DNA of 60,155 bases from Bacillota bacterium. GTDB lineage: Bacteria; Bacillota; Clostridia; Tissierellales; MES13. Shown here piece by piece: positions 1-60,155 of this stretch. The notes under the pieces are model-generated. The model was given only the letters and a program-made list of their open reading frames with translations, was not told the DNA's origin and did no database searches. The stretch is taken from positions 1 through 60,155 of the forward strand of contig VEND01000073.1 of the NCBI GenBank assembly GCA_009711765.1. Direction: 5' to 3'. The stretch's first letter is position 1. The number at the start of each line of letters is the position of its first letter. Both the position numbers and the translations under genes were made by a program.

Positions 1-33
1 ATTAAGGTTCTGTCAAAGGACCTAAAAAGTATA

Positions 34-144
34 CTACCTGGATTTTGACAGGTTCTTATAATACTTATATAATTTTAAATCTTCCCAAAGCTCCCTGGGG
101 ATTCTATGCCCTTTTTTACGCTTAAACTTAAATAAAATTTGACT
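34..144 (-). pseudogene. possible transposase C-terminal remnant
   Basis: An open frame of 36 codons on the minus strand ends at a TAG (36..34). It encodes a basic, aromatic-rich tail (…KGHRIPRELWEDLKLYKYY…) that resembles the C-terminus of some clostridial transposases. It has no start codon or ribosome site, and the frame is closed upstream by a TAA at 147..145. Just outside it, GTCAAA (12-17) and TTTTGAC (43-49) form a small inverted pair that could be part of an element end. The family assignment is from memory of similar tails and is weak. Confidence 0.3.
45..73 (+). promoter_or_regulatory. sigma-A-like promoter, no evident target
   Basis: TTGACA (45-50), a 17-base spacer and TATAAT (68-73) match the vegetative consensus exactly on the plus strand. 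No plus-strand gene follows until 1160. A transcript from here would run antisense to the two T-box leaders. It may be chance in AT-rich DNA or an outward promoter of an old insertion element. Confidence 0.3.
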
Positions 145-290
145 TTAGAGTACCAATTTTGCTAATCTTAAAATAAATACAATTTTAAAAATTATTTTTT
201 GGTGTTTATTTACCATTTATTGGATGTTTTCATTCTTTATTTAACGGAATCTTTTATATTTTCTCTTAGTTTTTTTTAGTTTATTAACAT

Positions 291-541
291 AAAAAACCTC
301 GCCCTTATATATAAGGACGAGGTGAATCTCCCCGCGGTACCACCTTAGTTTATTTTTGTATTTAAACAAAAACCACTCTAGATAAATTATCATTGCCTAT
401 AATGGGGCAAACCATTATCTTTTACTTAATTTCAAAGACACTGCTCAGGAGTGAGTAGCATTTTATTTCAGTATCGGTTTGCAGCGACCACCGACTCTCT
501 GTAACTGTACTTTAAAATGCGCTCTCCTTCAACGCTTTAAT
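291..541 (-). promoter_or_regulatory. T-box leader, leucine type (gene-proximal copy)
   Basis: Read on the minus strand, this is a complete T-box leader. It has the GAAGGAGAG 5' base of Stem I, the AGAGAG bulge, and the CTCCTGAGC 3' end. The T-box core AAGGTGGTACCGCGG follows, then a terminator with stem CCTCG…CGAGG and a T-run ending near 291. The specifier loop reads TACTCA between the GCATTTTA/TAAAATGC helix and the basal GGAG/CTCC helix. The triplet followed by the conserved purine is CTC, hence leucine. No gene starts in the 290 bases downstream within the window. Confidence 0.9.
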
Positions 542-553
542 TTTTGATTATAG

Positions 554-582
554 ATTTTAACAGTTTAAAGTATTCTTGTCAA
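554..582 (-). promoter_or_regulatory. promoter of proximal T-box leader
   Basis: On the minus strand, TTGACA (582..577), a 17-base spacer and TAAAAT (559..554) lie just upstream of the T-box at 541. This copy therefore has its own start independent of the distal leader. Confidence 0.7.
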
Positions 583-655
583 TAATATTTTTAAATATTT
601 TGAATATTCTTAATTTTGTATATTTATACTTTCATCTATCGCTTTCATGTAAAAT

Positions 656-903
656 AAAAACTTCGTCCTATTAAATAAGGACGAAGTTTATTTTCTCCGC
701 GGTACCACCTTAATAGTTTTTACTCATATGTAAAAACCTCTCTGTTATAACCATTACCTCTAATGGGGGCAAGCCATTGTCTTCTACTTTATTTCAAAGA
801 CACTGCTCAGGAGTGAGTAACATTTTACTACAGTATCGGTTTGCAGCGACCACCGACTCTCTGTAACTGCACTTGTAAAACGTGCTCTCCTTCAACGCTT
901 TAT
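656..903 (-). promoter_or_regulatory. T-box leader, leucine type (distal copy)
   Basis: This is a second full T-box leader, nearly identical to the copy at 291-541 across Stem I, the AGAGAG bulge, the CTCCTGAGC end and the GGTGGTACCGCGG core. It ends in its own terminator (arms CTTCGTCCT and AGGACGAAG, near 661-685, with a T-run). The specifier loop again reads TACTCA, giving CTC (Leu). The Stem II/III region differs more, so the copies have diverged somewhat since duplication. Confidence 0.9.
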
Positions 904-920
904 TTTTTTAATTTGATATG

Positions 921-949
921 ATTCTAACAGATAAAAATTCTACTGTCAA
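921..949 (-). promoter_or_regulatory. promoter of distal T-box leader
   Basis: On the minus strand, TTGACA (949..944), a 17-base spacer and TAGAAT (926..921) lie about 20 bases upstream of the distal T-box. Confidence 0.7.
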
Positions 950-1035
950 TACTTTTTTTCATATTTATTAAAAATGTGTAACAACTCAAAAAAGTTTTAT
1001 AAATAAAACGTCGTTTGTATAAATATATTTTTGTG

Positions 1036-1050
1036 AATTTTCATAAAAAC
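1036..1050 (+). promoter_or_regulatory. candidate CodY box upstream of ilvB
   Basis: AATTTTCATAAAAAC matches 12 of 15 positions of the Firmicute CodY motif AATTTTCWGAAAATT. It abuts the -35 of the ilvB promoter. CodY control of ilv genes is well known in Firmicutes; its use here is inference. Confidence 0.45.
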
Positions 1051-1052
1051 AT

Positions 1053-1082
1053 TTGACATTTGTATTTATATTTTGTTAAAAT
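1053..1082 (+). promoter_or_regulatory. ilvB promoter
   Basis: TTGACA (1053-1058) and TAAAAT (1077-1082) are separated by 18 bases. This leaves a leader of about 70 bases before ilvB with no T-box on the coding strand. Confidence 0.65.
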
Positions 1083-1159
1083 ACATCAAACTCTTTATTA
1101 CAAAATCGACATAAAATATTTACATAGGATTTTAAAATTTTTTTCAAAAGGAGGATTTT

Positions 1160-2779
1160 ATGAAGGTTACGGATGCTATTATTAAATGTTTAGAAAAAGA
1201 AAAAATCGATACAATCTTTGGTTATCCAGGTGGTGCAGTACTTCCGTTTTATGAATCTTTAAGAAATTCTGATATAAACCATATATTAGTACGTAATGAA
1301 CAATCTGCTGCACACAGTGCTAGTGGATATGCAAGGGCAAGTGGCAAAGTAGGTGTTTGTATAGCTACTTCTGGTCCTGGGGCTACAAATTTAATTACTG
1401 GAATTGCTACAGCGTATATGGATTCTATACCTATTGTCATACTTACAGGACAAGTTAATTCAACATCAATTGGTAAAGATGTATTTCAAGAGGCAGATAT
1501 TCTAGGAGCAACAGAACCCTTTACTAAACATAATTATTTAGTGAAAAATTCTAAAGATATACCAAAAATTTTAAAAGAAGCATTCCATATAGCTTCAACT
1601 GGAAGACCAGGCCCTGTTTTAATAGATATACCCTTAGATATCCAGAAACAGGATATTAAATTTAAGTATCCTAAAGATGTTAATATAATTGGTTATAAAC
1701 CTACTTACCAAGGTCATAAGGGACAAATTAAGAAAGCGTTATCTAAATTAAAAGAAAGTAAAAAACCTCTGATTTGTGTAGGTGGAGGTATAATTTGTGC
1801 TAAAGCTAGTAAAGAATTACAAAATTTTTCACAAAAGGCTAAAATACCTGTAGTGCATACATTAATGGGGATAGGTGCTTTAGCTACAAATTCGCCTTAT
1901 TATGTTGGGATGGTCGGTTCCCATGGACATAATCATTCAAATAATGTAGTAATGGAAGCTGATTTATTAATGATCATTGGTGCTAGAGTAGCTGATAGAG
2001 CAACTGCTGGTTTTAATCTAATTGAGGAAAAAACTGCAATAATTCATATAGATATAGATCCTGCAGAAATAGGTAAAAATTTATCAACTACAATTCCTGT
2101 TGTAGGGGATGCAAAGAATATCTTAAAAGAATTAATAAAAGAGATAACCCCCTTAGATACTGATGAATGGATTGGTAAAATAAATACTTTAAAAGAAAAG
2201 AAGAATAAAGAGATTTCTTGTTTTAATAATTTTGTTAATCCTAAAAATGCTTTGAAATTATTATCTAAATTAACAAGTGAAAACACTATAATTACAGCAG
2301 ATGTAGGCCAAAATCAAATATGGGCTGCTCGTAATTTTGAAATTAAAGAAAATAGAAAGTATTTAACTTCAGGTGGTTTAGGTACAATGGGATATAGTCT
2401 ACCTGCAGCTATAGGTGCTAAATTAGCTTCACCACAGAAGAAAGTTATAAGTGTCATTGGTGATGGAGGTTTACAAATGCTATTAAGCGAATTAGGTACC
2501 TTATCTGAAAACAAATTAAATATAATTATATTATTATTTAATAATAATAGGCTAGGAATGGTAAAAGAACTTCAAGATTTTCATTACGGAAAAAATAAAA
2601 ATTATGCAGTTAAATTTGAATTAAATCCTGACTTTGTTAAAATAGCTGAAGCTTATGGATTAGAAGCAAAAAAGATAAGTTCTGACAAAGATTTTGAAAA
2701 AGCTATTAAAAATTCTCTTAAAAATAATAGAGGATGTTTATTAGAATGTATAATAGAACCTAATTTTAATACTCTTTAG
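1160..2779 (+). CDS. ilvB: acetolactate synthase large (catalytic) subunit
   Basis: This ThDP-dependent enzyme joins two pyruvates to acetolactate, or pyruvate and 2-ketobutyrate to acetohydroxybutyrate. It is the first common step of branched-chain amino-acid synthesis. At 539 aa it is close to usual IlvB length. The N-terminal pyrimidine-binding domain carries GYPGGAVLPFYE and the catalytic glutamate E47 in VRNEQSA. The C-terminal domain shows the ThDP/Mg motif GDGGLQM followed by the NNN segment. The start is fixed by AAAGGAGG seven bases before ATG. ilvN follows after three bases, so the pair is an anabolic AHAS rather than a stand-alone AlsS. A plain sigma-A promoter and a candidate CodY box precede it, while the nearby T-boxes point the other way. 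Confidence 0.95.
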   Translation: MKVTDAIIKCLEKEKIDTIFGYPGGAVLPFYESLRNSDINHILVRNEQSAAHSASGYARASGKVGVCIATSGPGATNLITGIATAYMDSIPIVILTGQVNSTSIGKDVFQEADILGATEPFTKHNYLVKNSKDIPKILKEAFHIASTGRPGPVLIDIPLDIQKQDIKFKYPKDVNIIGYKPTYQGHKGQIKKALSKLKESKKPLICVGGGIICAKASKELQNFSQKAKIPVVHTLMGIGALATNSPYYVGMVGSHGHNHSNNVVMEADLLMIIGARVADRATAGFNLIEEKTAIIHIDIDPAEIGKNLSTTIPVVGDAKNILKELIKEITPLDTDEWIGKINTLKEKKNKEISCFNNFVNPKNALKLLSKLTSENTIITADVGQNQIWAARNFEIKENRKYLTSGGLGTMGYSLPAAIGAKLASPQKKVISVIGDGGLQMLLSELGTLSENKLNIIILLFNNNRLGMVKELQDFHYGKNKNYAVKFELNPDFVKIAEAYGLEAKKISSDKDFEKAIKNSLKNNRGCLLECIIEPNFNTL

Positions 2780-2782
2780 GAG

Positions 2783-3283
2783 GTGATTACTATCTCTAGA
2801 TATGTATTATCAGTTCTAGTTGAAAACTATTCAGGAGTTTTAAGTAAAATAGCTGGATTATTTAGCCGTAGAGGTTATAATATAAACAGTTTATCTGTCG
2901 GTGAAACTGAAAACCCTAAAATATCTAGAATGACAATTACTGTAGATTGTGATATACACATATTAGAACAGATAGTTAAGCAATTGAATAAATTGATTAA
3001 TGTAATTAAAGTTATTGAATTAAAACCTGAAAACTCAGTTTACAGAGAACTTGTATTAGTCAAATTAAAGGTAAATTTCATGCAAAGAGCTTCTATAAAT
3101 GAAACAGTTAATATCTTTAGAGGGAAAATAATTGATATATCAAATAAAACTGTTACAATCGAGATAACAGGAGATACAGAAAAACTTTCTGCTTTTATAA
3201 ATCTTATAGAACCCTATGGAATAATAGAATTAGTCCGAACAGGTTTTACAGGCCTTGAAAGAGGAGATAATAAAATAAAGTAA
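2783..3283 (+). CDS. ilvN: acetolactate synthase small (regulatory) subunit
   Basis: This is the regulatory partner of IlvB, giving the holoenzyme full activity and valine feedback sensitivity. At up to 166 aa it has the usual length. An N-terminal ACT domain begins VLSVLVENYSGVLSKIAGLF with the RRGYNI segment, and the C-terminal half is the small-subunit partner domain. The start is odd. The GTG at 2783 that gives this length lies inside the AGGAGG ribosome site (2778-2783). No in-frame ATG, GTG or TTG follows at proper spacing, but an in-frame ATC at 2792 sits 8 bases after AGGAGG, and homologues begin just before VLSVLVEN. Initiation at 2792 on AUC is therefore possible. It is translationally coupled to ilvB. 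Confidence 0.93.
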   Translation: MITISRYVLSVLVENYSGVLSKIAGLFSRRGYNINSLSVGETENPKISRMTITVDCDIHILEQIVKQLNKLINVIKVIELKPENSVYRELVLVKLKVNFMQRASINETVNIFRGKIIDISNKTVTIEITGDTEKLSAFINLIEPYGIIELVRTGFTGLERGDNKIK

Positions 3284-3514
3284 TATTAATGTTTAGTGTT
3301 AATAATTATTATTTATCATTTGAAAGCTTCCAGATAAATAGTAAAATGAAAATTTAAAATATTTTAAATTAAAAATTCTTTTAATAAATGATTTTAAATT
3401 AATATATTATCTTAATCTATTAATTTTTTCAATAGCTTCTATAGTCCAAAACTTTATATCTCTGATATACCCAAATTTAAGTATAAGTATAATAACATAA
3501 TTAACCAATAACAC

Positions 3515-3550
3515 AAAGAACAAGTTGAGTACAAACTCAACTTGTTCTTT
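3515..3550. terminator. bidirectional terminator, ilvN / ABC importer
   Basis: A 16-bp perfect hairpin (3515-3530 with 3535-3550, 4-base loop) lies between the convergent ilvBN and ABC-importer operons, with T-rich flanks on both sides. The 270-base gap 3284-3555 holds nothing else recognisable. Confidence 0.75.
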
Positions 3551-3555
3551 ATGTT

Positions 3556-4539
3556 TTATTCATTTTCTAAGTAAGTAATATTATCTCCATGTGGTTTTTC
3601 AATTGATAATGCTCTTAATGAATCTTCATTTATAAATATTTCTGTTTTTTCTGGCAAACCTACAGACATTTTAGATATATCTTCCCCATTTAATACTTTA
3701 ACAGCCATTTCCCCTGTTTTATATCCAAGTTTATAATAATCTATTCCTTGTGTAGCTAAAGCTCCTTTTTTCACTGATCCTTTTTCTGAAGCTATAATTG
3801 GAATATTTCCTTCTATTGTTTTTTGAACTATGATTGGCATTGATGATACAACTAATTGATCAGTAGGAGCATATAATACATCTACTTTTTTAGTTAAACT
3901 ACCTATAGCTTGGCTAACTTCGTTAGTACTAGTAACTCCTGCTTCTATAACTTCATATCCTTGTTTTTTTGAGACTTCTTTTAATTGGTCAACTAATATT
4001 TCTGAATTTATTTCACTTGTATTATATAAAACACCTATTTTTTTAGCATCTGGCATCAAAAGCTTTATTAATTCTAATTGTTTTTCAACAGGAATATAAT
4101 CTGAAGTACCTGTTACATTTGTATTAGGTTCTTTTAGAGACTTTACTAATCCAGCGGCAATAGGGTCTGTAACTGCACTAATCATAATAGGTATATCCTT
4201 AGTTGAGTTATAAGCACCTTGAGCTGATGGTGTTGAAATTGCAAATATCATATCTTTCTTTCTAGTTGTAAAATTTTTAGCTATTGTCTGAGTGTTTTTT
4301 ATATCCCCTTGGGCATTCTGATAATCAATTTCTACATTTTCTCCATCTATATATCCATTATCCTCAAGAGCCTTTATAAAACCTTCTCTATTTTTATCTA
4401 AAACTTCAAACTCCACAATTTGTGATATACCTATTTTTATTTTTTCATCTGTATTATTCTTATTAGCGCATCCTGTTAAAACTGTGACCCCTATTAAAAT
4501 CATTACTAATACTTTTTTTATTAACTTTCCTTTTTCCAT
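3556..4539 (-). CDS. ABC transporter substrate-binding lipoprotein (TrpX-like, ABC_sub_bind family)
   Basis: This is an extracytoplasmic solute receptor of 327 aa. The N-terminus is a lipoprotein signal: basic MEKGKLIKK, a hydrophobic stretch, and the lipobox LTGC with the modified cysteine at about residue 24. The mature part starts KIKIGISQIVEFEVLD and follows the ABC_sub_bind (PF04392) pattern with two lobes. This family includes predicted tryptophan/tyrosine receptors (TrpX) often found with T-boxes. It is the last gene of a permease-ATPase-receptor operon, and AAGGAGG precedes its ATG. The substrate is not shown by the sequence; the Phe-rich leader peptide upstream makes an aromatic amino acid plausible. 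Confidence 0.85.
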   Translation of the reverse strand: MEKGKLIKKVLVMILIGVTVLTGCANKNNTDEKIKIGISQIVEFEVLDKNREGFIKALEDNGYIDGENVEIDYQNAQGDIKNTQTIAKNFTTRKKDMIFAISTPSAQGAYNSTKDIPIMISAVTDPIAAGLVKSLKEPNTNVTGTSDYIPVEKQLELIKLLMPDAKKIGVLYNTSEINSEILVDQLKEVSKKQGYEVIEAGVTSTNEVSQAIGSLTKKVDVLYAPTDQLVVSSMPIIVQKTIEGNIPIIASEKGSVKKGALATQGIDYYKLGYKTGEMAVKVLNGEDISKMSVGLPEKTEIFINEDSLRALSIEKPHGDNITYLENE

Positions 4540-4557
4540 CTTAATTCCTCCTTTGTT

Positions 4558-5313
4558 TTATACAGCATATTCAAATTTTTTCAATATATTTTCAATAGTT
4601 ATTTCTTTTTTTTCCTTTCTATTAGCATCTAAGATGATTTTTCCTTTGTGTAGCATTATAAGTCTATTTCCATAGTTAAGGGCATGCCTTAAATTATGGG
4701 TTACCATTAAAGTTGTAATTTCTTTTTTCTTTACAATATCTTTAGTTAATTCCATAATTTCATTAGATGTTTTTGGGTCTAAAGCTGCAGTATGTTCATC
4801 TAAAAGTAATACTTCAGGTTCTGATACTGTTGCCATTACAAGGGATAAAGCTTGCCTTTGTCCTCCAGATAAATACTTTACTTTTACATCTAAATATTTA
4901 TTTAAATCTAAAGAAATATTCTTAAGTAGATCTTCTAATGTTTCCTTTTTGTGTCGCAAACAACCTTTAAGGTTTAATAATTTATTTTTATTTAAAGCTA
5001 ATGATAAATTTTCCCTAACAGTCATTGTAGGACAAGTTCCAAGGGATGGATTTTGAAAAACCCTACTTATAATCTGAGTCCTTTTATGTTCAGGTAATGA
5101 CGTCAACTTCTTATTGCCTAATAAAACTTCTCCTTTACTTTCTTTTAAAACTCCTGAAATAATATTAAGCAAAGTAGATTTACCAGTACCATTACTTCCT
5201 ATAATACTAACAAAATCCCCCTTTTTTATATCCAAAGATAAATTATTAAATAATTTATTTTCACCCCCATAGGGATTATAAAAACTTTTAGATATACTTT
5301 TAATTTTCAACAT
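4558..5313 (-). CDS. ABC transporter ATP-binding protein (TrpZ-like)
   Basis: This is the cytoplasmic ATPase of the importer. It has Walker A GSNGTGKST near residue 40, the signature LSGGQRQAL, Walker B VLLLDEHTAALDP and the switch histidine in VTHNLRHAL. It was placed at the ATG at 5313 (251 aa) because AGGAGG lies 8 bases before it; an upstream GTG at 5322 falls inside that ribosome site. The DEHTAALDP form of Walker B is characteristic of the ATPases that pair with PF04392 receptors. The permease gene ends a few bases upstream. Confidence 0.88.
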   Translation of the reverse strand: MLKIKSISKSFYNPYGGENKLFNNLSLDIKKGDFVSIIGSNGTGKSTLLNIISGVLKESKGEVLLGNKKLTSLPEHKRTQIISRVFQNPSLGTCPTMTVRENLSLALNKNKLLNLKGCLRHKKETLEDLLKNISLDLNKYLDVKVKYLSGGQRQALSLVMATVSEPEVLLLDEHTAALDPKTSNEIMELTKDIVKKKEITTLMVTHNLRHALNYGNRLIMLHKGKIILDANRKEKKEITIENILKKFEYAV

Positions 5314-5326
5314 TTTTTTCACCTCC

Positions 5327-6181
5327 TTATAATGACACTTGTCTACTAGTTATTTGTGATTTAAATTTATCTATAGTAAAAAATAAGATAATAACAAACG
5401 AAGTAATAAACTTAATATCAGTAGCCTTTAATCCTAGATTAAAAGCTAATAATATAACTATTTGATACAAAATTGTCCCAATTATAATAACACTTGTTTC
5501 TTTTAAAAAATTAATCCTTTCAAATAATGATTTTCCTATAACTATAGAGGCAATCCCCAATATAAGACTTCCTATGCCCATAGATACATCTGAAAACCCT
5601 TGATATTGTGCCATTATATTTCCTGAAAAACAAACCAAACCATTCGATAGCATTAACCCTAATATTTTAATTTTACCAATTTCTATACCTAAAGACTTCA
5701 CCATTTGTGGATTATCTCCCACAGCCTTTAATGTATATCCTATACCTGTTTGAAAAAATTTATCTATTAATATTTTCATTATTAAAATAATACTAATTGA
5801 AATTATTAATGGAGATATATCTATTTTGAATAGATGTTTTTCATTAAATAAAGGAATATTAGCCCTCCCCATGATTCTTAAATTAATTGAATATAAAGCT
5901 AACATTACTAATATCCCAGAAAGTAAGTTTGAAACCTTTAACTTAACATGTAAGATTCCTGTAAATAAACCTGCTAGCATTCCTGCTATTAATGAAAATA
6001 AAGACCCCACCACTGGTGAAATTCCATATTTTAGTGAAATTGCTATAACAGCTCCTCCTAAAGCAAAACTACCATCCACTGATAAATCAGGAAAATCTAA
6101 AATCCTATAACTAATATAAATCCCTAATACCATTATTCCTAAAATTAAACTTTGTGTAATTACTCCTTCTAATACTTCCAT
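5327..6181 (-). CDS. ABC transporter permease (TrpY-like, LivH-type fold)
   Basis: This membrane subunit of the importer is about 284 aa with roughly eight hydrophobic segments. The conserved start LGIYISYRILDFPDLSVDGS and GYTLKAVGDNPQMVKSLGI are typical of permeases in the branched-chain amino-acid permease superfamily that accompany TrpX-type receptors. The ATG at 6181 was preferred: GGGGAG lies 8 bases upstream, whereas a TTG at 6187 is only 2-3 bases from it. It is the first gene of the operon, 56 bases after the second leader hairpin. Confidence 0.87.
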   Translation of the reverse strand: MEVLEGVITQSLILGIMVLGIYISYRILDFPDLSVDGSFALGGAVIAISLKYGISPVVGSLFSLIAGMLAGLFTGILHVKLKVSNLLSGILVMLALYSINLRIMGRANIPLFNEKHLFKIDISPLIISISIILIMKILIDKFFQTGIGYTLKAVGDNPQMVKSLGIEIGKIKILGLMLSNGLVCFSGNIMAQYQGFSDVSMGIGSLILGIASIVIGKSLFERINFLKETSVIIIGTILYQIVILLAFNLGLKATDIKFITSFVIILFFTIDKFKSQITSRQVSL

Positions 6182-6236
6182 TTTCAATTCTCCCCTCTAG
6201 TTTACTTTATTGTTTTAATGTTTTAAATAAATAAAG

Positions 6237-6427
6237 CCGCATGTTTTACCATGCGGACAATTTAAAAAGGCCACATAGAATTAATCTATATGGCCTCTTT
6301 CAAATACTTTATATAAATATGAAAACTTCTATATTATAGCCACATAGATATAAACCCTAAAATTTTTTTGAATCTTAGGGTTTATATCTATGTCAGTTAC
6401 TAGTGTTTAAACATAGCTACAAACCCT
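6237..6427 (-). promoter_or_regulatory. attenuator with alternative hairpins before the ABC importer
   Basis: In minus-strand order the leader holds these elements. Segment 1 (6427-6412) has AGGGTTT and CTATG. Segment 2 (6392-6375) can pair with 1 or, over a perfect 18 bp, with segment 3 (6360-6343). The distal end of 3 (ATCTATGTGGC, 6349-6339) can pair over 11 bp with the 5' arm (6294-6284) of an intrinsic terminator. That terminator is 6295-6269 (arms GGCCATATAGA/TCTATGTGGCC) followed by TTTTT. The distal end of 3 and the terminator's 3' arm share the same 10-base sequence, so they compete for one partner. A further hairpin (6256-6237, CCGCATG/CATGCGG) follows. Pairings 1:2 and 3:4 exclude termination; pairing 2:3 permits it. 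Confidence 0.75.
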
Positions 6428-6482
6428 ATCTAAATTGGCTACTAAAAAAGAATTGTACTTGTCTGTTATCTAAAGTTTTCAT
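6426..6482 (-). CDS. leader peptide of the ABC-importer attenuator
   Basis: This short frame encodes MKTLDNRQVQFFFSSQFR (18 aa) with a GAGGAG ribosome site 8 bases before ATG. Three consecutive Phe codons (TTC TTT TTT) occupy positions 11-13, with another at 17. Its TAG stop abuts segment 1 of the attenuator, so a ribosome at the stop would cover segment 1. A ribosome held at the Phe run would leave it free. It lies about 30 bases after a strong -10 box. It is too short for homology; the role is inferred from position and structure. Confidence 0.65.
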   Translation of the reverse strand: MKTLDNRQVQFFFSSQFR

Positions 6483-6512
6483 ATATATCTCTCCTCAAAT
6501 TTGTTAATACCG

Positions 6513-6541
6513 ATTATATTTAACTTTTAACACTAAGTCAA
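6513..6541 (-). promoter_or_regulatory. promoter of the attenuated ABC-importer operon
   Basis: TTGACT (6541..6536), a 17-base spacer and TATAAT (6518..6513) on the minus strand lie just before the leader-peptide ribosome site. Confidence 0.8.
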
Positions 6542-6690
6542 TAGAAATCTTTAAATTTTAAATCTTTAGTGAATCTTATCGAAGTTTTACAAAATATTTT
6601 TAAGGAAAATTAGATAATATGATTTTTAATAATTTTTTAACAAACTTCTTTCAAAATTTTATTTTTTAATGTATCATAATATTAGTGGTG

Positions 6691-6704
6691 TAGTGGTATC
6701 ACTA
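6691..6704. promoter_or_regulatory. small palindrome upstream of lplA
   Basis: TAGTG-gtat-CACTA (6691-6704) overlaps an 8-base near-direct repeat (TAGTGGTG/TAGTGGTA from 6683). It lies about 80 bases before lplA and could be an operator. The rest of 6542-6782 is AT-rich with no confident promoter. Confidence 0.25.
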
Positions 6705-6782
6705 TCTAACTTAAATAGTAAACATAAACCTATAATCTAAGCAATAATTTAATTTAATTTAAACTAACAAGGAGTGTTACAT

Positions 6783-7763
6783 ATGTTAATTGTAGAAAAT
6801 AATAGTACAAATCCATATTTTAATGTAGCTTCAGAAGAATATTTGTTAAAAAATATACATAATGATTGCTTCATGCTTTGGAGAAGTAACCCTTCAATTT
6901 TAGTAGGGAAACATCAAAATACCCTTTCTGAAATTAATATGGAATATATTAAAAATAATAAAATCCCTGTAATAAGAAGACTCTCTGGAGGAGGTACTGT
7001 CTTTAATGACTTAGGAAATATTAATTTCACATTTATTGTTAAAAATAAAGATAATTTTTATGATTTTAAATACTTTGCAAATCCTATTATTGAAGTTTTA
7101 AATAACATTGGCATAAATGCTTACTTTTCAGGAAGAAATGACATGGTAATTAATGAAAAGAAGTTTTCAGGCAATGCACAGTATAAGTATAAAAATAAAA
7201 TATTGCATCATGGGACATTATTATTTAATTCAAATATGAATGCTTTATCAGCTGCCATTAAATCTAGACCTGAAAAATTCAAAGGTAAAAGTATTAAGTC
7301 AGTTTCAAGTCGAGTTACAAACATAAGTGAACATTTAAAAACTTCTATATCTATTTTAGATTTTAAAAAGCTTATAGTCAATTATATTTTTAATAAATAT
7401 CCTAATGTAAATACATATCATTTTAACGAACAAGACAAAAAAGATATAAAAAATTTAGTGAAAAATAAATATTCAACTTGGGAATATAATTTTGGTAATT
7501 CTCCTAAATACTCTTTTAACACTGAAATAAAATATCCCAGTGGATTAGTACAAGCTTGTTTTAATGTGAAAAATGGAACTATGAAAAACGTTAGATTCTA
7601 TGGAGATTTCTTTAGTAGAGAAGATGTATGTGTCATAGAGAATTCATTAGAAGGTATTCCACATTCTGAAGAATCCATAAGAAAAAAATTATCAATATTT
7701 AAATTAGAAAACTATTTTCATAATTTAAATATTGATAACATAATAAAATTATTTTTTGATTAG
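6783..7763 (+). CDS. lplA: lipoate-protein ligase A
   Basis: This enzyme activates free lipoate with ATP and attaches it to the lysine of lipoyl domains, such as glycine-cleavage H protein or 2-oxoacid dehydrogenases. At 326 aa it is the usual length for the LplA type with a C-terminal accessory domain. The signature RRLSGGGTVFNDLGN is near residue 70, followed by NDMVINEKKFSGNAQ with the catalytic-site lysine and a HHGTLLF strand. The ATG at 6783 is eight bases after AAGGAG; an upstream in-frame GTG lies within that site. lipA follows in the same operon, so scavenged octanoate could be ligated and then thiolated. Confidence 0.93.
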   Translation: MLIVENNSTNPYFNVASEEYLLKNIHNDCFMLWRSNPSILVGKHQNTLSEINMEYIKNNKIPVIRRLSGGGTVFNDLGNINFTFIVKNKDNFYDFKYFANPIIEVLNNIGINAYFSGRNDMVINEKKFSGNAQYKYKNKILHHGTLLFNSNMNALSAAIKSRPEKFKGKSIKSVSSRVTNISEHLKTSISILDFKKLIVNYIFNKYPNVNTYHFNEQDKKDIKNLVKNKYSTWEYNFGNSPKYSFNTEIKYPSGLVQACFNVKNGTMKNVRFYGDFFSREDVCVIENSLEGIPHSEESIRKKLSIFKLENYFHNLNIDNIIKLFFD

Positions 7764-7775
7764 GAGGAGATTAAC

Positions 7776-8618
7776 TTGAAAAGAAAACCCAATTGGTTAA
7801 AAATTGATATCAAGAGCAAGAAAGAATTAAATGAAGTAAATAAGATTATAAATTTAACTGGCTTAAATACAGTGTGTAAAGAAGCTAATTGTCCAAATCA
7901 AATGGAGTGCTTTAGTAAAAAAACAGCTACATTTATGATTTTAGGTAGTATATGTTCAAGAAATTGTAAATTTTGTAATGTTAAAAAAGGTCAATGTGAA
8001 AATATAGACTTAGAAGAACCAAAAAAGGTAGCGGATGCCATTGTAAATCTTGGACTTAAACATGCAGTAATTACATCTGTAACAAGGGACGATTTAGCAG
8101 ATGGTGGATCAGAACATTTCGCTAAAGTTATAAAAGAAATTAAAAAACGTGATAAAAGCATTATAGTAGAAATCTTAATCCCTGATTTTAAAGGTAATAT
8201 CAAGGCTTTAAATACAGTAGTTAATGCAAAACCAGATATAATTAATCATAATATAGAAACCGTAAGAAGATTGTATCCAGATGTTAGACCGATGGCAAAA
8301 TATAAAAGATCACTTAATTTATTAGCTAACGTAAAATCTATGGACCCTAATATATTTACAAAATCAGGTCTTATGGTTGGTCTTGGCGAGAAAAAAGATG
8401 AAGTAATTAAACTTTTTAAAGACTTAAAAAAATATAACTGTGACTTATTAACTATAGGTCAATATTTAGCCCCTTCAAATAAACATTACCCTGTTTTTGA
8501 ATATATACATCCGGATATATTTAAGGAATATAAAGAGAAAGCTATAAACTTAGGATTTAAGTCAGTTGCTTCAGGTCCTTTTATTAGAAGTTCTTATAAT
8601 GCTTCAGATATGATTTAG
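7776..8618 (+). CDS. lipA: lipoyl synthase
   Basis: This radical-SAM enzyme inserts two sulfurs into the octanoyl group on lipoyl domains. It is 280 aa. The auxiliary [4Fe-4S] cluster cysteines are C34, C39 and C45. The radical-SAM cluster cysteines are C60, C64 and C67 (CSRNCKFC). The C-terminal R-S-S-Y that supplies the serine ligand is present near the end. It starts on TTG with AGGAGGAGA just upstream and lies 12 bases after lplA. LipA downstream of LplA without LipB suggests the octanoyl-substrate is provided by the ligase; that is inference from the neighbourhood. Confidence 0.95.
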
Positions 8619-8629
8619 ATACTAAAAAA

Positions 8630-8680
8630 AGCGGTACTGTTCTAAATAATCTTTATAAAGGAAATTAAAGCAGTATCGCT
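8630..8680 (+). terminator. possible terminator after lipA
   Basis: Arms GCGGTACTG (8631-8639) and CAGTATCGC (8671-8679) pair over 9 bp with one G·U and a 31-base loop. The tail is only moderately T-rich, so this is a weak candidate. Confidence 0.4.
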
Positions 8681-8707
8681 ATATTATCTAAAATTATAGT
8701 AAAAATA

Positions 8708-8732
8708 AAAGTCTGGATATTATCCAGACTTT
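8708..8732 (-). terminator. terminator after yqeY
   Basis: The hairpin AAAGTCTGGAT…ATCCAGACTTT overlaps the yqeY stop and is followed on the minus strand by TTATTTTTAC. It is also usable by plus-strand transcription from lipA. Confidence 0.8.
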
Positions 8733-9174
8733 ATGATAAGTGTTGCTTTACAATTTTATTAACTAAACCTCCATCTGCTTTACCTTTAACTTTAGGCATT
8801 ACAGCTGACATTACCTTACCCATATCCTTCATAGTATTCGCTCCAAGTTCATCTATTAAAGCTTTTACTATTTCTTCTATTTCTTCTTCGGATAATTGAG
8901 CCGGCATGTATTCCATAAGAATATCGATTTCCTTTTGTGTTCTATCAACAAGATCTTCTCTATTTCCTTTTTCAAATCCTTCTATGGAGTCTTTCTTTTG
9001 TTTTACTTGCTTAGATATTATTTGTATAACATCTTCATCCTCTAATTCTACTTTTTCATCTACCTCTTTTTGCTTAATGGCAGCTCTTACCATAGTAATA
9101 GTATCTTTCCTAAGCTTGTTTTTACTCTTCATAGAAGTCTTTAAATCATCCATAAGTCTTGCCTTCAGTGACAT
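8731..9174 (-). CDS. yqeY: GatB/YqeY domain protein
   Basis: This is a 147-aa stand-alone YqeY protein. It is homologous to the C-terminal tRNA-binding tail domain of amidotransferase GatB. The typical start MSLKARLMDDLKTSMKSK and the downstream EYMPAQLSEEEIE and KVMSAVMPKVKGKADG segments are present. The ATG at 9174 was chosen over a GTG at 9183 that lies inside the GAGGTG ribosome site. It sits directly after rpsU, a pairing common in Firmicutes. The biochemical role is not settled for the family. Confidence 0.92.
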   Translation of the reverse strand: MSLKARLMDDLKTSMKSKNKLRKDTITMVRAAIKQKEVDEKVELEDEDVIQIISKQVKQKKDSIEGFEKGNREDLVDRTQKEIDILMEYMPAQLSEEEIEEIVKALIDELGANTMKDMGKVMSAVMPKVKGKADGGLVNKIVKQHLS

Positions 9175-9185
9175 ATAATTCACCT

Positions 9186-9368
9186 CTATCTTCTTCTCTT
9201 ATTTTTTCTTTTAGCTGCTTCAGCTTTCTTTTTACGCTTTACACTAGGTTTTTCGTAATGCTTTCTCTTTCTAGCTTCAGTTATTACACCACTTCTTGAA
9301 CACTGTCTTTTAAATCTTCTAAGAGCATTCTCTAGTGATTCACTATCTCCTACTTTTATTTCCGCCAT
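9186..9368 (-). CDS. rpsU: 30S ribosomal protein S21
   Basis: This small, very basic small-subunit ribosomal protein of 60 aa starts [20 protein letters not shown] and ends in a Lys/Arg-rich tail, both typical of S21. It starts at ATG behind GGGGAGGG. It has its own promoter in the HIT-rpsU gap and a short leader with a strong palindrome, and is co-oriented with yqeY eleven bases away. Confidence 0.97.
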
Positions 9369-9395
9369 TCGATTTCCCTCCCCTCTACTACCATC

Positions 9396-9409
9396 ACTGT
9401 ATATACAGT
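9396..9409 (-). promoter_or_regulatory. palindrome in the rpsU 5' leader
   Basis: The perfect palindrome ACTGTATATACAGT extends imperfectly outwards (CTAC…GTAG) to about 29 bases. It lies between the rpsU promoter and its ribosome site. It could be an RNA hairpin controlling S21 translation or a DNA operator. Confidence 0.35.
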
Positions 9410-9432
9410 TATGTAGAATTAGGCACTAAAAT

Positions 9433-9461
9433 ATTATACCTTAAAATGCTATTATTTACAA
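9433..9461 (-). promoter_or_regulatory. rpsU promoter
   Basis: TTGTAA (9461..9456), a 17-base spacer and TATAAT (9438..9433) on the minus strand sit just after the HIT gene, so rpsU-yqeY can be expressed independently of the upstream operon. Confidence 0.65.
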
Positions 9462-9469
9462 CCATGGTT

Positions 9470-9814
9470 TTAGCCGGGAGGCCAAGTTAAGTTTCTACCT
9501 CCTATTATATGGTAATGTATATGATCTACAGTTTGACCACCTTCTTTACCACAATTACTAACAATCCTATAACCTTTATCAGCTATGTTACTTTCCTTAG
9601 CTAACTTTTTAATAACAAGGTGAATGTGCCCTATTAATTGTTTGTGATCTTCATGTATTTCATTTAATGATTCTATATGTTCTTTAGGAATAACTAATAT
9701 ATGTGTAGGTGCCTGGGGTTCAATATCATTAAAAGCAACTACTAAATCATCTTCATATACAATATCTGCTGGTATTTCTTTATCCACTATTTTACAAAAT
9801 ATACAATCAGACAT
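9470..9814 (-). CDS. HIT-family nucleotide hydrolase (HinT-like)
   Basis: This histidine-triad protein hydrolyses purine nucleoside phosphoramidates or acyl-AMPs. It is 114 aa, the HinT length. It has the N-terminal CIFCKIV cysteine pair (C4, C7) and the catalytic HIHYH triad at H98, H100 and H102 in GGQTVDHIHYHIIGG. AGGAGGTGA precedes the ATG. It lies 69 bases after mtaB; HinT between mtaB and rpsU is a common clostridial order. Confidence 0.95.
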   Translation of the reverse strand: MSDCIFCKIVDKEIPADIVYEDDLVVAFNDIEPQAPTHILVIPKEHIESLNEIHEDHKQLIGHIHLVIKKLAKESNIADKGYRIVSNCGKEGGQTVDHIHYHIIGGRNLTWPPG

Positions 9815-9883
9815 TTAATTCACCTCCTTATAAATGATTACAATCCACTATTTTCTATATTCTATATATAACTTTAAATTCCT

Positions 9884-11182
9884 TTAACAACTTGATATTT
9901 CACCTAATAAATTTTCTCCTACAATATCCTTTATTTTAACTTTAATAACTTTGCCTTCTAGTGATGAATTTCTTTTTACCATAGTCCTAATATAGTTATT
10001 TGTATATCCTTCTGTATAACTATTATTTTCTTCTTCAAATAATACATCCATTTCCTTATTTATAAACTTTTTATTAAAATCCTTAGTTAAACTTTTAGCT
10101 AACTCAATCATGATATTACTTCTCTTTGATTTGATATTTCCATTAATCTGATTTTTATATTTAGCTGCAGGTGTTCCTTTCTTAGGTGAATATTTAAAAA
10201 CATGTACCTTCGAAAAACCTATTTCTTTAACAAAATTATACGTCTCTTTAAATTCTTCATCTGTTTCACCAGGAAAACCCACAATTACATCAGTAGTTAT
10301 TCCAGCATTTGGCATGTGCTTTCTTATAATCTTTACTATATTTTTGAATTCACTAGTAGTATATTTTCTATTCATTCTTTTTAGTACATTATCACTTCCA
10401 CTTTGTAATGATAAATGAAAATGATTACATACTTTAGGCAATTTAAGTAACTTTTTCATAAACTCATCATCAATTAATGTAGGTTCAATAGAACTTAACC
10501 TTATCCTTTCAATCCCTTCAATGTTATGAACGCTTTCTAAGACATCCATAAGGCCTATATCACCTATATCTTTACCATATGATGCTACATGTATCCCTGT
10601 TAATACAATCTCTTTAAATCCCGATTTAGTAAGCTTTTTTACTTCTTTTATAATATTATCTAAACCTCTACTTCTAATAGGTCCTCTAGCATAAGGAATT
10701 ATACAATATGAGCAAAATTGATTACACCCTTCTTGTATCTTAAGAAAAGCTCTTGTCTTACCCTTTATATTATCTATAGCTAGTTCTTCAAACTCACTAA
10801 CTTTCATTATATCTTCTACTATATTTATTCTTTCATTTTTCTTTTTTGCTCTTTTACATAACTCTACAATCTTATTTCTATTCTTTGTACCTACTATTAT
10901 ATCCACTTCTTTAATATCTAAGACTTCATTAGGTAAAACTTGTGAATAGCATCCTACAACAGCTATAACTGAATTTTTATTTCTCTTTTTAGACCTTCTA
11001 ATAAATTGTCTTGATTTCCTTTCAGCTGCATTAGTTACACTACAAGTATTAATTACATATACATCTGCTATTTCAGAGGGAGGCACTACTTTATATCCTT
11101 CTCTTTTAAACAATTCCAACATAGCTTCAGTTTCATATTGATTAACTTTACAACCTAAAGTATAAAAAGCCACCCTTTTCAT
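9884..11182 (-). CDS. mtaB: tRNA t6A37 methylthiotransferase MtaB
   Basis: This radical-SAM methylthiotransferase converts t6A37 to ms2t6A in ANN-decoding tRNAs. It is 432 aa. The N-terminal UPF0004 domain carries auxiliary-cluster cysteines C11, C47 and C78. The radical-SAM cluster is C153, C157 and C160 (CNQFCSYC), and a C-terminal TRAM domain covers roughly the last 60 residues. Its ATG overlaps the last base of rsmE (ATGA-type coupling). The length and CNQFCSYCIIPYARG motif fit MtaB (YqeV) rather than MiaB or RimO. Confidence 0.94.
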   Translation of the reverse strand: MKRVAFYTLGCKVNQYETEAMLELFKREGYKVVPPSEIADVYVINTCSVTNAAERKSRQFIRRSKKRNKNSVIAVVGCYSQVLPNEVLDIKEVDIIVGTKNRNKIVELCKRAKKKNERINIVEDIMKVSEFEELAIDNIKGKTRAFLKIQEGCNQFCSYCIIPYARGPIRSRGLDNIIKEVKKLTKSGFKEIVLTGIHVASYGKDIGDIGLMDVLESVHNIEGIERIRLSSIEPTLIDDEFMKKLLKLPKVCNHFHLSLQSGSDNVLKRMNRKYTTSEFKNIVKIIRKHMPNAGITTDVIVGFPGETDEEFKETYNFVKEIGFSKVHVFKYSPKKGTPAAKYKNQINGNIKSKRSNIMIELAKSLTKDFNKKFINKEMDVLFEEENNSYTEGYTNNYIRTMVKRNSSLEGKVIKVKIKDIVGENLLGEISSC

Positions 11183-11925
11183 TAAATCACTCCTAAATCT
11201 CCAAGTTCATACATAACTACCGCTAACGTTGCAAATCCAGCTGTCTCAGTTCTTAAAATTCTAGGACCTAGTGTGATAATATTTGAGTTAATTTCTTGTA
11301 ATTTTTCTATCTCCTCTTCTTCAAATCCACCCTCTGGTCCTATTATTATATTAATTTTATTACCTTCAATGTTTTTAAGAACCCTTTTTATCCCTATGTT
11401 ATTTTCATTTTCATAAGGCACCAAAATATCTTCTTCCTTCGATAATATATTTATCATATCTTTAAAATTAATTATACCTTCTACCTTAGGAATAAACCCA
11501 CGTTTACTTTGCTTAGCAGCCTCAGTGGCAATTTTCTCCCATCTGGTTATTTTCTTTTTCTCTTTCTTTTTGTTATTTATTTTAACTACAGTTCTCTTAG
11601 TCATTACTGGTATTATCTTAGAGACCCCTAATTCAGTTGTCTTTTGTATAATTAAATCCATTTTTGATGATTTAGGCATGCCTTGATAAAGAACAATTTC
11701 TAACGGGGTCTTTACTGTGTCATACTTTTTTATTATATTACATCTGATATCTTTTTTACTTATTTCTGATATTTTTACTAAATAGTCACTACCCTCTCCA
11801 TCACAAACATTTATTTTATCATCAATATTTAAACGTAAAACATTTTTAATATGTTTTACATCTTCGCCTTCAACTACTAATAAATCGCCCTTAATATTCT
11901 CTTTATTTATAAAAAATCTATGCAT
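11182..11925 (-). CDS. rsmE: 16S rRNA m3U1498 methyltransferase RsmE
   Basis: This SPOUT-fold enzyme methylates N3 of U1498 in 16S rRNA. It is 247 aa. An N-terminal PUA-like part begins MHRFFI, and the C-terminal trefoil knot carries IIGPEGGF and LGPRILRTETA, both diagnostic. It overlaps prmA upstream by 8 bases and mtaB downstream by one, indicating tight coupling. Confidence 0.95.
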   Translation of the reverse strand: MHRFFINKENIKGDLLVVEGEDVKHIKNVLRLNIDDKINVCDGEGSDYLVKISEISKKDIRCNIIKKYDTVKTPLEIVLYQGMPKSSKMDLIIQKTTELGVSKIIPVMTKRTVVKINNKKKEKKKITRWEKIATEAAKQSKRGFIPKVEGIINFKDMINILSKEEDILVPYENENNIGIKRVLKNIEGNKINIIIGPEGGFEEEEIEKLQEINSNIITLGPRILRTETAGFATLAVVMYELGDLGVI

Positions 11926-12877
11926 TATCCATACCTTCTTTTATTTTAGATACTATACAAGACCATTCTCCCATTTTAATAACATCAAGGATTTCTAAAC
12001 CATTTTCAGTTAAAGCTTCTTTAACTTCATCTATCTTATCTAATATTATACCAGAAGCTATAAATACACCATCATCCTCTAAGAATGTTTTTATATCTTT
12101 ACTTAGCTGAATAATGACTTCAGCTATTATATTTGCAACTATAACATTTGCTTTTCCATCGACTACATCTAATAGGTTACCATGTTTAACTTGTACAGTA
12201 TTTGCAACTCCATTTTTTCTAATATTTTCTCTAGAAACTCGAACAGAGTCCTCATCTAAATCTATTGCTGTTGTATTAACTGCACCTAATTTTGCACTTG
12301 CTATAGATAATATACCTGTTCCACATCCAATATCAAATACAGTATCAAACTTATGTATATACTTTTCTAATTGTCTTATACACATCATTGTTGTCTCATG
12401 GGTCCCTGTGCCAAAAGCCATGCCCGGATCTAACTCTATTATAAGCTCACCTTCACCTTTAGTATAATCTTCCCATGATGGCTTTATTATTATTTTTTCC
12501 CCAACCTTCTTAGGTTTATAATATTTTCTCCATATTTTACCCCAGTCTTGTTGTATTATCTCAGAAGTGGTAACTTCACCAAGTCCTTTATCAAGACTAT
12601 ATTGTGGGATTTTTTCTATGTTCTGTTTTATAAGTTCTATTTTGTCAAGTAAATCTTCACTCTCTTGGAAGTATCCCTTAACAATAACTCCTTCATAATA
12701 TTGGTCCAGTAAGTCATGATCAATGTAGTCCCAATTCTTTTCATCATTATCTTCTTTCATTATGATATCTTTAGGATCTTCTATTACAATACCTTCAACC
12801 CCTACATCATAAAGTATATTTGAAACAGCCTCTACTGCTTCAGTTGTCGTCTTAATCTGGACCTCAAACCACTTCAT
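11918..12877 (-). CDS. prmA: ribosomal protein L11 methyltransferase
   Basis: This SAM-dependent enzyme trimethylates ribosomal protein L11. The start MKWFEVQIKTTTEAVEAVSN is the classic PrmA N-terminus. The ATG at 12877 (319 aa) has AAGGGTG upstream, so a 14-residue longer reading from 12919 is unlikely. The SAM motif VFDIGCGTGILSIA lies in the C-terminal half, followed by NIIAEVII. It heads the prmA-rsmE-mtaB-HIT run downstream of the dnaJ terminator. Confidence 0.95.
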   Translation of the reverse strand: MKWFEVQIKTTTEAVEAVSNILYDVGVEGIVIEDPKDIIMKEDNDEKNWDYIDHDLLDQYYEGVIVKGYFQESEDLLDKIELIKQNIEKIPQYSLDKGLGEVTTSEIIQQDWGKIWRKYYKPKKVGEKIIIKPSWEDYTKGEGELIIELDPGMAFGTGTHETTMMCIRQLEKYIHKFDTVFDIGCGTGILSIASAKLGAVNTTAIDLDEDSVRVSRENIRKNGVANTVQVKHGNLLDVVDGKANVIVANIIAEVIIQLSKDIKTFLEDDGVFIASGIILDKIDEVKEALTENGLEILDVIKMGEWSCIVSKIKEGMDNA

Positions 12878-12985
12878 ACACTTCACACCCTTTATTAATA
12901 TTTGCTTATCTATACTCATTTAACTATTATACCCTATTGAATAATAAAAAACCAGTGATTCCTTATACTACATAGTGTAAATAAT

Positions 12986-13019
12986 AAAAATAATCATCCC
13001 TAAAGGAATGATTATTTTT
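12986..13019 (-). terminator. terminator after dnaJ
   Basis: AAAAATAATCAT…ATGATTATTTTT forms a hairpin just downstream of dnaJ with a T-rich end on the minus strand. It separates the heat-shock operon from prmA. Confidence 0.75.
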
Positions 13020-13023
13020 ACTT

Positions 13024-14163
13024 TTAACTACCAAATGCTTCTTTAACTTTATCGAAAAAACCTTTTTTCTGTTCGTGGACTGTTTCTCCTGTTTCTTTAG
13101 CAAATTTTCTTAATATATCCTTTTGTTTCTCATCTAATCCAGTAGGTACATCTATAACTACCTTTACATATTGATCTCCTCTGCCATACCCTCGAACACT
13201 TGGTATGCCTTTATTTTTAAGTCTGAATACTGTTCCAGTCTGGGTACCTTCAGGTATTTTATATTTTACTTTTCCATCTAAAGTAGGTACTTCAACTTCA
13301 TCTCCAAGGGTAGCCTGAACAAAAGTAATAGGGAATTCGCATATTACATCATTACCCTCTCTTTGAAATATCTTATGGGGTAAGACATTAATATAGAAAT
13401 ATAAATCCCCTCTAGGGCCACCTTTTTCACCAGGTTCTCCTTCTCCTCTTAATGGGATTACAGAACCAGTATCTACACCTGCAGGTATTTTTACATTAAT
13501 TTTTTTAGTTCTTTTTTCCTTACCAGTACCGCTACATTTAGTACACGGTTCTTCTATTTGTTCTCCTGTTCCATTACATGCATCACAGGTTTTAACATTA
13601 ACAAATTGTCCAAATGGAGTGTTTTGTGCATACTTCACTTCGCCAGTACCACTACATTTTGAACAAGTTGTCTTTTTAGTTCCAGGTTTTGCACCAGTTC
13701 CATTACACTTAGTACAATTTTCTGTTCTCTTTATGCTTACTTCCTTTTCAGTTCCAAAGGCAGCTTCTTCGAATTTAACATTAAGCCTTACTTTAATATC
13801 AGAACCTCTTTTAGGACCATTTCTTCTAGCCCTAGAAGAAAATCCTCCACCAAATATATCACCAAATATGTCACCAAATATATCTTCAAACCCTCCAAAG
13901 CCTTGGCCACCAAAACCTTGACCTCCAAAACCTTGAGGATCTACACCATCATGACCAAATTGATCATATCTTTTTCTCTTTTCTGAATCACTTAAAATTT
14001 CATAGGCTTCACTAGCTTCTTTAAACTTCTTCTCTGCTTCTTTATTATCAGGATTTAGATCTGGATGGTATTTTTTAGCTAACTTTCTATAAGCACTTTT
14101 AATCTCCTTTTGGGAAGCATCTTTATTAACACCCAGTATTTCATAATAGTCTCTTTTACTCAA
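13024..14163 (-). CDS. dnaJ: chaperone DnaJ (type I Hsp40)
   Basis: This is the co-chaperone that delivers unfolded clients to DnaK and stimulates its ATPase. It is about 379 aa. The J domain has the HPD motif ([11 protein letters not shown]), followed by a Gly/Phe-rich linker ([12 protein letters not shown]). Four CxxCxGxG zinc repeats follow ([32 protein letters not shown]), then the client-binding C-terminal domains. TTG at 14163 is preferred because AAGGGTGGTG precedes it and it yields [11 protein letters not shown]. It is separated from dnaK by a stable hairpin. Confidence 0.96.
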
Positions 14164-14201
14164 TTTTTCACCACCCTTTTCAATCAATTATACTACATAA
14201 A

Positions 14202-14231
14202 TCAAAGCTAAATCCAAGGATTTAGCTTTGA
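14202..14231 (-). promoter_or_regulatory. intercistronic hairpin between dnaK and dnaJ
   Basis: A perfect 13-14 bp stem (TCAAAGCTAAATCC with its complement) with a very short loop lies in the dnaK-dnaJ gap. There is no real T-run, so it may be a processing, stabilising or partial termination site setting the DnaK:DnaJ ratio. Confidence 0.55.
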
Positions 14232-14243
14232 CTTGCAGTTTAT

Positions 14244-16088
14244 TTATTCTTCATCCTCATCTACAACTTCATAATCTGCATCTACAACATTATCATCTTC
14301 ATTTTTAGTTTCTTGCTCTGCTCCTTGCTGTGCTGCTCCTTCTTGCTGTTGTTGAGCATCTTGATACATCTTTTGTGATATTTCATGGAATGAACTCTGA
14401 ACTTCTTCTGTCTTATTTTTAATCTCTTCTATGTCATCGCCTTCTAATGCTTTTTTAAGTTCATCTAATTTACCTTCAACTTTAGATTTCTCTTCATCAC
14501 TAATTTTATCTTTCATATCATCTAATACTTTTTCAGTTTGGTAAACCATAGAATCAGCATTATTTCTTACTTCAATAGCTTCTTTTTTCTTTTTATCTTC
14601 CTCAGCATGCTTTTCTGCTTCTTTTATCTTTTCTTCTATTTCATCCTCTGAAAGATTTGTTGAAGCTGTTATTGTAATATTTTGTTCTTTACCTGTTCCA
14701 AGATCTTTAGCTGATACATTAACTATACCATTTGCATCTATATCGAATGTAACTTCAATTTGAGGTACTCCTCTTGGTGCTGGTGGTATACCAGTTAATT
14801 GGAATCTACCTAAAGTAACATTGCCTTTAGCCATTTCTCTTTCACCTTGAAGTACATGTATATCCACTGCTGTTTGATTATCAGCCGCTGTAGAGAATGT
14901 TTGGCTTTTACTTGTTGGTATAGTAGTATTTCTCTCTATTAGTTTTGTAAATACTCCACCTAGTGTTTCAATTCCTAAAGATAATGGTGTAACATCTAAT
15001 AATAATACATCTTTAACTTCTCCACTTAAAACTCCTGCTTGAATAGCTGCACCTAAAGCAACAACTTCATCAGGATTAACTCCTTTATGTGGATCTTTAC
15101 CAATTAACTTTTTAACTTCTTCTTGTACTGCAGGTATTCTAGTTGAACCTCCAACTAATATAACCTTATCTATATCAGAAGGACTTAAATCCCCATCTTT
15201 TAAAGCTTTTTTAGTAGGTTCTAAAGTTCTTTGTATTAAGTCTGATGCTAATTCTTCAAATTTAGATCTCTTTATGTCCATATTTAAATGTTTAGGGCCT
15301 TCTTGAGTCGCTGTAACGAAAGGAAGGTTTACATTCGTTGTCATAGTACTAGATAATTCCTTTTTAGCCTTCTCAGCCGCTTCTTTTAATCTTTGTAAAG
15401 CCATATTATCTTTTCTTAAATCTACTCCATTTTCTTTCTTAAATTCTTCAGCAAGATAATCTATTATAACTTGGTCAAAGTCATCTCCACCAAGTTGGTT
15501 ATCTCCATTAGTTGCTATAACTTCAAATACTCCATCTCCTAAATCTAATACAGAAACATCAAAAGTACCTCCACCAAGGTCAAATACCATTATTGTTTGA
15601 TGTTCATCTTCTTTATCTAAACCATAAGCTAATGAAGCTGCTGTTGGCTCGTTTATAATTCTTTGTACCTTTAATCCTGCTATTTTTCCAGCGTCCTTAG
15701 TTGCTTGTCTTTGACTATCTGTAAAATATGCAGGTACAGTTATTACAGCATCTGTAACTTTTTCTCCTAAGTAATTTTCTGCATCTGTTTTTAACTTTTG
15801 TAAAATCATTGCTGATATGTCTTCAGGTGTGTGTGAATCATTATCAATCTTTTCTGTATGTTCAGAACCCATATGTCTTTTTATAGACTTTATTGTTCTA
15901 TCTGGATTCGTGATTGCCTGTCTTTTAGCTGTTTCACCTACTAATCTTTCTCCGTCTTTAGTAAAAGCAACAACAGATGGTGTAGTTCTATTTCCCTCTG
16001 CATTGGCAATTACTGTAGGTTCTCCACCTTCCATAACTGCAACACATGAATTTGTAGTACCTAAATCAATTCCTATTACTTTTCCCAT
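14244..16088 (-). CDS. dnaK: chaperone DnaK (Hsp70)
   Basis: This is the ATP-driven folding chaperone, 614 aa. The nucleotide-binding domain starts [18 protein letters not shown] and holds [14 protein letters not shown] and [11 protein letters not shown]. The linker [13 protein letters not shown] leads into the substrate domain, and the tail is Gln/acidic-rich ending [12 protein letters not shown]. It lies in the canonical hrcA-grpE-dnaK-dnaJ operon under CIRCE control. Confidence 0.98.
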
Positions 16089-16119
16089 TTCTAATCCTCC
16101 TTATGTTTATAATAATTTT

Positions 16120-16668
16120 TTATTTTGAAACCTTAACCATACTAGGTCTTACAACTCTATCTTTTAACTTATATCCCTTTTGCAATACATCTGATACAAT
16201 ATCCTCTTCATATTCGTCTGACTCTTCATGCAATACTGCTTGATGTAAATTAGGATCAAATTCTTTACCTAAGGCTTCAATCTCTTCTAGCCCCTTTTTC
16301 TTTAGTATATCCATCATTTGCTTATATACCATTTCCATTCCTTCATAAAAACTCTTTTCTTTATCCTCTTTTGAAACTGTCGTAAATGCTCTCTCAAAGT
16401 TATCAATAACAGTAACAAATTCAGTCATTAGTTCTTGATTAGCATATGAGTAAATAGATTCTTTCTCTTTTTTTACTCTTCTTTTAAAATTATCAAAATC
16501 AGCTTGAAGTCTTGCATACCTATTTGTCAATTCATCAAATTCTTTTTTTAATTTTTCTTTTTCTTCATCAATATCTACTTCTACCTCATCTTGTTCTAAA
16601 TTTTCTTCCTCATTATTAACTTCTTGATCAACTTCTTCATTTACTTCCTCTTGTACCTTTTCTTTCAA
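16120..16668 (-). CDS. grpE: nucleotide exchange factor GrpE
   Basis: This DnaK ADP-release factor is a dimeric long-helix protein. A very acidic N-terminal stretch (…QEVNNEEENLEQDEVEVD…) leads into a coiled-coil helix with NRYARLQADFDNFKRRV. The C-terminal beta domain ends VLQKGYKLKDRVVRPSMVKV. The TTG at 16668 follows AGAGGTGA at good spacing and gives about 182 aa. Upstream in-frame ATGs (to 16725) lack a ribosome site. It lies between hrcA and dnaK. Confidence 0.95.
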   Translation of the reverse strand: MKEKVQEEVNEEVDQEVNNEEENLEQDEVEVDIDEEKEKLKKEFDELTNRYARLQADFDNFKRRVKKEKESIYSYANQELMTEFVTVIDNFERAFTTVSKEDKEKSFYEGMEMVYKQMMDILKKKGLEEIEALGKEFDPNLHQAVLHEESDEYEEDIVSDVLQKGYKLKDRVVRPSMVKVSK

Positions 16669-16763
16669 TATCTTCACCTCTTCCATTCCATGATTTTGTT
16701 GCAATATATGGTAATACCTTAACAATAGGAAAGTGCAAGATAATTTATCCTACACTAATAATT

Positions 16764-17798
16764 TTATAATTCAAAATGTTTTTCTAAAATATCATTTAGA
16801 TTTACAGCAATTGATTTTACCACTGGAATTACTTTAGCATAGGCCATCCTTGTAGGACCAATTACCCCTACCTTTCCAATGGTCTTTCCATTAAATCTAT
16901 AGGTAGCAGTTATTAAACTACAATTTTTGATTTCTTCATAACAATTTTCTTTTCCTATGGTAATTTCTATGTCTTGATTTTTATTTCTTAAAAGCATATC
17001 TATAACATTCTCTTTATTTTCTAAAAAAGAAAGAAAAGATTTTGCTTTAGTTATATCATTATACTCAGGAAAATTAAATATATTAGTAACTCCATCAGAA
17101 TATAAATCAATTTCTTCTAAATCATCTATAGATTTATTAATCATAGGCATTACATCTTTTATTACATCTCTTAGTTCGAATATTTCTTTTGTTAGATTTT
17201 TCTTTAATTCAATACCAAGTTCATCAATCCTATGACCCTTTAGTTTTTTAGTTAAAAAGTTTGAAATTAAATTCAACTGGCTATTAGAAATTTCTTTTTC
17301 TATGTTAAAAACTGTATTTTTTACGATACCAGAGTTTGTAACTAATACCATTAATAATTTAGTTTCATCGATTGGTACTAATTGTATATGTTTTAACCTA
17401 CTTTCAATTAGCTGTGGTGCTATAGCTAAGGATGTATAATTTGTAAGTTTTGATAAAACCTTAGCACTGTTTTGTATCAACTCTTCTAGCTCATTAATAC
17501 CATCAACTAAACTCGTTTTAATTTGTCTTTTTTGTACTAGTTTTATCCTCTTTTTGTTTACTAAACTATCAACATATAATCTATATGCTCTATCAGACGG
17601 CACTCTACCAGCTGAAGTATGTGGTTGAACTAAAAAGCCTAATTCTTCCAAATCAGACATTTCGTTTCTGATTGTAGCAGGACTGACTCCTAAATCATAT
17701 TTTTTTGATATTGTTCTTGATCCAACGGGTTCTGCATTAGTAATATAATTATGAATTATAGCCTGTAATATTTTTAATTTACGACCATCTATTCCCAC
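16764..17798 (-). CDS. hrcA: heat-inducible transcription repressor HrcA
   Basis: This represses class I heat-shock genes by binding CIRCE. It is 344 aa from the GTG at 17798, which follows a GGGGGTG ribosome site; the frame extends upstream but without a start signal. The N-terminal winged helix (RKLKILQAIIHNYI, EPVGSRTISKKYDLGVSPATIR) and C-terminal GAF-like part with NEMSDLEELG are typical. It is the first gene of its operon and has a perfect CIRCE in its own promoter, so it is autoregulated. Confidence 0.96.
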   Translation of the reverse strand: MGIDGRKLKILQAIIHNYITNAEPVGSRTISKKYDLGVSPATIRNEMSDLEELGFLVQPHTSAGRVPSDRAYRLYVDSLVNKKRIKLVQKRQIKTSLVDGINELEELIQNSAKVLSKLTNYTSLAIAPQLIESRLKHIQLVPIDETKLLMVLVTNSGIVKNTVFNIEKEISNSQLNLISNFLTKKLKGHRIDELGIELKKNLTKEIFELRDVIKDVMPMINKSIDDLEEIDLYSDGVTNIFNFPEYNDITKAKSFLSFLENKENVIDMLLRNKNQDIEITIGKENCYEEIKNCSLITATYRFNGKTIGKVGVIGPTRMAYAKVIPVVKSIAVNLNDILEKHFEL

Positions 17799-17839
17799 AT
17801 AAACACCCCCATTGTTAGAACATCTTATTTTTATATTTA

Positions 17840-17866
17840 TTAGCACTCTTTAGTATTGAGTGCTAA
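17840..17866 (-). promoter_or_regulatory. CIRCE element (HrcA operator)
   Basis: TTAGCACTC, nine bases, GAGTGCTAA is a perfect match to the CIRCE inverted repeat. It is placed between the hrcA promoter and start codon. Confidence 0.98.
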
Positions 17867-17878
17867 TCTTCATGTTTT

Positions 17879-17907
17879 AAATTATCACTGAATGTTAATT
17901 TTGTCAA
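17879..17907 (-). promoter_or_regulatory. hrcA operon promoter
   Basis: TTGACA (17907..17902), 17 bases, TAATTT (17884..17879) lie on the minus strand just upstream of CIRCE and close to the 3' end of hemW. Confidence 0.7.
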
Positions 17908-17926
17908 CACCTTTTTTGAAAAAAAT

Positions 17927-19063
17927 TTATGTTAATAATTCCATAAAAACTCTATTAGAGATATCTCTCCCTCTTTCTGTTAACTTTATTCTTTTATTAA
18001 AATTATTTAATAATCCTTCACTTTCAAATTTTTTAATTTGTGATTTATATATCTTTTCTATATTAACATTAAATCTATTATAAAAAATTCTTTTATCAAT
18101 ACCTTTATTTAACCTTAAACCTAAAATAACATACTCACTTATTTCCATATTCTTATCTATTTTTTCTGATTCAAAAATAGGTAATCTATTATCATCTATA
18201 GCCTTAAAATAATTAGTAAAATTTATTTCATTCCCCCATCTTTCACTAAATAAATTTGAGTGTGCTCCTAAACCCACTCCTAAATAGGGTTTTACTTTCC
18301 AATATAATAAATTATGTTTACATTTATAATTTTTTTTATGAAAATTCGAAATTTCATATTGATGAAAGTTTCTATTTTTTAATAACTCTATACCTTCATG
18401 ATACATTTCTCTTTCTAAATCTTCACTTGGTAATGAAAATTTATCATCTTTATATTTATCAAAGAAAGGAGTGCCTTTCTCTAACTTTAAACTATAAAAA
18501 GAAATATGCTTAACATCAAGTTTTGTTACAAAATCAATAGTTTTCTTAACGTCATCTAAAGTTTGTTTAGGTAAATTAAACATAATATCTACATTAACAT
18601 TATTAAATCCATATTTACTAATAAGTTTATAATTTTTTAAGAAAACTTCTTTTGTATGAGTTCTTCCTATTCTTTTTAAAATATTATTATCAGATGACTG
18701 TAAGCCTAAACTTATTCTATTTATATTACTTTTTTTATAAAGTTTAAGTTTGTCCTCATCTATAGTATTTGGATTTACTTCTATCGTGATTTCTTCTAAA
18801 AAAGTAGTATTAAATTCTTTATATACTTCTTCTAATATATTATAGATATATTTAGCATCTATTGATGAAGGAGTCCCCCCACCTATAAAAATAGTTTTTA
18901 ATTTATAATTTTTTAATTTTTCTGATTGCATTTTAATTTCTTTTATTAAATAATCAACATATTTTTCTATAAAATCCCTTTTATTTGGATAAGAAATAAA
19001 ATCACAATAATAACACTTACTTTCACAAAATGGAATGTGTATATATAATCCAAGCTCTTTCAA
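17927..19063 (-). CDS. hemW: HemW, radical-SAM heme chaperone-like protein
   Basis: This radical-SAM protein is related to oxygen-independent coproporphyrinogen oxidase but is thought to act in heme trafficking. The cluster motif is IHIPFCESKCYYCDF near the N-terminus, followed by FIGGGTPSSI and NPNTIDEDKL. The C-terminal HemN_C domain includes YEISNFHKKNYKCKHNLLYW and GLGAHSN. TTG at 19063 lies behind AGGGTGAG; the upstream GTG at 19072 is inside that site. It lacks the extra N-terminal cysteines of true HemN. It sits between lepA and hrcA, the usual clostridial order. Confidence 0.93.
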   Translation of the reverse strand: MKELGLYIHIPFCESKCYYCDFISYPNKRDFIEKYVDYLIKEIKMQSEKLKNYKLKTIFIGGGTPSSIDAKYIYNILEEVYKEFNTTFLEEITIEVNPNTIDEDKLKLYKKSNINRISLGLQSSDNNILKRIGRTHTKEVFLKNYKLISKYGFNNVNVDIMFNLPKQTLDDVKKTIDFVTKLDVKHISFYSLKLEKGTPFFDKYKDDKFSLPSEDLEREMYHEGIELLKNRNFHQYEISNFHKKNYKCKHNLLYWKVKPYLGVGLGAHSNLFSERWGNEINFTNYFKAIDDNRLPIFESEKIDKNMEISEYVILGLRLNKGIDKRIFYNRFNVNIEKIYKSQIKKFESEGLLNNFNKRIKLTERGRDISNRVFMELLT

Positions 19064-19100
19064 ATTACTCACCCTAAATATTTATTTTGCTTTTATTATA

Positions 19101-19126
19101 AAAATGCACACATCTGTGTGCATTTT
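19101..19126 (-). terminator. terminator after lepA
   Basis: AAAATGCACACA/TGTGTGCATTTT forms a 12-bp stem with a two-base gap, T-rich at the 3' side on both strands, immediately after the lepA stop. Confidence 0.8.
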
Positions 19127-19129
19127 TAT

Positions 19130-20947
19130 CTATTTATCTTCATCAAATTTAAGCACTGCTAAGAAAGCATCCTGTGGAACTTCCACATTTCCTACTTGTC
19201 TCATTCTCTTTTTACCCTCTTTTTGTTTTGCTAATAATTTTTTCTTTCTACTTATATCTCCACCATAGCATTTAGATAAAACATCTTTTCTAAGTGCCCT
19301 AATAGTTTCCCTTGCAATAATCTTTTTCTCTAAAGCTGCTTGAATAGGTATAGCAAACATCTGTCTTGGAATAACATCCTTTAATTTCTCTGCTATTAAT
19401 CTTCCTCTTTCATAAGCCTTTTCTCTATGAACTATTATAGAAAAGGCATCTACAACTTCTTTGTTTATTAATATATCTAATTTTACAAGGTCTGATTGTT
19501 TATAGCCTTTTAATTCATAATCTAATGAAGCATAACCTCTAGTTCTAGATTTTAAGGTATCAAAGAAATCATATATAACTTCATTTAATGGTATGTCATA
19601 ATAAAGTACTACCCTAGTCTCTTCTAAGTATTCCATATTTTTAAAAGTAGCTCTTCTTGATTCACACAACTCCATAATAGGCCCTACATAATCAGTTGGG
19701 CTCATAATAGAGGCTTCAACGATTGGTTCTTCCATATACTCAATCTCCTGTGTGTCTGGTAAATTAGTTGGGTTTTGTATTACAATATCTTCTCCATCGG
19801 TTTTCTTTACTTTATATATAACACTTGGTGCAGTTGTTACTATATTTAAATCAAATTCTCTTTCTAATCTCTCTTGCATAATTTCTAAATGTAATAAGCC
19901 TAAGAACCCGCATCTGAATCCAAAACCTAATGCAGCAGATGATTCAGGTTCAAAAACTAATGCTGCGTCATTTACCTGTAATTTTTCTAAAGCATCACGA
20001 ACATTATTAAAATCTTCACCTTCTGCTGGATAAATTCCACAATAGACCATAGGCGTTACCTTTTTATAACCAGGTAAGGCTTTTTGTGTTGGATTTTCAG
20101 CATCTGTTATAGTATCTCCAACTCTTGCATCACTAACATTTTTAATACTAGCTGAAACATAACCAACATCACCTGCATTAAGTTGATCTACAGGAATCTG
20201 TTTAGGTGCAAATATTCCTACCTCTGTGACTTCAAATTTCTTTCCTGTATTCATCATCTTAATTTCCATTCCAGGTTTAATACAACCTTCCATAACTCTT
20301 ATATCTGCAATAACTCCTTTATAAGTGTCATAGTAAGAGTCAAAAACTAATGCCTTTAAAGGATCATTATTTATACCCTCAGGTGCAGGTATTTTATTTG
20401 CTATACTCTCTAATACATCTTCTATATTTGTACCATCTTTGGCTGATATCATTGGTATGTCTTCACAGTCTAGTCCAATAACATCCTCGATTTCTTTTTT
20501 TACTTCTTTAGGTCGTGCACTGGGTAAATCTATCTTATTAATAACTGGAACAATTTCTAAGTCCTGCTCTAATGCTAAATATACATTTGCTAATGTTTGT
20601 GCTTCTATTCCCTGAGCTGCGTCTACTATTAATAATGCTCCTTCACAGGCAGCTAAACTTCTTGAAACTTCATAATTAAAATCTACATGCCCTGGAGTAT
20701 CTATCAAGTTAAATATATATTCGGTATTATCCTTTGCTTTATATATTAATCTGGTAGTTTGTAACTTTATCGTTATTCCTCTTTCTCTTTCTAAATCCAT
20801 ATTATCAAGTATTTGTTCTTGCATCTCTCTTTGTGTTAATAATCCTGTCTTTTCTATCATCCTATCTGCTAAGGTAGACTTTCCATGGTCTATATGTGCA
20901 ATAATACTAAAATTTCTAACCCTACTACGTCTTTCATCAATCTTCAT
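19130..20947 (-). CDS. lepA: elongation factor 4 (LepA), ribosomal GTPase
   Basis: This translational GTPase back-translocates or rescues stalled ribosomes and aids 30S biogenesis. It is 605 aa from the ATG at 20947, preceded by AAGGAGG. The GTPase domain has [10 protein letters not shown] (G1), RGITIK (G2), DTPGHVDF (G3) and NKIDLP (G4). The LepA-specific C-terminal domain ends near [14 protein letters not shown]. Domains are in the expected order and full length. Confidence 0.97.
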
Positions 20948-21040
20948 AAGTATCCTCCTTAAAAACATAACTATATATCATTATATATTATTTGCTGTTG
21001 TTTATAAAGATTATTTAATTAATTTATTATACAATAAAAA

Positions 21041-21057
21041 AGACCGAACATCGGTCT
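21041..21057 (-). terminator. terminator after small membrane protein gene
   Basis: AGACCGA-aca-TCGGTCT is followed on the minus strand by TTTTTTATTG. It overlaps the stop region of the gene ending at 21056. Confidence 0.85.
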
Positions 21058-21382
21058 AATTATTTAAAAGTACATTCATATCATCAATAATATGTGTAAC
21101 TTTATCTTTTATTTTTGTAATAACTTCATTAATTTGCTTATTTATCTTAATTTGAGATATGTTGTATTTTTCTCCCATTAGTTCAATATCATGAAATCCA
21201 TTTGTATAATTATAGTTAAAGATTACTTTGTTTTCAACTTCTGTTAAGAAATTGTAACAATCATTAACTATGTTTAATCCTCCAAATAATATTAAAAATA
21301 TTGAAAACAATAGAAAGATTTTAATTTTTTTATTTTTTCTTTCTAACTTTCTTTTATAATATCTGTTTACTCTACTCTCCAT
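21056..21382 (-). CDS. small single-pass membrane protein of unknown function
   Basis: No recognised family. It is 108 aa from the ATG at 21382, which has only a weak GGTGAT site; a GTG 12 bases upstream is possible. The first 25 residues are strongly basic (YYKRKLERKNKKIK). One membrane segment follows at about residues 22-42 (IFLLFSIFLILFGG). The outer part of about 65 residues contains YNYTNGFHDIEL and a helical region with KQINEVITKIKDKVTHI. It is co-directional with the signal peptidase gene, 26 bases downstream of it, and ends in a strong terminator. It is perhaps a cell-surface or sporulation-associated anchor; this is a guess from context only. Confidence 0.6.
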   Translation of the reverse strand: MESRVNRYYKRKLERKNKKIKIFLLFSIFLILFGGLNIVNDCYNFLTEVENKVIFNYNYTNGFHDIELMGEKYNISQIKINKQINEVITKIKDKVTHIIDDMNVLLNN

Positions 21383-21420
21383 AATAATCACCAATTATAT
21401 TATAGACAGTTTAAATATAT

Positions 21421-21963
21421 TTATTCATATAATAAACCAAATCTCGTATCGAAAGGAAACCACCTAATCCAAGCTTTTCCCTTTATTGAATCAATCTTCA
21501 CAGATCCAAAGACTCTACTATCTTTACTAGCCATTCTATTTCTATTATCTCCTAAAACAAATACGTGACCTTTAGGTACTTTCAATTTAAGTTCACCATA
21601 GGTATATACATCTTCTTTTAGATACTCTTCATTTAAAATTTTACCATTTAAATATACTTTCCCATTCTTTATTTCTATTATATCTCCCTCTAAGGCTATT
21701 ATACGCTTAATATAATCCTTATCCGGTACATCAGGTGCCTTTATAACTACTATATCTTTTCTTTTAGGCTCTTCTACTTTATAAACTATCTTATTTGTAA
21801 ATAACCTATCTTTTTCATGTAAAGTAGGATACATAGAACTTCCTATTACATATGTTGTATTAATTAAAAAGGTTTTTATTAGTATTGCTATAACCACGGC
21901 TAATAAAATACTTTTAACCCATTCAAATAACTCAGTTTTAAATTTATCTTTATTTTGTGACAT
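21421..21963 (-). CDS. lepB: type I signal peptidase
   Basis: This membrane-bound serine/lysine protease removes signal peptides from exported proteins. It is 180 aa. A single N-terminal membrane segment spans residues 17-35. The catalytic Ser43 is in SSMYPTLHEKD, and the general base Lys86 is in YIKRIIALEGD. The conserved box VFVLGDNRNRMASKDSR is near the C-terminus. AGGAGG precedes the ATG. It lies between spoIIP and lepA, where a signal peptidase is not the usual neighbour. Confidence 0.94.
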   Translation of the reverse strand: MSQNKDKFKTELFEWVKSILLAVVIAILIKTFLINTTYVIGSSMYPTLHEKDRLFTNKIVYKVEEPKRKDIVVIKAPDVPDKDYIKRIIALEGDIIEIKNGKVYLNGKILNEEYLKEDVYTYGELKLKVPKGHVFVLGDNRNRMASKDSRVFGSVKIDSIKGKAWIRWFPFDTRFGLLYE

Positions 21964-22020
21964 GTAAAAAACCTCCTAATAAATTACCAAATTAATTATA
22001 GCATTTTTTCCAATAAAAAA

Positions 22021-22049
22021 AAAGGAATTAATTACTTTTTAATTCCTTT
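22021..22049 (-). terminator. terminator after spoIIP
   Basis: AAAGGAATTAA/TTAATTCCTTT forms a hairpin followed on the minus strand by a run of nine or more T. It overlaps the spoIIP stop. Confidence 0.85.
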
Positions 22050-23315
22050 AATAGCATTATCTAAAATTTCTGCTAAGTATTTTGCAGTTTCAACCGATTC
22101 ATCTATCGTAGTCAAATTACTACCTACTTCAAATAATGTTGAGTAGTCGCTTAAAAATAAATTATATTTTCCATAGGGTTTAATTATAATTCCTTTACAT
22201 AAACCTGGATACATTTGGTCTGAAACAGCTTTTATATACTTTGCAAACTTTAATACTTCTCCTTTATTGGGTGTATCATCCCCTATTACTAATCTAAAGG
22301 TCGCAACGCTTTTTCCATTTATTTGTATTTTCGATTCCTTCTTTGCCTTTTCTAAATATGATGAATTTAAAGGAATTCCATCTCTATGTATATCTATTAA
22401 AATCTTTAAATTTTTCTCATTCTTCATCTCTTTTCTAGCAGTTGATAATGATTTTACATAGGAATTTTTATATGATGGTAAATCATGATATATATCTACA
22501 TGTTTAACCTTATGATTGTATTTATTTAATTCTTCCTTTAATACATCTCCTATTTTAATTACACTAAAATCTCTCTTTGTAGAATGATAATTATCCTTAG
22601 TAATAGGTAAATAAACTTCTGTAGCGTGGGTATGATAAATTAATATATAAGGTTTAGTATTATTAATCTCTAAAGGTTTAGGCATATTTATCTTGCTTTT
22701 TATCTTTTCTATATTTACATTTTTACTTATATTAGTATTTGATGATATATTAGGATCAACTATTACTATATCTTCAATAACTTCAACATCTTTATATTCT
22801 TCAACATCTTCTTTTGATTCATATTCATCAACTAATGGAGCAACAACTTCCTTAGTTTCTTTCTTTTTATCTATATTTACTTTAGTCTCTTCATCTTTTT
22901 TAGACTTTATAATGTTTAATATTGCTGGTAATTGAGACTTTAAATATGACTTAGGCTCTATATTTGATAATAAATTTTTAGATAAAACATTAATTATGTT
23001 TATATTATATAAACTACCTTTATTTTTCTCATAAGCTAATTCCATATAATTGTTACTTTTTAATATTACACTTAAAAAAAAATCCCCTTCAAATTGATCC
23101 TTATTAGTCATTTTTAATTCAGTAAATTTAACTTCTTTAAAATCTTTGTTAATATTATAAACACTAATAACTTCTTTATTAACCATCTTTTTTTCTGTAT
23201 CTTTACTACCTATAACCTTAATTGCTATATTAAATCCCATAAATAAAATTATCAAACATAATAAAGCTATAATAATATTTAATATCCCCTTATCCTTTAA
23301 TAATCTTAAAGACAT
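22032..23315 (-). CDS. spoIIP: stage II sporulation protein P (peptidoglycan hydrolase)
   Basis: With SpoIID and SpoIIM it degrades septal peptidoglycan to drive engulfment during endospore formation. It is about 427 aa from the ATG at 23315; a GTG at 23324 lies in the GGGAGTG ribosome site. An N-terminal membrane anchor spans residues about 12-32. A long low-complexity Lys/Glu/Val linker follows, then the C-terminal amidase domain with YILIYHTHATEVYLP and LIDIHRDGIPL. It is downstream of gpr with a sigma-E-like promoter. Confidence 0.93.
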   Translation of the reverse strand: MSLRLLKDKGILNIIIALLCLIILFMGFNIAIKVIGSKDTEKKMVNKEVISVYNINKDFKEVKFTELKMTNKDQFEGDFFLSVILKSNNYMELAYEKNKGSLYNINIINVLSKNLLSNIEPKSYLKSQLPAILNIIKSKKDEETKVNIDKKKETKEVVAPLVDEYESKEDVEEYKDVEVIEDIVIVDPNISSNTNISKNVNIEKIKSKINMPKPLEINNTKPYILIYHTHATEVYLPITKDNYHSTKRDFSVIKIGDVLKEELNKYNHKVKHVDIYHDLPSYKNSYVKSLSTARKEMKNEKNLKILIDIHRDGIPLNSSYLEKAKKESKIQINGKSVATFRLVIGDDTPNKGEVLKFAKYIKAVSDQMYPGLCKGIIIKPYGKYNLFLSDYSTLFEVGSNLTTIDESVETAKYLAEILDNAIKGIKK

Positions 23316-23356
23316 GTCAAACACTCCCTGTCCGCTTTTAAAAATGTATCTTTAGA

Positions 23357-23386
23357 TATTTATGGTCACTATATGAAATTATATTC
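23357..23386 (-). promoter_or_regulatory. candidate sigma-E promoter of spoIIP
   Basis: GAATATA (23386..23380), 15 bases, CATAAATA (23364..23357) on the minus strand resemble the mother-cell sigma-E pattern (ATA-type -35, CATA-type -10) about 45 bases before spoIIP. Confidence 0.4.
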
Positions 23387-23482
23387 TAAGTTCTTCTTTA
23401 TTATGTATAATTTATTTTCTATGTCCATAAAAACCACCAACCAGTAAAGTGTTTTTAAAAAATTAAATATAATATAAAATAA

Positions 23483-23519
23483 AAGGACTGAAGTCTATAA
23501 AATACAGAATTCAATCCTT
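23483..23519 (-). terminator. terminator after gpr
   Basis: An imperfect hairpin with arms AAGGATTGAA and TTCAGTCCTT (G·U pairs) lies about 45 bases downstream of gpr, followed by TTATTTTATAT. Confidence 0.6.
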
Positions 23520-23562
23520 ACATCCTAGGTATATCTATTTTTGATTTAAAACATTAATGCTT

Positions 23563-24537
23563 CTAATTTATATACTTATTTACATCTTTTAAATCTATTC
23601 CCGGATGCAGTGAGATATTTAATGCATTTGCTATAACTATAGAGATATCATTTATAACATCATCAACTTCTTTTGGAGTTACCATTACATTGCCGGTATA
23701 AGGCATTAAAACTTCCTTTATTAACTGATATTTATCTTCACTTTTCATCCCTTCTAACAATGAATAAAACTCACTTGAACCCTTTGCTTGCTTTTTCATT
23801 TCATCTGTAATTAAATCTATTGTATCATTCACCATAGTAGCTGCGTCTACTACAGTTGGGATTCCTATAGCAACAACAGGCACACCTAAGTATTCCTTAT
23901 TTAGTCCTAGCCTCTTATTTCCAACACCAGCTCCTGGGTTTATTCCCGTATCTGAAATTTGTATAGTAGAACTTACCCTCTCCATCTTTCTAGAAGCTAA
24001 TGCATCAACTGCTATAACTAAATCAGGTTTTGTTTTTTCTACTATACCCTTAATAATTTCCCCAGTTTCTATTCCAGTTATCCCCATAACCCCAGGTGAA
24101 ATTGCAGAAACTTCAGCCATTGTTTCATCCTCAGTTTTTTTGTAAGCTTTAAATAGATGCCTAGTTACAAATACTTTGCCAACAACTTTTGGACCTAAAG
24201 CATCAGGAGTTACATTCCAATTTCCCAATCCAACAATTAAAGTCTTTGTGTTTTTATCTGAATTTATTAACATTTTTAGTTCCTTTGCTAAGGCTTGACT
24301 TATTTCATCTTTTAATTCTTGGTCTGCTTTTTTAAGCCCCGGAGACTCGATAGTAATATAACTTCCAATCTTTTTGCCCATAGTACTTTGACCTAATTCA
24401 TTTAAAATCTTAACACGGGTTACACTATAATCGTTTTGTTCATCCTTTGTAACTTCAACACCTGGTATTTCTTGATTATTTTCTTCTTTATATAGCTCTC
24501 TTGCTTCTATAGCCAAATCAGTTCTCACTTGAAACAT
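23563..24537 (-). CDS. gpr: germination protease (GPR)
   Basis: This spore endopeptidase (peptidase family A25) starts degradation of small acid-soluble proteins at germination. It is about 324 aa. The start FQVRTDLAIEARELY is the conserved propeptide region, itself resembling the cleavage site of its SASP targets. Downstream are TLIVGLGNWNVTPDALGPKV and VIAVDALASR, diagnostic of the family. ATG at 24537 has AGGAGG at 7 bases; the GTG just before it is too close. It is divergent from rpsT, as in many Firmicutes. Confidence 0.96.
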   Translation of the reverse strand: MFQVRTDLAIEARELYKEENNQEIPGVEVTKDEQNDYSVTRVKILNELGQSTMGKKIGSYITIESPGLKKADQELKDEISQALAKELKMLINSDKNTKTLIVGLGNWNVTPDALGPKVVGKVFVTRHLFKAYKKTEDETMAEVSAISPGVMGITGIETGEIIKGIVEKTKPDLVIAVDALASRKMERVSSTIQISDTGINPGAGVGNKRLGLNKEYLGVPVVAIGIPTVVDAATMVNDTIDLITDEMKKQAKGSSEFYSLLEGMKSEDKYQLIKEVLMPYTGNVMVTPKEVDDVINDISIVIANALNISLHPGIDLKDVNKYIN

Positions 24538-24566
24538 CACTATACCTCCTATTTATCATATAAATT

Positions 24567-24597
24567 TATAATAACTCTTAAATGCAATATTTATTCA
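24567..24597 (-). promoter_or_regulatory. candidate forespore (sigma-F/G) promoter of gpr
   Basis: TGAATA (24597..24592), 18 bases, TATTATA (24573..24567) match the sigma-G -35 exactly and the -10 (CATACTA type) partly. Confidence 0.45.
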
Positions 24598-24674
24598 CTA
24601 ACTTACTTTGTAGATAAATTAACATTGGTATAATTTTAAAAATTTTTGGTTATAAATCAAATAACATATTTTTC

Positions 24675-24703
24675 TTGCATTTTACCCATGTTCGTGGTAA
24701 AAT
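24675..24703 (+). promoter_or_regulatory. rpsT promoter
   Basis: TTGCAT (24675-24680), 17 bases, TAAAAT (24698-24703) lie 36 bases before the rpsT start. Confidence 0.65.
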
Positions 24704-24738
24704 ACTTTAGGTAATTGCATTTTGAGGAGGTGAATCCA

Positions 24739-24993
24739 TTGGCTAACATAAAATCAGCAAAAAAGAGAATTAAAGTTATTGAGACTAAAACTGCTGCTAA
24801 TAAAAGCAGAAAATCTGAAATAAAAACTTATATAAGAAAATTCGAAGACGCGGTTAAAAATGAGAAGTTTGAAGATGCTAAAGAATTACTTAAGCTTGTA
24901 GAAAAGAAACTTGATAAAGCAGCTTCTAAGGGAAGTTTACACAAAAAGACTGCTGCTAGAAGAGTAAGTAGATTAGCAAAAAAAATAAAATAG
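24739..24993 (+). CDS. rpsT: 30S ribosomal protein S20
   Basis: This 84-aa basic protein binds 16S rRNA early in small-subunit assembly. It starts ANIKSAKKRIKVIE after the initiator and ends SRLAKKIK. The start is TTG at 24739 behind GGAGGTGAATCC. A frame opening at ATG 24715 has no ribosome site. Escherichia coli rpsT also begins on UUG as part of its autoregulation, which may apply here. Confidence 0.96.
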   Translation: MANIKSAKKRIKVIETKTAANKSRKSEIKTYIRKFEDAVKNEKFEDAKELLKLVEKKLDKAASKGSLHKKTAARRVSRLAKKIK

Positions 24994-25002
24994 TAAAAAT
25001 AA

Positions 25003-25024
25003 ACTTCGGGCAAAGGCCCGAAGT
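25003..25024. terminator. terminator between rpsT and holA
   Basis: ACTTCGGGC…GCCCGAAGT forms a GC-rich stem with ATTTTATTTT following on the plus strand and TTTATTTTT on the minus. It serves convergent rpsT and holA. Confidence 0.85.
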
Positions 25025-25027
25025 ATT

Positions 25028-26065
25028 TTATTTTCCTGTAACTTCAATTATTAATTTTTCAACAGCAAGCTTATTATCAAGCTTTCCTGTTTTAATAGCC
25101 CGATCAGCCTCTAGACACTTCTTAAGACTTCTTTCAAGCTCTTTTAAACTTAAGTTTCTTCCTTGATTTAAAACCTTTCTAGCTACAAACCCAGGCACTT
25201 TCATTTTCTTTGAAATATTCTTTTGACTATAGCCTTTCTGTTCTAATAATTTACCCATAATTAATAATCTAAATTGTCTTATAATCATATACATAATTAA
25301 TTGGACAGGCTCATTTTCTAAAAGCATTTCATTAAATACAGTTAGAGATGTCTCAGGATTTCTTTTTCCTAACCCATCTACTAACTTAAAAATATTATTT
25401 TGCAAAGATCTAATCAATATCTTATCTATAATATCTTTAGATACTTTTTCATTATTTCCTAAATAATTACTTATCTTTATTATTTCATTATCTAAATCAT
25501 AAAGAGTTTTATTACTATTATTATCTAAATATCCTGTCACCTGCAAAAAGTAATTAATATCTTTTCTTGTGATATTTTTTTTATTATCTTTAAATTTTTT
25601 ATCTATCCATTTAAATAACTCATCTTCCTTCATCTTATTAAACTCAATAATAGAACCATTTTTTTTGATTTCTTTATATAACTTCTTTCTTTTATCGATT
25701 TTTTCTGCCTTATTTATAAAAAGCAGACAAGTAGTCTCACTAGGATTTTTTATATAATTAATTAAATTTTCTTCATCTTCCTTATTACCTTTATTAGTAA
25801 CTATAAATTCTAAATCTTCTACAATAACAACTTTTATATCATTCATAAATGGCAAAGTTTCACAGGCATTTACTATATCCTTTACAGCTATTTCTTTTCC
25901 ATCTAAATATATATAGTTTAAAGATTGAAAGGATTCATTTATGTACTTTTTTTTCAATTTAGTAATTATCCAATCTTTTAAATAATTTTCATTTCCAAAA
26001 CATAAGTATACATTTTCTAAATGATCTTTTTTAATATCTTCTAATATTTTTTTATAACTCATCAT
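25028..26065 (-). CDS. holA: DNA polymerase III, delta subunit
   Basis: This is the clamp-loader subunit that opens the beta sliding clamp. It is 345 aa. The N-terminal part has VYLCFGNENYLKDW and the domain-1 signature of HolA; the C-terminal collar includes FKLVDGLGKRNPETSL and the QFRLL region. Two adjacent ATGs (26065 and 26062) follow GAGGTG; the second has better spacing. It lies one base after comEC, with which it is normally paired in Firmicutes. Confidence 0.92.
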   Translation of the reverse strand: MMSYKKILEDIKKDHLENVYLCFGNENYLKDWIITKLKKKYINESFQSLNYIYLDGKEIAVKDIVNACETLPFMNDIKVVIVEDLEFIVTNKGNKEDEENLINYIKNPSETTCLLFINKAEKIDKRKKLYKEIKKNGSIIEFNKMKEDELFKWIDKKFKDNKKNITRKDINYFLQVTGYLDNNSNKTLYDLDNEIIKISNYLGNNEKVSKDIIDKILIRSLQNNIFKLVDGLGKRNPETSLTVFNEMLLENEPVQLIMYMIIRQFRLLIMGKLLEQKGYSQKNISKKMKVPGFVARKVLNQGRNLSLKELERSLKKCLEADRAIKTGKLDNKLAVEKLIIEVTGK

Positions 26066-26066
26066 T

Positions 26067-28502
26067 TCACCTCTTATATTTACTTGTTATCTTTTCATTA
26101 TACATATATTTTTTAAATAACACAAAGAAACAAAATATAAGTATAAAACTTAAAATTATATTAATTATATTATTAGATATAATATCCCTTAACAAAAGGG
26201 GGGCTTTTATATAATTAGATATAGTTAAATTTTCATTTATTTTTCCAGTAATCATTCCATCCTTATCAGTTCTATAAACCCTTATATTATTTTTATTTAA
26301 TCTTTCTAAAATCTCCTTAGATGGATGACCATAATTATTCTTTCCCACTGAGATTATACCATAATCAGGTCTGAAACTTTCTATAAACCCTTTAGTAGTA
26401 GATGTATTACTACCATGATGTGCTATTTTTAATAAGTCAATTTTATAACTATTTTCATCTACAAGTATTTTCTCAATACTACCTTCAATGTCTCCTGTTA
26501 AAAGTATCTTTTTATCATTAGCCTCTAATAGTAATACTAGTGACATATCATTATCCTTATATGTTTTTATATTACTTAATGGATTTAAAACATTGAAATA
26601 AAATTTATTGTTAATATAAACTTTATCACCTTTATTTAAAAAGACTACTGGAATATTATATTTCTTTGCTTTTTTTAATAAATCTACATATAAAGAATTT
26701 TCATAATCTTCATAACTAATAAATATATTTTTAATCTTTACTTTCCCTAGTAATGATATAATGCCAGATAAATGATCAGCATCTAAATGGGTTATAAAAA
26801 TCCCTTCTAATTTATTAGTTCTTGTTTTTAACAAATAAGGTAAAACAATTTTTTCCCCTACTTTATAGTTTTTAAATAAGCTCCCACCGCCATCAATTAA
26901 AAAAGCTTTATTATATCCTTTGATAACTATGCTATCCCCTTGACCTACATCTAAAAAATTCATTTCAATATCTTTATTATTAATTGATATAATAAATAAT
27001 AAACCTATAGCAATACTAAAATATATAAAAAGAAATTTTTTTACACTTATAAATATATTCATATCTATAATATTAAAAATTATTATTACACTTAAATAAT
27101 AAAAAAATATATCTTCAATAGATGGTGAATATATAGTAACATTTTTTATTGGAATATAATTAAAAACATATATGATATTACTTAATATATATAAAGACCC
27201 TTTCAATACGTAGGATAATAATATTACTAAATTAAAGTTCATATATGACAAAATAATAATTAAAAAGCTTAATACTACAACTAAAGATATAATGGGAATA
27301 ACTATTATATTAACAAAAATACTTAATATAAATATTTCATTAAAATGAAACATCATAATAGGCATAAGTCCTATTTGTACAGATAATATAGGTGGAAGAA
27401 TATTTTTATAAATAGGGATTTTCTCTTTAATAGGTTTATTAAGTAATATTAATGATAAAGTAGCTATAAAAGACAACTGAAACCCTATAGAAAATAACCA
27501 TAATGGATTATATATTAAAAGGATAAGACAGCTAAAAAACAATCCATTTAAAGCATCATATCTACTATGAATTACTTTAGATAACATTAATATAGAAAAC
27601 ATAACTAAAGCTCTTAATACAGATGCAGGAAAGCCAATTATTAAACCATAAAACCATAGGATAATTAAGGTAATAATTATATTTATTTTATTTTTTATCC
27701 TTAATATTCTAAATAAAAAAAAGAATAAACCATAAATAATTCCAATATGTAATCCAGATACTGCTAAAACATGGGCAATTCCTAAACTTCTAAATTCTTT
27801 TAATTTACTAAGCTCTAAATAAGAACTATCCCCTAATATTATAGCTTTTATAATTGAACTAAATTTCTGATTTAATAAATTATCAAATAATTTAAAAGTT
27901 CTTTTTTTAAAGGAATATACAATTTTTTCTAAGTAATTTAATTTTCCTTCTTCTATTATTTTAACATTATAATTTTTTACATTCATTATTGTAAATATTT
28001 TTTTAGTATATAAAAATAATCTATAATTGAAAAGTCCAGGATTTGAATTTTTTTTAGGTACATTTATATATCCCTTTATAACCACCTCATCCCCTAATTT
28101 ATAACCCTTTTCATTTAAACATATTAATAATACTTTTTCATTTATTTTATATTCTTTATTATTAAATATAACTTTACTAGCATTTAATACAAGCTTAGAT
28201 GTATCGTTACCTTTTAAATTATTTTTAATAATTCCCTGTATAAGTACCTCTTGGTCTTTAAATTTATATAATTCACTCATATTTAAATTATAATTAACTA
28301 CTATACCTGATAAAATGAACATCAAAAAAAGTATTAAAACATATCCACTTATTTTGGATATATTCAATACTAATTTAGATATAATTATTAAAATTACTAT
28401 AGAGATTAAAATATAAAGAGTTAATAAATCTACCGTAATAGAATAAAAGGTATATACTCCTAATATAAAAATCATACATATTAAAACAAAGGGTCTTTTC
28501 AT
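26067..28502 (-). CDS. comEC: ComEC/Rec2 DNA-uptake channel protein
   Basis: This is the inner-membrane channel for single-stranded DNA uptake. At 811 aa it is near full length. An N-terminal DUF4131 region with OB-like part covers residues about 40-180, followed by the Competence domain with about nine membrane helices (HVLAVSGLHIGIIYGL, GFPASVLRA). The C-terminal metallo-beta-lactamase domain has DVGQGDSI, THLDADHLSG and IAHHGSNTS. holA follows. comEA is not adjacent. It appears intact, though whether the organism is transformable is unknown. Confidence 0.94.
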   Translation of the reverse strand: MKRPFVLICMIFILGVYTFYSITVDLLTLYILISIVILIIISKLVLNISKISGYVLILFLMFILSGIVVNYNLNMSELYKFKDQEVLIQGIIKNNLKGNDTSKLVLNASKVIFNNKEYKINEKVLLICLNEKGYKLGDEVVIKGYINVPKKNSNPGLFNYRLFLYTKKIFTIMNVKNYNVKIIEEGKLNYLEKIVYSFKKRTFKLFDNLLNQKFSSIIKAIILGDSSYLELSKLKEFRSLGIAHVLAVSGLHIGIIYGLFFFLFRILRIKNKINIIITLIILWFYGLIIGFPASVLRALVMFSILMLSKVIHSRYDALNGLFFSCLILLIYNPLWLFSIGFQLSFIATLSLILLNKPIKEKIPIYKNILPPILSVQIGLMPIMMFHFNEIFILSIFVNIIVIPIISLVVVLSFLIIILSYMNFNLVILLSYVLKGSLYILSNIIYVFNYIPIKNVTIYSPSIEDIFFYYLSVIIIFNIIDMNIFISVKKFLFIYFSIAIGLLFIISINNKDIEMNFLDVGQGDSIVIKGYNKAFLIDGGGSLFKNYKVGEKIVLPYLLKTRTNKLEGIFITHLDADHLSGIISLLGKVKIKNIFISYEDYENSLYVDLLKKAKKYNIPVVFLNKGDKVYINNKFYFNVLNPLSNIKTYKDNDMSLVLLLEANDKKILLTGDIEGSIEKILVDENSYKIDLLKIAHHGSNTSTTKGFIESFRPDYGIISVGKNNYGHPSKEILERLNKNNIRVYRTDKDGMITGKINENLTISNYIKAPLLLRDIISNNIINIILSFILIFCFFVLFKKYMYNEKITSKYKR

Positions 28503-28560
28503 TTTCCTACCTCGTATTTTTATATAAGTATATCCTTAAATTTATTTTTATAAACAAAAA

Positions 28561-28587
28561 AAATTGGAGTCAATGACCCCAATTTTT
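28561..28587 (-). terminator. terminator after arcC
   Basis: The AAATTGG…CCAATTT stem (one mismatch inside) has T/A runs on both sides, directly downstream of arcC. Confidence 0.75.
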
Positions 28588-28590
28588 TTA

Positions 28591-29529
28591 TTAGTTAACT
28601 ATAACTGTTCCATTTTCACCCTTTAAAGCTTCTTTAGCATTACTCAATGAAGCTATTAAAGCTTTCCTTCCAGGCTTAGATTCTGCAAATTTTATTGCTG
28701 CTTTTACCTTTGGTAACATACTACCTGGAGCAAAATGACCTTCTTCAATATACTTATAAGCTTCTTTTACAGTAATTTTATCTAAATCTTTTTGATTTTC
28801 TTTTCCAAAGTTTATAGACACCTTATCAACTGCTGTTAAAATCATTAATGTATCTACCTCTAAATCTTCAGCTAATCTCTCAGAAGCTAAATCTTTGTCT
28901 ATAACAGCTGCTACTCCTTTAAGTGAATTATCTTTTTCTATGACAGGTATTCCACCGCCACCAACGGTAATAACAATATGTCCTGCATCAACTAAAGTTT
29001 TTACTGATTTTAACTCTACTATTCTCTCAGGCATAGGAGATGCTACAACTCTTCTATATCCTCTTCCTGAATCCTCTACAATATCATATCCCTTTTCTTC
29101 TTTAAGTTTTTTAGCCTCTTCTTCACTATAAAAAGGACCTATAGGTTTTGTAGGATTTTTAAAAGCCTGATCTTCTTTATCTACAACAACCTGTGTTACT
29201 AAAGTTGTCACTGGAGTATTTATATTTCTTTTATTTAATTCATCTCCAACTGCTTGTTGAATATGATATCCAATCATTCCTTGACTCATAGACCCGCATA
29301 CATCAAAGGGCATAGCAGGTGTTACATGATTTGCTGTTTCATTTTGGATAACTATTCTACCAACTTGTGGTCCGTTACCATGGGCAATTACAACCTCATA
29401 ACCATCTTCTATAAGGTCTACTAAATGTTTACTAGTTTCTCTTACAACTTCTAACTGTGCTTGTGCCGTAGCAGGCTTGCCTGATTTTTGTAATGCATTC
29501 CCTCCAAGAGCTACTACTATCTTTTTCAT
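28591..29529 (-). CDS. arcC: carbamate kinase
   Basis: This enzyme converts carbamoyl phosphate and ADP to ATP, CO2 and ammonia, the energy-yielding end of the arginine deiminase pathway. It is 312 aa. The amino-acid-kinase fold shows VALGGNALQK at the start, VIAHGNGPQVG, and TVGGGGIPV. It is third in arcA-arcB-arcC, 67 bases after arcB with a GC-rich hairpin in between. Confidence 0.96.
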   Translation of the reverse strand: MKKIVVALGGNALQKSGKPATAQAQLEVVRETSKHLVDLIEDGYEVVIAHGNGPQVGRIVIQNETANHVTPAMPFDVCGSMSQGMIGYHIQQAVGDELNKRNINTPVTTLVTQVVVDKEDQAFKNPTKPIGPFYSEEEAKKLKEEKGYDIVEDSGRGYRRVVASPMPERIVELKSVKTLVDAGHIVITVGGGGIPVIEKDNSLKGVAAVIDKDLASERLAEDLEVDTLMILTAVDKVSINFGKENQKDLDKITVKEAYKYIEEGHFAPGSMLPKVKAAIKFAESKPGRKALIASLSNAKEALKGENGTVIVN

Positions 29530-29570
29530 CTAAAGATCCCCCTTTTTACATATGCTTATAAAATTATTGA

Positions 29571-29590
29571 GCCGGCGATATTTCACCGGC
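29571..29590 (-). promoter_or_regulatory. intercistronic hairpin between arcB and arcC
   Basis: GCCGG…CCGGC with a 10-base loop lies between arcB and arcC. No T-run follows, so it more likely tunes mRNA processing than terminates. Confidence 0.45.
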
Positions 29591-29596
29591 ATAATA

Positions 29597-30592
29597 TTAA
29601 TCTCCTAATGTTGCTACCATAACTGCTTTTATAGTATGCATTCTGTTTTCTGCTTCATCAAAAACTACTGAATGCTTACTTTCAAATACTTCATCAGTAA
29701 CTTCCATTGATTCTAAATTAAATTTATCATACATTTTTTGTCCTACCTTTGTTTTAGTATCATGGAATGAAGGTAGGCAATGCATGAAAATCACTTCTTC
29801 ATCAGCCATATTAATCATATCCATATTAACTTGATAAGGTTTTAGCATTTCGATTCTCTTTTCCCATACCTCATCAGCTTCACCCATTGATACCCAAACA
29901 TCTGTATATATTACATCAACATCTTTAACTCCTTTTTCAACTGATTCTGTTAAAGTGATGTTTGCTTTAGTTTCTTTTGCTATCTCTTTAGCTTCTTTAA
30001 CTAATTCATCCTCTGGGAATAATTCCTTAGGCGCAACTATTCTAAAGTCCATACCCATTTTTGCTGCACCAATCATTAATGAATTAGCCATATTATTTCT
30101 TCCATCACCTACATATGCAAATTTAGTACCTTTTAAATCTCCTTTATGTTCTTGAATAGTTAAAAAGTCAGCTAAAATTTGTGTTGGATGGAATTGGTCT
30201 GTTAATCCATTCCAAACTGGAACCCCTGAATATTTTGCTAAATCTTCTACAGTCTCCTGTGAGTATCCTCTGTATTCTATACCATCATACATTCTTCCTA
30301 ATACCCTTGCTGTATCTGCTGCTGACTCTTTATGTCCCATCTGAGTACCAGTAGGTCCTAAGTAAGTTACACCTGCCCCTTGATCCATTCCTGCAACTTC
30401 AAATGCACATCTTGTTCTAGTTGAAGACTTTTCAAATATTAAAGCTATATTTTTTCCCTTCATTGTTTGTCTCTCAGTTCCTGCATACTTTGCTCTTTTT
30501 AAATCTCTTGATAAATCTAATAAAAATTGTATCTCCTTTGGAGTATAATTTTTAAGTGTTAAAAAACTTCTTCCTCTAAAATTTACTGGCAT
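29597..30592 (-). CDS. arcB: ornithine carbamoyltransferase (catabolic)
   Basis: This phosphorolyses citrulline to ornithine and carbamoyl phosphate in the deiminase pathway. It is 331 aa. The carbamoyl-phosphate motif STRTRCAF and the ornithine-side [11 protein letters not shown] are present, plus [10 protein letters not shown]. The operon position, between arcA and arcC, indicates the catabolic role rather than arginine synthesis. Confidence 0.95.
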
Positions 30593-30613
30593 TGTAATTC
30601 CTCCCTTTAATTA

Positions 30614-31840
30614 TTATAATTTTTTTCTTCTAAGTGGCATACTCATGCATCTAGGGCCGCCTCGCCCTCTTGATAATTCAGAACTTGGAATAATATGTGT
30701 TTTTATTCCATGTTCTTTAAGTAATTCATTTGTTACGTAGTTTCTTGAATAGACTACTACTTCTCCAGGTGCTATAGCTAAAGTATTAGACCCATCATTC
30801 CATTGTTCCCTAGGAGCATCTACTGGGTCTCCACCTGCACATCTTATTAATGTTACATCTTCTAAACCTAAATATTTCTTTAGTATTTCCTCTAAAGTTG
30901 CTTCCTCTTCTACTATATTAATATTATCATTATCTCCCTTTGAAATCGAATATAATTTTAAAGGACCCTCTATTTCAGGATGAATTGTAAATTTATCATA
31001 ATCAACCATTGTAAAAACAGTATCTAAATGCATAAATGCTCTTTTTTTAGGAATGTCAAAGGCTAAAATCGTTTCAAAAGTTTGGCCATTTGAAAAAATA
31101 TTTTTTGCAAATTTTTCTATAGCCCTTGCCTCAGTTCTTTCTGATATTCCTATTGCTATTACCTTATCACTAAGTACTAATTCATCTCCGCCTTCTAGGG
31201 ATGTATTTTCATCTCTATTAAACCATATTGGAATCCTTTCATCTTTAAATTTCGGATGATAATCAAATATATATTTTGCAAATATTGTTTCTCTATTTCT
31301 TGTGCGAGTTTTCATATGATTTAAAGTAATCCCTGTACCTATAGTTGCAAATGGATCTCTTGTAAAATATAAGTTAGGCATAGGATCTAAGACAAAAGGA
31401 TAATCAGTAGTTACCATATCTGTTAATGACTTTGACTTATAATTAGGTATCTCATTTTTTCTAACACCTGCCATTAACTTATCTATTAAATCTTGATTTT
31501 CAAACTCTTTAAAGTATTTTTTAAGCGCCTCTCTAGTACCTTGACCTGTAATATTAGCTTCATTTAAAAATTCTTCAATGAATTCTTCTCTTACCTCTAT
31601 ATCTTTTATAGCTTCTGAAGCTAATTTTTCAAGATACAAAACTTCAACTCCGTTATCTTTTAAGACCTTTGCAAATTCATCATGTTCCTTTCTTGCAACT
31701 TCTAAATAAGGTATATCATCAAACAAAAGTCTTTCCATTAATGCAGGAGTTAAATTTTCAACTTCTTTACCTGGTCTGTGCAATAATACTGTTTCTAATC
31801 TTCCTATTTCTGATGTCACTTCTAAACCACTATCCCCCAA
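30614..31840 (-). CDS. arcA: arginine deiminase
   Basis: This hydrolyses arginine to citrulline and ammonia. It is 408 aa. Conserved motifs are [33 protein letters not shown] and the catalytic Cys398 in [13 protein letters not shown]. It starts on TTG (31840) behind AAGGAGGGAG. First gene of arcABC, with a consensus sigma-A promoter and a leader hairpin upstream. The operon lets the cell make ATP from arginine anaerobically. Confidence 0.96.
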
Positions 31841-31888
31841 GAATCTCCCTCCTTTATTTGTGATAATTATACATTAGTATTTTACTAA

Positions 31889-31905
31889 CTACCTTCGTGG
31901 TAGTG
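31889..31905 (-). promoter_or_regulatory. inverted repeat in the arc leader
   Basis: ACTACC-5 bases-GGTAGT lies between the arcA promoter and start. It would form a hairpin in the 5' leader or act as a DNA operator. Confidence 0.35.
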
Positions 31906-31918
31906 TTCTGTAATTCTG

Positions 31919-31947
31919 ATTATAGCTAATATAAATTATTGTGTCAA
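31919..31947 (-). promoter_or_regulatory. arcABC promoter
   Basis: TTGACA (31947..31942), 17 bases, TATAAT (31924..31919) on the minus strand is a perfect consensus, so an operator or repressor is expected for control. Confidence 0.85.
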
Positions 31948-31977
31948 GAATGAAAAAATAAGTATTTATACGCTAAT

Positions 31978-31991
31978 TGCATACATATACA
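31978..31991 (-). promoter_or_regulatory. candidate ArgR/AhrC operator
   Basis: TGTATATGTATGCA (minus strand), about 30 bases upstream of the arc -35, resembles ARG-box halves (TGNATN…). It is a weak match; the remaining 31841-32156 gap has only AT-rich sequence and the hairpin below. Confidence 0.3.
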
Positions 31992-32123
31992 TTCTCAAAT
32001 TGAGTATTATAATCCAAATTTTAGTGAAAGCTCTAAATTTAGTTTTTTCAATAAAAGCGTTTTCATATCAATTAAAAAATAATAATAATTTTCCATTATA
32101 TTTATTCAATTCTATTAAAAAAA

Positions 32124-32150
32124 ATTTATATATCAAAAAGATATATAAAT
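32124..32150 (-). terminator. AT-only terminator after the TrmB-type gene
   Basis: ATTTATATATC/GATATATAAAT (11 bp, 5-base loop) is followed on the minus strand by eight T. Confidence 0.65.
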
Positions 32151-32156
32151 AAAAAA

Positions 32157-32966
32157 TTACCCTATATGTATATTCTCTCTTATTTTTTTCATATTCGGTC
32201 CAAATGTCTCATCAAGTTCTTTTTTAAATTTTTTATAAATTTCAGCTATATAAATATCATGACTTATAAAACTTTCAGCTAAAATCATAAATGCTTTATT
32301 TTGCGTCCATATTCCGTTAATTTCTCCAGGTTTCATTATACTAAATAAACATTCTTTCTCATCAGATATAATATTTAACCATCTTCCATGCTTTTCAGCA
32401 CTTTCTTTAATACCATTTAATTCATGGTAATAAACTTTTCCTATTTCTTTATCAGTTTTTCCATAAAGTACAATGACTATGTAAACTCCTCTTTCATTAG
32501 CCTCTAAAATTTCATCGAAAAATTTATTATACTCATCTGTCCAAAGTTCTAAGTATAAACTTTCCTTAGCTTTATTTATCATATCTTTAATTTTACTATG
32601 TATTTGATGTTTACCTTTAAAATGCCACATATGTTCTATTGTAGGTTGTACTTCTAATTCTTTAAAATTATCCTTTATATATTTTATGGATTCATCTAAA
32701 TCATTTTTGTATCTATCTAAGTACTCTTCTATTGATAAAGCAGTATATTTTACAGGTTTTTTGCCCTTTGCTATTGAAAGCCCCCTATTAACTAATTTTT
32801 TCATAGTCTCATAAATTTTTGATTGTGGTACTCCTGAAATTTTGCTAATTTCATAGGCAGTTACATTAGGATTTCTCAATAACGTAACATAAGCCTTAGC
32901 TTCATATTTATTAAAACCTATTCTTAATAATTCTTTTATTATTTTTTGTTCTTTATTCTCCCTCAT
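32157..32966 (-). CDS. TrmB-family transcriptional regulator
   Basis: 269 aa. An N-terminal winged helix (residues about 8-75: GFNKYEAKAYVTLLRNPNVT, YEISKISGVPQSKIYETMKKL) is typical of the TrmB family. A coiled linker follows, then a PLD-like TrmB effector domain (IKDMINKAKESLYLELWTDE). TrmB proteins in archaea and some Firmicutes sense sugars; the effector here is unknown. It lies 14 bases after the MBL hydrolase gene, so they form an operon. No signal shows what it regulates; the adjacent arc operon is a possible target by position only. Confidence 0.85.
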   Translation of the reverse strand: MRENKEQKIIKELLRIGFNKYEAKAYVTLLRNPNVTAYEISKISGVPQSKIYETMKKLVNRGLSIAKGKKPVKYTALSIEEYLDRYKNDLDESIKYIKDNFKELEVQPTIEHMWHFKGKHQIHSKIKDMINKAKESLYLELWTDEYNKFFDEILEANERGVYIVIVLYGKTDKEIGKVYYHELNGIKESAEKHGRWLNIISDEKECLFSIMKPGEINGIWTQNKAFMILAESFISHDIYIAEIYKKFKKELDETFGPNMKKIRENIHIG

Positions 32967-32980
32967 TTTTTCCTCCTAAA

Positions 32981-33715
32981 TTATATAAAGTAAGATTTCA
33001 TCTCATGACTTAATTCTAATATAGAATCATATGTTAAACTAGCCTCTTTCATTATTTTATCAAGTCTATATTCAGGCCAAAAATGTGTTAATACTAATCT
33101 TTTTACATTAGCTTCTGTCGCTAGTTTACCAGCCTGTTTTGCCGATAGATGAGGGGTATCATCTGACCTATCCTTTTCTAATGTTCCTGCTTCACATAAA
33201 AATAAATCACTATTTTTTGCAAATTCAATTATATCATTATTATAAGAAGTATCACCGGAATAAACTAAAATTTTATTATCACTTTTTATTTTGACAGCAT
33301 AAGTTGTAACTGGGTGTATCATCTTTTTAAAGCTTATCTCTAAATCATTTATTATTAAGTTCTTTGAATCATCTATTGAATTTATTTTAAAGGCATTATT
33401 ATAATTCATTTTTTCTAAAAAAGCATTATCATCAGTAGGACAAAATATCGGTAAAGTAAACTTTGTTTTTTCATCATCATTTTTAAGACCTATTGCATAT
33501 TTCATTATTAAAATATCACTAATATGGTCACTATGTAAATGACTTAATATTATAGCATCTAGATTCTTTAATTTAGTAAATTTAAATAATCTAGATAATA
33601 CTCCATTACCACAATCAAGTAAAATCTTTGTATTTTTATATTCAATCAGATACCCTGAACAAGCACTTCCAGCTTTGGGATATGGACCATTATTTCCAAG
33701 TACTGTCAATTTCAT
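32981..33715 (-). CDS. MBL-fold metallohydrolase (YhfI / RNase Z-like)
   Basis: 244 aa single-domain metallo-beta-lactamase-fold protein. It starts MKLTVLGNNGPYPKAGSACS and has the metal motif LSHLHSDHISD. Later ligands are in HPVTTYAVKI, VYSGDTSYN and VLTHFWPEY. It resembles Bacillus YhfI and the RNase Z group but lacks the length of true tRNase Z. The substrate is unknown. First gene of an operon with the TrmB-type regulator. Confidence 0.83.
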   Translation of the reverse strand: MKLTVLGNNGPYPKAGSACSGYLIEYKNTKILLDCGNGVLSRLFKFTKLKNLDAIILSHLHSDHISDILIMKYAIGLKNDDEKTKFTLPIFCPTDDNAFLEKMNYNNAFKINSIDDSKNLIINDLEISFKKMIHPVTTYAVKIKSDNKILVYSGDTSYNNDIIEFAKNSDLFLCEAGTLEKDRSDDTPHLSAKQAGKLATEANVKRLVLTHFWPEYRLDKIMKEASLTYDSILELSHEMKSYFI

Positions 33716-33788
33716 TATATCACTCCTTTATTTAAAGTTTTCCCAAAACAACAAACTTTATTTTAACTTATAAAATAGTATAAAGAAA

Positions 33789-33815
33789 AAGCTCTTGACT
33801 GTAAAGCCAGAGCTT
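33789..33815 (-). terminator. terminator after ECF S-component gene
   Basis: AAGCTCT…AGAGCTT is followed on the minus strand by TTTCTTTATA. Confidence 0.75.
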
Positions 33816-33823
33816 ATAACCTT

Positions 33824-34612
33824 TTAGTTATTAAAATTTTTAAAGTATTTCGTTTTTCTTAAAGCTATAACAACAATAAAAGCTATTATTGCTCCACCAA
33901 CGAATTGTAATAAGTTTGCAGGTATGCTGAATAATGGTACAACTATGTTTCCAAGTAGAAAACTCCCAGCAATATAATATCCTATCACCATCCATAAACC
34001 TGCCACTGTCATGCCCATTATACTACTTAAACTAAATGCTTCTTTATTACCTTTTCTAAGCAGTATATATACCAATATAGCCATTACTGGTATTAAGATA
34101 ATACTTGCAAGCAATGAATTATTCACTAAACTAACTAGATTTGAAAGTTCTTTCGTACCCTTTAGACCCATATCAGTAATTAATTTATTGGCTAATTCAG
34201 AATTAGCTAAGTTTCCTAACTTTTCATTAAAAAAGTTTCTTATAGTAACTCCAAAAGCTAACCATATTCCAATAATTACTGTATTTATTATAGCTGTTAT
34301 TGATTTGTTACTTTTTCTTAGATCATGGGATACAAAACCAACTAAAGCTCCCATTATGCCCTTTATAATTAAAGTTGGAATTGCCCATTGAGGATATCCA
34401 TAAAGATCTGCTAAAGCAGAGCCTAATCCTCCTGCAATAGCGCCGTGTTTCCATCCAAATAAAATTGCTGTTACAAATATCATGCTATCACCTGTATGTA
34501 TATACCCTTGAGTAAAAGGTACAGGTATACGGGGTATAATAGCAGTTGCAACAAATACTAAAGCTGTCATAAGTCCTCCATAAGTTAAGGATCTTATATC
34601 AAATTTTTTCAT
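33824..34612 (-). CDS. ECF transporter S component (vitamin-type)
   Basis: 262-aa membrane protein with about six hydrophobic segments. The start RSLTYGGLMTALVFVATAII, then TQGYIHTGDSMIFVTAILFG and GGLGSALADLYGYPQWA, follow the pattern of energy-coupling-factor substrate-binding subunits. A longer than usual middle region (NEKLGNLANSELANKL…) separates the halves. The shared ATPases and T subunit are not in the window, so it is probably a group II S component. The upstream 100 bases are too short for a riboswitch and give no substrate clue. Confidence 0.8.
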   Translation of the reverse strand: MKKFDIRSLTYGGLMTALVFVATAIIPRIPVPFTQGYIHTGDSMIFVTAILFGWKHGAIAGGLGSALADLYGYPQWAIPTLIIKGIMGALVGFVSHDLRKSNKSITAIINTVIIGIWLAFGVTIRNFFNEKLGNLANSELANKLITDMGLKGTKELSNLVSLVNNSLLASIILIPVMAILVYILLRKGNKEAFSLSSIMGMTVAGLWMVIGYYIAGSFLLGNIVVPLFSIPANLLQFVGGAIIAFIVVIALRKTKYFKNFNN

Positions 34613-34720
34613 TATTTTTCCCCCTTAATCATAACTTTATCTCGGTACGCTTTTATTATAACATAATTGTATCGGTGCTTAAAGGGAAAACTTCAATTAA
34701 TATATTCTCATTGTATGGGT

Positions 34721-36085
34721 TCAATACTTCTCTTTTTTTAGATGTTTTTCAATTTCATTTAATCTTTCTATCTCTTCTTTTGTAAATGCATCTTTATTTC
34801 CGTATCTATCTTTATTATAGTATTTGGTTAATATAGATAAATTATTATAAGTAAACTTATCCTTATAAAATTTTATTAGATATTCATTTGGTGTAAAAAA
34901 CTTTTTATAATTATAGCCCTTATTAATCAAGTTATTAACTACTTGAATATAAACTACTCTTACCTTTGATAAATTTTCTTTACTTTCTTCTTTACTAAAT
35001 ATATTTGAAATTGTATTATAAACTTTCTTTAACGATTTTTTAAAATTCTTTTTAATATCCTCTTTATTATAGATATAGTCCTTTTGCTCATTAGCATTAT
35101 CAGAAGTCTCTTTTATTCTTACAAGTATTTCCCTTGTAAGTTTCCACATAATATAAACAACTATACCTGTTATAATTAATATAAAGCCCCACTTAAACAT
35201 AGCATTAATAATAGTTATAAATTTTTCAGGAGCTATTTGTTTTAAACTTTCAAATACTCCCTTATTTCCATTCCCATCTTTAATCTTTAATAAATCATTT
35301 TCTTCTAAATTAAATTTTGCAGTTCTTTTTTTAAGGAAAATAGCTATTTTATAGAATATGTAAACGAAGGGATATAATATCTTTACTAATATATTCCAAA
35401 ATGTTTCAAATAAAATATTAAAATATTTAATCTTTAAAGTATTATTAAATATTAAAAAAAATAACACTAACACTCCTGTCGAGGAAAAAATATTGAATTT
35501 CATTAAATTTCTTTTCTTATTAATCATGTTTACTCTATTATTACTATATACATTGAGCAAATTAAGTCTAGTTAGATATAAAATAGAAATTAAAAAATAT
35601 CCTATAAAATAAGTCTCTAAGTTATTCATAAACCACATAAAATTACCTAAACCTATAGTCATTATTACAAAGAATATAACACAAATACTAAATATAAACC
35701 TTTTAAAATAAATTTCGTATGTATCATTTCTTATAATAAAATTCATACCTTTAATCCAAATAACAGTATAATAAAAAAATAAAATGAAATTAATTGCTAA
35801 ACTATCATAAATAAAACCTGCTGATAATCTAGATGCACCAATAGAAACTATAAGACCGGTTATCGGTAATACTTTTCTATTTATTTTTTCCTCGCCTTTT
35901 CTTACATAAAGATAACTTACGATATAACTTACACCGACTACTATTAAACTAAATTGAAACATATAATTTAATTCAAATTCATAATAAAAACTTCTTATTA
36001 AAACTGTTGCTATTAAAAATATACGTAATACATCAAAAAAAGCCCTTAATATAATTTCTGTACTTTTATCTAAAAAGTCATTCAA
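34721..36085 (-). CDS. membrane protein with C-terminal DUF4129-like domain
   Basis: 454 aa. About eight membrane helices fall in the first 340 residues. The cytoplasmic C-terminus (SKVRVVYIQVVNNLINKGYNYKKFFTPNEYL…) resembles the DUF4129 region that follows transglutaminase-like domains. Here no transglutaminase core (Cys-His-Asp) is visible. It overlaps the DUF58 gene by 8 bases, making a MoxR-DUF58-membrane-protein operon. This set is widespread and thought to act in envelope assembly or protein complex maturation. Confidence 0.75.
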   Translation of the reverse strand: MNDFLDKSTEIILRAFFDVLRIFLIATVLIRSFYYEFELNYMFQFSLIVVGVSYIVSYLYVRKGEEKINRKVLPITGLIVSIGASRLSAGFIYDSLAINFILFFYYTVIWIKGMNFIIRNDTYEIYFKRFIFSICVIFFVIMTIGLGNFMWFMNNLETYFIGYFLISILYLTRLNLLNVYSNNRVNMINKKRNLMKFNIFSSTGVLVLFFLIFNNTLKIKYFNILFETFWNILVKILYPFVYIFYKIAIFLKKRTAKFNLEENDLLKIKDGNGNKGVFESLKQIAPEKFITIINAMFKWGFILIITGIVVYIMWKLTREILVRIKETSDNANEQKDYIYNKEDIKKNFKKSLKKVYNTISNIFSKEESKENLSKVRVVYIQVVNNLINKGYNYKKFFTPNEYLIKFYKDKFTYNNLSILTKYYNKDRYGNKDAFTKEEIERLNEIEKHLKKEKY

Positions 36086-37232
36086 TTGCTACACCTTCTT
36101 TTTGTTGATCTATATAATAATCATAATATATCTCTATATCTTTATTTAAAATATCTTCTTTAATAGTTTTACTTAGTAAAATTAGTTTTACGGTATAATA
36201 ATTATTATCTAGATAATTTAATACATTGATTAATTCATTAGATAAATATGATGTAATTAATACAATTGTACTACTTTTTCCTAGGTATTTTGCTTTAACA
36301 TTTAATATATCTTTCATAGGGTCTGATCTAAAATAAGAGACCTTTGCTAAAGCATCTAATATTAGTCCTCTCTGATTAACTACATTTTTAGGTTCTATGA
36401 AATCTATATAATTTTCACCATTGAATAGACAATTTGAAGTAAATCCTACTTTAACATTTTCATTTAAAGCTTTATTTAAAATCGCTGCTGAAATACTTAC
36501 ACCTTTTTCTATTTCCTTTTCTTTTATATCTTGCCAATGTATTTTACTAGTCTGTACATCGAGATATATCATTATTGAAGGATCTGCAGTATAATCAAAT
36601 TTCTTTACATGTAATTTATTTAATTTAGCTGTTGATTTCCAATCAATTGAATTAAAACTATCATTATTTGTATATTCCCTAACTCCTAAAATTTCAATAG
36701 GATCTGGTATAATCCATCTTCTAACAGATATTTCTCCTTGAGGGTTGTTTTTAGGTAATATAAGCGTATTTAAAGGCTCAAATATAGGAAATACTGTTAT
36801 ATGTATAGGTTTTTTAAGATGAATTTCACCAAAGGATATCCCTAAATAATCCCCAAGGGTTAATTTCACTTTATAAAGACTATAATGTCCTCTTTTAGTA
36901 AAATAAAACTTATTATATCTTCTTACTCTTTGAAAGCTAAATAAAGAAGTTATTGCTTTATAGTCTTTACTTTTACTAAAGTGTTTATCAGAAACTATCT
37001 GATCTTTAAATTTAAGATATTTTGGTATATCATAATAAATTTCAATCCATGGTAATGGTAATAGCTTTTTATTTATTATTTCAGTAGTAATAGTTATTTC
37101 ATCTTCGACAAAAACTTTTTCAATATCAACATATCTATCATATTCTACTTTTTTTATAGCCCATTTTTTCCATAGAAAAGATAAAAGGATTATTAAAATT
37201 ATAATTATTAACATTGAAATTACAGAGTTCAT
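36078..37232 (-). CDS. DUF58 domain protein
   Basis: 384 aa with one N-terminal membrane segment (ISMLIIIILIILLSFLW). The DUF58 signature is in the middle (REYTNNDSFNSIDWKSTAKLNKL), followed by a vWA-like region. Almost always next to MoxR ATPases, as here (three bases downstream). Its function is inferred from the partner: a substrate or adaptor for MoxR. Confidence 0.88.
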   Translation of the reverse strand: MNSVISMLIIIILIILLSFLWKKWAIKKVEYDRYVDIEKVFVEDEITITTEIINKKLLPLPWIEIYYDIPKYLKFKDQIVSDKHFSKSKDYKAITSLFSFQRVRRYNKFYFTKRGHYSLYKVKLTLGDYLGISFGEIHLKKPIHITVFPIFEPLNTLILPKNNPQGEISVRRWIIPDPIEILGVREYTNNDSFNSIDWKSTAKLNKLHVKKFDYTADPSIMIYLDVQTSKIHWQDIKEKEIEKGVSISAAILNKALNENVKVGFTSNCLFNGENYIDFIEPKNVVNQRGLILDALAKVSYFRSDPMKDILNVKAKYLGKSSTIVLITSYLSNELINVLNYLDNNYYTVKLILLSKTIKEDILNKDIEIYYDYYIDQQKEGVAIE

Positions 37233-37235
37233 ATA

Positions 37236-38201
37236 TCAATTAAACCTCTCTATTTTTTCTTCTACAGGAGTAGTAATATTAAAAAGAATCTGTTCTAAAA
37301 TATCATCAACTGATTTTCCCTTCACTAACACATTACTATTTAACTTAATCCTGTGCCTAAGTATAGGTTTAACTAAATATTTTATATCATCAGGTATAAC
37401 ATAGTCTCTACCCTTTATGGCTGCATAAGCTTGAGAGCTTTTAAAAAGAGCTAAACTCCCCCTAGGACTTATGCCTAATTCAATATCCTTATGTTCCCTT
37501 GTTGATCTTGCAATATCAATTATATACCTTTTTATATCGTCATTAACATATACATTTTTAAAAGTCTTTCTTAGATTAATAATATCTTTAGTGCTTACTA
37601 CTGGTTTAATTTGAGTAATTGGATTAATATCTTTAAATCTCTCTAAAATTTTTAATTCTTCTTCTAATTTAGGATATCCCATAGAAATTTTCATTAAAAA
37701 TCTATCTAACTGCGCTTCAGGTAATGGAAAAGTTCCAGTGGTTTCCACCGGATTTTGTGTTGCTATTACAAAGAAAGGTTCTTCTAAAAAATGAGTAATT
37801 CCATCAACTGTTACTTGATGTTCTTGCATAACCTCTAATAAACTCGATTGAGTTCTAGGTGTTGCTCGATTAATTTCATCTGCTAATATTATCTGACTTA
37901 TAATGGGTCCTTTTTTAAACTGAAACTGTCCACTCTTTTGATTATAATAATATATGCCAGTTAAATCAGAAGGCAATAAATCTGGAGTAAACTGTATTCT
38001 TTTAAAATTTGAATCTACTGATTTTGCTAAACTATTTGCTATCATTGTTTTTCCTAGTCCAGGAACGTCTTCTAAAAGTATATGACCTGAACATATTATA
38101 GAAACCATCATTAAATCAACAACTTCATCTTTTCCTACTATTACTTTCTGTATATTTTTCTTTATTTTTTCTGTAATAATATTAATATCACTTATCTCCA
38201 T
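37236..38201 (-). CDS. MoxR-family AAA+ ATPase
   Basis: 321 aa from the ATG at 38201, preceded by AGGGGG; an extension to 38240 lacks a ribosome site. Walker A is LLEDVPGLGKTMIA and Walker B is ILADEINRATPRTQSSLLE. Sensor segment IATQNPVETTGTFPLPEAQLDRF and a C-terminal lid are typical of MoxR chaperone-like ATPases. It heads a three-gene operon with DUF58 and DUF4129-like proteins. Confidence 0.93.
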   Translation of the reverse strand: MEISDINIITEKIKKNIQKVIVGKDEVVDLMMVSIICSGHILLEDVPGLGKTMIANSLAKSVDSNFKRIQFTPDLLPSDLTGIYYYNQKSGQFQFKKGPIISQIILADEINRATPRTQSSLLEVMQEHQVTVDGITHFLEEPFFVIATQNPVETTGTFPLPEAQLDRFLMKISMGYPKLEEELKILERFKDINPITQIKPVVSTKDIINLRKTFKNVYVNDDIKRYIIDIARSTREHKDIELGISPRGSLALFKSSQAYAAIKGRDYVIPDDIKYLVKPILRHRIKLNSNVLVKGKSVDDILEQILFNITTPVEEKIERFN

Positions 38202-38308
38202 AGTAATCCCCCTTTTGAATTGTCTGAATATTATATACATTATATGATATCACCATTATTACCATTTTTTGTTACGTTCAACTTAATATTTATTTACATT
38301 TTTGTAAT

Positions 38309-38343
38309 AAGTAAGAGTGATCATATTATGATCACTCTTACTT
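38309..38343 (-). terminator. hairpin after holin-like gene
   Basis: AAGTAAGAGTGATCAT/ATGATCACTCTTACTT is a 16-bp stem with a 3-base loop overlapping the stop codon. The following minus-strand sequence is only moderately T-rich. Confidence 0.6.
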
Positions 38344-38628
38344 ATCCACATCTTTATTTTTCATTTTTTTCATAAAACTTTGCACATGTTCCTCATTATA
38401 TACATTCTTTGTACCACTATGAAAACCCACAGAAGAGGCCGCAAGAAAAACCCCTGTAATTATACCCTTTAAAATATTGTCTGGTGAATAATAACCTATT
38501 CCTATAGCTAAACCAAAAACTAATGAAATTAAAGGAGCAAATTTTTTAGAAAGGCCTAAATCTGTAACTACCTTTGTTAAAAAAATTATGAGGGGTATAA
38601 CTGAAATATCATATATTTCGATATTCAT
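38338..38628 (-). CDS. holin-like small membrane protein
   Basis: 96 aa. Two to three hydrophobic stretches (residues about 8-22, 32-48 and 56-70) and a charged tail (KKMKNKDVDK). The LVFGLAIGIGYY and GIITGVFLAASSVGFHSGTKN arrangement resembles A118-type phage holins. No phage genes surround it, so it may be a domesticated holin or a membrane protein of similar shape. It lies 33 bases after mrfB. Confidence 0.55.
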   Translation of the reverse strand: MNIEIYDISVIPLIIFLTKVVTDLGLSKKFAPLISLVFGLAIGIGYYSPDNILKGIITGVFLAASSVGFHSGTKNVYNEEHVQSFMKKMKNKDVDK

Positions 38629-38661
38629 AACCTTCCCTCCTTCTTAATATATAATATGATT

Positions 38662-39903
38662 TTATAAAGGAGGTAGTGTGATTTTTTTATTATTACTTTT
38701 ATTTAGTTTCCTTAAAAGTCTTCTTTTTCTATATTTTAATTTTTCGATCTCTTCTTTTTTATATCCCATCGTTTTAAACTTATAAAAACTATTTATACCT
38801 TTTTCAGTAATTTCTAGAGCTTTTTTAAAATTTTTAATTTTATGTTCATAGTATTTAGCTAATTCTTCGTAGGGATAAAATTCAAAAGATATTTTATCTT
38901 TAATGAGATATTCCCATATTTTAGTTGCTTTTTTATAATTTTCATTTCTTTTATATATAAAAGATAGTTGTTTTAAACATTTGTTTTTTAAAAACTCACT
39001 ATCACTTTTTTCTAAAACTTTCAAATAGCAATCTATTGATGTATCATATTCAAATATTTTTTCATGTATTTTCCCCAAAGAATATAAATCTTTTAAATTT
39101 TCTACGTTAACTGTAGGATTTTCATATAACTTATTGATTACTTTAAATAAAACCACCATAGATATTATATCAATCTTATTATGTTTTATAATCTTAACTA
39201 TCTCTTTTTCATCTGAAGTCTTTAAATAATTAAAATATGCTTTAGGTATTAATTTTCCTTCAATATCATCTACTCTTTTAACATTTAGTATTTCTTTTTC
39301 TATATTATTAAGATTGCATTTAGTTAATCTTTCTTTAAATAATCTTCTAGTTGGATGTAATAAATCAATATTACACATATTTTTTAAATTGCTTTTAATA
39401 TTCTTAAATATATATCTTCCATGTAATAATGGTATATCAAAGGATTTGCCATTGTATGTAACTAGATGAGTAAATTTTTTTAATATTTTTTCTATTTCAT
39501 ATAAAACAGATTTTTCTTCATTAAAATCCCTAATAAAATACTGTTTAATTAAAAACTTATCATCCTTAAAATAACCAACGCCTACTAAAAATGCTATAGT
39601 GCCTACTCCTGATGACAGTCCAGTGGTTTCTGTATCAATGTATAATATTTTTTTAATTTCTTCTAAAAAAACCCTTTCATTACATATTTTATTTATAGTT
39701 TTTTTATTAACTTTCATTGCATCTTTAATTTTTATTTTTCCATGTTTATAGTTAATATCATACTCATTTTCTATTAAAAAACAAGTGCCAAATTTATTTT
39801 TTATTTCTCTTCCCTTCAATAAATTATTTTGTTTTTTAGTATTTTTTGTTCCCACTTTCTTTTTTTGACCCCTAAGTTTTATTAATTTTTCTCTTAGATT
39901 CAT
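38662..39903 (-). CDS. mrfB: MrfB (YprB): DEDD exonuclease with TPR-like tail
   Basis: 413 aa. The RNase H-fold 3'-5' exonuclease domain spans residues about 80-250 with YIDTETTGLSSG, TYNGKSFDIPLLHGR and a later D in HNKIDIISMV. The C-terminal third has TPR-like repeats (KNLKDLYSLGKIHEKIF…). In Bacillus subtilis MrfA and MrfB repair mitomycin C damage outside the UvrABC pathway. Its start overlaps the end of mrfA by 32 bases, so the two are coupled. Confidence 0.88.
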   Translation of the reverse strand: MNLREKLIKLRGQKKKVGTKNTKKQNNLLKGREIKNKFGTCFLIENEYDINYKHGKIKIKDAMKVNKKTINKICNERVFLEEIKKILYIDTETTGLSSGVGTIAFLVGVGYFKDDKFLIKQYFIRDFNEEKSVLYEIEKILKKFTHLVTYNGKSFDIPLLHGRYIFKNIKSNLKNMCNIDLLHPTRRLFKERLTKCNLNNIEKEILNVKRVDDIEGKLIPKAYFNYLKTSDEKEIVKIIKHNKIDIISMVVLFKVINKLYENPTVNVENLKDLYSLGKIHEKIFEYDTSIDCYLKVLEKSDSEFLKNKCLKQLSFIYKRNENYKKATKIWEYLIKDKISFEFYPYEELAKYYEHKIKNFKKALEITEKGINSFYKFKTMGYKKEEIEKLKYRKRRLLRKLNKSNNKKITLPPL

Positions 39904-42166
39904 TTTTAAATATCACCTCAAGGATATTAATAGCTTTCTGTTTACCATTTTCTCCAACTTCTTCAACAGGTCCTACACATGATGGGCATCCACTTATACA
40001 TTTACAAGATTTTATTAAGTTATAAACATTAACTAATAGATCATAACTTAACTCATATAATTTTTCACTAAGCCCTATACCTCCTGGATATGTATCATAA
40101 ATATATATAGTAGGAGCATTTGTAAAGGGTGATTTAACATGATATATCGAATTAATATCCCTAGGGTCACACATTAAATATATAGGTGTAATATTAACTA
40201 ATACATTAGATATACCTAACATAGCATTTTTTAAATTTTCATTAGACATATTAATATTTTTAGGTATCTCAAACCAAAAAGCAGTAGTTTGAAGTTCCTG
40301 TTCAGGTAGATTAACTTTCCCCCAACCTATATTTTCATGGGTATGAAATTTTATTTTTTTATACATTGTTACTAATGCTCTTATAGAAACTTCTCCTATG
40401 TATTTTTTTATTCCTTTTAAATCACTTTCTTTTAAAACATTTAACACATTAAGGTCTACAGAAAGACTAGCATCTGTATAATAATCTACATCTGCCTGTT
40501 TTACAAAAGCAGTTTTGTTATTATAATCAAGTTCATTCACCTGATAAAGTTTCCCTAAATGGATATATATTGCCTGTTCATGTAATAAAAGCGGTGCACT
40601 AAATCTATCAATTTCACCAATAACTTTTCTTTTTGGCTTTGATATATCTATAATAACAAAATTTTCATTTGATGCTGATCTAAGACTTATATTTTCTGCA
40701 GGAAAAACATCTGACATCCAATACCACATATCTTCAACATGTCTTAATTCGTTTTCTTCTTCTAAAAAATTAAGAACTTCGATAGTATTTTCTATTCCAA
40801 ACTTTTCTCCATCTTTAAAGGGTAACTCAAAGGCGGCACATCTAATATGATTAAATAGTATAATAAGATTATTTGGGTTTACATAGCATTTTTCAGTTGA
40901 ATGTTTGAAAAAATAATCTGGATTATTAGCTATATATTGATCTAAAGGATTACTAGTTGTTATTAATAAAGAAACTGATTTTTTTGATTTTCTTCCTGCC
41001 CTTCCTGCTTGCTGCCATGTGCTTGAAATGCTTCCTGGGTATCCAATAATAATTGAAGCATCTAAACTACCTATATCTATCCCTAACTCTAAAGCATTAG
41101 TGCTAACAACTCCTAAAATCTCACCTTTTCTTAGTCCCTTTTCTATTTTTCTTCTTTCATTAGGAAGATAACCACCTCTATATCCTGTTACCTTATAATT
41201 TGATCCTATCTTTTTTTCTACAGTATCCATAAGGTATGAAGTCATTACTTCAACACTTTTTCTACTCCTTGTAAAAAAAATTGTTTGTATATTGTTATAA
41301 AGAAAGGATTTAGCTAATTTATTTGCTTCAAGTAAAGCACTTTTTCTTATTCCTAACTCCCTATTAACAACAGGTGGATTATAAAATATAAAGTGTTTCT
41401 CTCCCGAGGGAGACCCATTATTGTCAATTAATTTAAAATTATTTTCTACTAAATTTTCTGCTAATTCCTTTGGATTTGCTATAGTTGCTGAACAGCAAAT
41501 AAATTTAGGATTTGTGCCATAAAACTTACATATTCTCTTTAGTCTTCTTAACACATTAGCTACATGACTTCCAAAAACACCTTTATAATGATGTATTTCA
41601 TCAATAACTATGTATTCTAAATTTTCAAATAGTTTAACCCATTTTGTATGATGTGGTAAAATACCTGAGTGTAACATATCAGGATTTGTTATAACAATAT
41701 GACCTGCCTTTCTTATAGCTTGTCTTGCATTCTTATTAGTATCACCATCATAAGTAAAAGTCTTTATTTCTTCATCTAATTGTTGTATTATCCCAAATAA
41801 ATCACTTACTTGATCTTGTGAAAGTGCCTTTGTTGGAAAAAGATACAACGCTCTTAAGTTTTTATTATTAACAATACTATTAAGTATAGGTATGTTATAA
41901 CAAAGCGTCTTTCCTGAAGCTGTAGGTGTAACAATAACTGTATTATTCCCCTTTAATGATTCTTTAATTGCATCATATTGATGGGAATAAAGCTTATCTA
42001 TTCCCTTTCTTTCTAAAGCTTTAATTATATTTTTATTTATCCCCTTAGGATATGGTTTATATTTTCCTTCTCTTTTAGGTATTACTTTCCAATTAGTTAT
42101 ATTTTTTGAAATTTTATTAGATGATTTCAATTCATTTATTAGATTATCAATATTAATAAAAACCAC
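39872..42166 (-). CDS. mrfA: MrfA (YprA): DEAD/H-box helicase with DUF1998
   Basis: 764-aa superfamily 2 DNA helicase. Walker A is TPTASGKT, the helicase box is DEIHHYKG, motif VI is QAGRAGR, and the C-terminal DUF1998 region has the four-cysteine set C-K-C-I-S-G-C-P-S-C. With MrfB it forms the mitomycin-damage repair pair known from B. subtilis. The start is unusual. The GTG at 42166 lies inside the AGAGGTGG ribosome site. An in-frame ATT at 42157 is five bases after it, and no ATG/GTG/TTG in frame is nearby. Initiation at AUU 42157 is possible. Confidence 0.92.
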   Translation of the reverse strand: MVFINIDNLINELKSSNKISKNITNWKVIPKREGKYKPYPKGINKNIIKALERKGIDKLYSHQYDAIKESLKGNNTVIVTPTASGKTLCYNIPILNSIVNNKNLRALYLFPTKALSQDQVSDLFGIIQQLDEEIKTFTYDGDTNKNARQAIRKAGHIVITNPDMLHSGILPHHTKWVKLFENLEYIVIDEIHHYKGVFGSHVANVLRRLKRICKFYGTNPKFICCSATIANPKELAENLVENNFKLIDNNGSPSGEKHFIFYNPPVVNRELGIRKSALLEANKLAKSFLYNNIQTIFFTRSRKSVEVMTSYLMDTVEKKIGSNYKVTGYRGGYLPNERRKIEKGLRKGEILGVVSTNALELGIDIGSLDASIIIGYPGSISSTWQQAGRAGRKSKKSVSLLITTSNPLDQYIANNPDYFFKHSTEKCYVNPNNLIILFNHIRCAAFELPFKDGEKFGIENTIEVLNFLEEENELRHVEDMWYWMSDVFPAENISLRSASNENFVIIDISKPKRKVIGEIDRFSAPLLLHEQAIYIHLGKLYQVNELDYNNKTAFVKQADVDYYTDASLSVDLNVLNVLKESDLKGIKKYIGEVSIRALVTMYKKIKFHTHENIGWGKVNLPEQELQTTAFWFEIPKNINMSNENLKNAMLGISNVLVNITPIYLMCDPRDINSIYHVKSPFTNAPTIYIYDTYPGGIGLSEKLYELSYDLLVNVYNLIKSCKCISGCPSCVGPVEEVGENGKQKAINILEVIFKNESKRKINKT

Positions 42167-42215
42167 CTCTTAATTTTAGTTTATTGCTATTATATCACAT
42201 ATTATTTCATTATAG

Positions 42216-42260
42216 GATTATAAGAACCAGTAGAATCTCACTCTACTGGTTCTTATAATC
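42216..42260. repeat. 19-bp perfect inverted repeat upstream of mrfA
   Basis: Arms 42216-42234 and 42242-42260 (GATTATAAGAACCAGTAGA and its complement) flank a 7-base loop. On the minus strand there is no T-run, so it is not a standard terminator for the DUF4177 gene. It lies about 60 bases before mrfA and could be an operator or leader structure. The rest of 42167-42374 is AT-rich without a gene. Confidence 0.6.
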
Positions 42261-42374
42261 TATTATTTTATATTTTTTTATAAAAAGTGTTTAAAAATTT
42301 TATAAACTAAAATATATATGTAACCAAAATCAAAATAATTTATATTTTCTACTTTTATTTTAAAATCTTCTCCT

Positions 42375-42560
42375 TTAATCAATCTTTTCTCTTTTAAATA
42401 TGGCCAAAATATTTCTTGAACTTTTTTCTAGTCCTACTAGTTCCCATCCTTCTTTTCCTAATTCATTAAACCTTTTTTCATGATCCTTAGTTAATACCAT
42501 AGTAGTCATTCCATGAGTTCTTAAGTTTTCAACTTTATATTCAAACCTTTTCATAAACAT
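42375..42560 (-). CDS. DUF4177 domain protein
   Basis: About 61 aa. The pattern FEYKVENL…NELGKEGWELVGLE…AIFKRE is the DUF4177 family of small alpha/beta proteins of unknown function. ATG at 42560 (or the one three codons on) follows AGGGAGAG; the GTG at 42563 is close to that site. Lies alone between mrfA and the orphan methyltransferase-domain gene. Confidence 0.8.
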   Translation of the reverse strand: MFMKRFEYKVENLRTHGMTTMVLTKDHEKRFNELGKEGWELVGLEKSSRNILAIFKREKID

Positions 42561-42611
42561 CACTCTCCCTTGGTATTTAGTATACCAAAATCTATATGCC
42601 TATCAAAATAA

Positions 42612-42646
42612 AAAAGTTTTACTTATAAGATATAAGTAAAACTTTT
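42612..42646 (-). terminator. terminator after the methyltransferase-domain gene
   Basis: A 16-bp perfect stem (AAAAGTTTTACTTATA) with a 3-base loop, T-run on the minus strand. Confidence 0.85.
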
Positions 42647-42671
42647 ATGGTTTGTCTACTTATAAGAAAGA

Positions 42672-43268
42672 TTAATTGACTAAATTTTCACCTTGTTCTT
42701 TTATAGAATTAATAAATTCTATAGCCTTAGCAGGTTTATAAAAATACTGTAAATTAAGTCCAAACCTTTTCTCTTCAGTATACAGATTATTAAATATATC
42801 ATAAATTACTTCTATATCATATCCTTTAAAATCATATTTCTTCATACTTTTTATAATTAACTTTGCTAATTCATTATCTATTTTAAATATATCATAATCT
42901 GTTTTTTTAAAAGTTAATTTCATTTCTTCTAAAGATTCAATATCATATTGTGCAATTTCATAAATCTTATCATACTGTTCATTTAGATTGCTTATTAAAT
43001 CTTCCCATTTTTTTAAACCTTTATTATTAACTTTAGATGGTATTTTTTCATTGTCTTCATATAGTTTTATTATCAAAAATTTAGCACAATAATTATATGC
43101 ACTTTTTTCAATAAAAAGTTTGCACCACTTATCTTCTGTAAGTTGTTTATTTAAACCACTTTTTAATCTTAATCTTTTTAAAACACCCCGTTGGTCATAT
43201 TTATATTTAACTTTGAAGTATTGAACAAACCTTTCTAAATCTTTTATTATTTCCTTATACACAAACAT
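42672..43268 (-). CDS. orphan N-terminal region of an adenine DNA methyltransferase-like protein
   Basis: 198 aa from the ATG at 43268 with AAGGAGGAG 6 bases upstream. The all-helical pattern matches the N-terminal region of type IIG/Eco57I-like N6-adenine methyltransferases: RLRLKSGLNKQL, FIEKSAYNYCAKFLI, IYDIFNNLYTEEKR. It runs to a diverged …LQYFYKPAKAIEFI, which aligns with the YFTP(xx)IV entry to the catalytic domain. Then it stops. The SAM-binding and NPPF catalytic motifs are absent and nothing downstream encodes them (a terminator follows). It may be a domesticated or decayed piece, but the intact frame, strong ribosome site and own terminator suggest it is expressed. Moderately confident of the family. 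Confidence 0.6.
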   Translation of the reverse strand: MFVYKEIIKDLERFVQYFKVKYKYDQRGVLKRLRLKSGLNKQLTEDKWCKLFIEKSAYNYCAKFLIIKLYEDNEKIPSKVNNKGLKKWEDLISNLNEQYDKIYEIAQYDIESLEEMKLTFKKTDYDIFKIDNELAKLIIKSMKKYDFKGYDIEVIYDIFNNLYTEEKRFGLNLQYFYKPAKAIEFINSIKEQGENLVN

Positions 43269-43390
43269 ATTATACTCCTCCTTGAACCTTTTTTTATTAT
43301 TATTTCCATATATTAAATTTTTATAATTATTTCTCAATATTTTCCTTATATATTATTATATGCTAATGTATAAGTAGACGTAATAAAGAA

Positions 43391-43416
43391 AAACTAGAGT
43401 GAAATCACTCTAGTTT
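43391..43416 (-). terminator. terminator after glutamate 2,3-aminomutase gene
   Basis: AAACTAGAGTGA/TCACTCTAGTTT, 12-bp stem, overlapping the stop, followed by TTCTTTATTA on the minus strand. Confidence 0.8.
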
Positions 43417-44680
43417 AATAAATATCTTTTATATCCTTTGTAGGGTGATTTTCATATTTAATAACCCTTCCTTCCCATGTTCTTATTAATATATGATCTT
43501 TACCCCTTGATATTAGATACTCTGGTAATATAGGAGTTTTACCTTGTCCCTTAGGAGCATTTATGATGTAAGTAGGGATAGCCATACCTGAAGTATAACC
43601 TCTTAAATATTCCATTATTTCAATACCATCATCTACTGAAGTATTAAAATGTGTAGTTCCTAGTACATGTTTAGCATGGAATATATAATAAGGTTTTACT
43701 CTAATTTTTAATAATTCATGATTTAATAATCTCATAACGAATTTATCATTGTTTATCCCATTTAGTAAAACTGCTTGATTTCCTAAAGGAATTCCTACAT
43801 TAGCTAACTTTTCACATGCTTTTTTAGACTCTTTAGTAATTTCCTTAGGATGATTAAAATGAGTATTTAGAAAAATTGGGTGGTATTTCTTTAGCATATT
43901 TACTAAATCATCTGTAATTCTTTGAGGCATTGTTACAGGTGTTCTTGTACCTATTCTTATATAATCAACATGATCAATAGCTTTTAAGTCTTTTAAAATC
44001 CATTCTAATTTATCATCTGGTAAAGTTAGAGGATCTCCTCCTGTTATTAAAACGTCTCTAATTTCACTATTATTTCTAATATATTCTATTGATTCTTTGA
44101 TTATTTTGTTTGGCCTATGTTCATCCTCTTGACCTATATTCCTTCTTCTTTGACAATGCCTACAATACATCGCACATTCATTTGTAACGTTTATAATTAA
44201 TCTATCAGGATATCTACGGGTTATACTACCTGCAGGATTTGTATATTCTTCACCCATAGGATCCATATCCCCTTTATTTTCTACAATTTCAGCAGCCTTT
44301 GGTACAGACATCATTCTTATAGGATCATATTTATCATTTTTATCAATAAGACTTAAATAATATGGCGATATAGACCATCTATATTTTTGACCAACCTGTT
44401 TTATTTGCTCTTTTTCATCTTCAGATAAATTAATTATTTTATTTAAAGTTTCAACATCATAGATTCTATTAGTTAATTGCCACTTATAATTATTCCAATC
44501 ATCCTCTGTTGCATTTAATACTTTTAGTATTTTTTCTTTTGCTTCTTTATACTCTTTATCTAAATTCATCCCTTTAGGGATCTTATCTTTTACTTGTAAG
44601 TAATCAGTAATTCTAGATTTTAATTCCTCCGCTCTTTCTAATGATATTTTCCTTTTTTGGTTTTTTCTTATTTCTTTCAT
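43415..44680 (-). CDS. eam: glutamate 2,3-aminomutase (radical-SAM, PLP)
   Basis: This radical-SAM/PLP enzyme interconverts alpha- and beta-amino acids. It is 421 aa from the ATG at 44680 (GGAGG, 7-base spacing). Cluster cysteines are C169, C173 and C176 (CAMYCRHC); the PLP lysine is K381 in GQGKTP. Lysine 2,3-aminomutase has Asp293 and Asp330 for the substrate side-chain amine. The equivalent positions here, also 37 apart, are K337 (FHAKHVLG) and N374 (IINAPKG), the pair described for Clostridioides difficile glutamate 2,3-aminomutase. The C-terminal Cys-rich zinc tail of lysine aminomutase is also missing. The likely product is beta-glutamate, an osmolyte in some anaerobes. Assignment over lysine 2,3-aminomutase rests on these residues. 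Confidence 0.85.
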   Translation of the reverse strand: MKEIRKNQKRKISLERAEELKSRITDYLQVKDKIPKGMNLDKEYKEAKEKILKVLNATEDDWNNYKWQLTNRIYDVETLNKIINLSEDEKEQIKQVGQKYRWSISPYYLSLIDKNDKYDPIRMMSVPKAAEIVENKGDMDPMGEEYTNPAGSITRRYPDRLIINVTNECAMYCRHCQRRRNIGQEDEHRPNKIIKESIEYIRNNSEIRDVLITGGDPLTLPDDKLEWILKDLKAIDHVDYIRIGTRTPVTMPQRITDDLVNMLKKYHPIFLNTHFNHPKEITKESKKACEKLANVGIPLGNQAVLLNGINNDKFVMRLLNHELLKIRVKPYYIFHAKHVLGTTHFNTSVDDGIEIMEYLRGYTSGMAIPTYIINAPKGQGKTPILPEYLISRGKDHILIRTWEGRVIKYENHPTKDIKDIY

Positions 44681-44734
44681 CAGCATTCCTCCAATTAATT
44701 TAATATTTAGAATATTTTTACTTTTATATGAACA

Positions 44735-44757
44735 AAACACATCTTGTGTGTTTTTTT
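44735..44757 (+). terminator. plus-oriented short hairpin with T-run
   Basis: AAACACA-tcttg-TGTGTTT followed by more T on the plus strand lies in the eam upstream gap; no plus gene precedes it. On the minus strand it would be in the eam leader. Its role is unclear. Confidence 0.3.
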
Positions 44758-44867
44758 ATACTCCACTTATATAAGCGCGTAAAAAAATACTTTTATATTG
44801 AGTAATAGAATAAAAAGACCTGAATAAAAATAATATTATATATAAGATAATTAAGTTTAGGATTTTC

Positions 44868-44919
44868 CTTGAACGAATTTTTCGAAAAGCATTTCTATTT
44901 TTGGATAGAAGTTCGCAAG
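44868..44919. promoter_or_regulatory. nested hairpin in the divergent eam / unknown-gene gap
   Basis: CTTG(aa)CGAA at 44868-44877 can pair with TTCG-CAAG at 44912-44919. It encloses TTTTCGAAAA and a small TTCTAT/ATAGAA stem (44893-44910). The gap 44681-44978 is 298 bases, has no gene and shows no confident promoter. This element is the most structured part. It could be an operator or RNA leader for either side. Confidence 0.3.
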
Positions 44920-44978
44920 TAATTACATTATATACAATTTTACCAGTAATGTCAATATATTAGCAAAGGAGTTTAATT

Positions 44979-46001
44979 ATGAGAAATCTGCTAAAACTTT
45001 TATCAATACTCTTAATTCTTGTAATAATCTTTACTTTCAAACAATTTTTAATTTCAAAAGATTACAATGCAACTTTTAAAAACACAGTATTTACATATAA
45101 CCAAATAACCAAACAATTAATTAATAATTATTTTTCTGAAGATACTTCTCTAAAAAAAGAAGCTGAAAATATTATTAAAGAATATGTACTAAAAGACCTA
45201 GGTTATGACAACTGGCTAGATTATATTAAATATATAAATATTACAATTTATCCTGTAGATTATTCTAATAATGATAATAAAGACTTAATTATAGCTTTAA
45301 ACATATCTAAAGATATAGGTGTGATAGGATTTTACACTGCTATAGATGATTATTATATTTATAATAATAAAATTGAAAATCTTGTTGAAATTAAAAATGT
45401 AAATACAATTGTTGATAAACAAAACAATAGAATTTTTATAATAACAGAAGAGTTTTTAGATGAAAGAGTCGGAGCATATATAACTGATTTATTTATTAGA
45501 GTGCATACTAATATTGATAAAAAATTTAAAGAAGTATTTAGGGTAAGTAAAGAATATGAAACATACTTTAACGAAAGTTGGTTAGATCCTTCAATTGATT
45601 CACCAAAATGGTATAAGTTAACTGAAAATAATTTAATAGATTATCTTATAACAGAGGATAATAAATTTGTATTTAATGTATCTAAATCCTTAAACAAACT
45701 TGAAGGTAAAAAAGCTAGTGTTGAAATTCCTAAAGATTTTACACTCATCGAGACTAAAAATTATGATATTAAATATACATGGATGGATAAGTATAATTAT
45801 TTTATATTATCAGAAGGGATAATAAAATCTACTAAAGAAAAGGTAGGAATAATTGAAGACTCAAGATTAAATGTAGAATCTCTTTTAAATTTTTCAAATG
45901 AGTACTTCAAAATCATAGATAAAAATGGTAAAATTAGAATTATAAAGCCAGATAATATAAAAATATTGAATAGATATATTCTAAAAAAAAGCGGTGAATA
46001 A
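44979..46001 (+). CDS. membrane-anchored protein of unknown function
   Basis: I do not recognise a family. 340 aa with an N-terminal signal anchor at residues 3-27 (LLKLLSILLILVIIFTF) and an extracytoplasmic part of about 310 residues, rich in Asn, Lys, Tyr and Ile. It has mixed alpha/beta pattern (IIALNISKDIGVIGFYTAIDDYY, FIITEEFLDERVGAYITD) and no cysteines. ATG is preceded by AAAGGAG. It is transcribed away from eam and followed by a terminator before the AlaX-like gene. Perhaps a cell-envelope protein; nothing more can be said. Confidence 0.6.
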   Translation: MRNLLKLLSILLILVIIFTFKQFLISKDYNATFKNTVFTYNQITKQLINNYFSEDTSLKKEAENIIKEYVLKDLGYDNWLDYIKYINITIYPVDYSNNDNKDLIIALNISKDIGVIGFYTAIDDYYIYNNKIENLVEIKNVNTIVDKQNNRIFIITEEFLDERVGAYITDLFIRVHTNIDKKFKEVFRVSKEYETYFNESWLDPSIDSPKWYKLTENNLIDYLITEDNKFVFNVSKSLNKLEGKKASVEIPKDFTLIETKNYDIKYTWMDKYNYFILSEGIIKSTKEKVGIIEDSRLNVESLLNFSNEYFKIIDKNGKIRIIKPDNIKILNRYILKKSGE

Positions 46002-46011
46002 TCACCGTTTT
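45987..46011 (+). terminator. terminator after unknown anchored-protein gene
   Basis: CGGTGA-ataa-TCACCG flanked by AAAA(G) and TTTT overlaps the stop codon. Confidence 0.7.
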
Positions 46012-46030
46012 CAGTTTTAAATAAAATGAG

Positions 46031-47257
46031 GTGGTCAATATCAATAAACGAATATATTTAGAAAATCCTTATATAAAAAACATAACTGCCAGAGTTAAAG
46101 ACAAAAGTTATAAAAATGGTAAGTTTTTTTTGAAATTAGATAGAACTATCTTTTATCCTCACATGTCAGGGGGGCAACCTAAAGATAATGGGAAAATTGA
46201 TGATGTAAAAGTTTTAGATGTTTATGAAAAAAATAATGAAATCATACATGTATTAGAAGATAATATCATTGGTGATACTGTTAGCATGACCATTAATTGG
46301 AAGGTCAGATTCGATCATATGCAACAACACACCGGACAACATATACTATCAACTGCTTTTATTAAAATTTTAAATGCTAACACTTTAAGTTTTCATCTTG
46401 GCAAGGAGTATTCATATATAGATATCGAACTTTCATCAATTTCATCAAACGACTTAAGGAAAGTAGAACGCTTTGCAAATGAAATAGTTTTTTCTAATTT
46501 TAATATAAAAAATTATATTATAGATAAAACTCAAATAAATTCAATACCCTTAAGAAAAAAACCTTCAGTAGATAAAAACATTAGAATTATCGAAATAGAT
46601 AGCCTTGATTATTCCCCCTGTGGTGGAACACATCATCATAGTACAGGGGAAGTTGGATTAATTAAAATTAGAAAAATAGAGAAACATAAAGGTAATACAC
46701 GTATAGAATTTGTTTGTGGTAATAGAGCCCTTAAAGATTATAGATGGAAAAATAGCTATATAAATAGAATTTCAACTCTTTTATCATCAAAGGATTTTGA
46801 TGTTTACAAAAATATAGAAAAAATATTTAATGAAAATCTTAAACTAAATAAACAAATAAAAGATTTAAATAATGAATTATTAGATTATAAAATACAATAT
46901 ATATACGACAATGCCTCATCATATAATAATATTAAAATAATAAATAAGTTATATGAAAAATCAGATTTTAATGATTTAAGATATATTGCTTCAAATATAG
47001 TAAACAAAGGAAATGTTGTAGTTTTATTTGGAGTCAGAAAACAAAATAAATGTCAAATATTATTAGCACAATCTGATGATTTGAATATAGATATAGAGAA
47101 TATTTTTAATTCAATAATTAAAATAATAAACGGATCAGGTGGAGGAAATTCTAAAATTATACAGGGGGGCGGAACAAAAGTAGATAATCTTAAATATTGT
47201 CTTAAAACAGGTTTAAACTTAATAAAAATAGATATTGATTCAAATAAAAGTAAATAA
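46031..47257 (+). CDS. alanyl-tRNA editing protein (AlaX-like with DHHA1)
   Basis: 408 aa. The N-terminal part is a translation-barrel segment (FYPHMSGGQPKDNG). The editing core has the zinc histidines in QQHTGQHILS and the CGGTHHHSTGE motif. The C-terminal DHHA1 domain ends with GSGGGNSKIIQGGG. It clears Ser or Gly wrongly attached to tRNA-Ala. It resembles the stand-alone long AlaX forms. The GTG at 46031 lies in the GAGGTGGT ribosome site; an in-frame ATC at 46040 is six bases beyond it and is a candidate AUC start. Confidence 0.9.
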   Translation: MVNINKRIYLENPYIKNITARVKDKSYKNGKFFLKLDRTIFYPHMSGGQPKDNGKIDDVKVLDVYEKNNEIIHVLEDNIIGDTVSMTINWKVRFDHMQQHTGQHILSTAFIKILNANTLSFHLGKEYSYIDIELSSISSNDLRKVERFANEIVFSNFNIKNYIIDKTQINSIPLRKKPSVDKNIRIIEIDSLDYSPCGGTHHHSTGEVGLIKIRKIEKHKGNTRIEFVCGNRALKDYRWKNSYINRISTLLSSKDFDVYKNIEKIFNENLKLNKQIKDLNNELLDYKIQYIYDNASSYNNIKIINKLYEKSDFNDLRYIASNIVNKGNVVVLFGVRKQNKCQILLAQSDDLNIDIENIFNSIIKIINGSGGGNSKIIQGGGTKVDNLKYCLKTGLNLIKIDIDSNKSK

Positions 47258-47266
47258 TAATCCTTT

Positions 47267-47307
47267 AAACAGCCAAGGCTCGATAATCTATCGGACTATG
47301 GCTGTTT
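47267..47307 (+). terminator. terminator after alanyl-tRNA editing gene
   Basis: AAACAGCCA…TGGCTGTTT with an inner CGATA/TATCG helix, followed by AATCTTTTT. The remainder of 47258-47534 is AT-rich with no gene. Confidence 0.75.
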
Positions 47308-47534
47308 AATCTTTTTATAATTATAAAAATATATGATATGTTTATCTTTAATGTCCTTCTTTTAGACTATTGTCATACCTCCTAAATACTTTTTAAATTA
47401 ATTCATTTCCTACTTTTGTTATATTTAAAACATAATTTAATCCTTGCATAACATATAATTTTTAAAAGGGTTTATAATAATATTATTAAATCTTAAGGAA
47501 ATAATAAATTTACTTATTATAGGAGGTATCAATT

Positions 47535-48020
47535 TTGAAAGAAATTATTATTTCAATGTTAAAAGAAAGAGGTATAGAGATTAAAAAAATTGCACAACTA
47601 GTTTATGAATTGCAAAAGCCCTATATTGATGTAACTTTAGAAGATGCTATAATAAATGTAGAGAAAGTACTTGAAAAAAGAGAAGTACAAAATACAGTAT
47701 TAACAGGTTTACAAATTGATATATTAGCTGAAAAAGGTCTTATTAAAGAACCTCTCTTATCAATTATTAGAAGGGATGATTCTCTATATGGCATAGATGA
47801 AATCTTAGCTTTAAGTATAACTAATGTATACGGCTCTATAGGTTTCACAAATTTTGGCTATCTAGACAAAGTTAAACCTGGTATCATTGGAGAAATTGAT
47901 AAGGCTGGTAAAACAACGGAAAAAGTCCACACCTTTGCAGATGATATAGTAAGTGGAATAGCCGCTGCCGCATGTGCTAGAATTGCCCATGCTAATGAAA
48001 AAAAACAAAAATCAAAATAA
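47535..48020 (+). CDS. pgpA: phosphatidylglycerophosphatase A-like protein
   Basis: 161 aa of the PgpA family (PF04608). The family dephosphorylates phosphatidylglycerol phosphate in membrane lipid synthesis. The conserved acidic segments are SLYGIDEILALSITNVYGSIG and KVHTFADDIVSGIAAAACARIAH. Firmicute members (YutG type) are soluble, without the membrane helices of the enterobacterial enzyme, as here. TTG start at 47535 with AGGAGG upstream. The enzymatic role in Firmicutes is less well proven. Confidence 0.82.
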   Translation: MKEIIISMLKERGIEIKKIAQLVYELQKPYIDVTLEDAIINVEKVLEKREVQNTVLTGLQIDILAEKGLIKEPLLSIIRRDDSLYGIDEILALSITNVYGSIGFTNFGYLDKVKPGIIGEIDKAGKTTEKVHTFADDIVSGIAAAACARIAHANEKKQKSK

Positions 48021-48060
48021 TAAATAGCTATTTATAAAACTTATAATCTTTTAACAAAAA

Positions 48061-48102
48061 AAGAAGATAATTATACTATTTTATTAGTATAATTATCTTC
48101 TT
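48061..48102. terminator. bidirectional terminator
   Basis: An 18-bp perfect AT-rich stem (AAGAAGATAATTATACTA) with 6-base loop between convergent pgpA and the next minus gene, with A/T runs on both sides. Confidence 0.8.
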
Positions 48103-48136
48103 TACTTACTTTTACATTTTATATCTACTTAAATTT

Positions 48137-49762
48137 TTATAATTTAAACATAAAAGGCATATATAATAGTGTTGATAGATATACATGTAACATCGCAAAT
48201 ATAGCTAAATATGCTATAAAGTGATAATTTTTCTTTGCTTTATATACTAAATAAGTCAATGTACCTGCTATTATATTTAATAATACAGCTACTAAATATG
48301 GACTATATCTACCTTTTAAAAATCCAGGTAACATAAACGTCTTAGTAACATAAAATGTATCTTTAAACACTATAACACTAATAATCAGATAAATGATTGC
48401 AAATATACCAAATATCTTTTTATCATCTCTTACATCTAACTTTTTCATTATATACCCTGCAGCTAACATTGCTATAAGACTATATACTATAAATCTATAT
48501 CCCTTAAATGGTATATATGGTAATATAAACAATGGTGTTGAAACTGCTGTTATTATAGCTCTAAAATAATCTTTTTTATAATACTTCGTACTATTTTCAA
48601 TAAATTCTTCATTCTCACTATTTATAAATAAACTATATTGACCATCTTTAATATCTAACCATGATAAATATTTTCCTGCTTTACTATCAAGAATAGAAAG
48701 GTTTTTAGAATATTTTAGAGTATTTGAAAGAAAAGTTATATTTCCTATAGATCCATCCTCATTAACTAATCCCTTAAATATATCCGGAGAACTAGAATAT
48801 GTATTTGCAAGATTAATCCCTGATGATAAAATATATACTCCACTATCTTCTTTAGTTAAATATACTTCTTGCCCTAATCTATCTACTTTTTCTAATCTAG
48901 CAGAAATTATTTTTTTATCAACTTTTACTTTTAAATCTGTATCTGTAATTACCAAAACAAAATACGTACCTATTTGGCCTTTATCGACCTTTGTAACAGA
49001 TTGACATATATTTACATTTCCATTATGTTCTTTGATATTAAATTTTCCAAGCTCATAATTACCTAACATTATTGAAGTATTTAACAATTCTACTTGAGTT
49101 ATTTTATTATTTTTAATTTTACAACCATAATATTCAATATCAAAATCCTTAGTTTCATTTACTAAAAATAAGTATTTTTCTCCATTAATATTTTTAAATC
49201 TTATATCTTTTAAACTCCATTTATTTTCTAAGGTCATTTCTTTCTTAAGTTTATTATTATTTAATAAATACAATTCAATATGTTTATTGTTATATGTTAC
49301 TATATAATTTTTGTTTCCTACTTTATTTAACCTAAAATCACTAATACCTTTCAATACTATTTTAGGTTTTGTAAACTTATTTTCATTAAAACTAGATAAA
49401 TATAATTTATTTTCTTTAGAATAATACATTTTATTATCAATAAGTTCAATATTATCAACATCGTTTTTATTAAATCCCTCAGGAGTACTTATCCCTTTTG
49501 TTAATAATTTTCCATCCTTAGTAGTTAAATAATAATTTATCTTACCTCCCTTAGCAAAAGTTGTTGTTAAAATTTTGTTGTCAACAAAACTCATTTTAGG
49601 AGTATTATTTATAGTAGCTTTACCTACTTCTAATCCTCTCCCCCATTTTTCTGTAAAAGTCTTAGTTTGAATTTGTAATTGGTTATAAGCATGGACTCCT
49701 ACAAATAAAAGTATAGTAATAATAATAGCGCTTATGGAAATATACTTTTGAATTTTCTTCAT
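48137..49762 (-). CDS. membrane protein with propeller-like outer domain, unknown function
   Basis: No family recognised. 541 aa: an N-terminal membrane segment (residues 8-26), then about 365 residues outside with repeating beta-strand patterns like a beta-propeller (IELIDNKMYYSKENKLYLSS, IRFKNINGEKYLFLVNE, VDRLGQEVYLTKEDSGVYIL). Five or six membrane helices fill the last 140 residues (FILPYIPFKGYRFIVYSLIAML onwards). This outer-sensor-plus-channel-like layout suggests a receptor or envelope assembly protein. Single gene behind AGGAGGGGG. Confidence 0.6.
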   Translation of the reverse strand: MKKIQKYISISAIIITILLFVGVHAYNQLQIQTKTFTEKWGRGLEVGKATINNTPKMSFVDNKILTTTFAKGGKINYYLTTKDGKLLTKGISTPEGFNKNDVDNIELIDNKMYYSKENKLYLSSFNENKFTKPKIVLKGISDFRLNKVGNKNYIVTYNNKHIELYLLNNNKLKKEMTLENKWSLKDIRFKNINGEKYLFLVNETKDFDIEYYGCKIKNNKITQVELLNTSIMLGNYELGKFNIKEHNGNVNICQSVTKVDKGQIGTYFVLVITDTDLKVKVDKKIISARLEKVDRLGQEVYLTKEDSGVYILSSGINLANTYSSSPDIFKGLVNEDGSIGNITFLSNTLKYSKNLSILDSKAGKYLSWLDIKDGQYSLFINSENEEFIENSTKYYKKDYFRAIITAVSTPLFILPYIPFKGYRFIVYSLIAMLAAGYIMKKLDVRDDKKIFGIFAIIYLIISVIVFKDTFYVTKTFMLPGFLKGRYSPYLVAVLLNIIAGTLTYLVYKAKKNYHFIAYLAIFAMLHVYLSTLLYMPFMFKL

Positions 49763-49998
49763 GATCCCCCTCCTTATGTATATATTTTACCATTTTTCTG
49801 AATTTTTTGAATAAACTTTTTTGTTAAATCTTGTTAATAGTTTTTTAATATTTATAAAAATTATAAGCTAAAGACTTTATATAATACTACTAAAATTACT
49901 GGATACTTTAAAAATATGAATAAAGAAGAAGAATAAAACTTTTAAAAATAAGTAATTTATTTGTATTTTTCATTAGTATCTGTAAAAAATCAATAGTT

Positions 49999-50027
49999 AA
50001 CCGAGTGAAAATTCACTCGGTTTTTTT
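49999..50027 (+). terminator. plus-strand terminator without a plus-strand gene
   Basis: AACCGAGTGAA/TTCACTCGGTT followed by seven T on the plus strand. Both flanking genes are minus; on the minus strand there is no T-run after the stem. It may end a small plus-strand RNA in the 49763-50057 gap, which otherwise holds only AT-rich sequence, or serve pepP imperfectly. Confidence 0.5.
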
Positions 50028-50057
50028 ACTAAAAGTTTTAAAAAATATATTTTTTTA

Positions 50058-51299
50058 TCATTTTCCCATTAAATCTTCTATTTCTTCAACTGTTTTAATA
50101 ATATTTTCTGATAAATTCTTACTTCCATCCTCAGTTATTAATATGTCATCCTCTATTCTAATACCAATATTCTCTTCAGCAATATAAAGTCCTGGCTCTA
50201 CAGTTATAACCATTCCAGGTTCTAGTTTTCTTTCATAATCACCTACATCATGAGTATCAAGACCTAAAAAGTGTGATACACCATGGTAATAATATTTTGA
50301 TATCTCCTTTTCATTATTTAATATACCTAATTTCATACATCCATCTGTTAATATTTTCTTTGTAATTTCATTTAACTCTTTCAATGTTAACCCTGGTTTA
50401 GCTTCTTTAATAGTTTGTATTTCAGCTTTTAAAACTAGATTATATATCTCTTTTTGTCTTTTAGTAAATTTACCATTAACCGGGAAAGTTCTACTTATAT
50501 CACTACAATAATAATTGTGTTCTACTCCTAAGTCAAATAATATTAATTCATTGTTCCTTAATTCACCTTTATTATCCTCATAATGAAGTATTGTAGCATT
50601 TTTACCAGATGCCGCAATAGTATTAAAAGCATTTTCTTTTGCTCCTAAACTTTTAATCGTAAAATCAAAATACGCTTCTAATTGGTATTCTTTAATCCCT
50701 GGTTTTGAATTTTTCATTAAATTTTTAATACCTTCTTTAGTTATACCTATTGCCTTTTGTATTTCTTTTATTTCTTCTGTACTTTTTATCATTCTTAATA
50801 AAGACAAGTCATTATATAGATTATTAATATTTAAATAAGGATATCTCTTAACCACTTGATTAGAAAATTTAATAGCTTCCGTGTCTTTAGTTTCAAAGGA
50901 TCTTCTTTCAAGATCTAAATATAGATTTCTAAAATCATACTTTAATACTAAAGAATTAAAAAATTCATTAAAACTATTAACATATTTAATATCTTCTATG
51001 CCTGAAATTTCCTTAGCCTCATCCTTTCTCATCTTAAAACCTAACCATTTTTCTAACTCCTTATTAGATTTTTCAATAAATAAAGTTTCCTTTATTTTAT
51101 TTTTTCTTTTTGATATTAATAAAATAAAGTTTTCTCTTTCTAAACCAGTTAAATAATAAAAATTTCTATTCGGTGTAAACCTATAATTCTGATCTGCTGA
51201 ACGTAAAGGAGCTTTGCCTGAAAATAATACAACTATAGAATTATCATCTACTGAATCTAATATCTTTTTACGTTTATTTATAAAAAATTCCTTATTCAC
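50058..51299 (-). CDS. pepP: Xaa-Pro aminopeptidase (M24B)
   Basis: 413 aa. The N-terminal creatinase-like domain has RFTPNRNFYYLTGLE. The pita-bread catalytic domain carries the two-metal ligands: the Asp in LFDLGVEHNYY, the Asp in CSDISRTFP, the His in GVSHFLGLDTHDVG, the Glu in TVEPGLYI and the Glu in IRIEDDILI. It removes N-terminal residues that precede proline. GTG start behind GAGGGGGTG. The UPF0173 gene ends 16 bases upstream. Confidence 0.92.
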   Translation of the reverse strand: MNKEFFINKRKKILDSVDDNSIVVLFSGKAPLRSADQNYRFTPNRNFYYLTGLERENFILLISKRKNKIKETLFIEKSNKELEKWLGFKMRKDEAKEISGIEDIKYVNSFNEFFNSLVLKYDFRNLYLDLERRSFETKDTEAIKFSNQVVKRYPYLNINNLYNDLSLLRMIKSTEEIKEIQKAIGITKEGIKNLMKNSKPGIKEYQLEAYFDFTIKSLGAKENAFNTIAASGKNATILHYEDNKGELRNNELILFDLGVEHNYYCSDISRTFPVNGKFTKRQKEIYNLVLKAEIQTIKEAKPGLTLKELNEITKKILTDGCMKLGILNNEKEISKYYYHGVSHFLGLDTHDVGDYERKLEPGMVITVEPGLYIAEENIGIRIEDDILITEDGSKNLSENIIKTVEEIEDLMGK

Positions 51300-51315
51300 A
51301 AATACACCCCCTCTT

Positions 51316-51996
51316 TTATTTTAGTTCGAAATCTTCTTTTATATTTAATACTTTTACTTTTGCTTTAGTTACCTTTTCTTTGAATTCATTAGGGTCTGCC
51401 TTTATAACTTCAAAGGTATTAAAATGCATTGGTATAACTGTTTTAGGTTTAATAAAATTCACACTTTTTACTGCATCTTCAATATCCATAGTGAAATTGC
51501 CACCAATAGGTAATAAAGCAAGGTCTATATTTTCATCTTCTAATAATTTCATATCCATCGTTAAACCAGTATCTCCTGCATGATAAACTTTCTTATCATC
51601 TATTTCTATAACAAAACCTACTGGATTACCACCGCTTATAAAAATTCCTTCATGAAAGATTCCAGACCCGTGTAATGCAGGAGTCATTTTTACCTTTCCA
51701 AAATCAAATTCAAATCTTCCCCCAATATGCATCGTATGTACTTTATAACCCTTAGTTCTTAAAAATTCTCCAATTTCAAAATTACAAATTATTGTACTAT
51801 CACATTTCTTTGCAATTTCTAGTGAATCACCTATATGGTCTCCATGGCCATGGGTTATAAAAATATGGGTAATATCATCAAATTTACTTACATCCACATC
51901 ACACTTAGGATTCCCACTTATAAAAGGGTCAATTAATGCTTTTATCTTCTTACCTTCTAACATAAACGCTGATTGTCCAAAATATGTAACTTTCAT
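51316..51996 (-). CDS. UPF0173 metal-dependent hydrolase (MBL fold)
   Basis: 226 aa. Starts [15 protein letters not shown] and has [22 protein letters not shown] and [11 protein letters not shown], the metal ligand pattern of the UPF0173 group (YtkL type). The natural substrate is not established. Co-directional with pepP. Confidence 0.9.
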
Positions 51997-52056
51997 TTTA
52001 CCATCCCCTATTAATTTTTATTTCCATAATATATATTGTTATATATTTACTTTAAT

Positions 52057-52476
52057 TTACCTTCTTTTTTTCCTTTTAGGAATTTTCATAAAAAATCTAG
52101 TATAATCAAATAGTAATAAAGATAATATAAGCAATATCAAATATAATCCATAAACACCTTTAAATATATCTGTCTTCGGTATCTTTATAAGATTTATAAG
52201 TCCTTCAATAATTAGTAAATACGATAATATCATAATAAACAATACAAAACCTTTATAAAAAAAATTATTAAAAAGGTTCATTAATCTTTTAGTCAATCCA
52301 ACTAAAAAATAAGCAAATCCCATTGCATATACAATTATATAAATTAGATTATATTCATTAATTTCTTTTCCTTTAAAATAATAATTAGTTACAGAATAAA
52401 AGAAAAATACGTAGGTTAATACGATAAAAATCAACCTTAGTTTATTCTTCCTTGCTTTCTTGCTTTTTTTGGCCAC
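52057..52476 (-). CDS. four-helix membrane protein of unknown function
   Basis: 139 aa, no recognised family. Strongly basic ends (MAKKSKKARKNK…, …KIPKRKKRR) flank four membrane segments at about residues 13-32, 43-60, 76-95 and 108-125. GTG start with AGGAGC upstream. Sits between UPF0173 and the FAD oxidoreductase genes. Confidence 0.6.
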   Translation of the reverse strand: MAKKSKKARKNKLRLIFIVLTYVFFFYSVTNYYFKGKEINEYNLIYIIVYAMGFAYFLVGLTKRLMNLFNNFFYKGFVLFIMILSYLLIIEGLINLIKIPKTDIFKGVYGLYLILLILSLLLFDYTRFFMKIPKRKKRR

Positions 52477-52543
52477 TTGTATCAGCTCCTAGTAAAGTTA
52501 TTCACCTACCTGTCCTTAATTATAACATAAGTCAATATAATAT

Positions 52544-52568
52544 AAGCAAAAGGTTTTGCCTTTTGCTT
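52544..52568 (-). terminator. hairpin after FAD oxidoreductase gene
   Basis: AAGCAAAAGG/CCTTTTGCTT directly after the stop; the tail lacks a long T-run. Confidence 0.55.
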
Positions 52569-52571
52569 ATA

Positions 52572-53657
52572 CTATTTTTTAGTTATAGGTTTAAGTATAT
52601 TACTTATAAAACCTACTGTATTAAGTTTTTTTGAATTAAATACTTTTTCTCCTAAATATCCATCCATACTATTAACTAAAGTATCTAGCTGTTTATTATT
52701 AAACTTCTCAATAGTCTTTCTTAAAACTAAAGAATTATCATAGCTTCTATTTAAAAATTTTACTGATTTCTCATAATTCCTTACTCCACAAATATCTTCA
52801 GCCGAATATATACCTGTAATTAAAGCTTCAAACTGTCCAAAACCTAAAAAAGGCATTATACTACCAAAACAATTTCCTACAAAAAAAGTATTTCCTATTC
52901 TAGGTTTATTACAGTGTCCTATTATATATCTCGATACCTTAAAGGTATCTATAATCTTAAATTCTTGTTTTAAATCCTTACATACCCTACTAAAAAATTT
53001 ATCTCGTAAATTTTCACTGTCCAATTTATTATTCTCAGGGTAGTCAGGAAAACCTATAACTATATTAGCTTCTTTTTCACTCAGTGGTATTAAATATCCA
53101 TAGCCTTTTGGAGCTATTTTATTATCAAGCCATGCCATTGCAGTATACCTATCAAACTTACCTTTAATAATTGCACCTATTAAAGACACTGTAAAATCAG
53201 TTTTATAATTTCTTAACTTCTCAACATATGCTCCATCACCAGTAGCCATAATTATATGTGTATATTCTTTTAATAAATCCTCATAAGTTTTTTTTGATTT
53301 GAAAACTATTTTACTTTTAACCTGCTTTTGCAATTGTTTCTCTAATGAATGTTTCTTTCTACCTCGAAGAGTACTAAATCCCAATTCTCCTTTAACTTCT
53401 GCTTTTTGATTTTCAGAATAAAGATTTAATTTCCCTATATTTCCTACAGGTTGCAAATTTACTCCGTATTTTTCTGATAAATGTGCTATAGGATCATCTA
53501 TAGGTTTTGTTAAAGTACTTAAAAAAATTTCTCCATTAACAAATCTATCCCCTACTTTTTTTCTCTTTTCAAATATAACAGGCTCTATACCATATTTCTC
53601 TAAAGTAATAGCACAAGATAATCCAGATAAGCCGGCACCCATAATAGCAACCTTCAT
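52572..53657 (-). CDS. FAD-dependent oxidoreductase (geranylgeranyl reductase-like)
   Basis: 361 aa. N-terminal FAD fingerprint VAIMGAGLSGLSCAITLEKYG and EKRKKVGDR, a second site HIIMATGDGAYVE, and a C-terminal ATG-type motif FFVGNCFGSIMPFLGFGQFEA. This matches the GGR/FixC-like group of flavoproteins that act on lipids or quinones. The exact substrate is unclear. ATG behind TAGGTG, upstream of a membrane protein gene. Confidence 0.78.
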   Translation of the reverse strand: MKVAIMGAGLSGLSCAITLEKYGIEPVIFEKRKKVGDRFVNGEIFLSTLTKPIDDPIAHLSEKYGVNLQPVGNIGKLNLYSENQKAEVKGELGFSTLRGRKKHSLEKQLQKQVKSKIVFKSKKTYEDLLKEYTHIIMATGDGAYVEKLRNYKTDFTVSLIGAIIKGKFDRYTAMAWLDNKIAPKGYGYLIPLSEKEANIVIGFPDYPENNKLDSENLRDKFFSRVCKDLKQEFKIIDTFKVSRYIIGHCNKPRIGNTFFVGNCFGSIMPFLGFGQFEALITGIYSAEDICGVRNYEKSVKFLNRSYDNSLVLRKTIEKFNNKQLDTLVNSMDGYLGEKVFNSKKLNTVGFISNILKPITKK

Positions 53658-53717
53658 TTATACACCTACCCTAATAAATTTATATCTATAGGATTTAATA
53701 CTTTTAAATTTTTTATA

Positions 53718-55520
53718 CTATCTTTTTTTATTTTTTGGTCTTATTAAGCACTTAGGTCCATAACCTATAAGATCTTCTCGTTTTGCTTTTTTTAATGCTT
53801 TATATACCAAATGATAGTTTCTTGGTTTATTAAATTGTAGTAAGGCTCTTTGCATTGCTTTTTCCTCTTTTTTCTTTGGTACATATACTCTTTTCATTAT
53901 CCTAGGATCAATGTTAGTATAATACATTGTTGTTGAAAGTGTTCCAGGTGTAGGATAAAAGTCTTGTACCTGTTCTGGCTGATAATTTGTATCCCTTAAA
54001 TATTCAGCAAGTTTTATAGCTGATTTTAAAGTGCTTCCTGGATGACTAGACATCAAATATGGTATTATATATTGTTCCTTTCCTATTCTTTTATTAATTT
54101 TATAAAATTTCTTAACAAATTTATTATAAATTTCAGCACTAGGTTTGCCCATTAACTTAAGCACTTCTGAATCGATATGCTCAGGAGCTAGCTTTAGCTG
54201 ACCACTAACATGATGTTTGCATAACTCTTTAAAGAATTTGTCGTCTTTATCTGCCATAATGTAATCATATCTAAGCCCTGATCTTATAAAAACTTTTTTT
54301 ATATTAGGTAGCTTTCTTAATTTAGAAAGCAAGTCTAAGTATTCCTTATGGTCTATATTTAACTTCTTACAAGGTTCAGGATATAAGCATTGTTTTTCTT
54401 TACAAGTGCCTCTTCTCTCTTGCTTATCGCAGGATGGGTGCCTAAAGTTTGCTGTAGGACCTCCAACATCATGGATATATCCCTTAAAATCCTTTAATTT
54501 AGTTATTTCCTTCGCCTCATTTATAATAGATTCTTGACTTCTACTTTGTACATGTCTCCCTTGATGAAAGGCTATGGCACAAAATGAACATCCACCAAAA
54601 CAACCCCTTGAACTTAAAATACTAAATTTTACTTCTCTAATAGCAGGAATCCCACCCATTTTTTCATATATAGGATGATATTCTTTTGTATATTTTAAAG
54701 AATATATTATATCTAATTCCTCCCTATTTAATGGCGTAGCTGGAGGGTTTTGAACTAAATATCTTTTTCTATGTTTTTGAACTAATACTTTTCCATTAAC
54801 AGGATCTTGTTCATTATATTGTTCTTTAAAGGCTAAAGCATATTTCTTTTTATCATTTATCACTTCAGTTACAGTAGGTATCAATTTATAATCATATATA
54901 TTTTCTAAGTTATTAACCAAATAACAAGTTCCAGGAATATGTCTAATATACTCTATACTTAATCCATTTTTTAAATTATTAGCTATCTCTACTATTTGTT
55001 TTTCACCCATTCCATATACTAATAAATCAGCACCGCTATCTACTAATATCGAATTTCTTACCGAATCATCCCAGTAATCATAATGGGCAAATCTTCTTAA
55101 GCTTGCTTCAATACCTCCAATAATTATTGCTACATCTTTATAAGCTCTTCTTATCATATTAGAATATACTATTGTTGCTCTATCTGGTCTTAGACCTTTT
55201 TTTCCACCTGGGGAATAGTTATCTTTTCTTCTTCTTTTTTTACTAACGCTATAATGATTAACCATTGAATCAATGTTTCCAGCAGTAACTAAAAATCCTA
55301 ATTTTGGTTTTCCTAACTTTTTAAAATCATCTACACTACTCCAATCTGGTTGTGCTATTACTCCTACTTTATAACCCGCATCTTCTAATGCTCTTGATAT
55401 TACAGCCGTTCCAAAGCTTGGATGGTCAACATATGCATCACCACTTACTATAATAAAATCTAATACTTCCCATCCTCTCTTTTTTAAATCCTTTTTATTT
55501 ATGGGTAAAAAATTCCTCAT
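53718..55520 (-). CDS. YgiQ-family radical-SAM protein (UPF0313)
   Basis: 600 aa. N-terminal B12-binding-like fold ([31 protein letters not shown]). The radical-SAM cluster is CFGGCSFC near residue 306. A Cys-rich insertion ([21 protein letters not shown]) and RSGLRYDYI follow, typical of YgiQ. The C-terminus ([20 protein letters not shown]) is also conserved. The reaction is unknown for the family. Confidence 0.92.
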
Positions 55521-55657
55521 TTAATCACCTGCCAAATAATTTACTTTATTTACTACCCTATTTATTTAAATTAGTAATTTATTATATTATCTTCCCAATA
55601 ATGATATAAGTTTTACCATTATTTTTCAAGGTGAAGTTATTATGTATAAATAAAAAA

Positions 55658-55684
55658 GCACAATTTATCAAAGATAAATTGTGC
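55658..55684 (-). terminator. terminator after cspA
   Basis: GCACAATTTATC/GATAAATTGTGC with TTTTTTATTTA after it on the minus strand. The gap 55521-55701 holds nothing else. Confidence 0.88.
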
Positions 55685-55701
55685 CAATCTTCTAATATAC
55701 T

Positions 55702-55902
55702 TTATCTTTTCATTACATTTGTAGCTTGCGGACCTCTCTTTCCTTCTGTTATTTCAAATTCTACTTCTTGACCTTCTTCTAATGTTTTAAAACCATCTTG
55801 ATTTATTGCAGAATAATGTACAAATACATCATCACCATCTTCAACTGTAATAAAACCAAAACCTTTCTCTGCATTAAACCATTTTACTGTTCCTGTTTTC
55901 AT
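55702..55902 (-). CDS. cspA: cold shock protein
   Basis: 66-aa OB-fold RNA chaperone. [17 protein letters not shown] contains RNP1, and VFVHYSAI is RNP2. It melts RNA structure at low temperature and acts as an antiterminator. AGGAGG precedes ATG. A 23-base inverted repeat lies in its upstream region. Confidence 0.96.
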
Positions 55903-55926
55903 TTTTCTCCTCCTAAATTATGAAAG

Positions 55927-55949
55927 TTAACAATGACTATCACTGTTAA
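55927..55949 (-). promoter_or_regulatory. inverted repeat upstream of cspA
   Basis: TTAACA-a-TGA-3 bases-TCA-c-TGTTAA, symmetric over 23 bases, about 25 bases before cspA. Either part of the cold-shock mRNA leader or an operator. Confidence 0.4.
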
Positions 55950-55987
55950 ATATATTATTACCATATTTGGTATAATTATTCTTATGT

Positions 55988-56812
55988 TTATTTTAACTTA
56001 AATCCACCATCGATTTTTTTAATTATTCGTGCCTTTAATAACTTTCCTATCGCCCTTTTAAAAGCTGATTTACTCATTTTAAATCTTCTTTGGATATCTT
56101 TAGGATCACTTTTATCATGCAAAAGGAGTATTCCTTCATTTTTTTTCATATCATCTAAAATCTTTTCAGCATCTATATCCATTTGTTTGTAAGCCATTTT
56201 CTTTGTAGATAAATCTACTTTACCATCTTCTCTTATATTTACTATCCTAGCTTCTATATTTTCACCAAATTCAACCTTTTTAAAATACTTATTTTCAGGG
56301 ATAAATCCTTTATACTTATTATCTATAGCTATAAAAATTCCTAGGCCATCACTAATAGAATACACTGTACCATTAATCCAATCTCCTTCACTATAGGGCG
56401 GATTATCACTTAAGTAGTCTAGAATATCTGTAGTAGCACAAAGTTTGTTTCCTTTATCTAAATATATTGCAAATAAGTAACTTTTTCCCTTCTCCACTTT
56501 ATACTTTTGTTCTTTAAATGGTAATAACACATCTTTATCAATACCTATATCAACAAAAGCACCAAAACTTGTCGTATCTATAACTTTTAATTTAGCAATT
56601 TCACCTATCTGGGCTAAAGGTTCTTTTGTAGTCGCTGTAAGTCTATCATCTGAATCAATATATACAAAAGCATTTATTTCCTCATCTTCCTTTACATCTT
56701 TAGTCATTTGGCTTTTAGGCAAAAAAACATTTTCTATATTCTTTTTAAGTACTGCTCCTCCAGAGTTTATTTCATCAACCTTTAACTTTTGTATTTTTCC
56801 AATTTCAATCAT
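55988..56812 (-). CDS. CvfB-type S1 RNA-binding protein
   Basis: 274 aa from the ATG at 56812; an upstream GTG lies in the GGGTG site. Contains several S1-like OB domains (LKVIDTTSFGAFVDIGIDKDVLLPF; DWINGTVYSISDGLGIFIAI) and a C-terminal winged helix (KDIQRRFKMSKSAFKRAIGKLL). CvfB/YitL affects virulence or RNA metabolism in Firmicutes. Divergent from the ABC-F gene. Confidence 0.9.
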   Translation of the reverse strand: MIEIGKIQKLKVDEINSGGAVLKKNIENVFLPKSQMTKDVKEDEEINAFVYIDSDDRLTATTKEPLAQIGEIAKLKVIDTTSFGAFVDIGIDKDVLLPFKEQKYKVEKGKSYLFAIYLDKGNKLCATTDILDYLSDNPPYSEGDWINGTVYSISDGLGIFIAIDNKYKGFIPENKYFKKVEFGENIEARIVNIREDGKVDLSTKKMAYKQMDIDAEKILDDMKKNEGILLLHDKSDPKDIQRRFKMSKSAFKRAIGKLLKARIIKKIDGGFKLK

Positions 56813-57161
56813 TCTAAACACCCTTTATTTTAATTTTTTTATGCTTTTAATAGTCAACTTTATATAACCTATATTCGTTTTTATACTTTCCTTATTAAAT
56901 ATACATTCTTCCCTTTTTACTATTAACTTATTTGTATTATGTAAATTATTTTAAATTAATCTTTATCTTTCTTATTATAAGGATATCAGAATATTTACTT
57001 AAATCAAATATCTCAATTAATAAAACTATACTATTAATAATTATTTCTAATAACATTATTTAATATAACATATATCTAGTAATAAAAACAATTAGCTTAG
57101 AAAACTAAGCTATGTTATTATATATATAGCATTATTTTAAATGAAAAGGATGACTAATATT
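56813..57161. other. divergent gap between cvfB-like and ABC-F genes
   Basis: About 350 AT-rich bases. A small hairpin AGCTTAG-aaa-CTAAGCT (57093-57110) and an 8-codon frame (57113-57139, MLLYIALF, no good ribosome site) lie just before the ABC-F start. A drug-inducible type leader is conceivable but not supported by a clear terminator. Confidence 0.3.
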
Positions 57162-59081
57162 ATGAATATACTTTCTATTGAAAATATAACAAAAAGATAT
57201 GGAGAAAAAATATTATTTAATAATATTTCCTTAGGAATTAATGAAGGAGATAAAATTGGACTTATCGGAGTAAACGGAACAGGAAAAACAACTTTACTAG
57301 AAATTATAGCTAATTTTGAAAATCAAAATTTAGGTAATATAACTAAAAGAAATGATGTTAGAATAGAGTATTTATCTCAAAATCCTGAATTTAGCACTAA
57401 TCTTACAGTATTAGAACAGGTTTTTAAAGGTAACTCCGAAGAAATGAAAATACTTAGAAAATATGAACACACTTTAAAAAATATAAAGGGTAATCCTGAT
57501 GATAAAAAAATACAAAATAATTTATTAAACTTAAATAATAAAATGGATGCCCTAGATATCTGGGAACTTGAAAATGAAGCAAAAACTATCTTAACAAAAT
57601 TAGGAATTAATAATTTTGATGCTAAAGTATCTACATTATCTGGAGGACAAAGGAAACGAATAGCCCTTGCAAGTGCTTTGATTAACCCTGCTGATTTATT
57701 AATACTAGACGAACCTACTAACCACATGGATAACGCTACAATATCTTGGTTAGAAGAGTATTTAAATCAACGGGATGGAGCATTATTAATGGTTACCCAT
57801 GATAGATATTTTTTAGATAGAGTTGTTAATAAAATTATTGAAATAGATAATAAAAATCTATATTCTTATCATGGCAATTATAGTACTTATTTACAAAAAA
57901 AAGCAGAAAGAAAGGAAAAAGAAGAAAAAGAACTATTAAAAAAACAAAAGCTTTACAAAAAAGAACTTGCTTGGATTAAAAGTGGAGTTAAAGCTAGAGC
58001 TACTAAACAAAAGGCCAGAAAGCAAAGATTTGAAAAACTAAAAAAACAAACTGATGATATACCAGAAGAAAGTATAGATATATCTGTAGGTTATAGACGC
58101 CTAGGAAATAAGATAATAAATATTAAAAACATTAATAAAAGTTATGAAAACATAACTTTAATAAATAATTTTAGTTATACTCTTTTAAAAACAGATAGGA
58201 TAGGTATAGTAGGACCTAATGGTATAGGTAAAACTACTTTAATGAATATAATATCTAAAGATACATTGCCAGATAGTGGGATAGTCGAAATAGGTGAAAC
58301 TGTTAAAATTGGTTATTTTTCACAAAATAATTCCCATATGGATGGTAATAAAAGAGTTATAGAGTATGTTAAAGAAAAAGGAGAATATATTACTACAGCA
58401 AAGGGTAATAAAATAACTGCCTCTCAAATGCTAGAAAACTTTCTATTCTCTAAAGAAATGCAATGGAGCTATATAAGTAAACTTTCAGGGGGAGAAAAAA
58501 GAAGGTTATATTTACTAAAAATATTAATGGATGCTCCTAATGTTCTTTTATTAGATGAACCAACAAATGACCTTGATATACAAACTTTAACTATCCTTGA
58601 AGACTATCTTGATAATTTTAATGGAGCTATTATAACGGTTTCCCACGATAGATATTTTCTTGATAAGATATGTAATAAAATACTTGCATTTGAAGGTAAC
58701 GGTAAAATAAAACAATATACAGGTAATTATTTTAATTATAGTCAGTATATTAAAGATAAAGCCTTAGATAACAGTAATAGTTTAGAAAAAACACATGTAA
58801 AACAGGATAAAAAGAAAATAGATTATAAAAACAATAAACCTCTAAAATTTAGTTATAAAGAAAAAATTGAGTATGAAAATATTGAAGGTGAAATTGAAAC
58901 ATTAGAAAATAACCTTGAAAAAATTAATACAGAAATTGAAAAAACAATTAGTGATTATACAAAATTAGAAGATCTACTTAATGAAAAAAAAGATATTGAA
59001 AATAAATTAGAAGAAAAACTCGAAAGATGGACTTATCTTACAGAATTAGCTCAAAAGATTGAAAATCAAAAAAATATTTAA
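57162..59081 (+). CDS. ABC-F ATPase (Uup/YfmR-like)
   Basis: Soluble ABC protein with two ATPase domains and no membrane part; ABC-F proteins act on the ribosome. First domain: GVNGTGKTTLL, LSGGQRKRIALASAL, LDEPTNHMD. Second: GPNGIGKTTLM, LSGGEKRRLYLLKIL, LDEPTNDLD. Between them is the charged linker (KKAERKEKEEKELLKKQK). A C-terminal coiled coil (residues about 570-639) is typical of Uup and YfmR rather than resistance ABC-Fs. ATG at 57162 gives MNILSIENITKRYG; ATGs at 57141 and 57150 are less well spaced from AAAAGG. Length about 639 aa. Confidence 0.9.
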   Translation: MNILSIENITKRYGEKILFNNISLGINEGDKIGLIGVNGTGKTTLLEIIANFENQNLGNITKRNDVRIEYLSQNPEFSTNLTVLEQVFKGNSEEMKILRKYEHTLKNIKGNPDDKKIQNNLLNLNNKMDALDIWELENEAKTILTKLGINNFDAKVSTLSGGQRKRIALASALINPADLLILDEPTNHMDNATISWLEEYLNQRDGALLMVTHDRYFLDRVVNKIIEIDNKNLYSYHGNYSTYLQKKAERKEKEEKELLKKQKLYKKELAWIKSGVKARATKQKARKQRFEKLKKQTDDIPEESIDISVGYRRLGNKIINIKNINKSYENITLINNFSYTLLKTDRIGIVGPNGIGKTTLMNIISKDTLPDSGIVEIGETVKIGYFSQNNSHMDGNKRVIEYVKEKGEYITTAKGNKITASQMLENFLFSKEMQWSYISKLSGGEKRRLYLLKILMDAPNVLLLDEPTNDLDIQTLTILEDYLDNFNGAIITVSHDRYFLDKICNKILAFEGNGKIKQYTGNYFNYSQYIKDKALDNSNSLEKTHVKQDKKKIDYKNNKPLKFSYKEKIEYENIEGEIETLENNLEKINTEIEKTISDYTKLEDLLNEKKDIENKLEEKLERWTYLTELAQKIENQKNI

Positions 59082-59102
59082 AAGCTCCTATAATGGAGCT
59101 TT
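59081..59102 (+). terminator. terminator after ABC-F gene
   Basis: AAAGCTCC-tataat-GGAGCTTT followed by TATTTTAT. Confidence 0.8.
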
Positions 59103-59208
59103 TATTTTATCATTAATAATTTTAACATTTATTTACTCTTTTTTATGATTAGCCTAATCATGTATTGATTTTGTCGTATTTTGTTCATTTCCACGGCAAT
59201 AACTAAAC

Positions 59209-59601
59209 CTATATTTCTCTCTTAAATACATATGTTAACTTATTTAACTTAAATCCTAAATTATTATAAAAATCCTTGTTATTATTATCTCCTCTTAAAA
59301 TATATGTAACTTTATTATTTGATTGTATAATTTTATTTATTAACTTTTTTCCTATACCCATACGTCTATACTCTTTATCTACTACAACATTATTAATTTG
59401 TCCATTAAATACATAATCAGTATTACATCTTGCAAATCCAACCATACGCTCTTTGTCCCAAGCTGTTATGACTACTTGAGAATATTTAACCATATCCTTT
59501 AATCTATTAATATCTTCAATTTTATCTTCCCAACCTGCTTGATTAAATAAATTTATTAAATCTCTATAATTTACCTTCTTTTCTTCATTATACACAATCA
59601 T
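59209..59601 (-). CDS. GNAT-family N-acetyltransferase
   Basis: 130 aa. Motif A NVVVDKEYRRMGIGKKLI with the acetyl-CoA R-x-x-G-x-G loop, and a C-terminal NLGFKLNK. Substrate unknown. AGGAGGAG precedes ATG; transcribed after a small membrane-protein gene. Confidence 0.88.
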   Translation of the reverse strand: MIVYNEEKKVNYRDLINLFNQAGWEDKIEDINRLKDMVKYSQVVITAWDKERMVGFARCNTDYVFNGQINNVVVDKEYRRMGIGKKLINKIIQSNNKVTYILRGDNNNKDFYNNLGFKLNKLTYVFKREI

Positions 59602-59626
59602 GAATTCATTCTCCTCCTTTATTATT

Positions 59627-59869
59627 TTAATTTATCTTTTTATAATAATGCTTAATAGGAAAATATAATATAAGTGCAATAATAAGAAAAATTAGACAGA
59701 TTATATCTAATTGCATATAATTATTAGAAGATAAAAATGTCAAAGGACCTTTATTACTACTAAGCACATCAACTACCAATTTAGAAATAACAAATTTACC
59801 TAAAAAATTAATTACTAAAATAATCATAAATGTTAATATCAAATATTTCCTAAAACTAAAACACCTCAT
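59627..59869 (-). CDS. small two-helix membrane protein, unknown
   Basis: 80 aa, two membrane segments (about residues 8-28 and 52-70) and a basic tail. No family recognised. Upstream has GGGGGACAGGA as a loose ribosome site. It may be co-transcribed with the GNAT gene 25 bases downstream. Confidence 0.5.
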   Translation of the reverse strand: MRCFSFRKYLILTFMIILVINFLGKFVISKLVVDVLSSNKGPLTFLSSNNYMQLDIICLIFLIIALILYFPIKHYYKKIN

Positions 59870-60035
59870 AACTGTCCTGTCCCCCTTTTAAACTTAATCT
59901 CAATATTTAAAATTCTCCATATAATACCAATACCCTTTTTATAATCTAAATTTTTAAAATATTTCTAATGCATTCCATATATAATTTATTAAAATGGTTA
60001 TTGAAACTAAATCTTTCTATTATTAATATAAAAAA

Positions 60036-60061
60036 GGCGGCGATTAAATGATTTCGCCGCT
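60036..60061 (-). terminator. terminator after the truncated Cys-pair gene
   Basis: AGCGGCGA…TCGCCGC with six T on the minus strand, just after the partial gene ending at 60078. The region 59870-60035 has no gene. Confidence 0.85.
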
Positions 60062-60077
60062 TATTCTTGGCTCTTCA

Positions 60078-60155
60078 CTAATCGTCAATGTTATAAGTTA
60101 TTCCGTGTACACTTTTGTAGTGTATAGGTTCCATTAACCCATCACAATTCTGACA
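60078..60155 (-). CDS. C-terminus of a Cys-pair protein, cut by the window edge
   Basis: Twenty-five codons ending at TAG (60080..60078): a CQNC pair followed by DGLMEPIHYKSVHGI…. It looks like the end of a small zinc-ribbon-like protein. It continues beyond the window; a strong terminator follows. Confidence 0.55.
   Translation of the reverse strand, partial: CQNCDGLMEPIHYKSVHGITYNIDD

What the first reader, a model, noticed from the sequence alone, without database searches (positions are those of the whole stretch)
6237..6541. Leader-peptide attenuator controlling an aromatic-type ABC importer
A consensus promoter, an 18-codon leader with a strong ribosome site and a Phe-Phe-Phe run, and a set of mutually exclusive pairings end in an intrinsic terminator. 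The distal end of segment 3 and the terminator's 3' arm are copies of one 10-base sequence, so they compete for the same partner. The leader stop abuts segment 1. In the model, a ribosome waiting at the Phe codons leaves segment 1 free, giving 1:2 then 3:4 and read-through. A ribosome at the stop masks segment 1, giving 2:3 and termination. TrpX-type importers are usually known behind T-boxes; peptide-based control, and possible phenylalanine sensing, would be new to my knowledge. A drug-responsive leader is an alternative.
Basis: partly seen in the sequence, partly recalled or inferred. Interest (0 to 1): 0.82.

Follow-up and report, generated by a model that had tools for sequence, protein, structure and literature searches.

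The report
Codon-swappable attenuator behind orphan trpB motif
In a clostridium-like bacterium a tiny leader gene with four phenylalanine codons sits in a predicted switchable RNA ahead of a likely tyrosine/phenylalanine importer, and the same layout with tryptophan, histidine or tyrosine codons stands before matching genes in other Firmicutes, so it is likely a codon-swappable amino-acid sensor that would also explain the orphan 'trpB motif' riboswitch candidate.

Summary
The element is real and conserved. An 18-codon leader (MKTLDNRQVQFFFSSQFR*) runs into segment 1 of a chain of competing arms ending in a terminator, upstream of a permease-ATPase-SBP operon; 12 other genomes carry it before the same kind of operon. 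Its relatives form a Firmicutes set of 94 leaders whose control codons match the operon wherever a gene could be assigned (81 of 81): His before hisZ/hisD (16), Trp before TrpX/trpB (20), Phe/Tyr before aroE and TrpX-family importers (45). In the binding proteins one pocket residue switches with the leader: Gln279 with Trp codons (19 of 19), Tyr279 with Phe/Tyr codons (23 of 23). This favours aminoacyl-tRNA sensing over drug or peptide-arrest sensing. All 14 places found over the cut-off for Rfam's 'trpB motif' (RF04312, an orphan riboswitch candidate) in one family have a WxxW leader just upstream of the model; all 30 fetched RF02863 loci ('Enterococcus sRNA 2410') have a Phe/Tyr leader. Folding shows the predicted ribosome-position switch in 60 of 90 elements (7 reversed), but the window's own sequence is one of the reversed. 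Nothing was tested at the bench. Verdict: leader-peptide attenuation, a new variant of a known kind; the interest lies in the shared, recodable layout.

The parts
6513..6541 (-). sigma-70-type promoter TTGACT-17-TATAAT
   Evidence: 11 of 12 matches; TTGAC-type -35 boxes also visible upstream of most relatives' leaders
6426..6482 (-). leader ORF MKTLDNRQVQFFFSSQFR* with SD GAGGAG (6496-6491)
   Evidence: frame conserved in 12 other genomes
6427..6440 (-). segment 0 (leader 3' end), partly complementary to segment 3
   Evidence: weak in the window; paired in the RNAalifold structure and in the RF02863 consensus
6411..6426 (-). segment 1, starts in the leader stop codon
6378..6393 (-). segment 2, complementary to 1 and to 3
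   Evidence: 2:3 covariation
6339..6357 (-). segment 3, complementary to 2 and to 4 (partly to 0)
6284..6295 (-). segment 4, terminator 5' arm / antiterminator partner
6269..6280 (-). segment 5, terminator 3' arm followed by TTTTT
   Evidence: (hairpin -17.1 kcal/mol)
6237..6256 (-). second intrinsic-terminator-like hairpin
   Evidence: 1 found, 0.1 expected
5327..6181 (-). ABC permease (BPD_transp_2)
4558..5310 (-). ABC ATPase
3556..4539 (-). substrate-binding lipoprotein, TrpX family (PF04392), pocket S262/E263/Y279 in CD0873 numbering

Best explanation
The element is likely a ribosome-mediated transcription attenuator in which scarcity of charged tRNA-Phe would stall the leader ribosome on the Phe codons and let RNA polymerase read on into a predicted tyrosine/phenylalanine ABC importer operon. 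Shown by sequence: a leader ORF with SD, four Phe codons starting 6 to 24 nt before the stop, and a chain of arms 1, 2, 3, 4, 5 in which 1:2 and 3:4 exclude 2:3 and 4:5 (terminator). Inferred: a ribosome held at the control codons covers segment 0 but leaves segment 1 free, so 1:2 forms, 3 captures 4 and the terminator cannot form (ON). A ribosome that reaches the stop covers most of segment 1, so 2:3 and 4:5 form (OFF). With no ribosome, 2:3 (in relatives also 0:3) holds segment 3 and the result is also OFF. Across Firmicutes the same layout carries Trp, His or Tyr/Phe codons before genes for that amino acid, and Leu codons before two LeuT-like symporters, so the sensing unit appears to be recoded while the RNA layout is kept. 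The Rfam 'trpB motif' would be its 3' half (segments 2-5).
For: Conservation: the leader end/segment 1 21-mer lies upstream of the permease in 12 of 64 other relatives fetched; the 10 SBP-first operons whose upstream DNA I printed lack it. Codon-operon match: 81 of 81 elements with an assignable gene (16 His, 20 Trp, 45 Phe/Tyr; the Trp label in that script came from the leader, so the independent support is the next item). Pocket-codon match: residue 279 is Gln in 19 of 19 TrpX proteins behind Trp-codon leaders, one of them (L076) from a different family of the window's order, and Tyr in 10 of 10 SBP-first and 13 of 13 permease-first proteins behind Phe/Tyr leaders; PMC6816091 (passages) ties Gln there to Trp binding and Tyr to Tyr or Phe binding in solved structures. 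Leaders were not in the search model: RF04312 starts at segment 2, yet 22 of 23 places found in one family carry WxxW leaders, including all 14 over the cut-off. 30 of 30 RF02863 loci fetched (31 places listed) carry Phe/Tyr leaders before aroE or a TrpX-family protein. Fold test, 90 elements: median P(3:4) 0.17 with no ribosome, 0.78 at codon -5, 0.27 at the stop; 60 in the predicted direction, 7 reversed; shuffling segment 1 abolishes the difference (0.27/0.30). 2:3 covariation: 89 double-change cells against at most 52 in 500 shuffles. PMC5593968 (passages) reports sRNA_2410 as a 195-nt RNA validated on Northern blots (as two transcripts), as a terminated leader could be.
Against: The window's own sequence does not switch in silico: 2:3 dominates at every ribosome position, P(3:4) is 0.07 with the third Phe codon in the A site but 0.77 with the stop there, opposite to the model; all 21 runs of a crude co-transcriptional model end in 2:3 plus the terminator; it is the one reversed case of 15 in its group. 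The His group (codon -5 0.09 against stop 0.24; 3 up, 2 down of 12) and the SBP-first Phe/Tyr group (2 up, 2 down of 10) do not show the switch either. The model uses a static ribosome and equilibrium folding. Pocket E263/Y279 predicts tyrosine, but the window leader has no Tyr codon; the SBP-first Phe/Tyr proteins have Ser or Ala, not Glu, at 263. Covariation of 3:4 is marginal (6 against at most 5) and of 4:5 no better than the best shuffle (8 against 8). The leader's last codons are constrained as RNA too, so peptide and RNA conservation cannot be fully separated. Elements are related by descent, so counts are not independent. No expression data.
Confidence: 0.85

Rival explanations
1. Nascent-peptide arrest: the conserved C-terminal residues (F-x-S-Q-F-R-stop) sense free Phe/Tyr or another small molecule in the ribosome tunnel and arrest the ribosome at the stop codon, as TnaC does (TnaC recalled).
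For: Residues -6, -4, -3, -2, -1 are far better conserved than the first ten codons in the 13 genomes.
Against: Across the family the tail changes with the operon's amino acid (WQTWRR, HHHHR, YYFSYFR, SQFR, LLLLAELL), which codon reading predicts and a single arrest motif does not. The conserved tail codons also pair as RNA (segment 0:3).
Confidence: 0.08
2. An aptamer riboswitch: the RNA itself (segments 2-5) binds an amino acid, as first proposed for the trpB motif.
For: PMC11109978 (passages) lists the trpB motif as a strong riboswitch candidate with covarying hairpins.
Against: No complex aptamer fold is evident; segments 2-5 are two hairpins. A leader ORF with operon-matched codons lies just 5' of the model in all 14 over-cut-off places found in one family. 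The authors themselves could not rule out a classic attenuator.
Confidence: 0.03
3. A drug-responsive leader (erm/msr/ABC-F type, recalled) in which ribosome-targeting antibiotics stall the leader ribosome.
For: General layout (short leader, terminator) is shared with such leaders.
Against: The downstream genes identified are amino-acid transport and biosynthesis genes, not resistance genes, and the codons track the amino acid.
Confidence: 0.02
4. The window's copy has drifted into a mostly constitutive double terminator: a decayed attenuator with 2:3 too stable to be displaced (compatible with the best explanation for the family).
For: 2:3 dominates at every ribosome position in both folding models.
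Against: Promoter, SD, frame, Phe codons and all arms are intact. The near orthologues L033, L034, L036, L037, L038, L039 and L040 switch in silico. At the third Phe codon P(3:4) is 0.07, about 1.6 kcal/mol, inside folding error.
Confidence: 0.1

Closest known systems
his operon attenuator of enteric bacteria (arm-by-arm logic recalled; principle described in passages of PMC9413887)
   Same: Leader peptide with runs of control codons; alternating arms; ribosome at control codons gives the antiterminator, at the end of the leader the terminator.
   Different: No Rfam leader family matched the locus; in relatives a 0:3 pairing of the leader's own end helps hold the untranslated state OFF; the same layout is used for Trp, His, Phe/Tyr and Leu codons.
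Rfam RF04312 'trpB motif' (PMC11109978, passages)
   Same: Covers segments 2-5; in one unnamed family (f207) all 14 over-cut-off places have WxxW leaders just upstream.
   Different: Published as an orphan riboswitch candidate; the passages read mention no leader ORF for it; the window scores 34.4 bits, below the cut-off of 59.
Rfam RF02863 'Enterococcus sRNA 2410' (PMC5593968, passages)
   Same: Consensus includes the 0:3 and 1:2 pairings and, read by eye, S-Y-F-R-stop; all 30 loci fetched have Phe/Tyr leaders.
   Different: Annotated as a small RNA; the window scores 23.7 bits against a cut-off of 61.
His leader attenuators of Firmicutes (PMC9413887, PMC2965389, passages)
   Same: His-codon leaders before his operons; the Peptostreptococcaceae/Lutispora cases may be the His members found here (not compared).
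   Different: Reported for His only, without link to Phe/Tyr/Trp leaders or the trpB motif in the passages read.
T-box leader of trpX (PMC9382623, listing and abstract start)
   Same: Controls a TrpX-type importer through an RNA element in the leader.
   Different: T-boxes read uncharged tRNA directly, with no leader peptide (recalled); no T-box at this locus, though two lie elsewhere in the window.

Membership tests
Leader-peptide (ribosome-mediated) transcription attenuator | short leader ORF with ribosome site, frame conserved | tested here: met
   SD + ATG + stop in 13 of 13 genomes; translation itself not shown
Leader-peptide (ribosome-mediated) transcription attenuator | control codons match the amino acid of the operon | tested here: met
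   for the family; for the window itself Phe codons but a Tyr-type pocket
Leader-peptide (ribosome-mediated) transcription attenuator | mutually exclusive antiterminator and intrinsic terminator | tested here: met
   (arms, terminator hairpin, 2:3 covariation; 3:4 and 4:5 covariation marginal)
Leader-peptide (ribosome-mediated) transcription attenuator | ribosome position decides between the structures | tested here: inconclusive
   60 of 90 elements as predicted, 7 reversed; window itself reversed
Leader-peptide (ribosome-mediated) transcription attenuator | read-through rises on starvation for the amino acid | not testable with these tools
   needs reporter or term-seq
Rfam RF04312 trpB motif | score at or above gathering cut-off (59 bits) | tested here: not met
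   34.4 bits
Rfam RF02863 sRNA_2410 | score at or above gathering cut-off (61 bits) | tested here: not met
   23.7 bits
T-box | match to RF00230 at the locus | tested here: not met
   T-boxes only at 310-541 and 674-904; none at the locus up to E = 1
TrpX tryptophan SBP (NF041285) | score over the curated cut-off (390) | tested here: not met
   306.6; pocket is the Tyr type

The most novel reading that the evidence does not exclude
The window element, the orphan trpB-motif riboswitch candidate, the Enterococcus 'sRNA 2410' and the scattered His attenuators are one pan-Firmicutes family of attenuators built as a cartridge: one RNA layout whose specificity is changed among Trp, His, Phe, Tyr and Leu by swapping the control codons, co-evolving with the pocket of the importer it controls (Gln/Tyr at 279). 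It would be a non-T-box regulon sensing tRNA charging in bacteria thought to rely on T-boxes.
Probability: 0.72. Interest if true: 0.85.

Novelty: new variant of a known kind. Interest (0 to 1): 0.78.

Why it matters
It offers a testable answer to an open item in print: what the trpB motif (more than 900 representatives, listed as a strong riboswitch candidate; PMC11109978, passages) senses. If right, ligand searches on that RNA would fail, and one recoded reporter would settle it. It also shows leader-peptide attenuation as a broad strategy in Firmicutes beside T-boxes, and gives hints for transporter annotation: the leader codons would predict the substrate of NSS symporters and of a BrnQ-family carrier.

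Tried and rejected
Single-molecule folding of the window and a crude co-transcriptional model did not separate the states for the window itself; reported as evidence against. A first fold statistic counted any upstream pairing of arm 4, and the next mis-assigned some terminators, the window's included; both were replaced (90 of 92 elements assigned; L075 and L090 not; L071 and L088 not in the table). A covariation script failed with an error and was rewritten with anchors that do not depend on pairing (13 of 92 elements could not be assigned or anchored and were left out). Model hits without a leader were taken as chance and dropped before counts: L073 and L091 (R1), L110, L113, L119-L121, L123-L131, L133-L134 and L159 (RF04312). 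Opposite-strand matches of the near-palindromic arms were ignored. L158 has a WxxW leader with ATT in place of ATG and is counted only in the 22 of 23. L081, L082 and L069 repeat L035, L045 and L004 and were not counted twice. The leader class uses residue frequencies that I set by hand. A link of Ser262 to Phe leaders and Ala262 to Tyr leaders was considered and not claimed: L036 and L040 (Phe, Ala) and L035 (Tyr, Ser) break it. No similar DNA in the plasmid collection. Seven paper searches listed no paper that I recognised as reporting a leader peptide for the trpB motif or Phe/Tyr leaders in Firmicutes; I read passages of three of those listed and most subscription journals are not covered.

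Full report
What is there. On the minus strand a near-consensus promoter (6541-6513) is followed by a leader ORF at 6482-6426, MKTLDNRQVQFFFSSQFR*, with SD GAGGAG. The stop codon's last base opens segment 1 (6426-6411). Segments 2 (6393-6378), 3 (6357-6339), 4 (6295-6284) and 5 (6280-6269, then TTTTT) follow, then a second terminator-like hairpin at 6256-6237. The region is far more structured than shuffles (z = -7.55). Downstream lie a permease, an ATPase and a TrpX-family binding protein. No Rfam family reaches its cut-off at the locus, while two T-boxes elsewhere in the window do.

Conservation in orthologues. I fetched permease relatives from 60 related genomes and from named species genomes. 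Searching both strands, 12 of 64 loci other than the window's own carry the same leader end and segment 1 upstream of the permease. Eleven are named records (Tepidibacter, Clostridium, Oceanirhabdus, Peptoclostridium, Marinisporobacter and others) and one is unnamed (L004). The 10 SBP-first paralogues whose upstream DNA I printed lack it. The FFF run varies (VVF, IIF, FVF, FYYY, FSF), but an aromatic codon at -6 and Phe at -2 stay in 13 of 13.

A wider family. A covariance model of the core (R1) matched 9 of 249 genomes of the order and 14 of 391 of the class at E up to 0.01, some by chance hairpins. Read out, the real ones have the same layout with other control codons: HHHH-type leaders before hisZ, Phe or Tyr leaders before sodium symporters (NSS), a YYFSYFG leader before a BrnQ-family carrier (gene families). 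In one genome (G536) two tandem importer operons carry one Phe and one Tyr leader. Sub-threshold Rfam matches then pointed to RF04312 (trpB motif) and RF02863 (Enterococcus sRNA 2410).

Test on the trpB motif. RF04312 begins at segment 2, so it knows nothing of the leader. In Clostridia 0 of 391 genomes pass its cut-off (37 match at E up to 0.01). Of the 30 loci fetched, 15 of the 17 best-ranked (L102-L118) and 1 of the 13 weaker have a leader with His, Phe/Tyr or Leu codons. Of 398 genomes in the phylum sample 1 passed the cut-off; in that genome's family 12 of 29 did. There 22 of 23 places, including all 14 over the cut-off, have a leader with W-x-x-W near its end (one has ATT in place of ATG). 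The genes that could be read are TrpX, or trpB in L146; L145 and L155 gave no readable gene. RF02863 in the same 29 genomes: 22 had a match (31 places), 30 loci were fetched, 30 have Phe/Tyr leaders, 20 before aroE and 10 before a TrpX-family protein. Genes were grouped by blastp clusters and named from representatives.

Codons track the amino acid. The element table holds 94 leaders (with L071 and L088 added by hand and L089 and L092 re-picked). In all 81 with an assignable gene the leader class agrees with the gene (16 His, 45 Phe/Tyr, 20 Trp; best of 20,000 label shuffles 48). The Trp label in that script came from the leader, so I rest the claim on the pocket. In PMC6816091 (passages) Gln at the position of CD0873 Tyr-279 goes with Trp binding, and Glu-263 with Tyr binding; the Phe binder VC_1101 has Ala and Tyr there. 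Residue 279 is Gln in 19 of 19 proteins behind Trp leaders and Tyr in 10 of 10 SBP-first proteins behind Phe/Tyr leaders, whose residue 263 is Ser or Ala. In 13 of 13 permease-first operons scored behind Phe/Tyr leaders it is Tyr with Glu-263; L004 and L041 are cut short and were not scored. The remaining 13 leaders stand before NSS symporters (8 Phe/Tyr, 2 Leu before the NIWRFPY type), BrnQ (1), or no readable gene (2). Lineages are related, so these are not independent trials; L076, a one-Trp leader with a Gln279 protein in the window's own order, is a separate case.

Ribosome-position logic. With a static ribosome footprint and the transcript cut after segment 4, the median chance that 3 pairs with 4 is 0.17 (no ribosome), 0.72 (A-site codon -7), 0.78 (-5) and 0.27 (stop) over 90 elements; comparing -5 with the stop, 60 go the predicted way and 7 the other; shuffling segment 1 removes the difference (0.27 against 0.30). 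In the window's own group the medians are 0.96 against 0.30, 11 of 15 as predicted and 1 reversed. The reversed one is the window: its 2:3 helix is so long that it dominates everywhere, and P(3:4) is 0.07 at the third Phe codon but 0.77 at the stop, where part of segment 1 stays free; all 21 runs of the crude co-transcriptional model end with 2:3 and the terminator. The His group (3 up, 2 down of 12) and the SBP-first Phe/Tyr group (2 up, 2 down of 10) also fail to show it. My offsets count from the stop, which lies further downstream in many His leaders. Helix 2:3 shows 89 double-change cells against a shuffle maximum of 52; 3:4 shows 6 against 5; 4:5 is no better than the best shuffle (8 against 8) (79 of 92 elements).

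Relation between groups. R1, made from the window's group only, recovers 19 of 19 Phe/Tyr loci of family f207 given to it (of 30 held) and 2 of 2 Leu loci, but 1 of 19 Trp loci and 0 of 4 further His loci. Those are tied in through RF04312. Common descent of the whole set is therefore likely, not proven.

What is known. His leaders in Firmicutes are in print (PMC9413887, PMC2965389; passages). The trpB motif is in print as a riboswitch candidate whose authors could not exclude an attenuator (PMC11109978; passages). sRNA_2410 was validated on Northern blots, as two transcripts, with a length of 195 nt from RNA-seq (PMC5593968; passages). I found no paper joining these or reporting Phe/Tyr or WxxW leaders.

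Open points. Which of Phe and Tyr the window's importer carries; whether the window copy still switches; whether default OFF without translation (0:3) is real; and any bench evidence at all.

Noticed in passing
window 310-541 and 674-904, minus strand: Two tandem T-box leaders (RF00230, 139 and 132 bits) reading off the end of the contig, divergent from an acetolactate-synthase-like ORF at 1160 (named by eye).
   Followed up: no
L135 (G536:C1:3424300-3434500): Two near-identical importer operons in tandem, one with a Phe leader (MKTLLNKQVRFFSSQFS) and one with a Tyr leader (MNTLLNNKKYYYYYSHYF); the Tyr-leader binding protein matches CD0873 letter for letter over the pocket stretch compared.
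   Followed up: partly
L086 / L138 (G604:C17): A BrnQ-family (branched-chain) carrier behind a Tyr/Phe leader (YYFSYFG): either the carrier takes aromatic amino acids or the leader is mismatched.
   Followed up: no
L109 and L139: Leu-rich leaders (LLLLAELL, LLLADLF) before NSS symporters of the NIWRFPY type, while NIWMF-type NSS have Phe/Tyr leaders.
   Followed up: partly
L158, just upstream of the RF04312 hit at 174: WxxW leader whose start codon position reads ATT instead of ATG.
   Followed up: no
G000:C112:7883-8689: A second importer permease (52% identical) in the window's own genome; its counterpart in the same-genus genome (L006) is SBP-first and lacks the leader.
   Followed up: partly
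L084:516-607: A 'pan motif' RNA (RF01749, 42.9 bits, over its cut-off) about 1 kb upstream of the Phe-leader NSS element.
   Followed up: no
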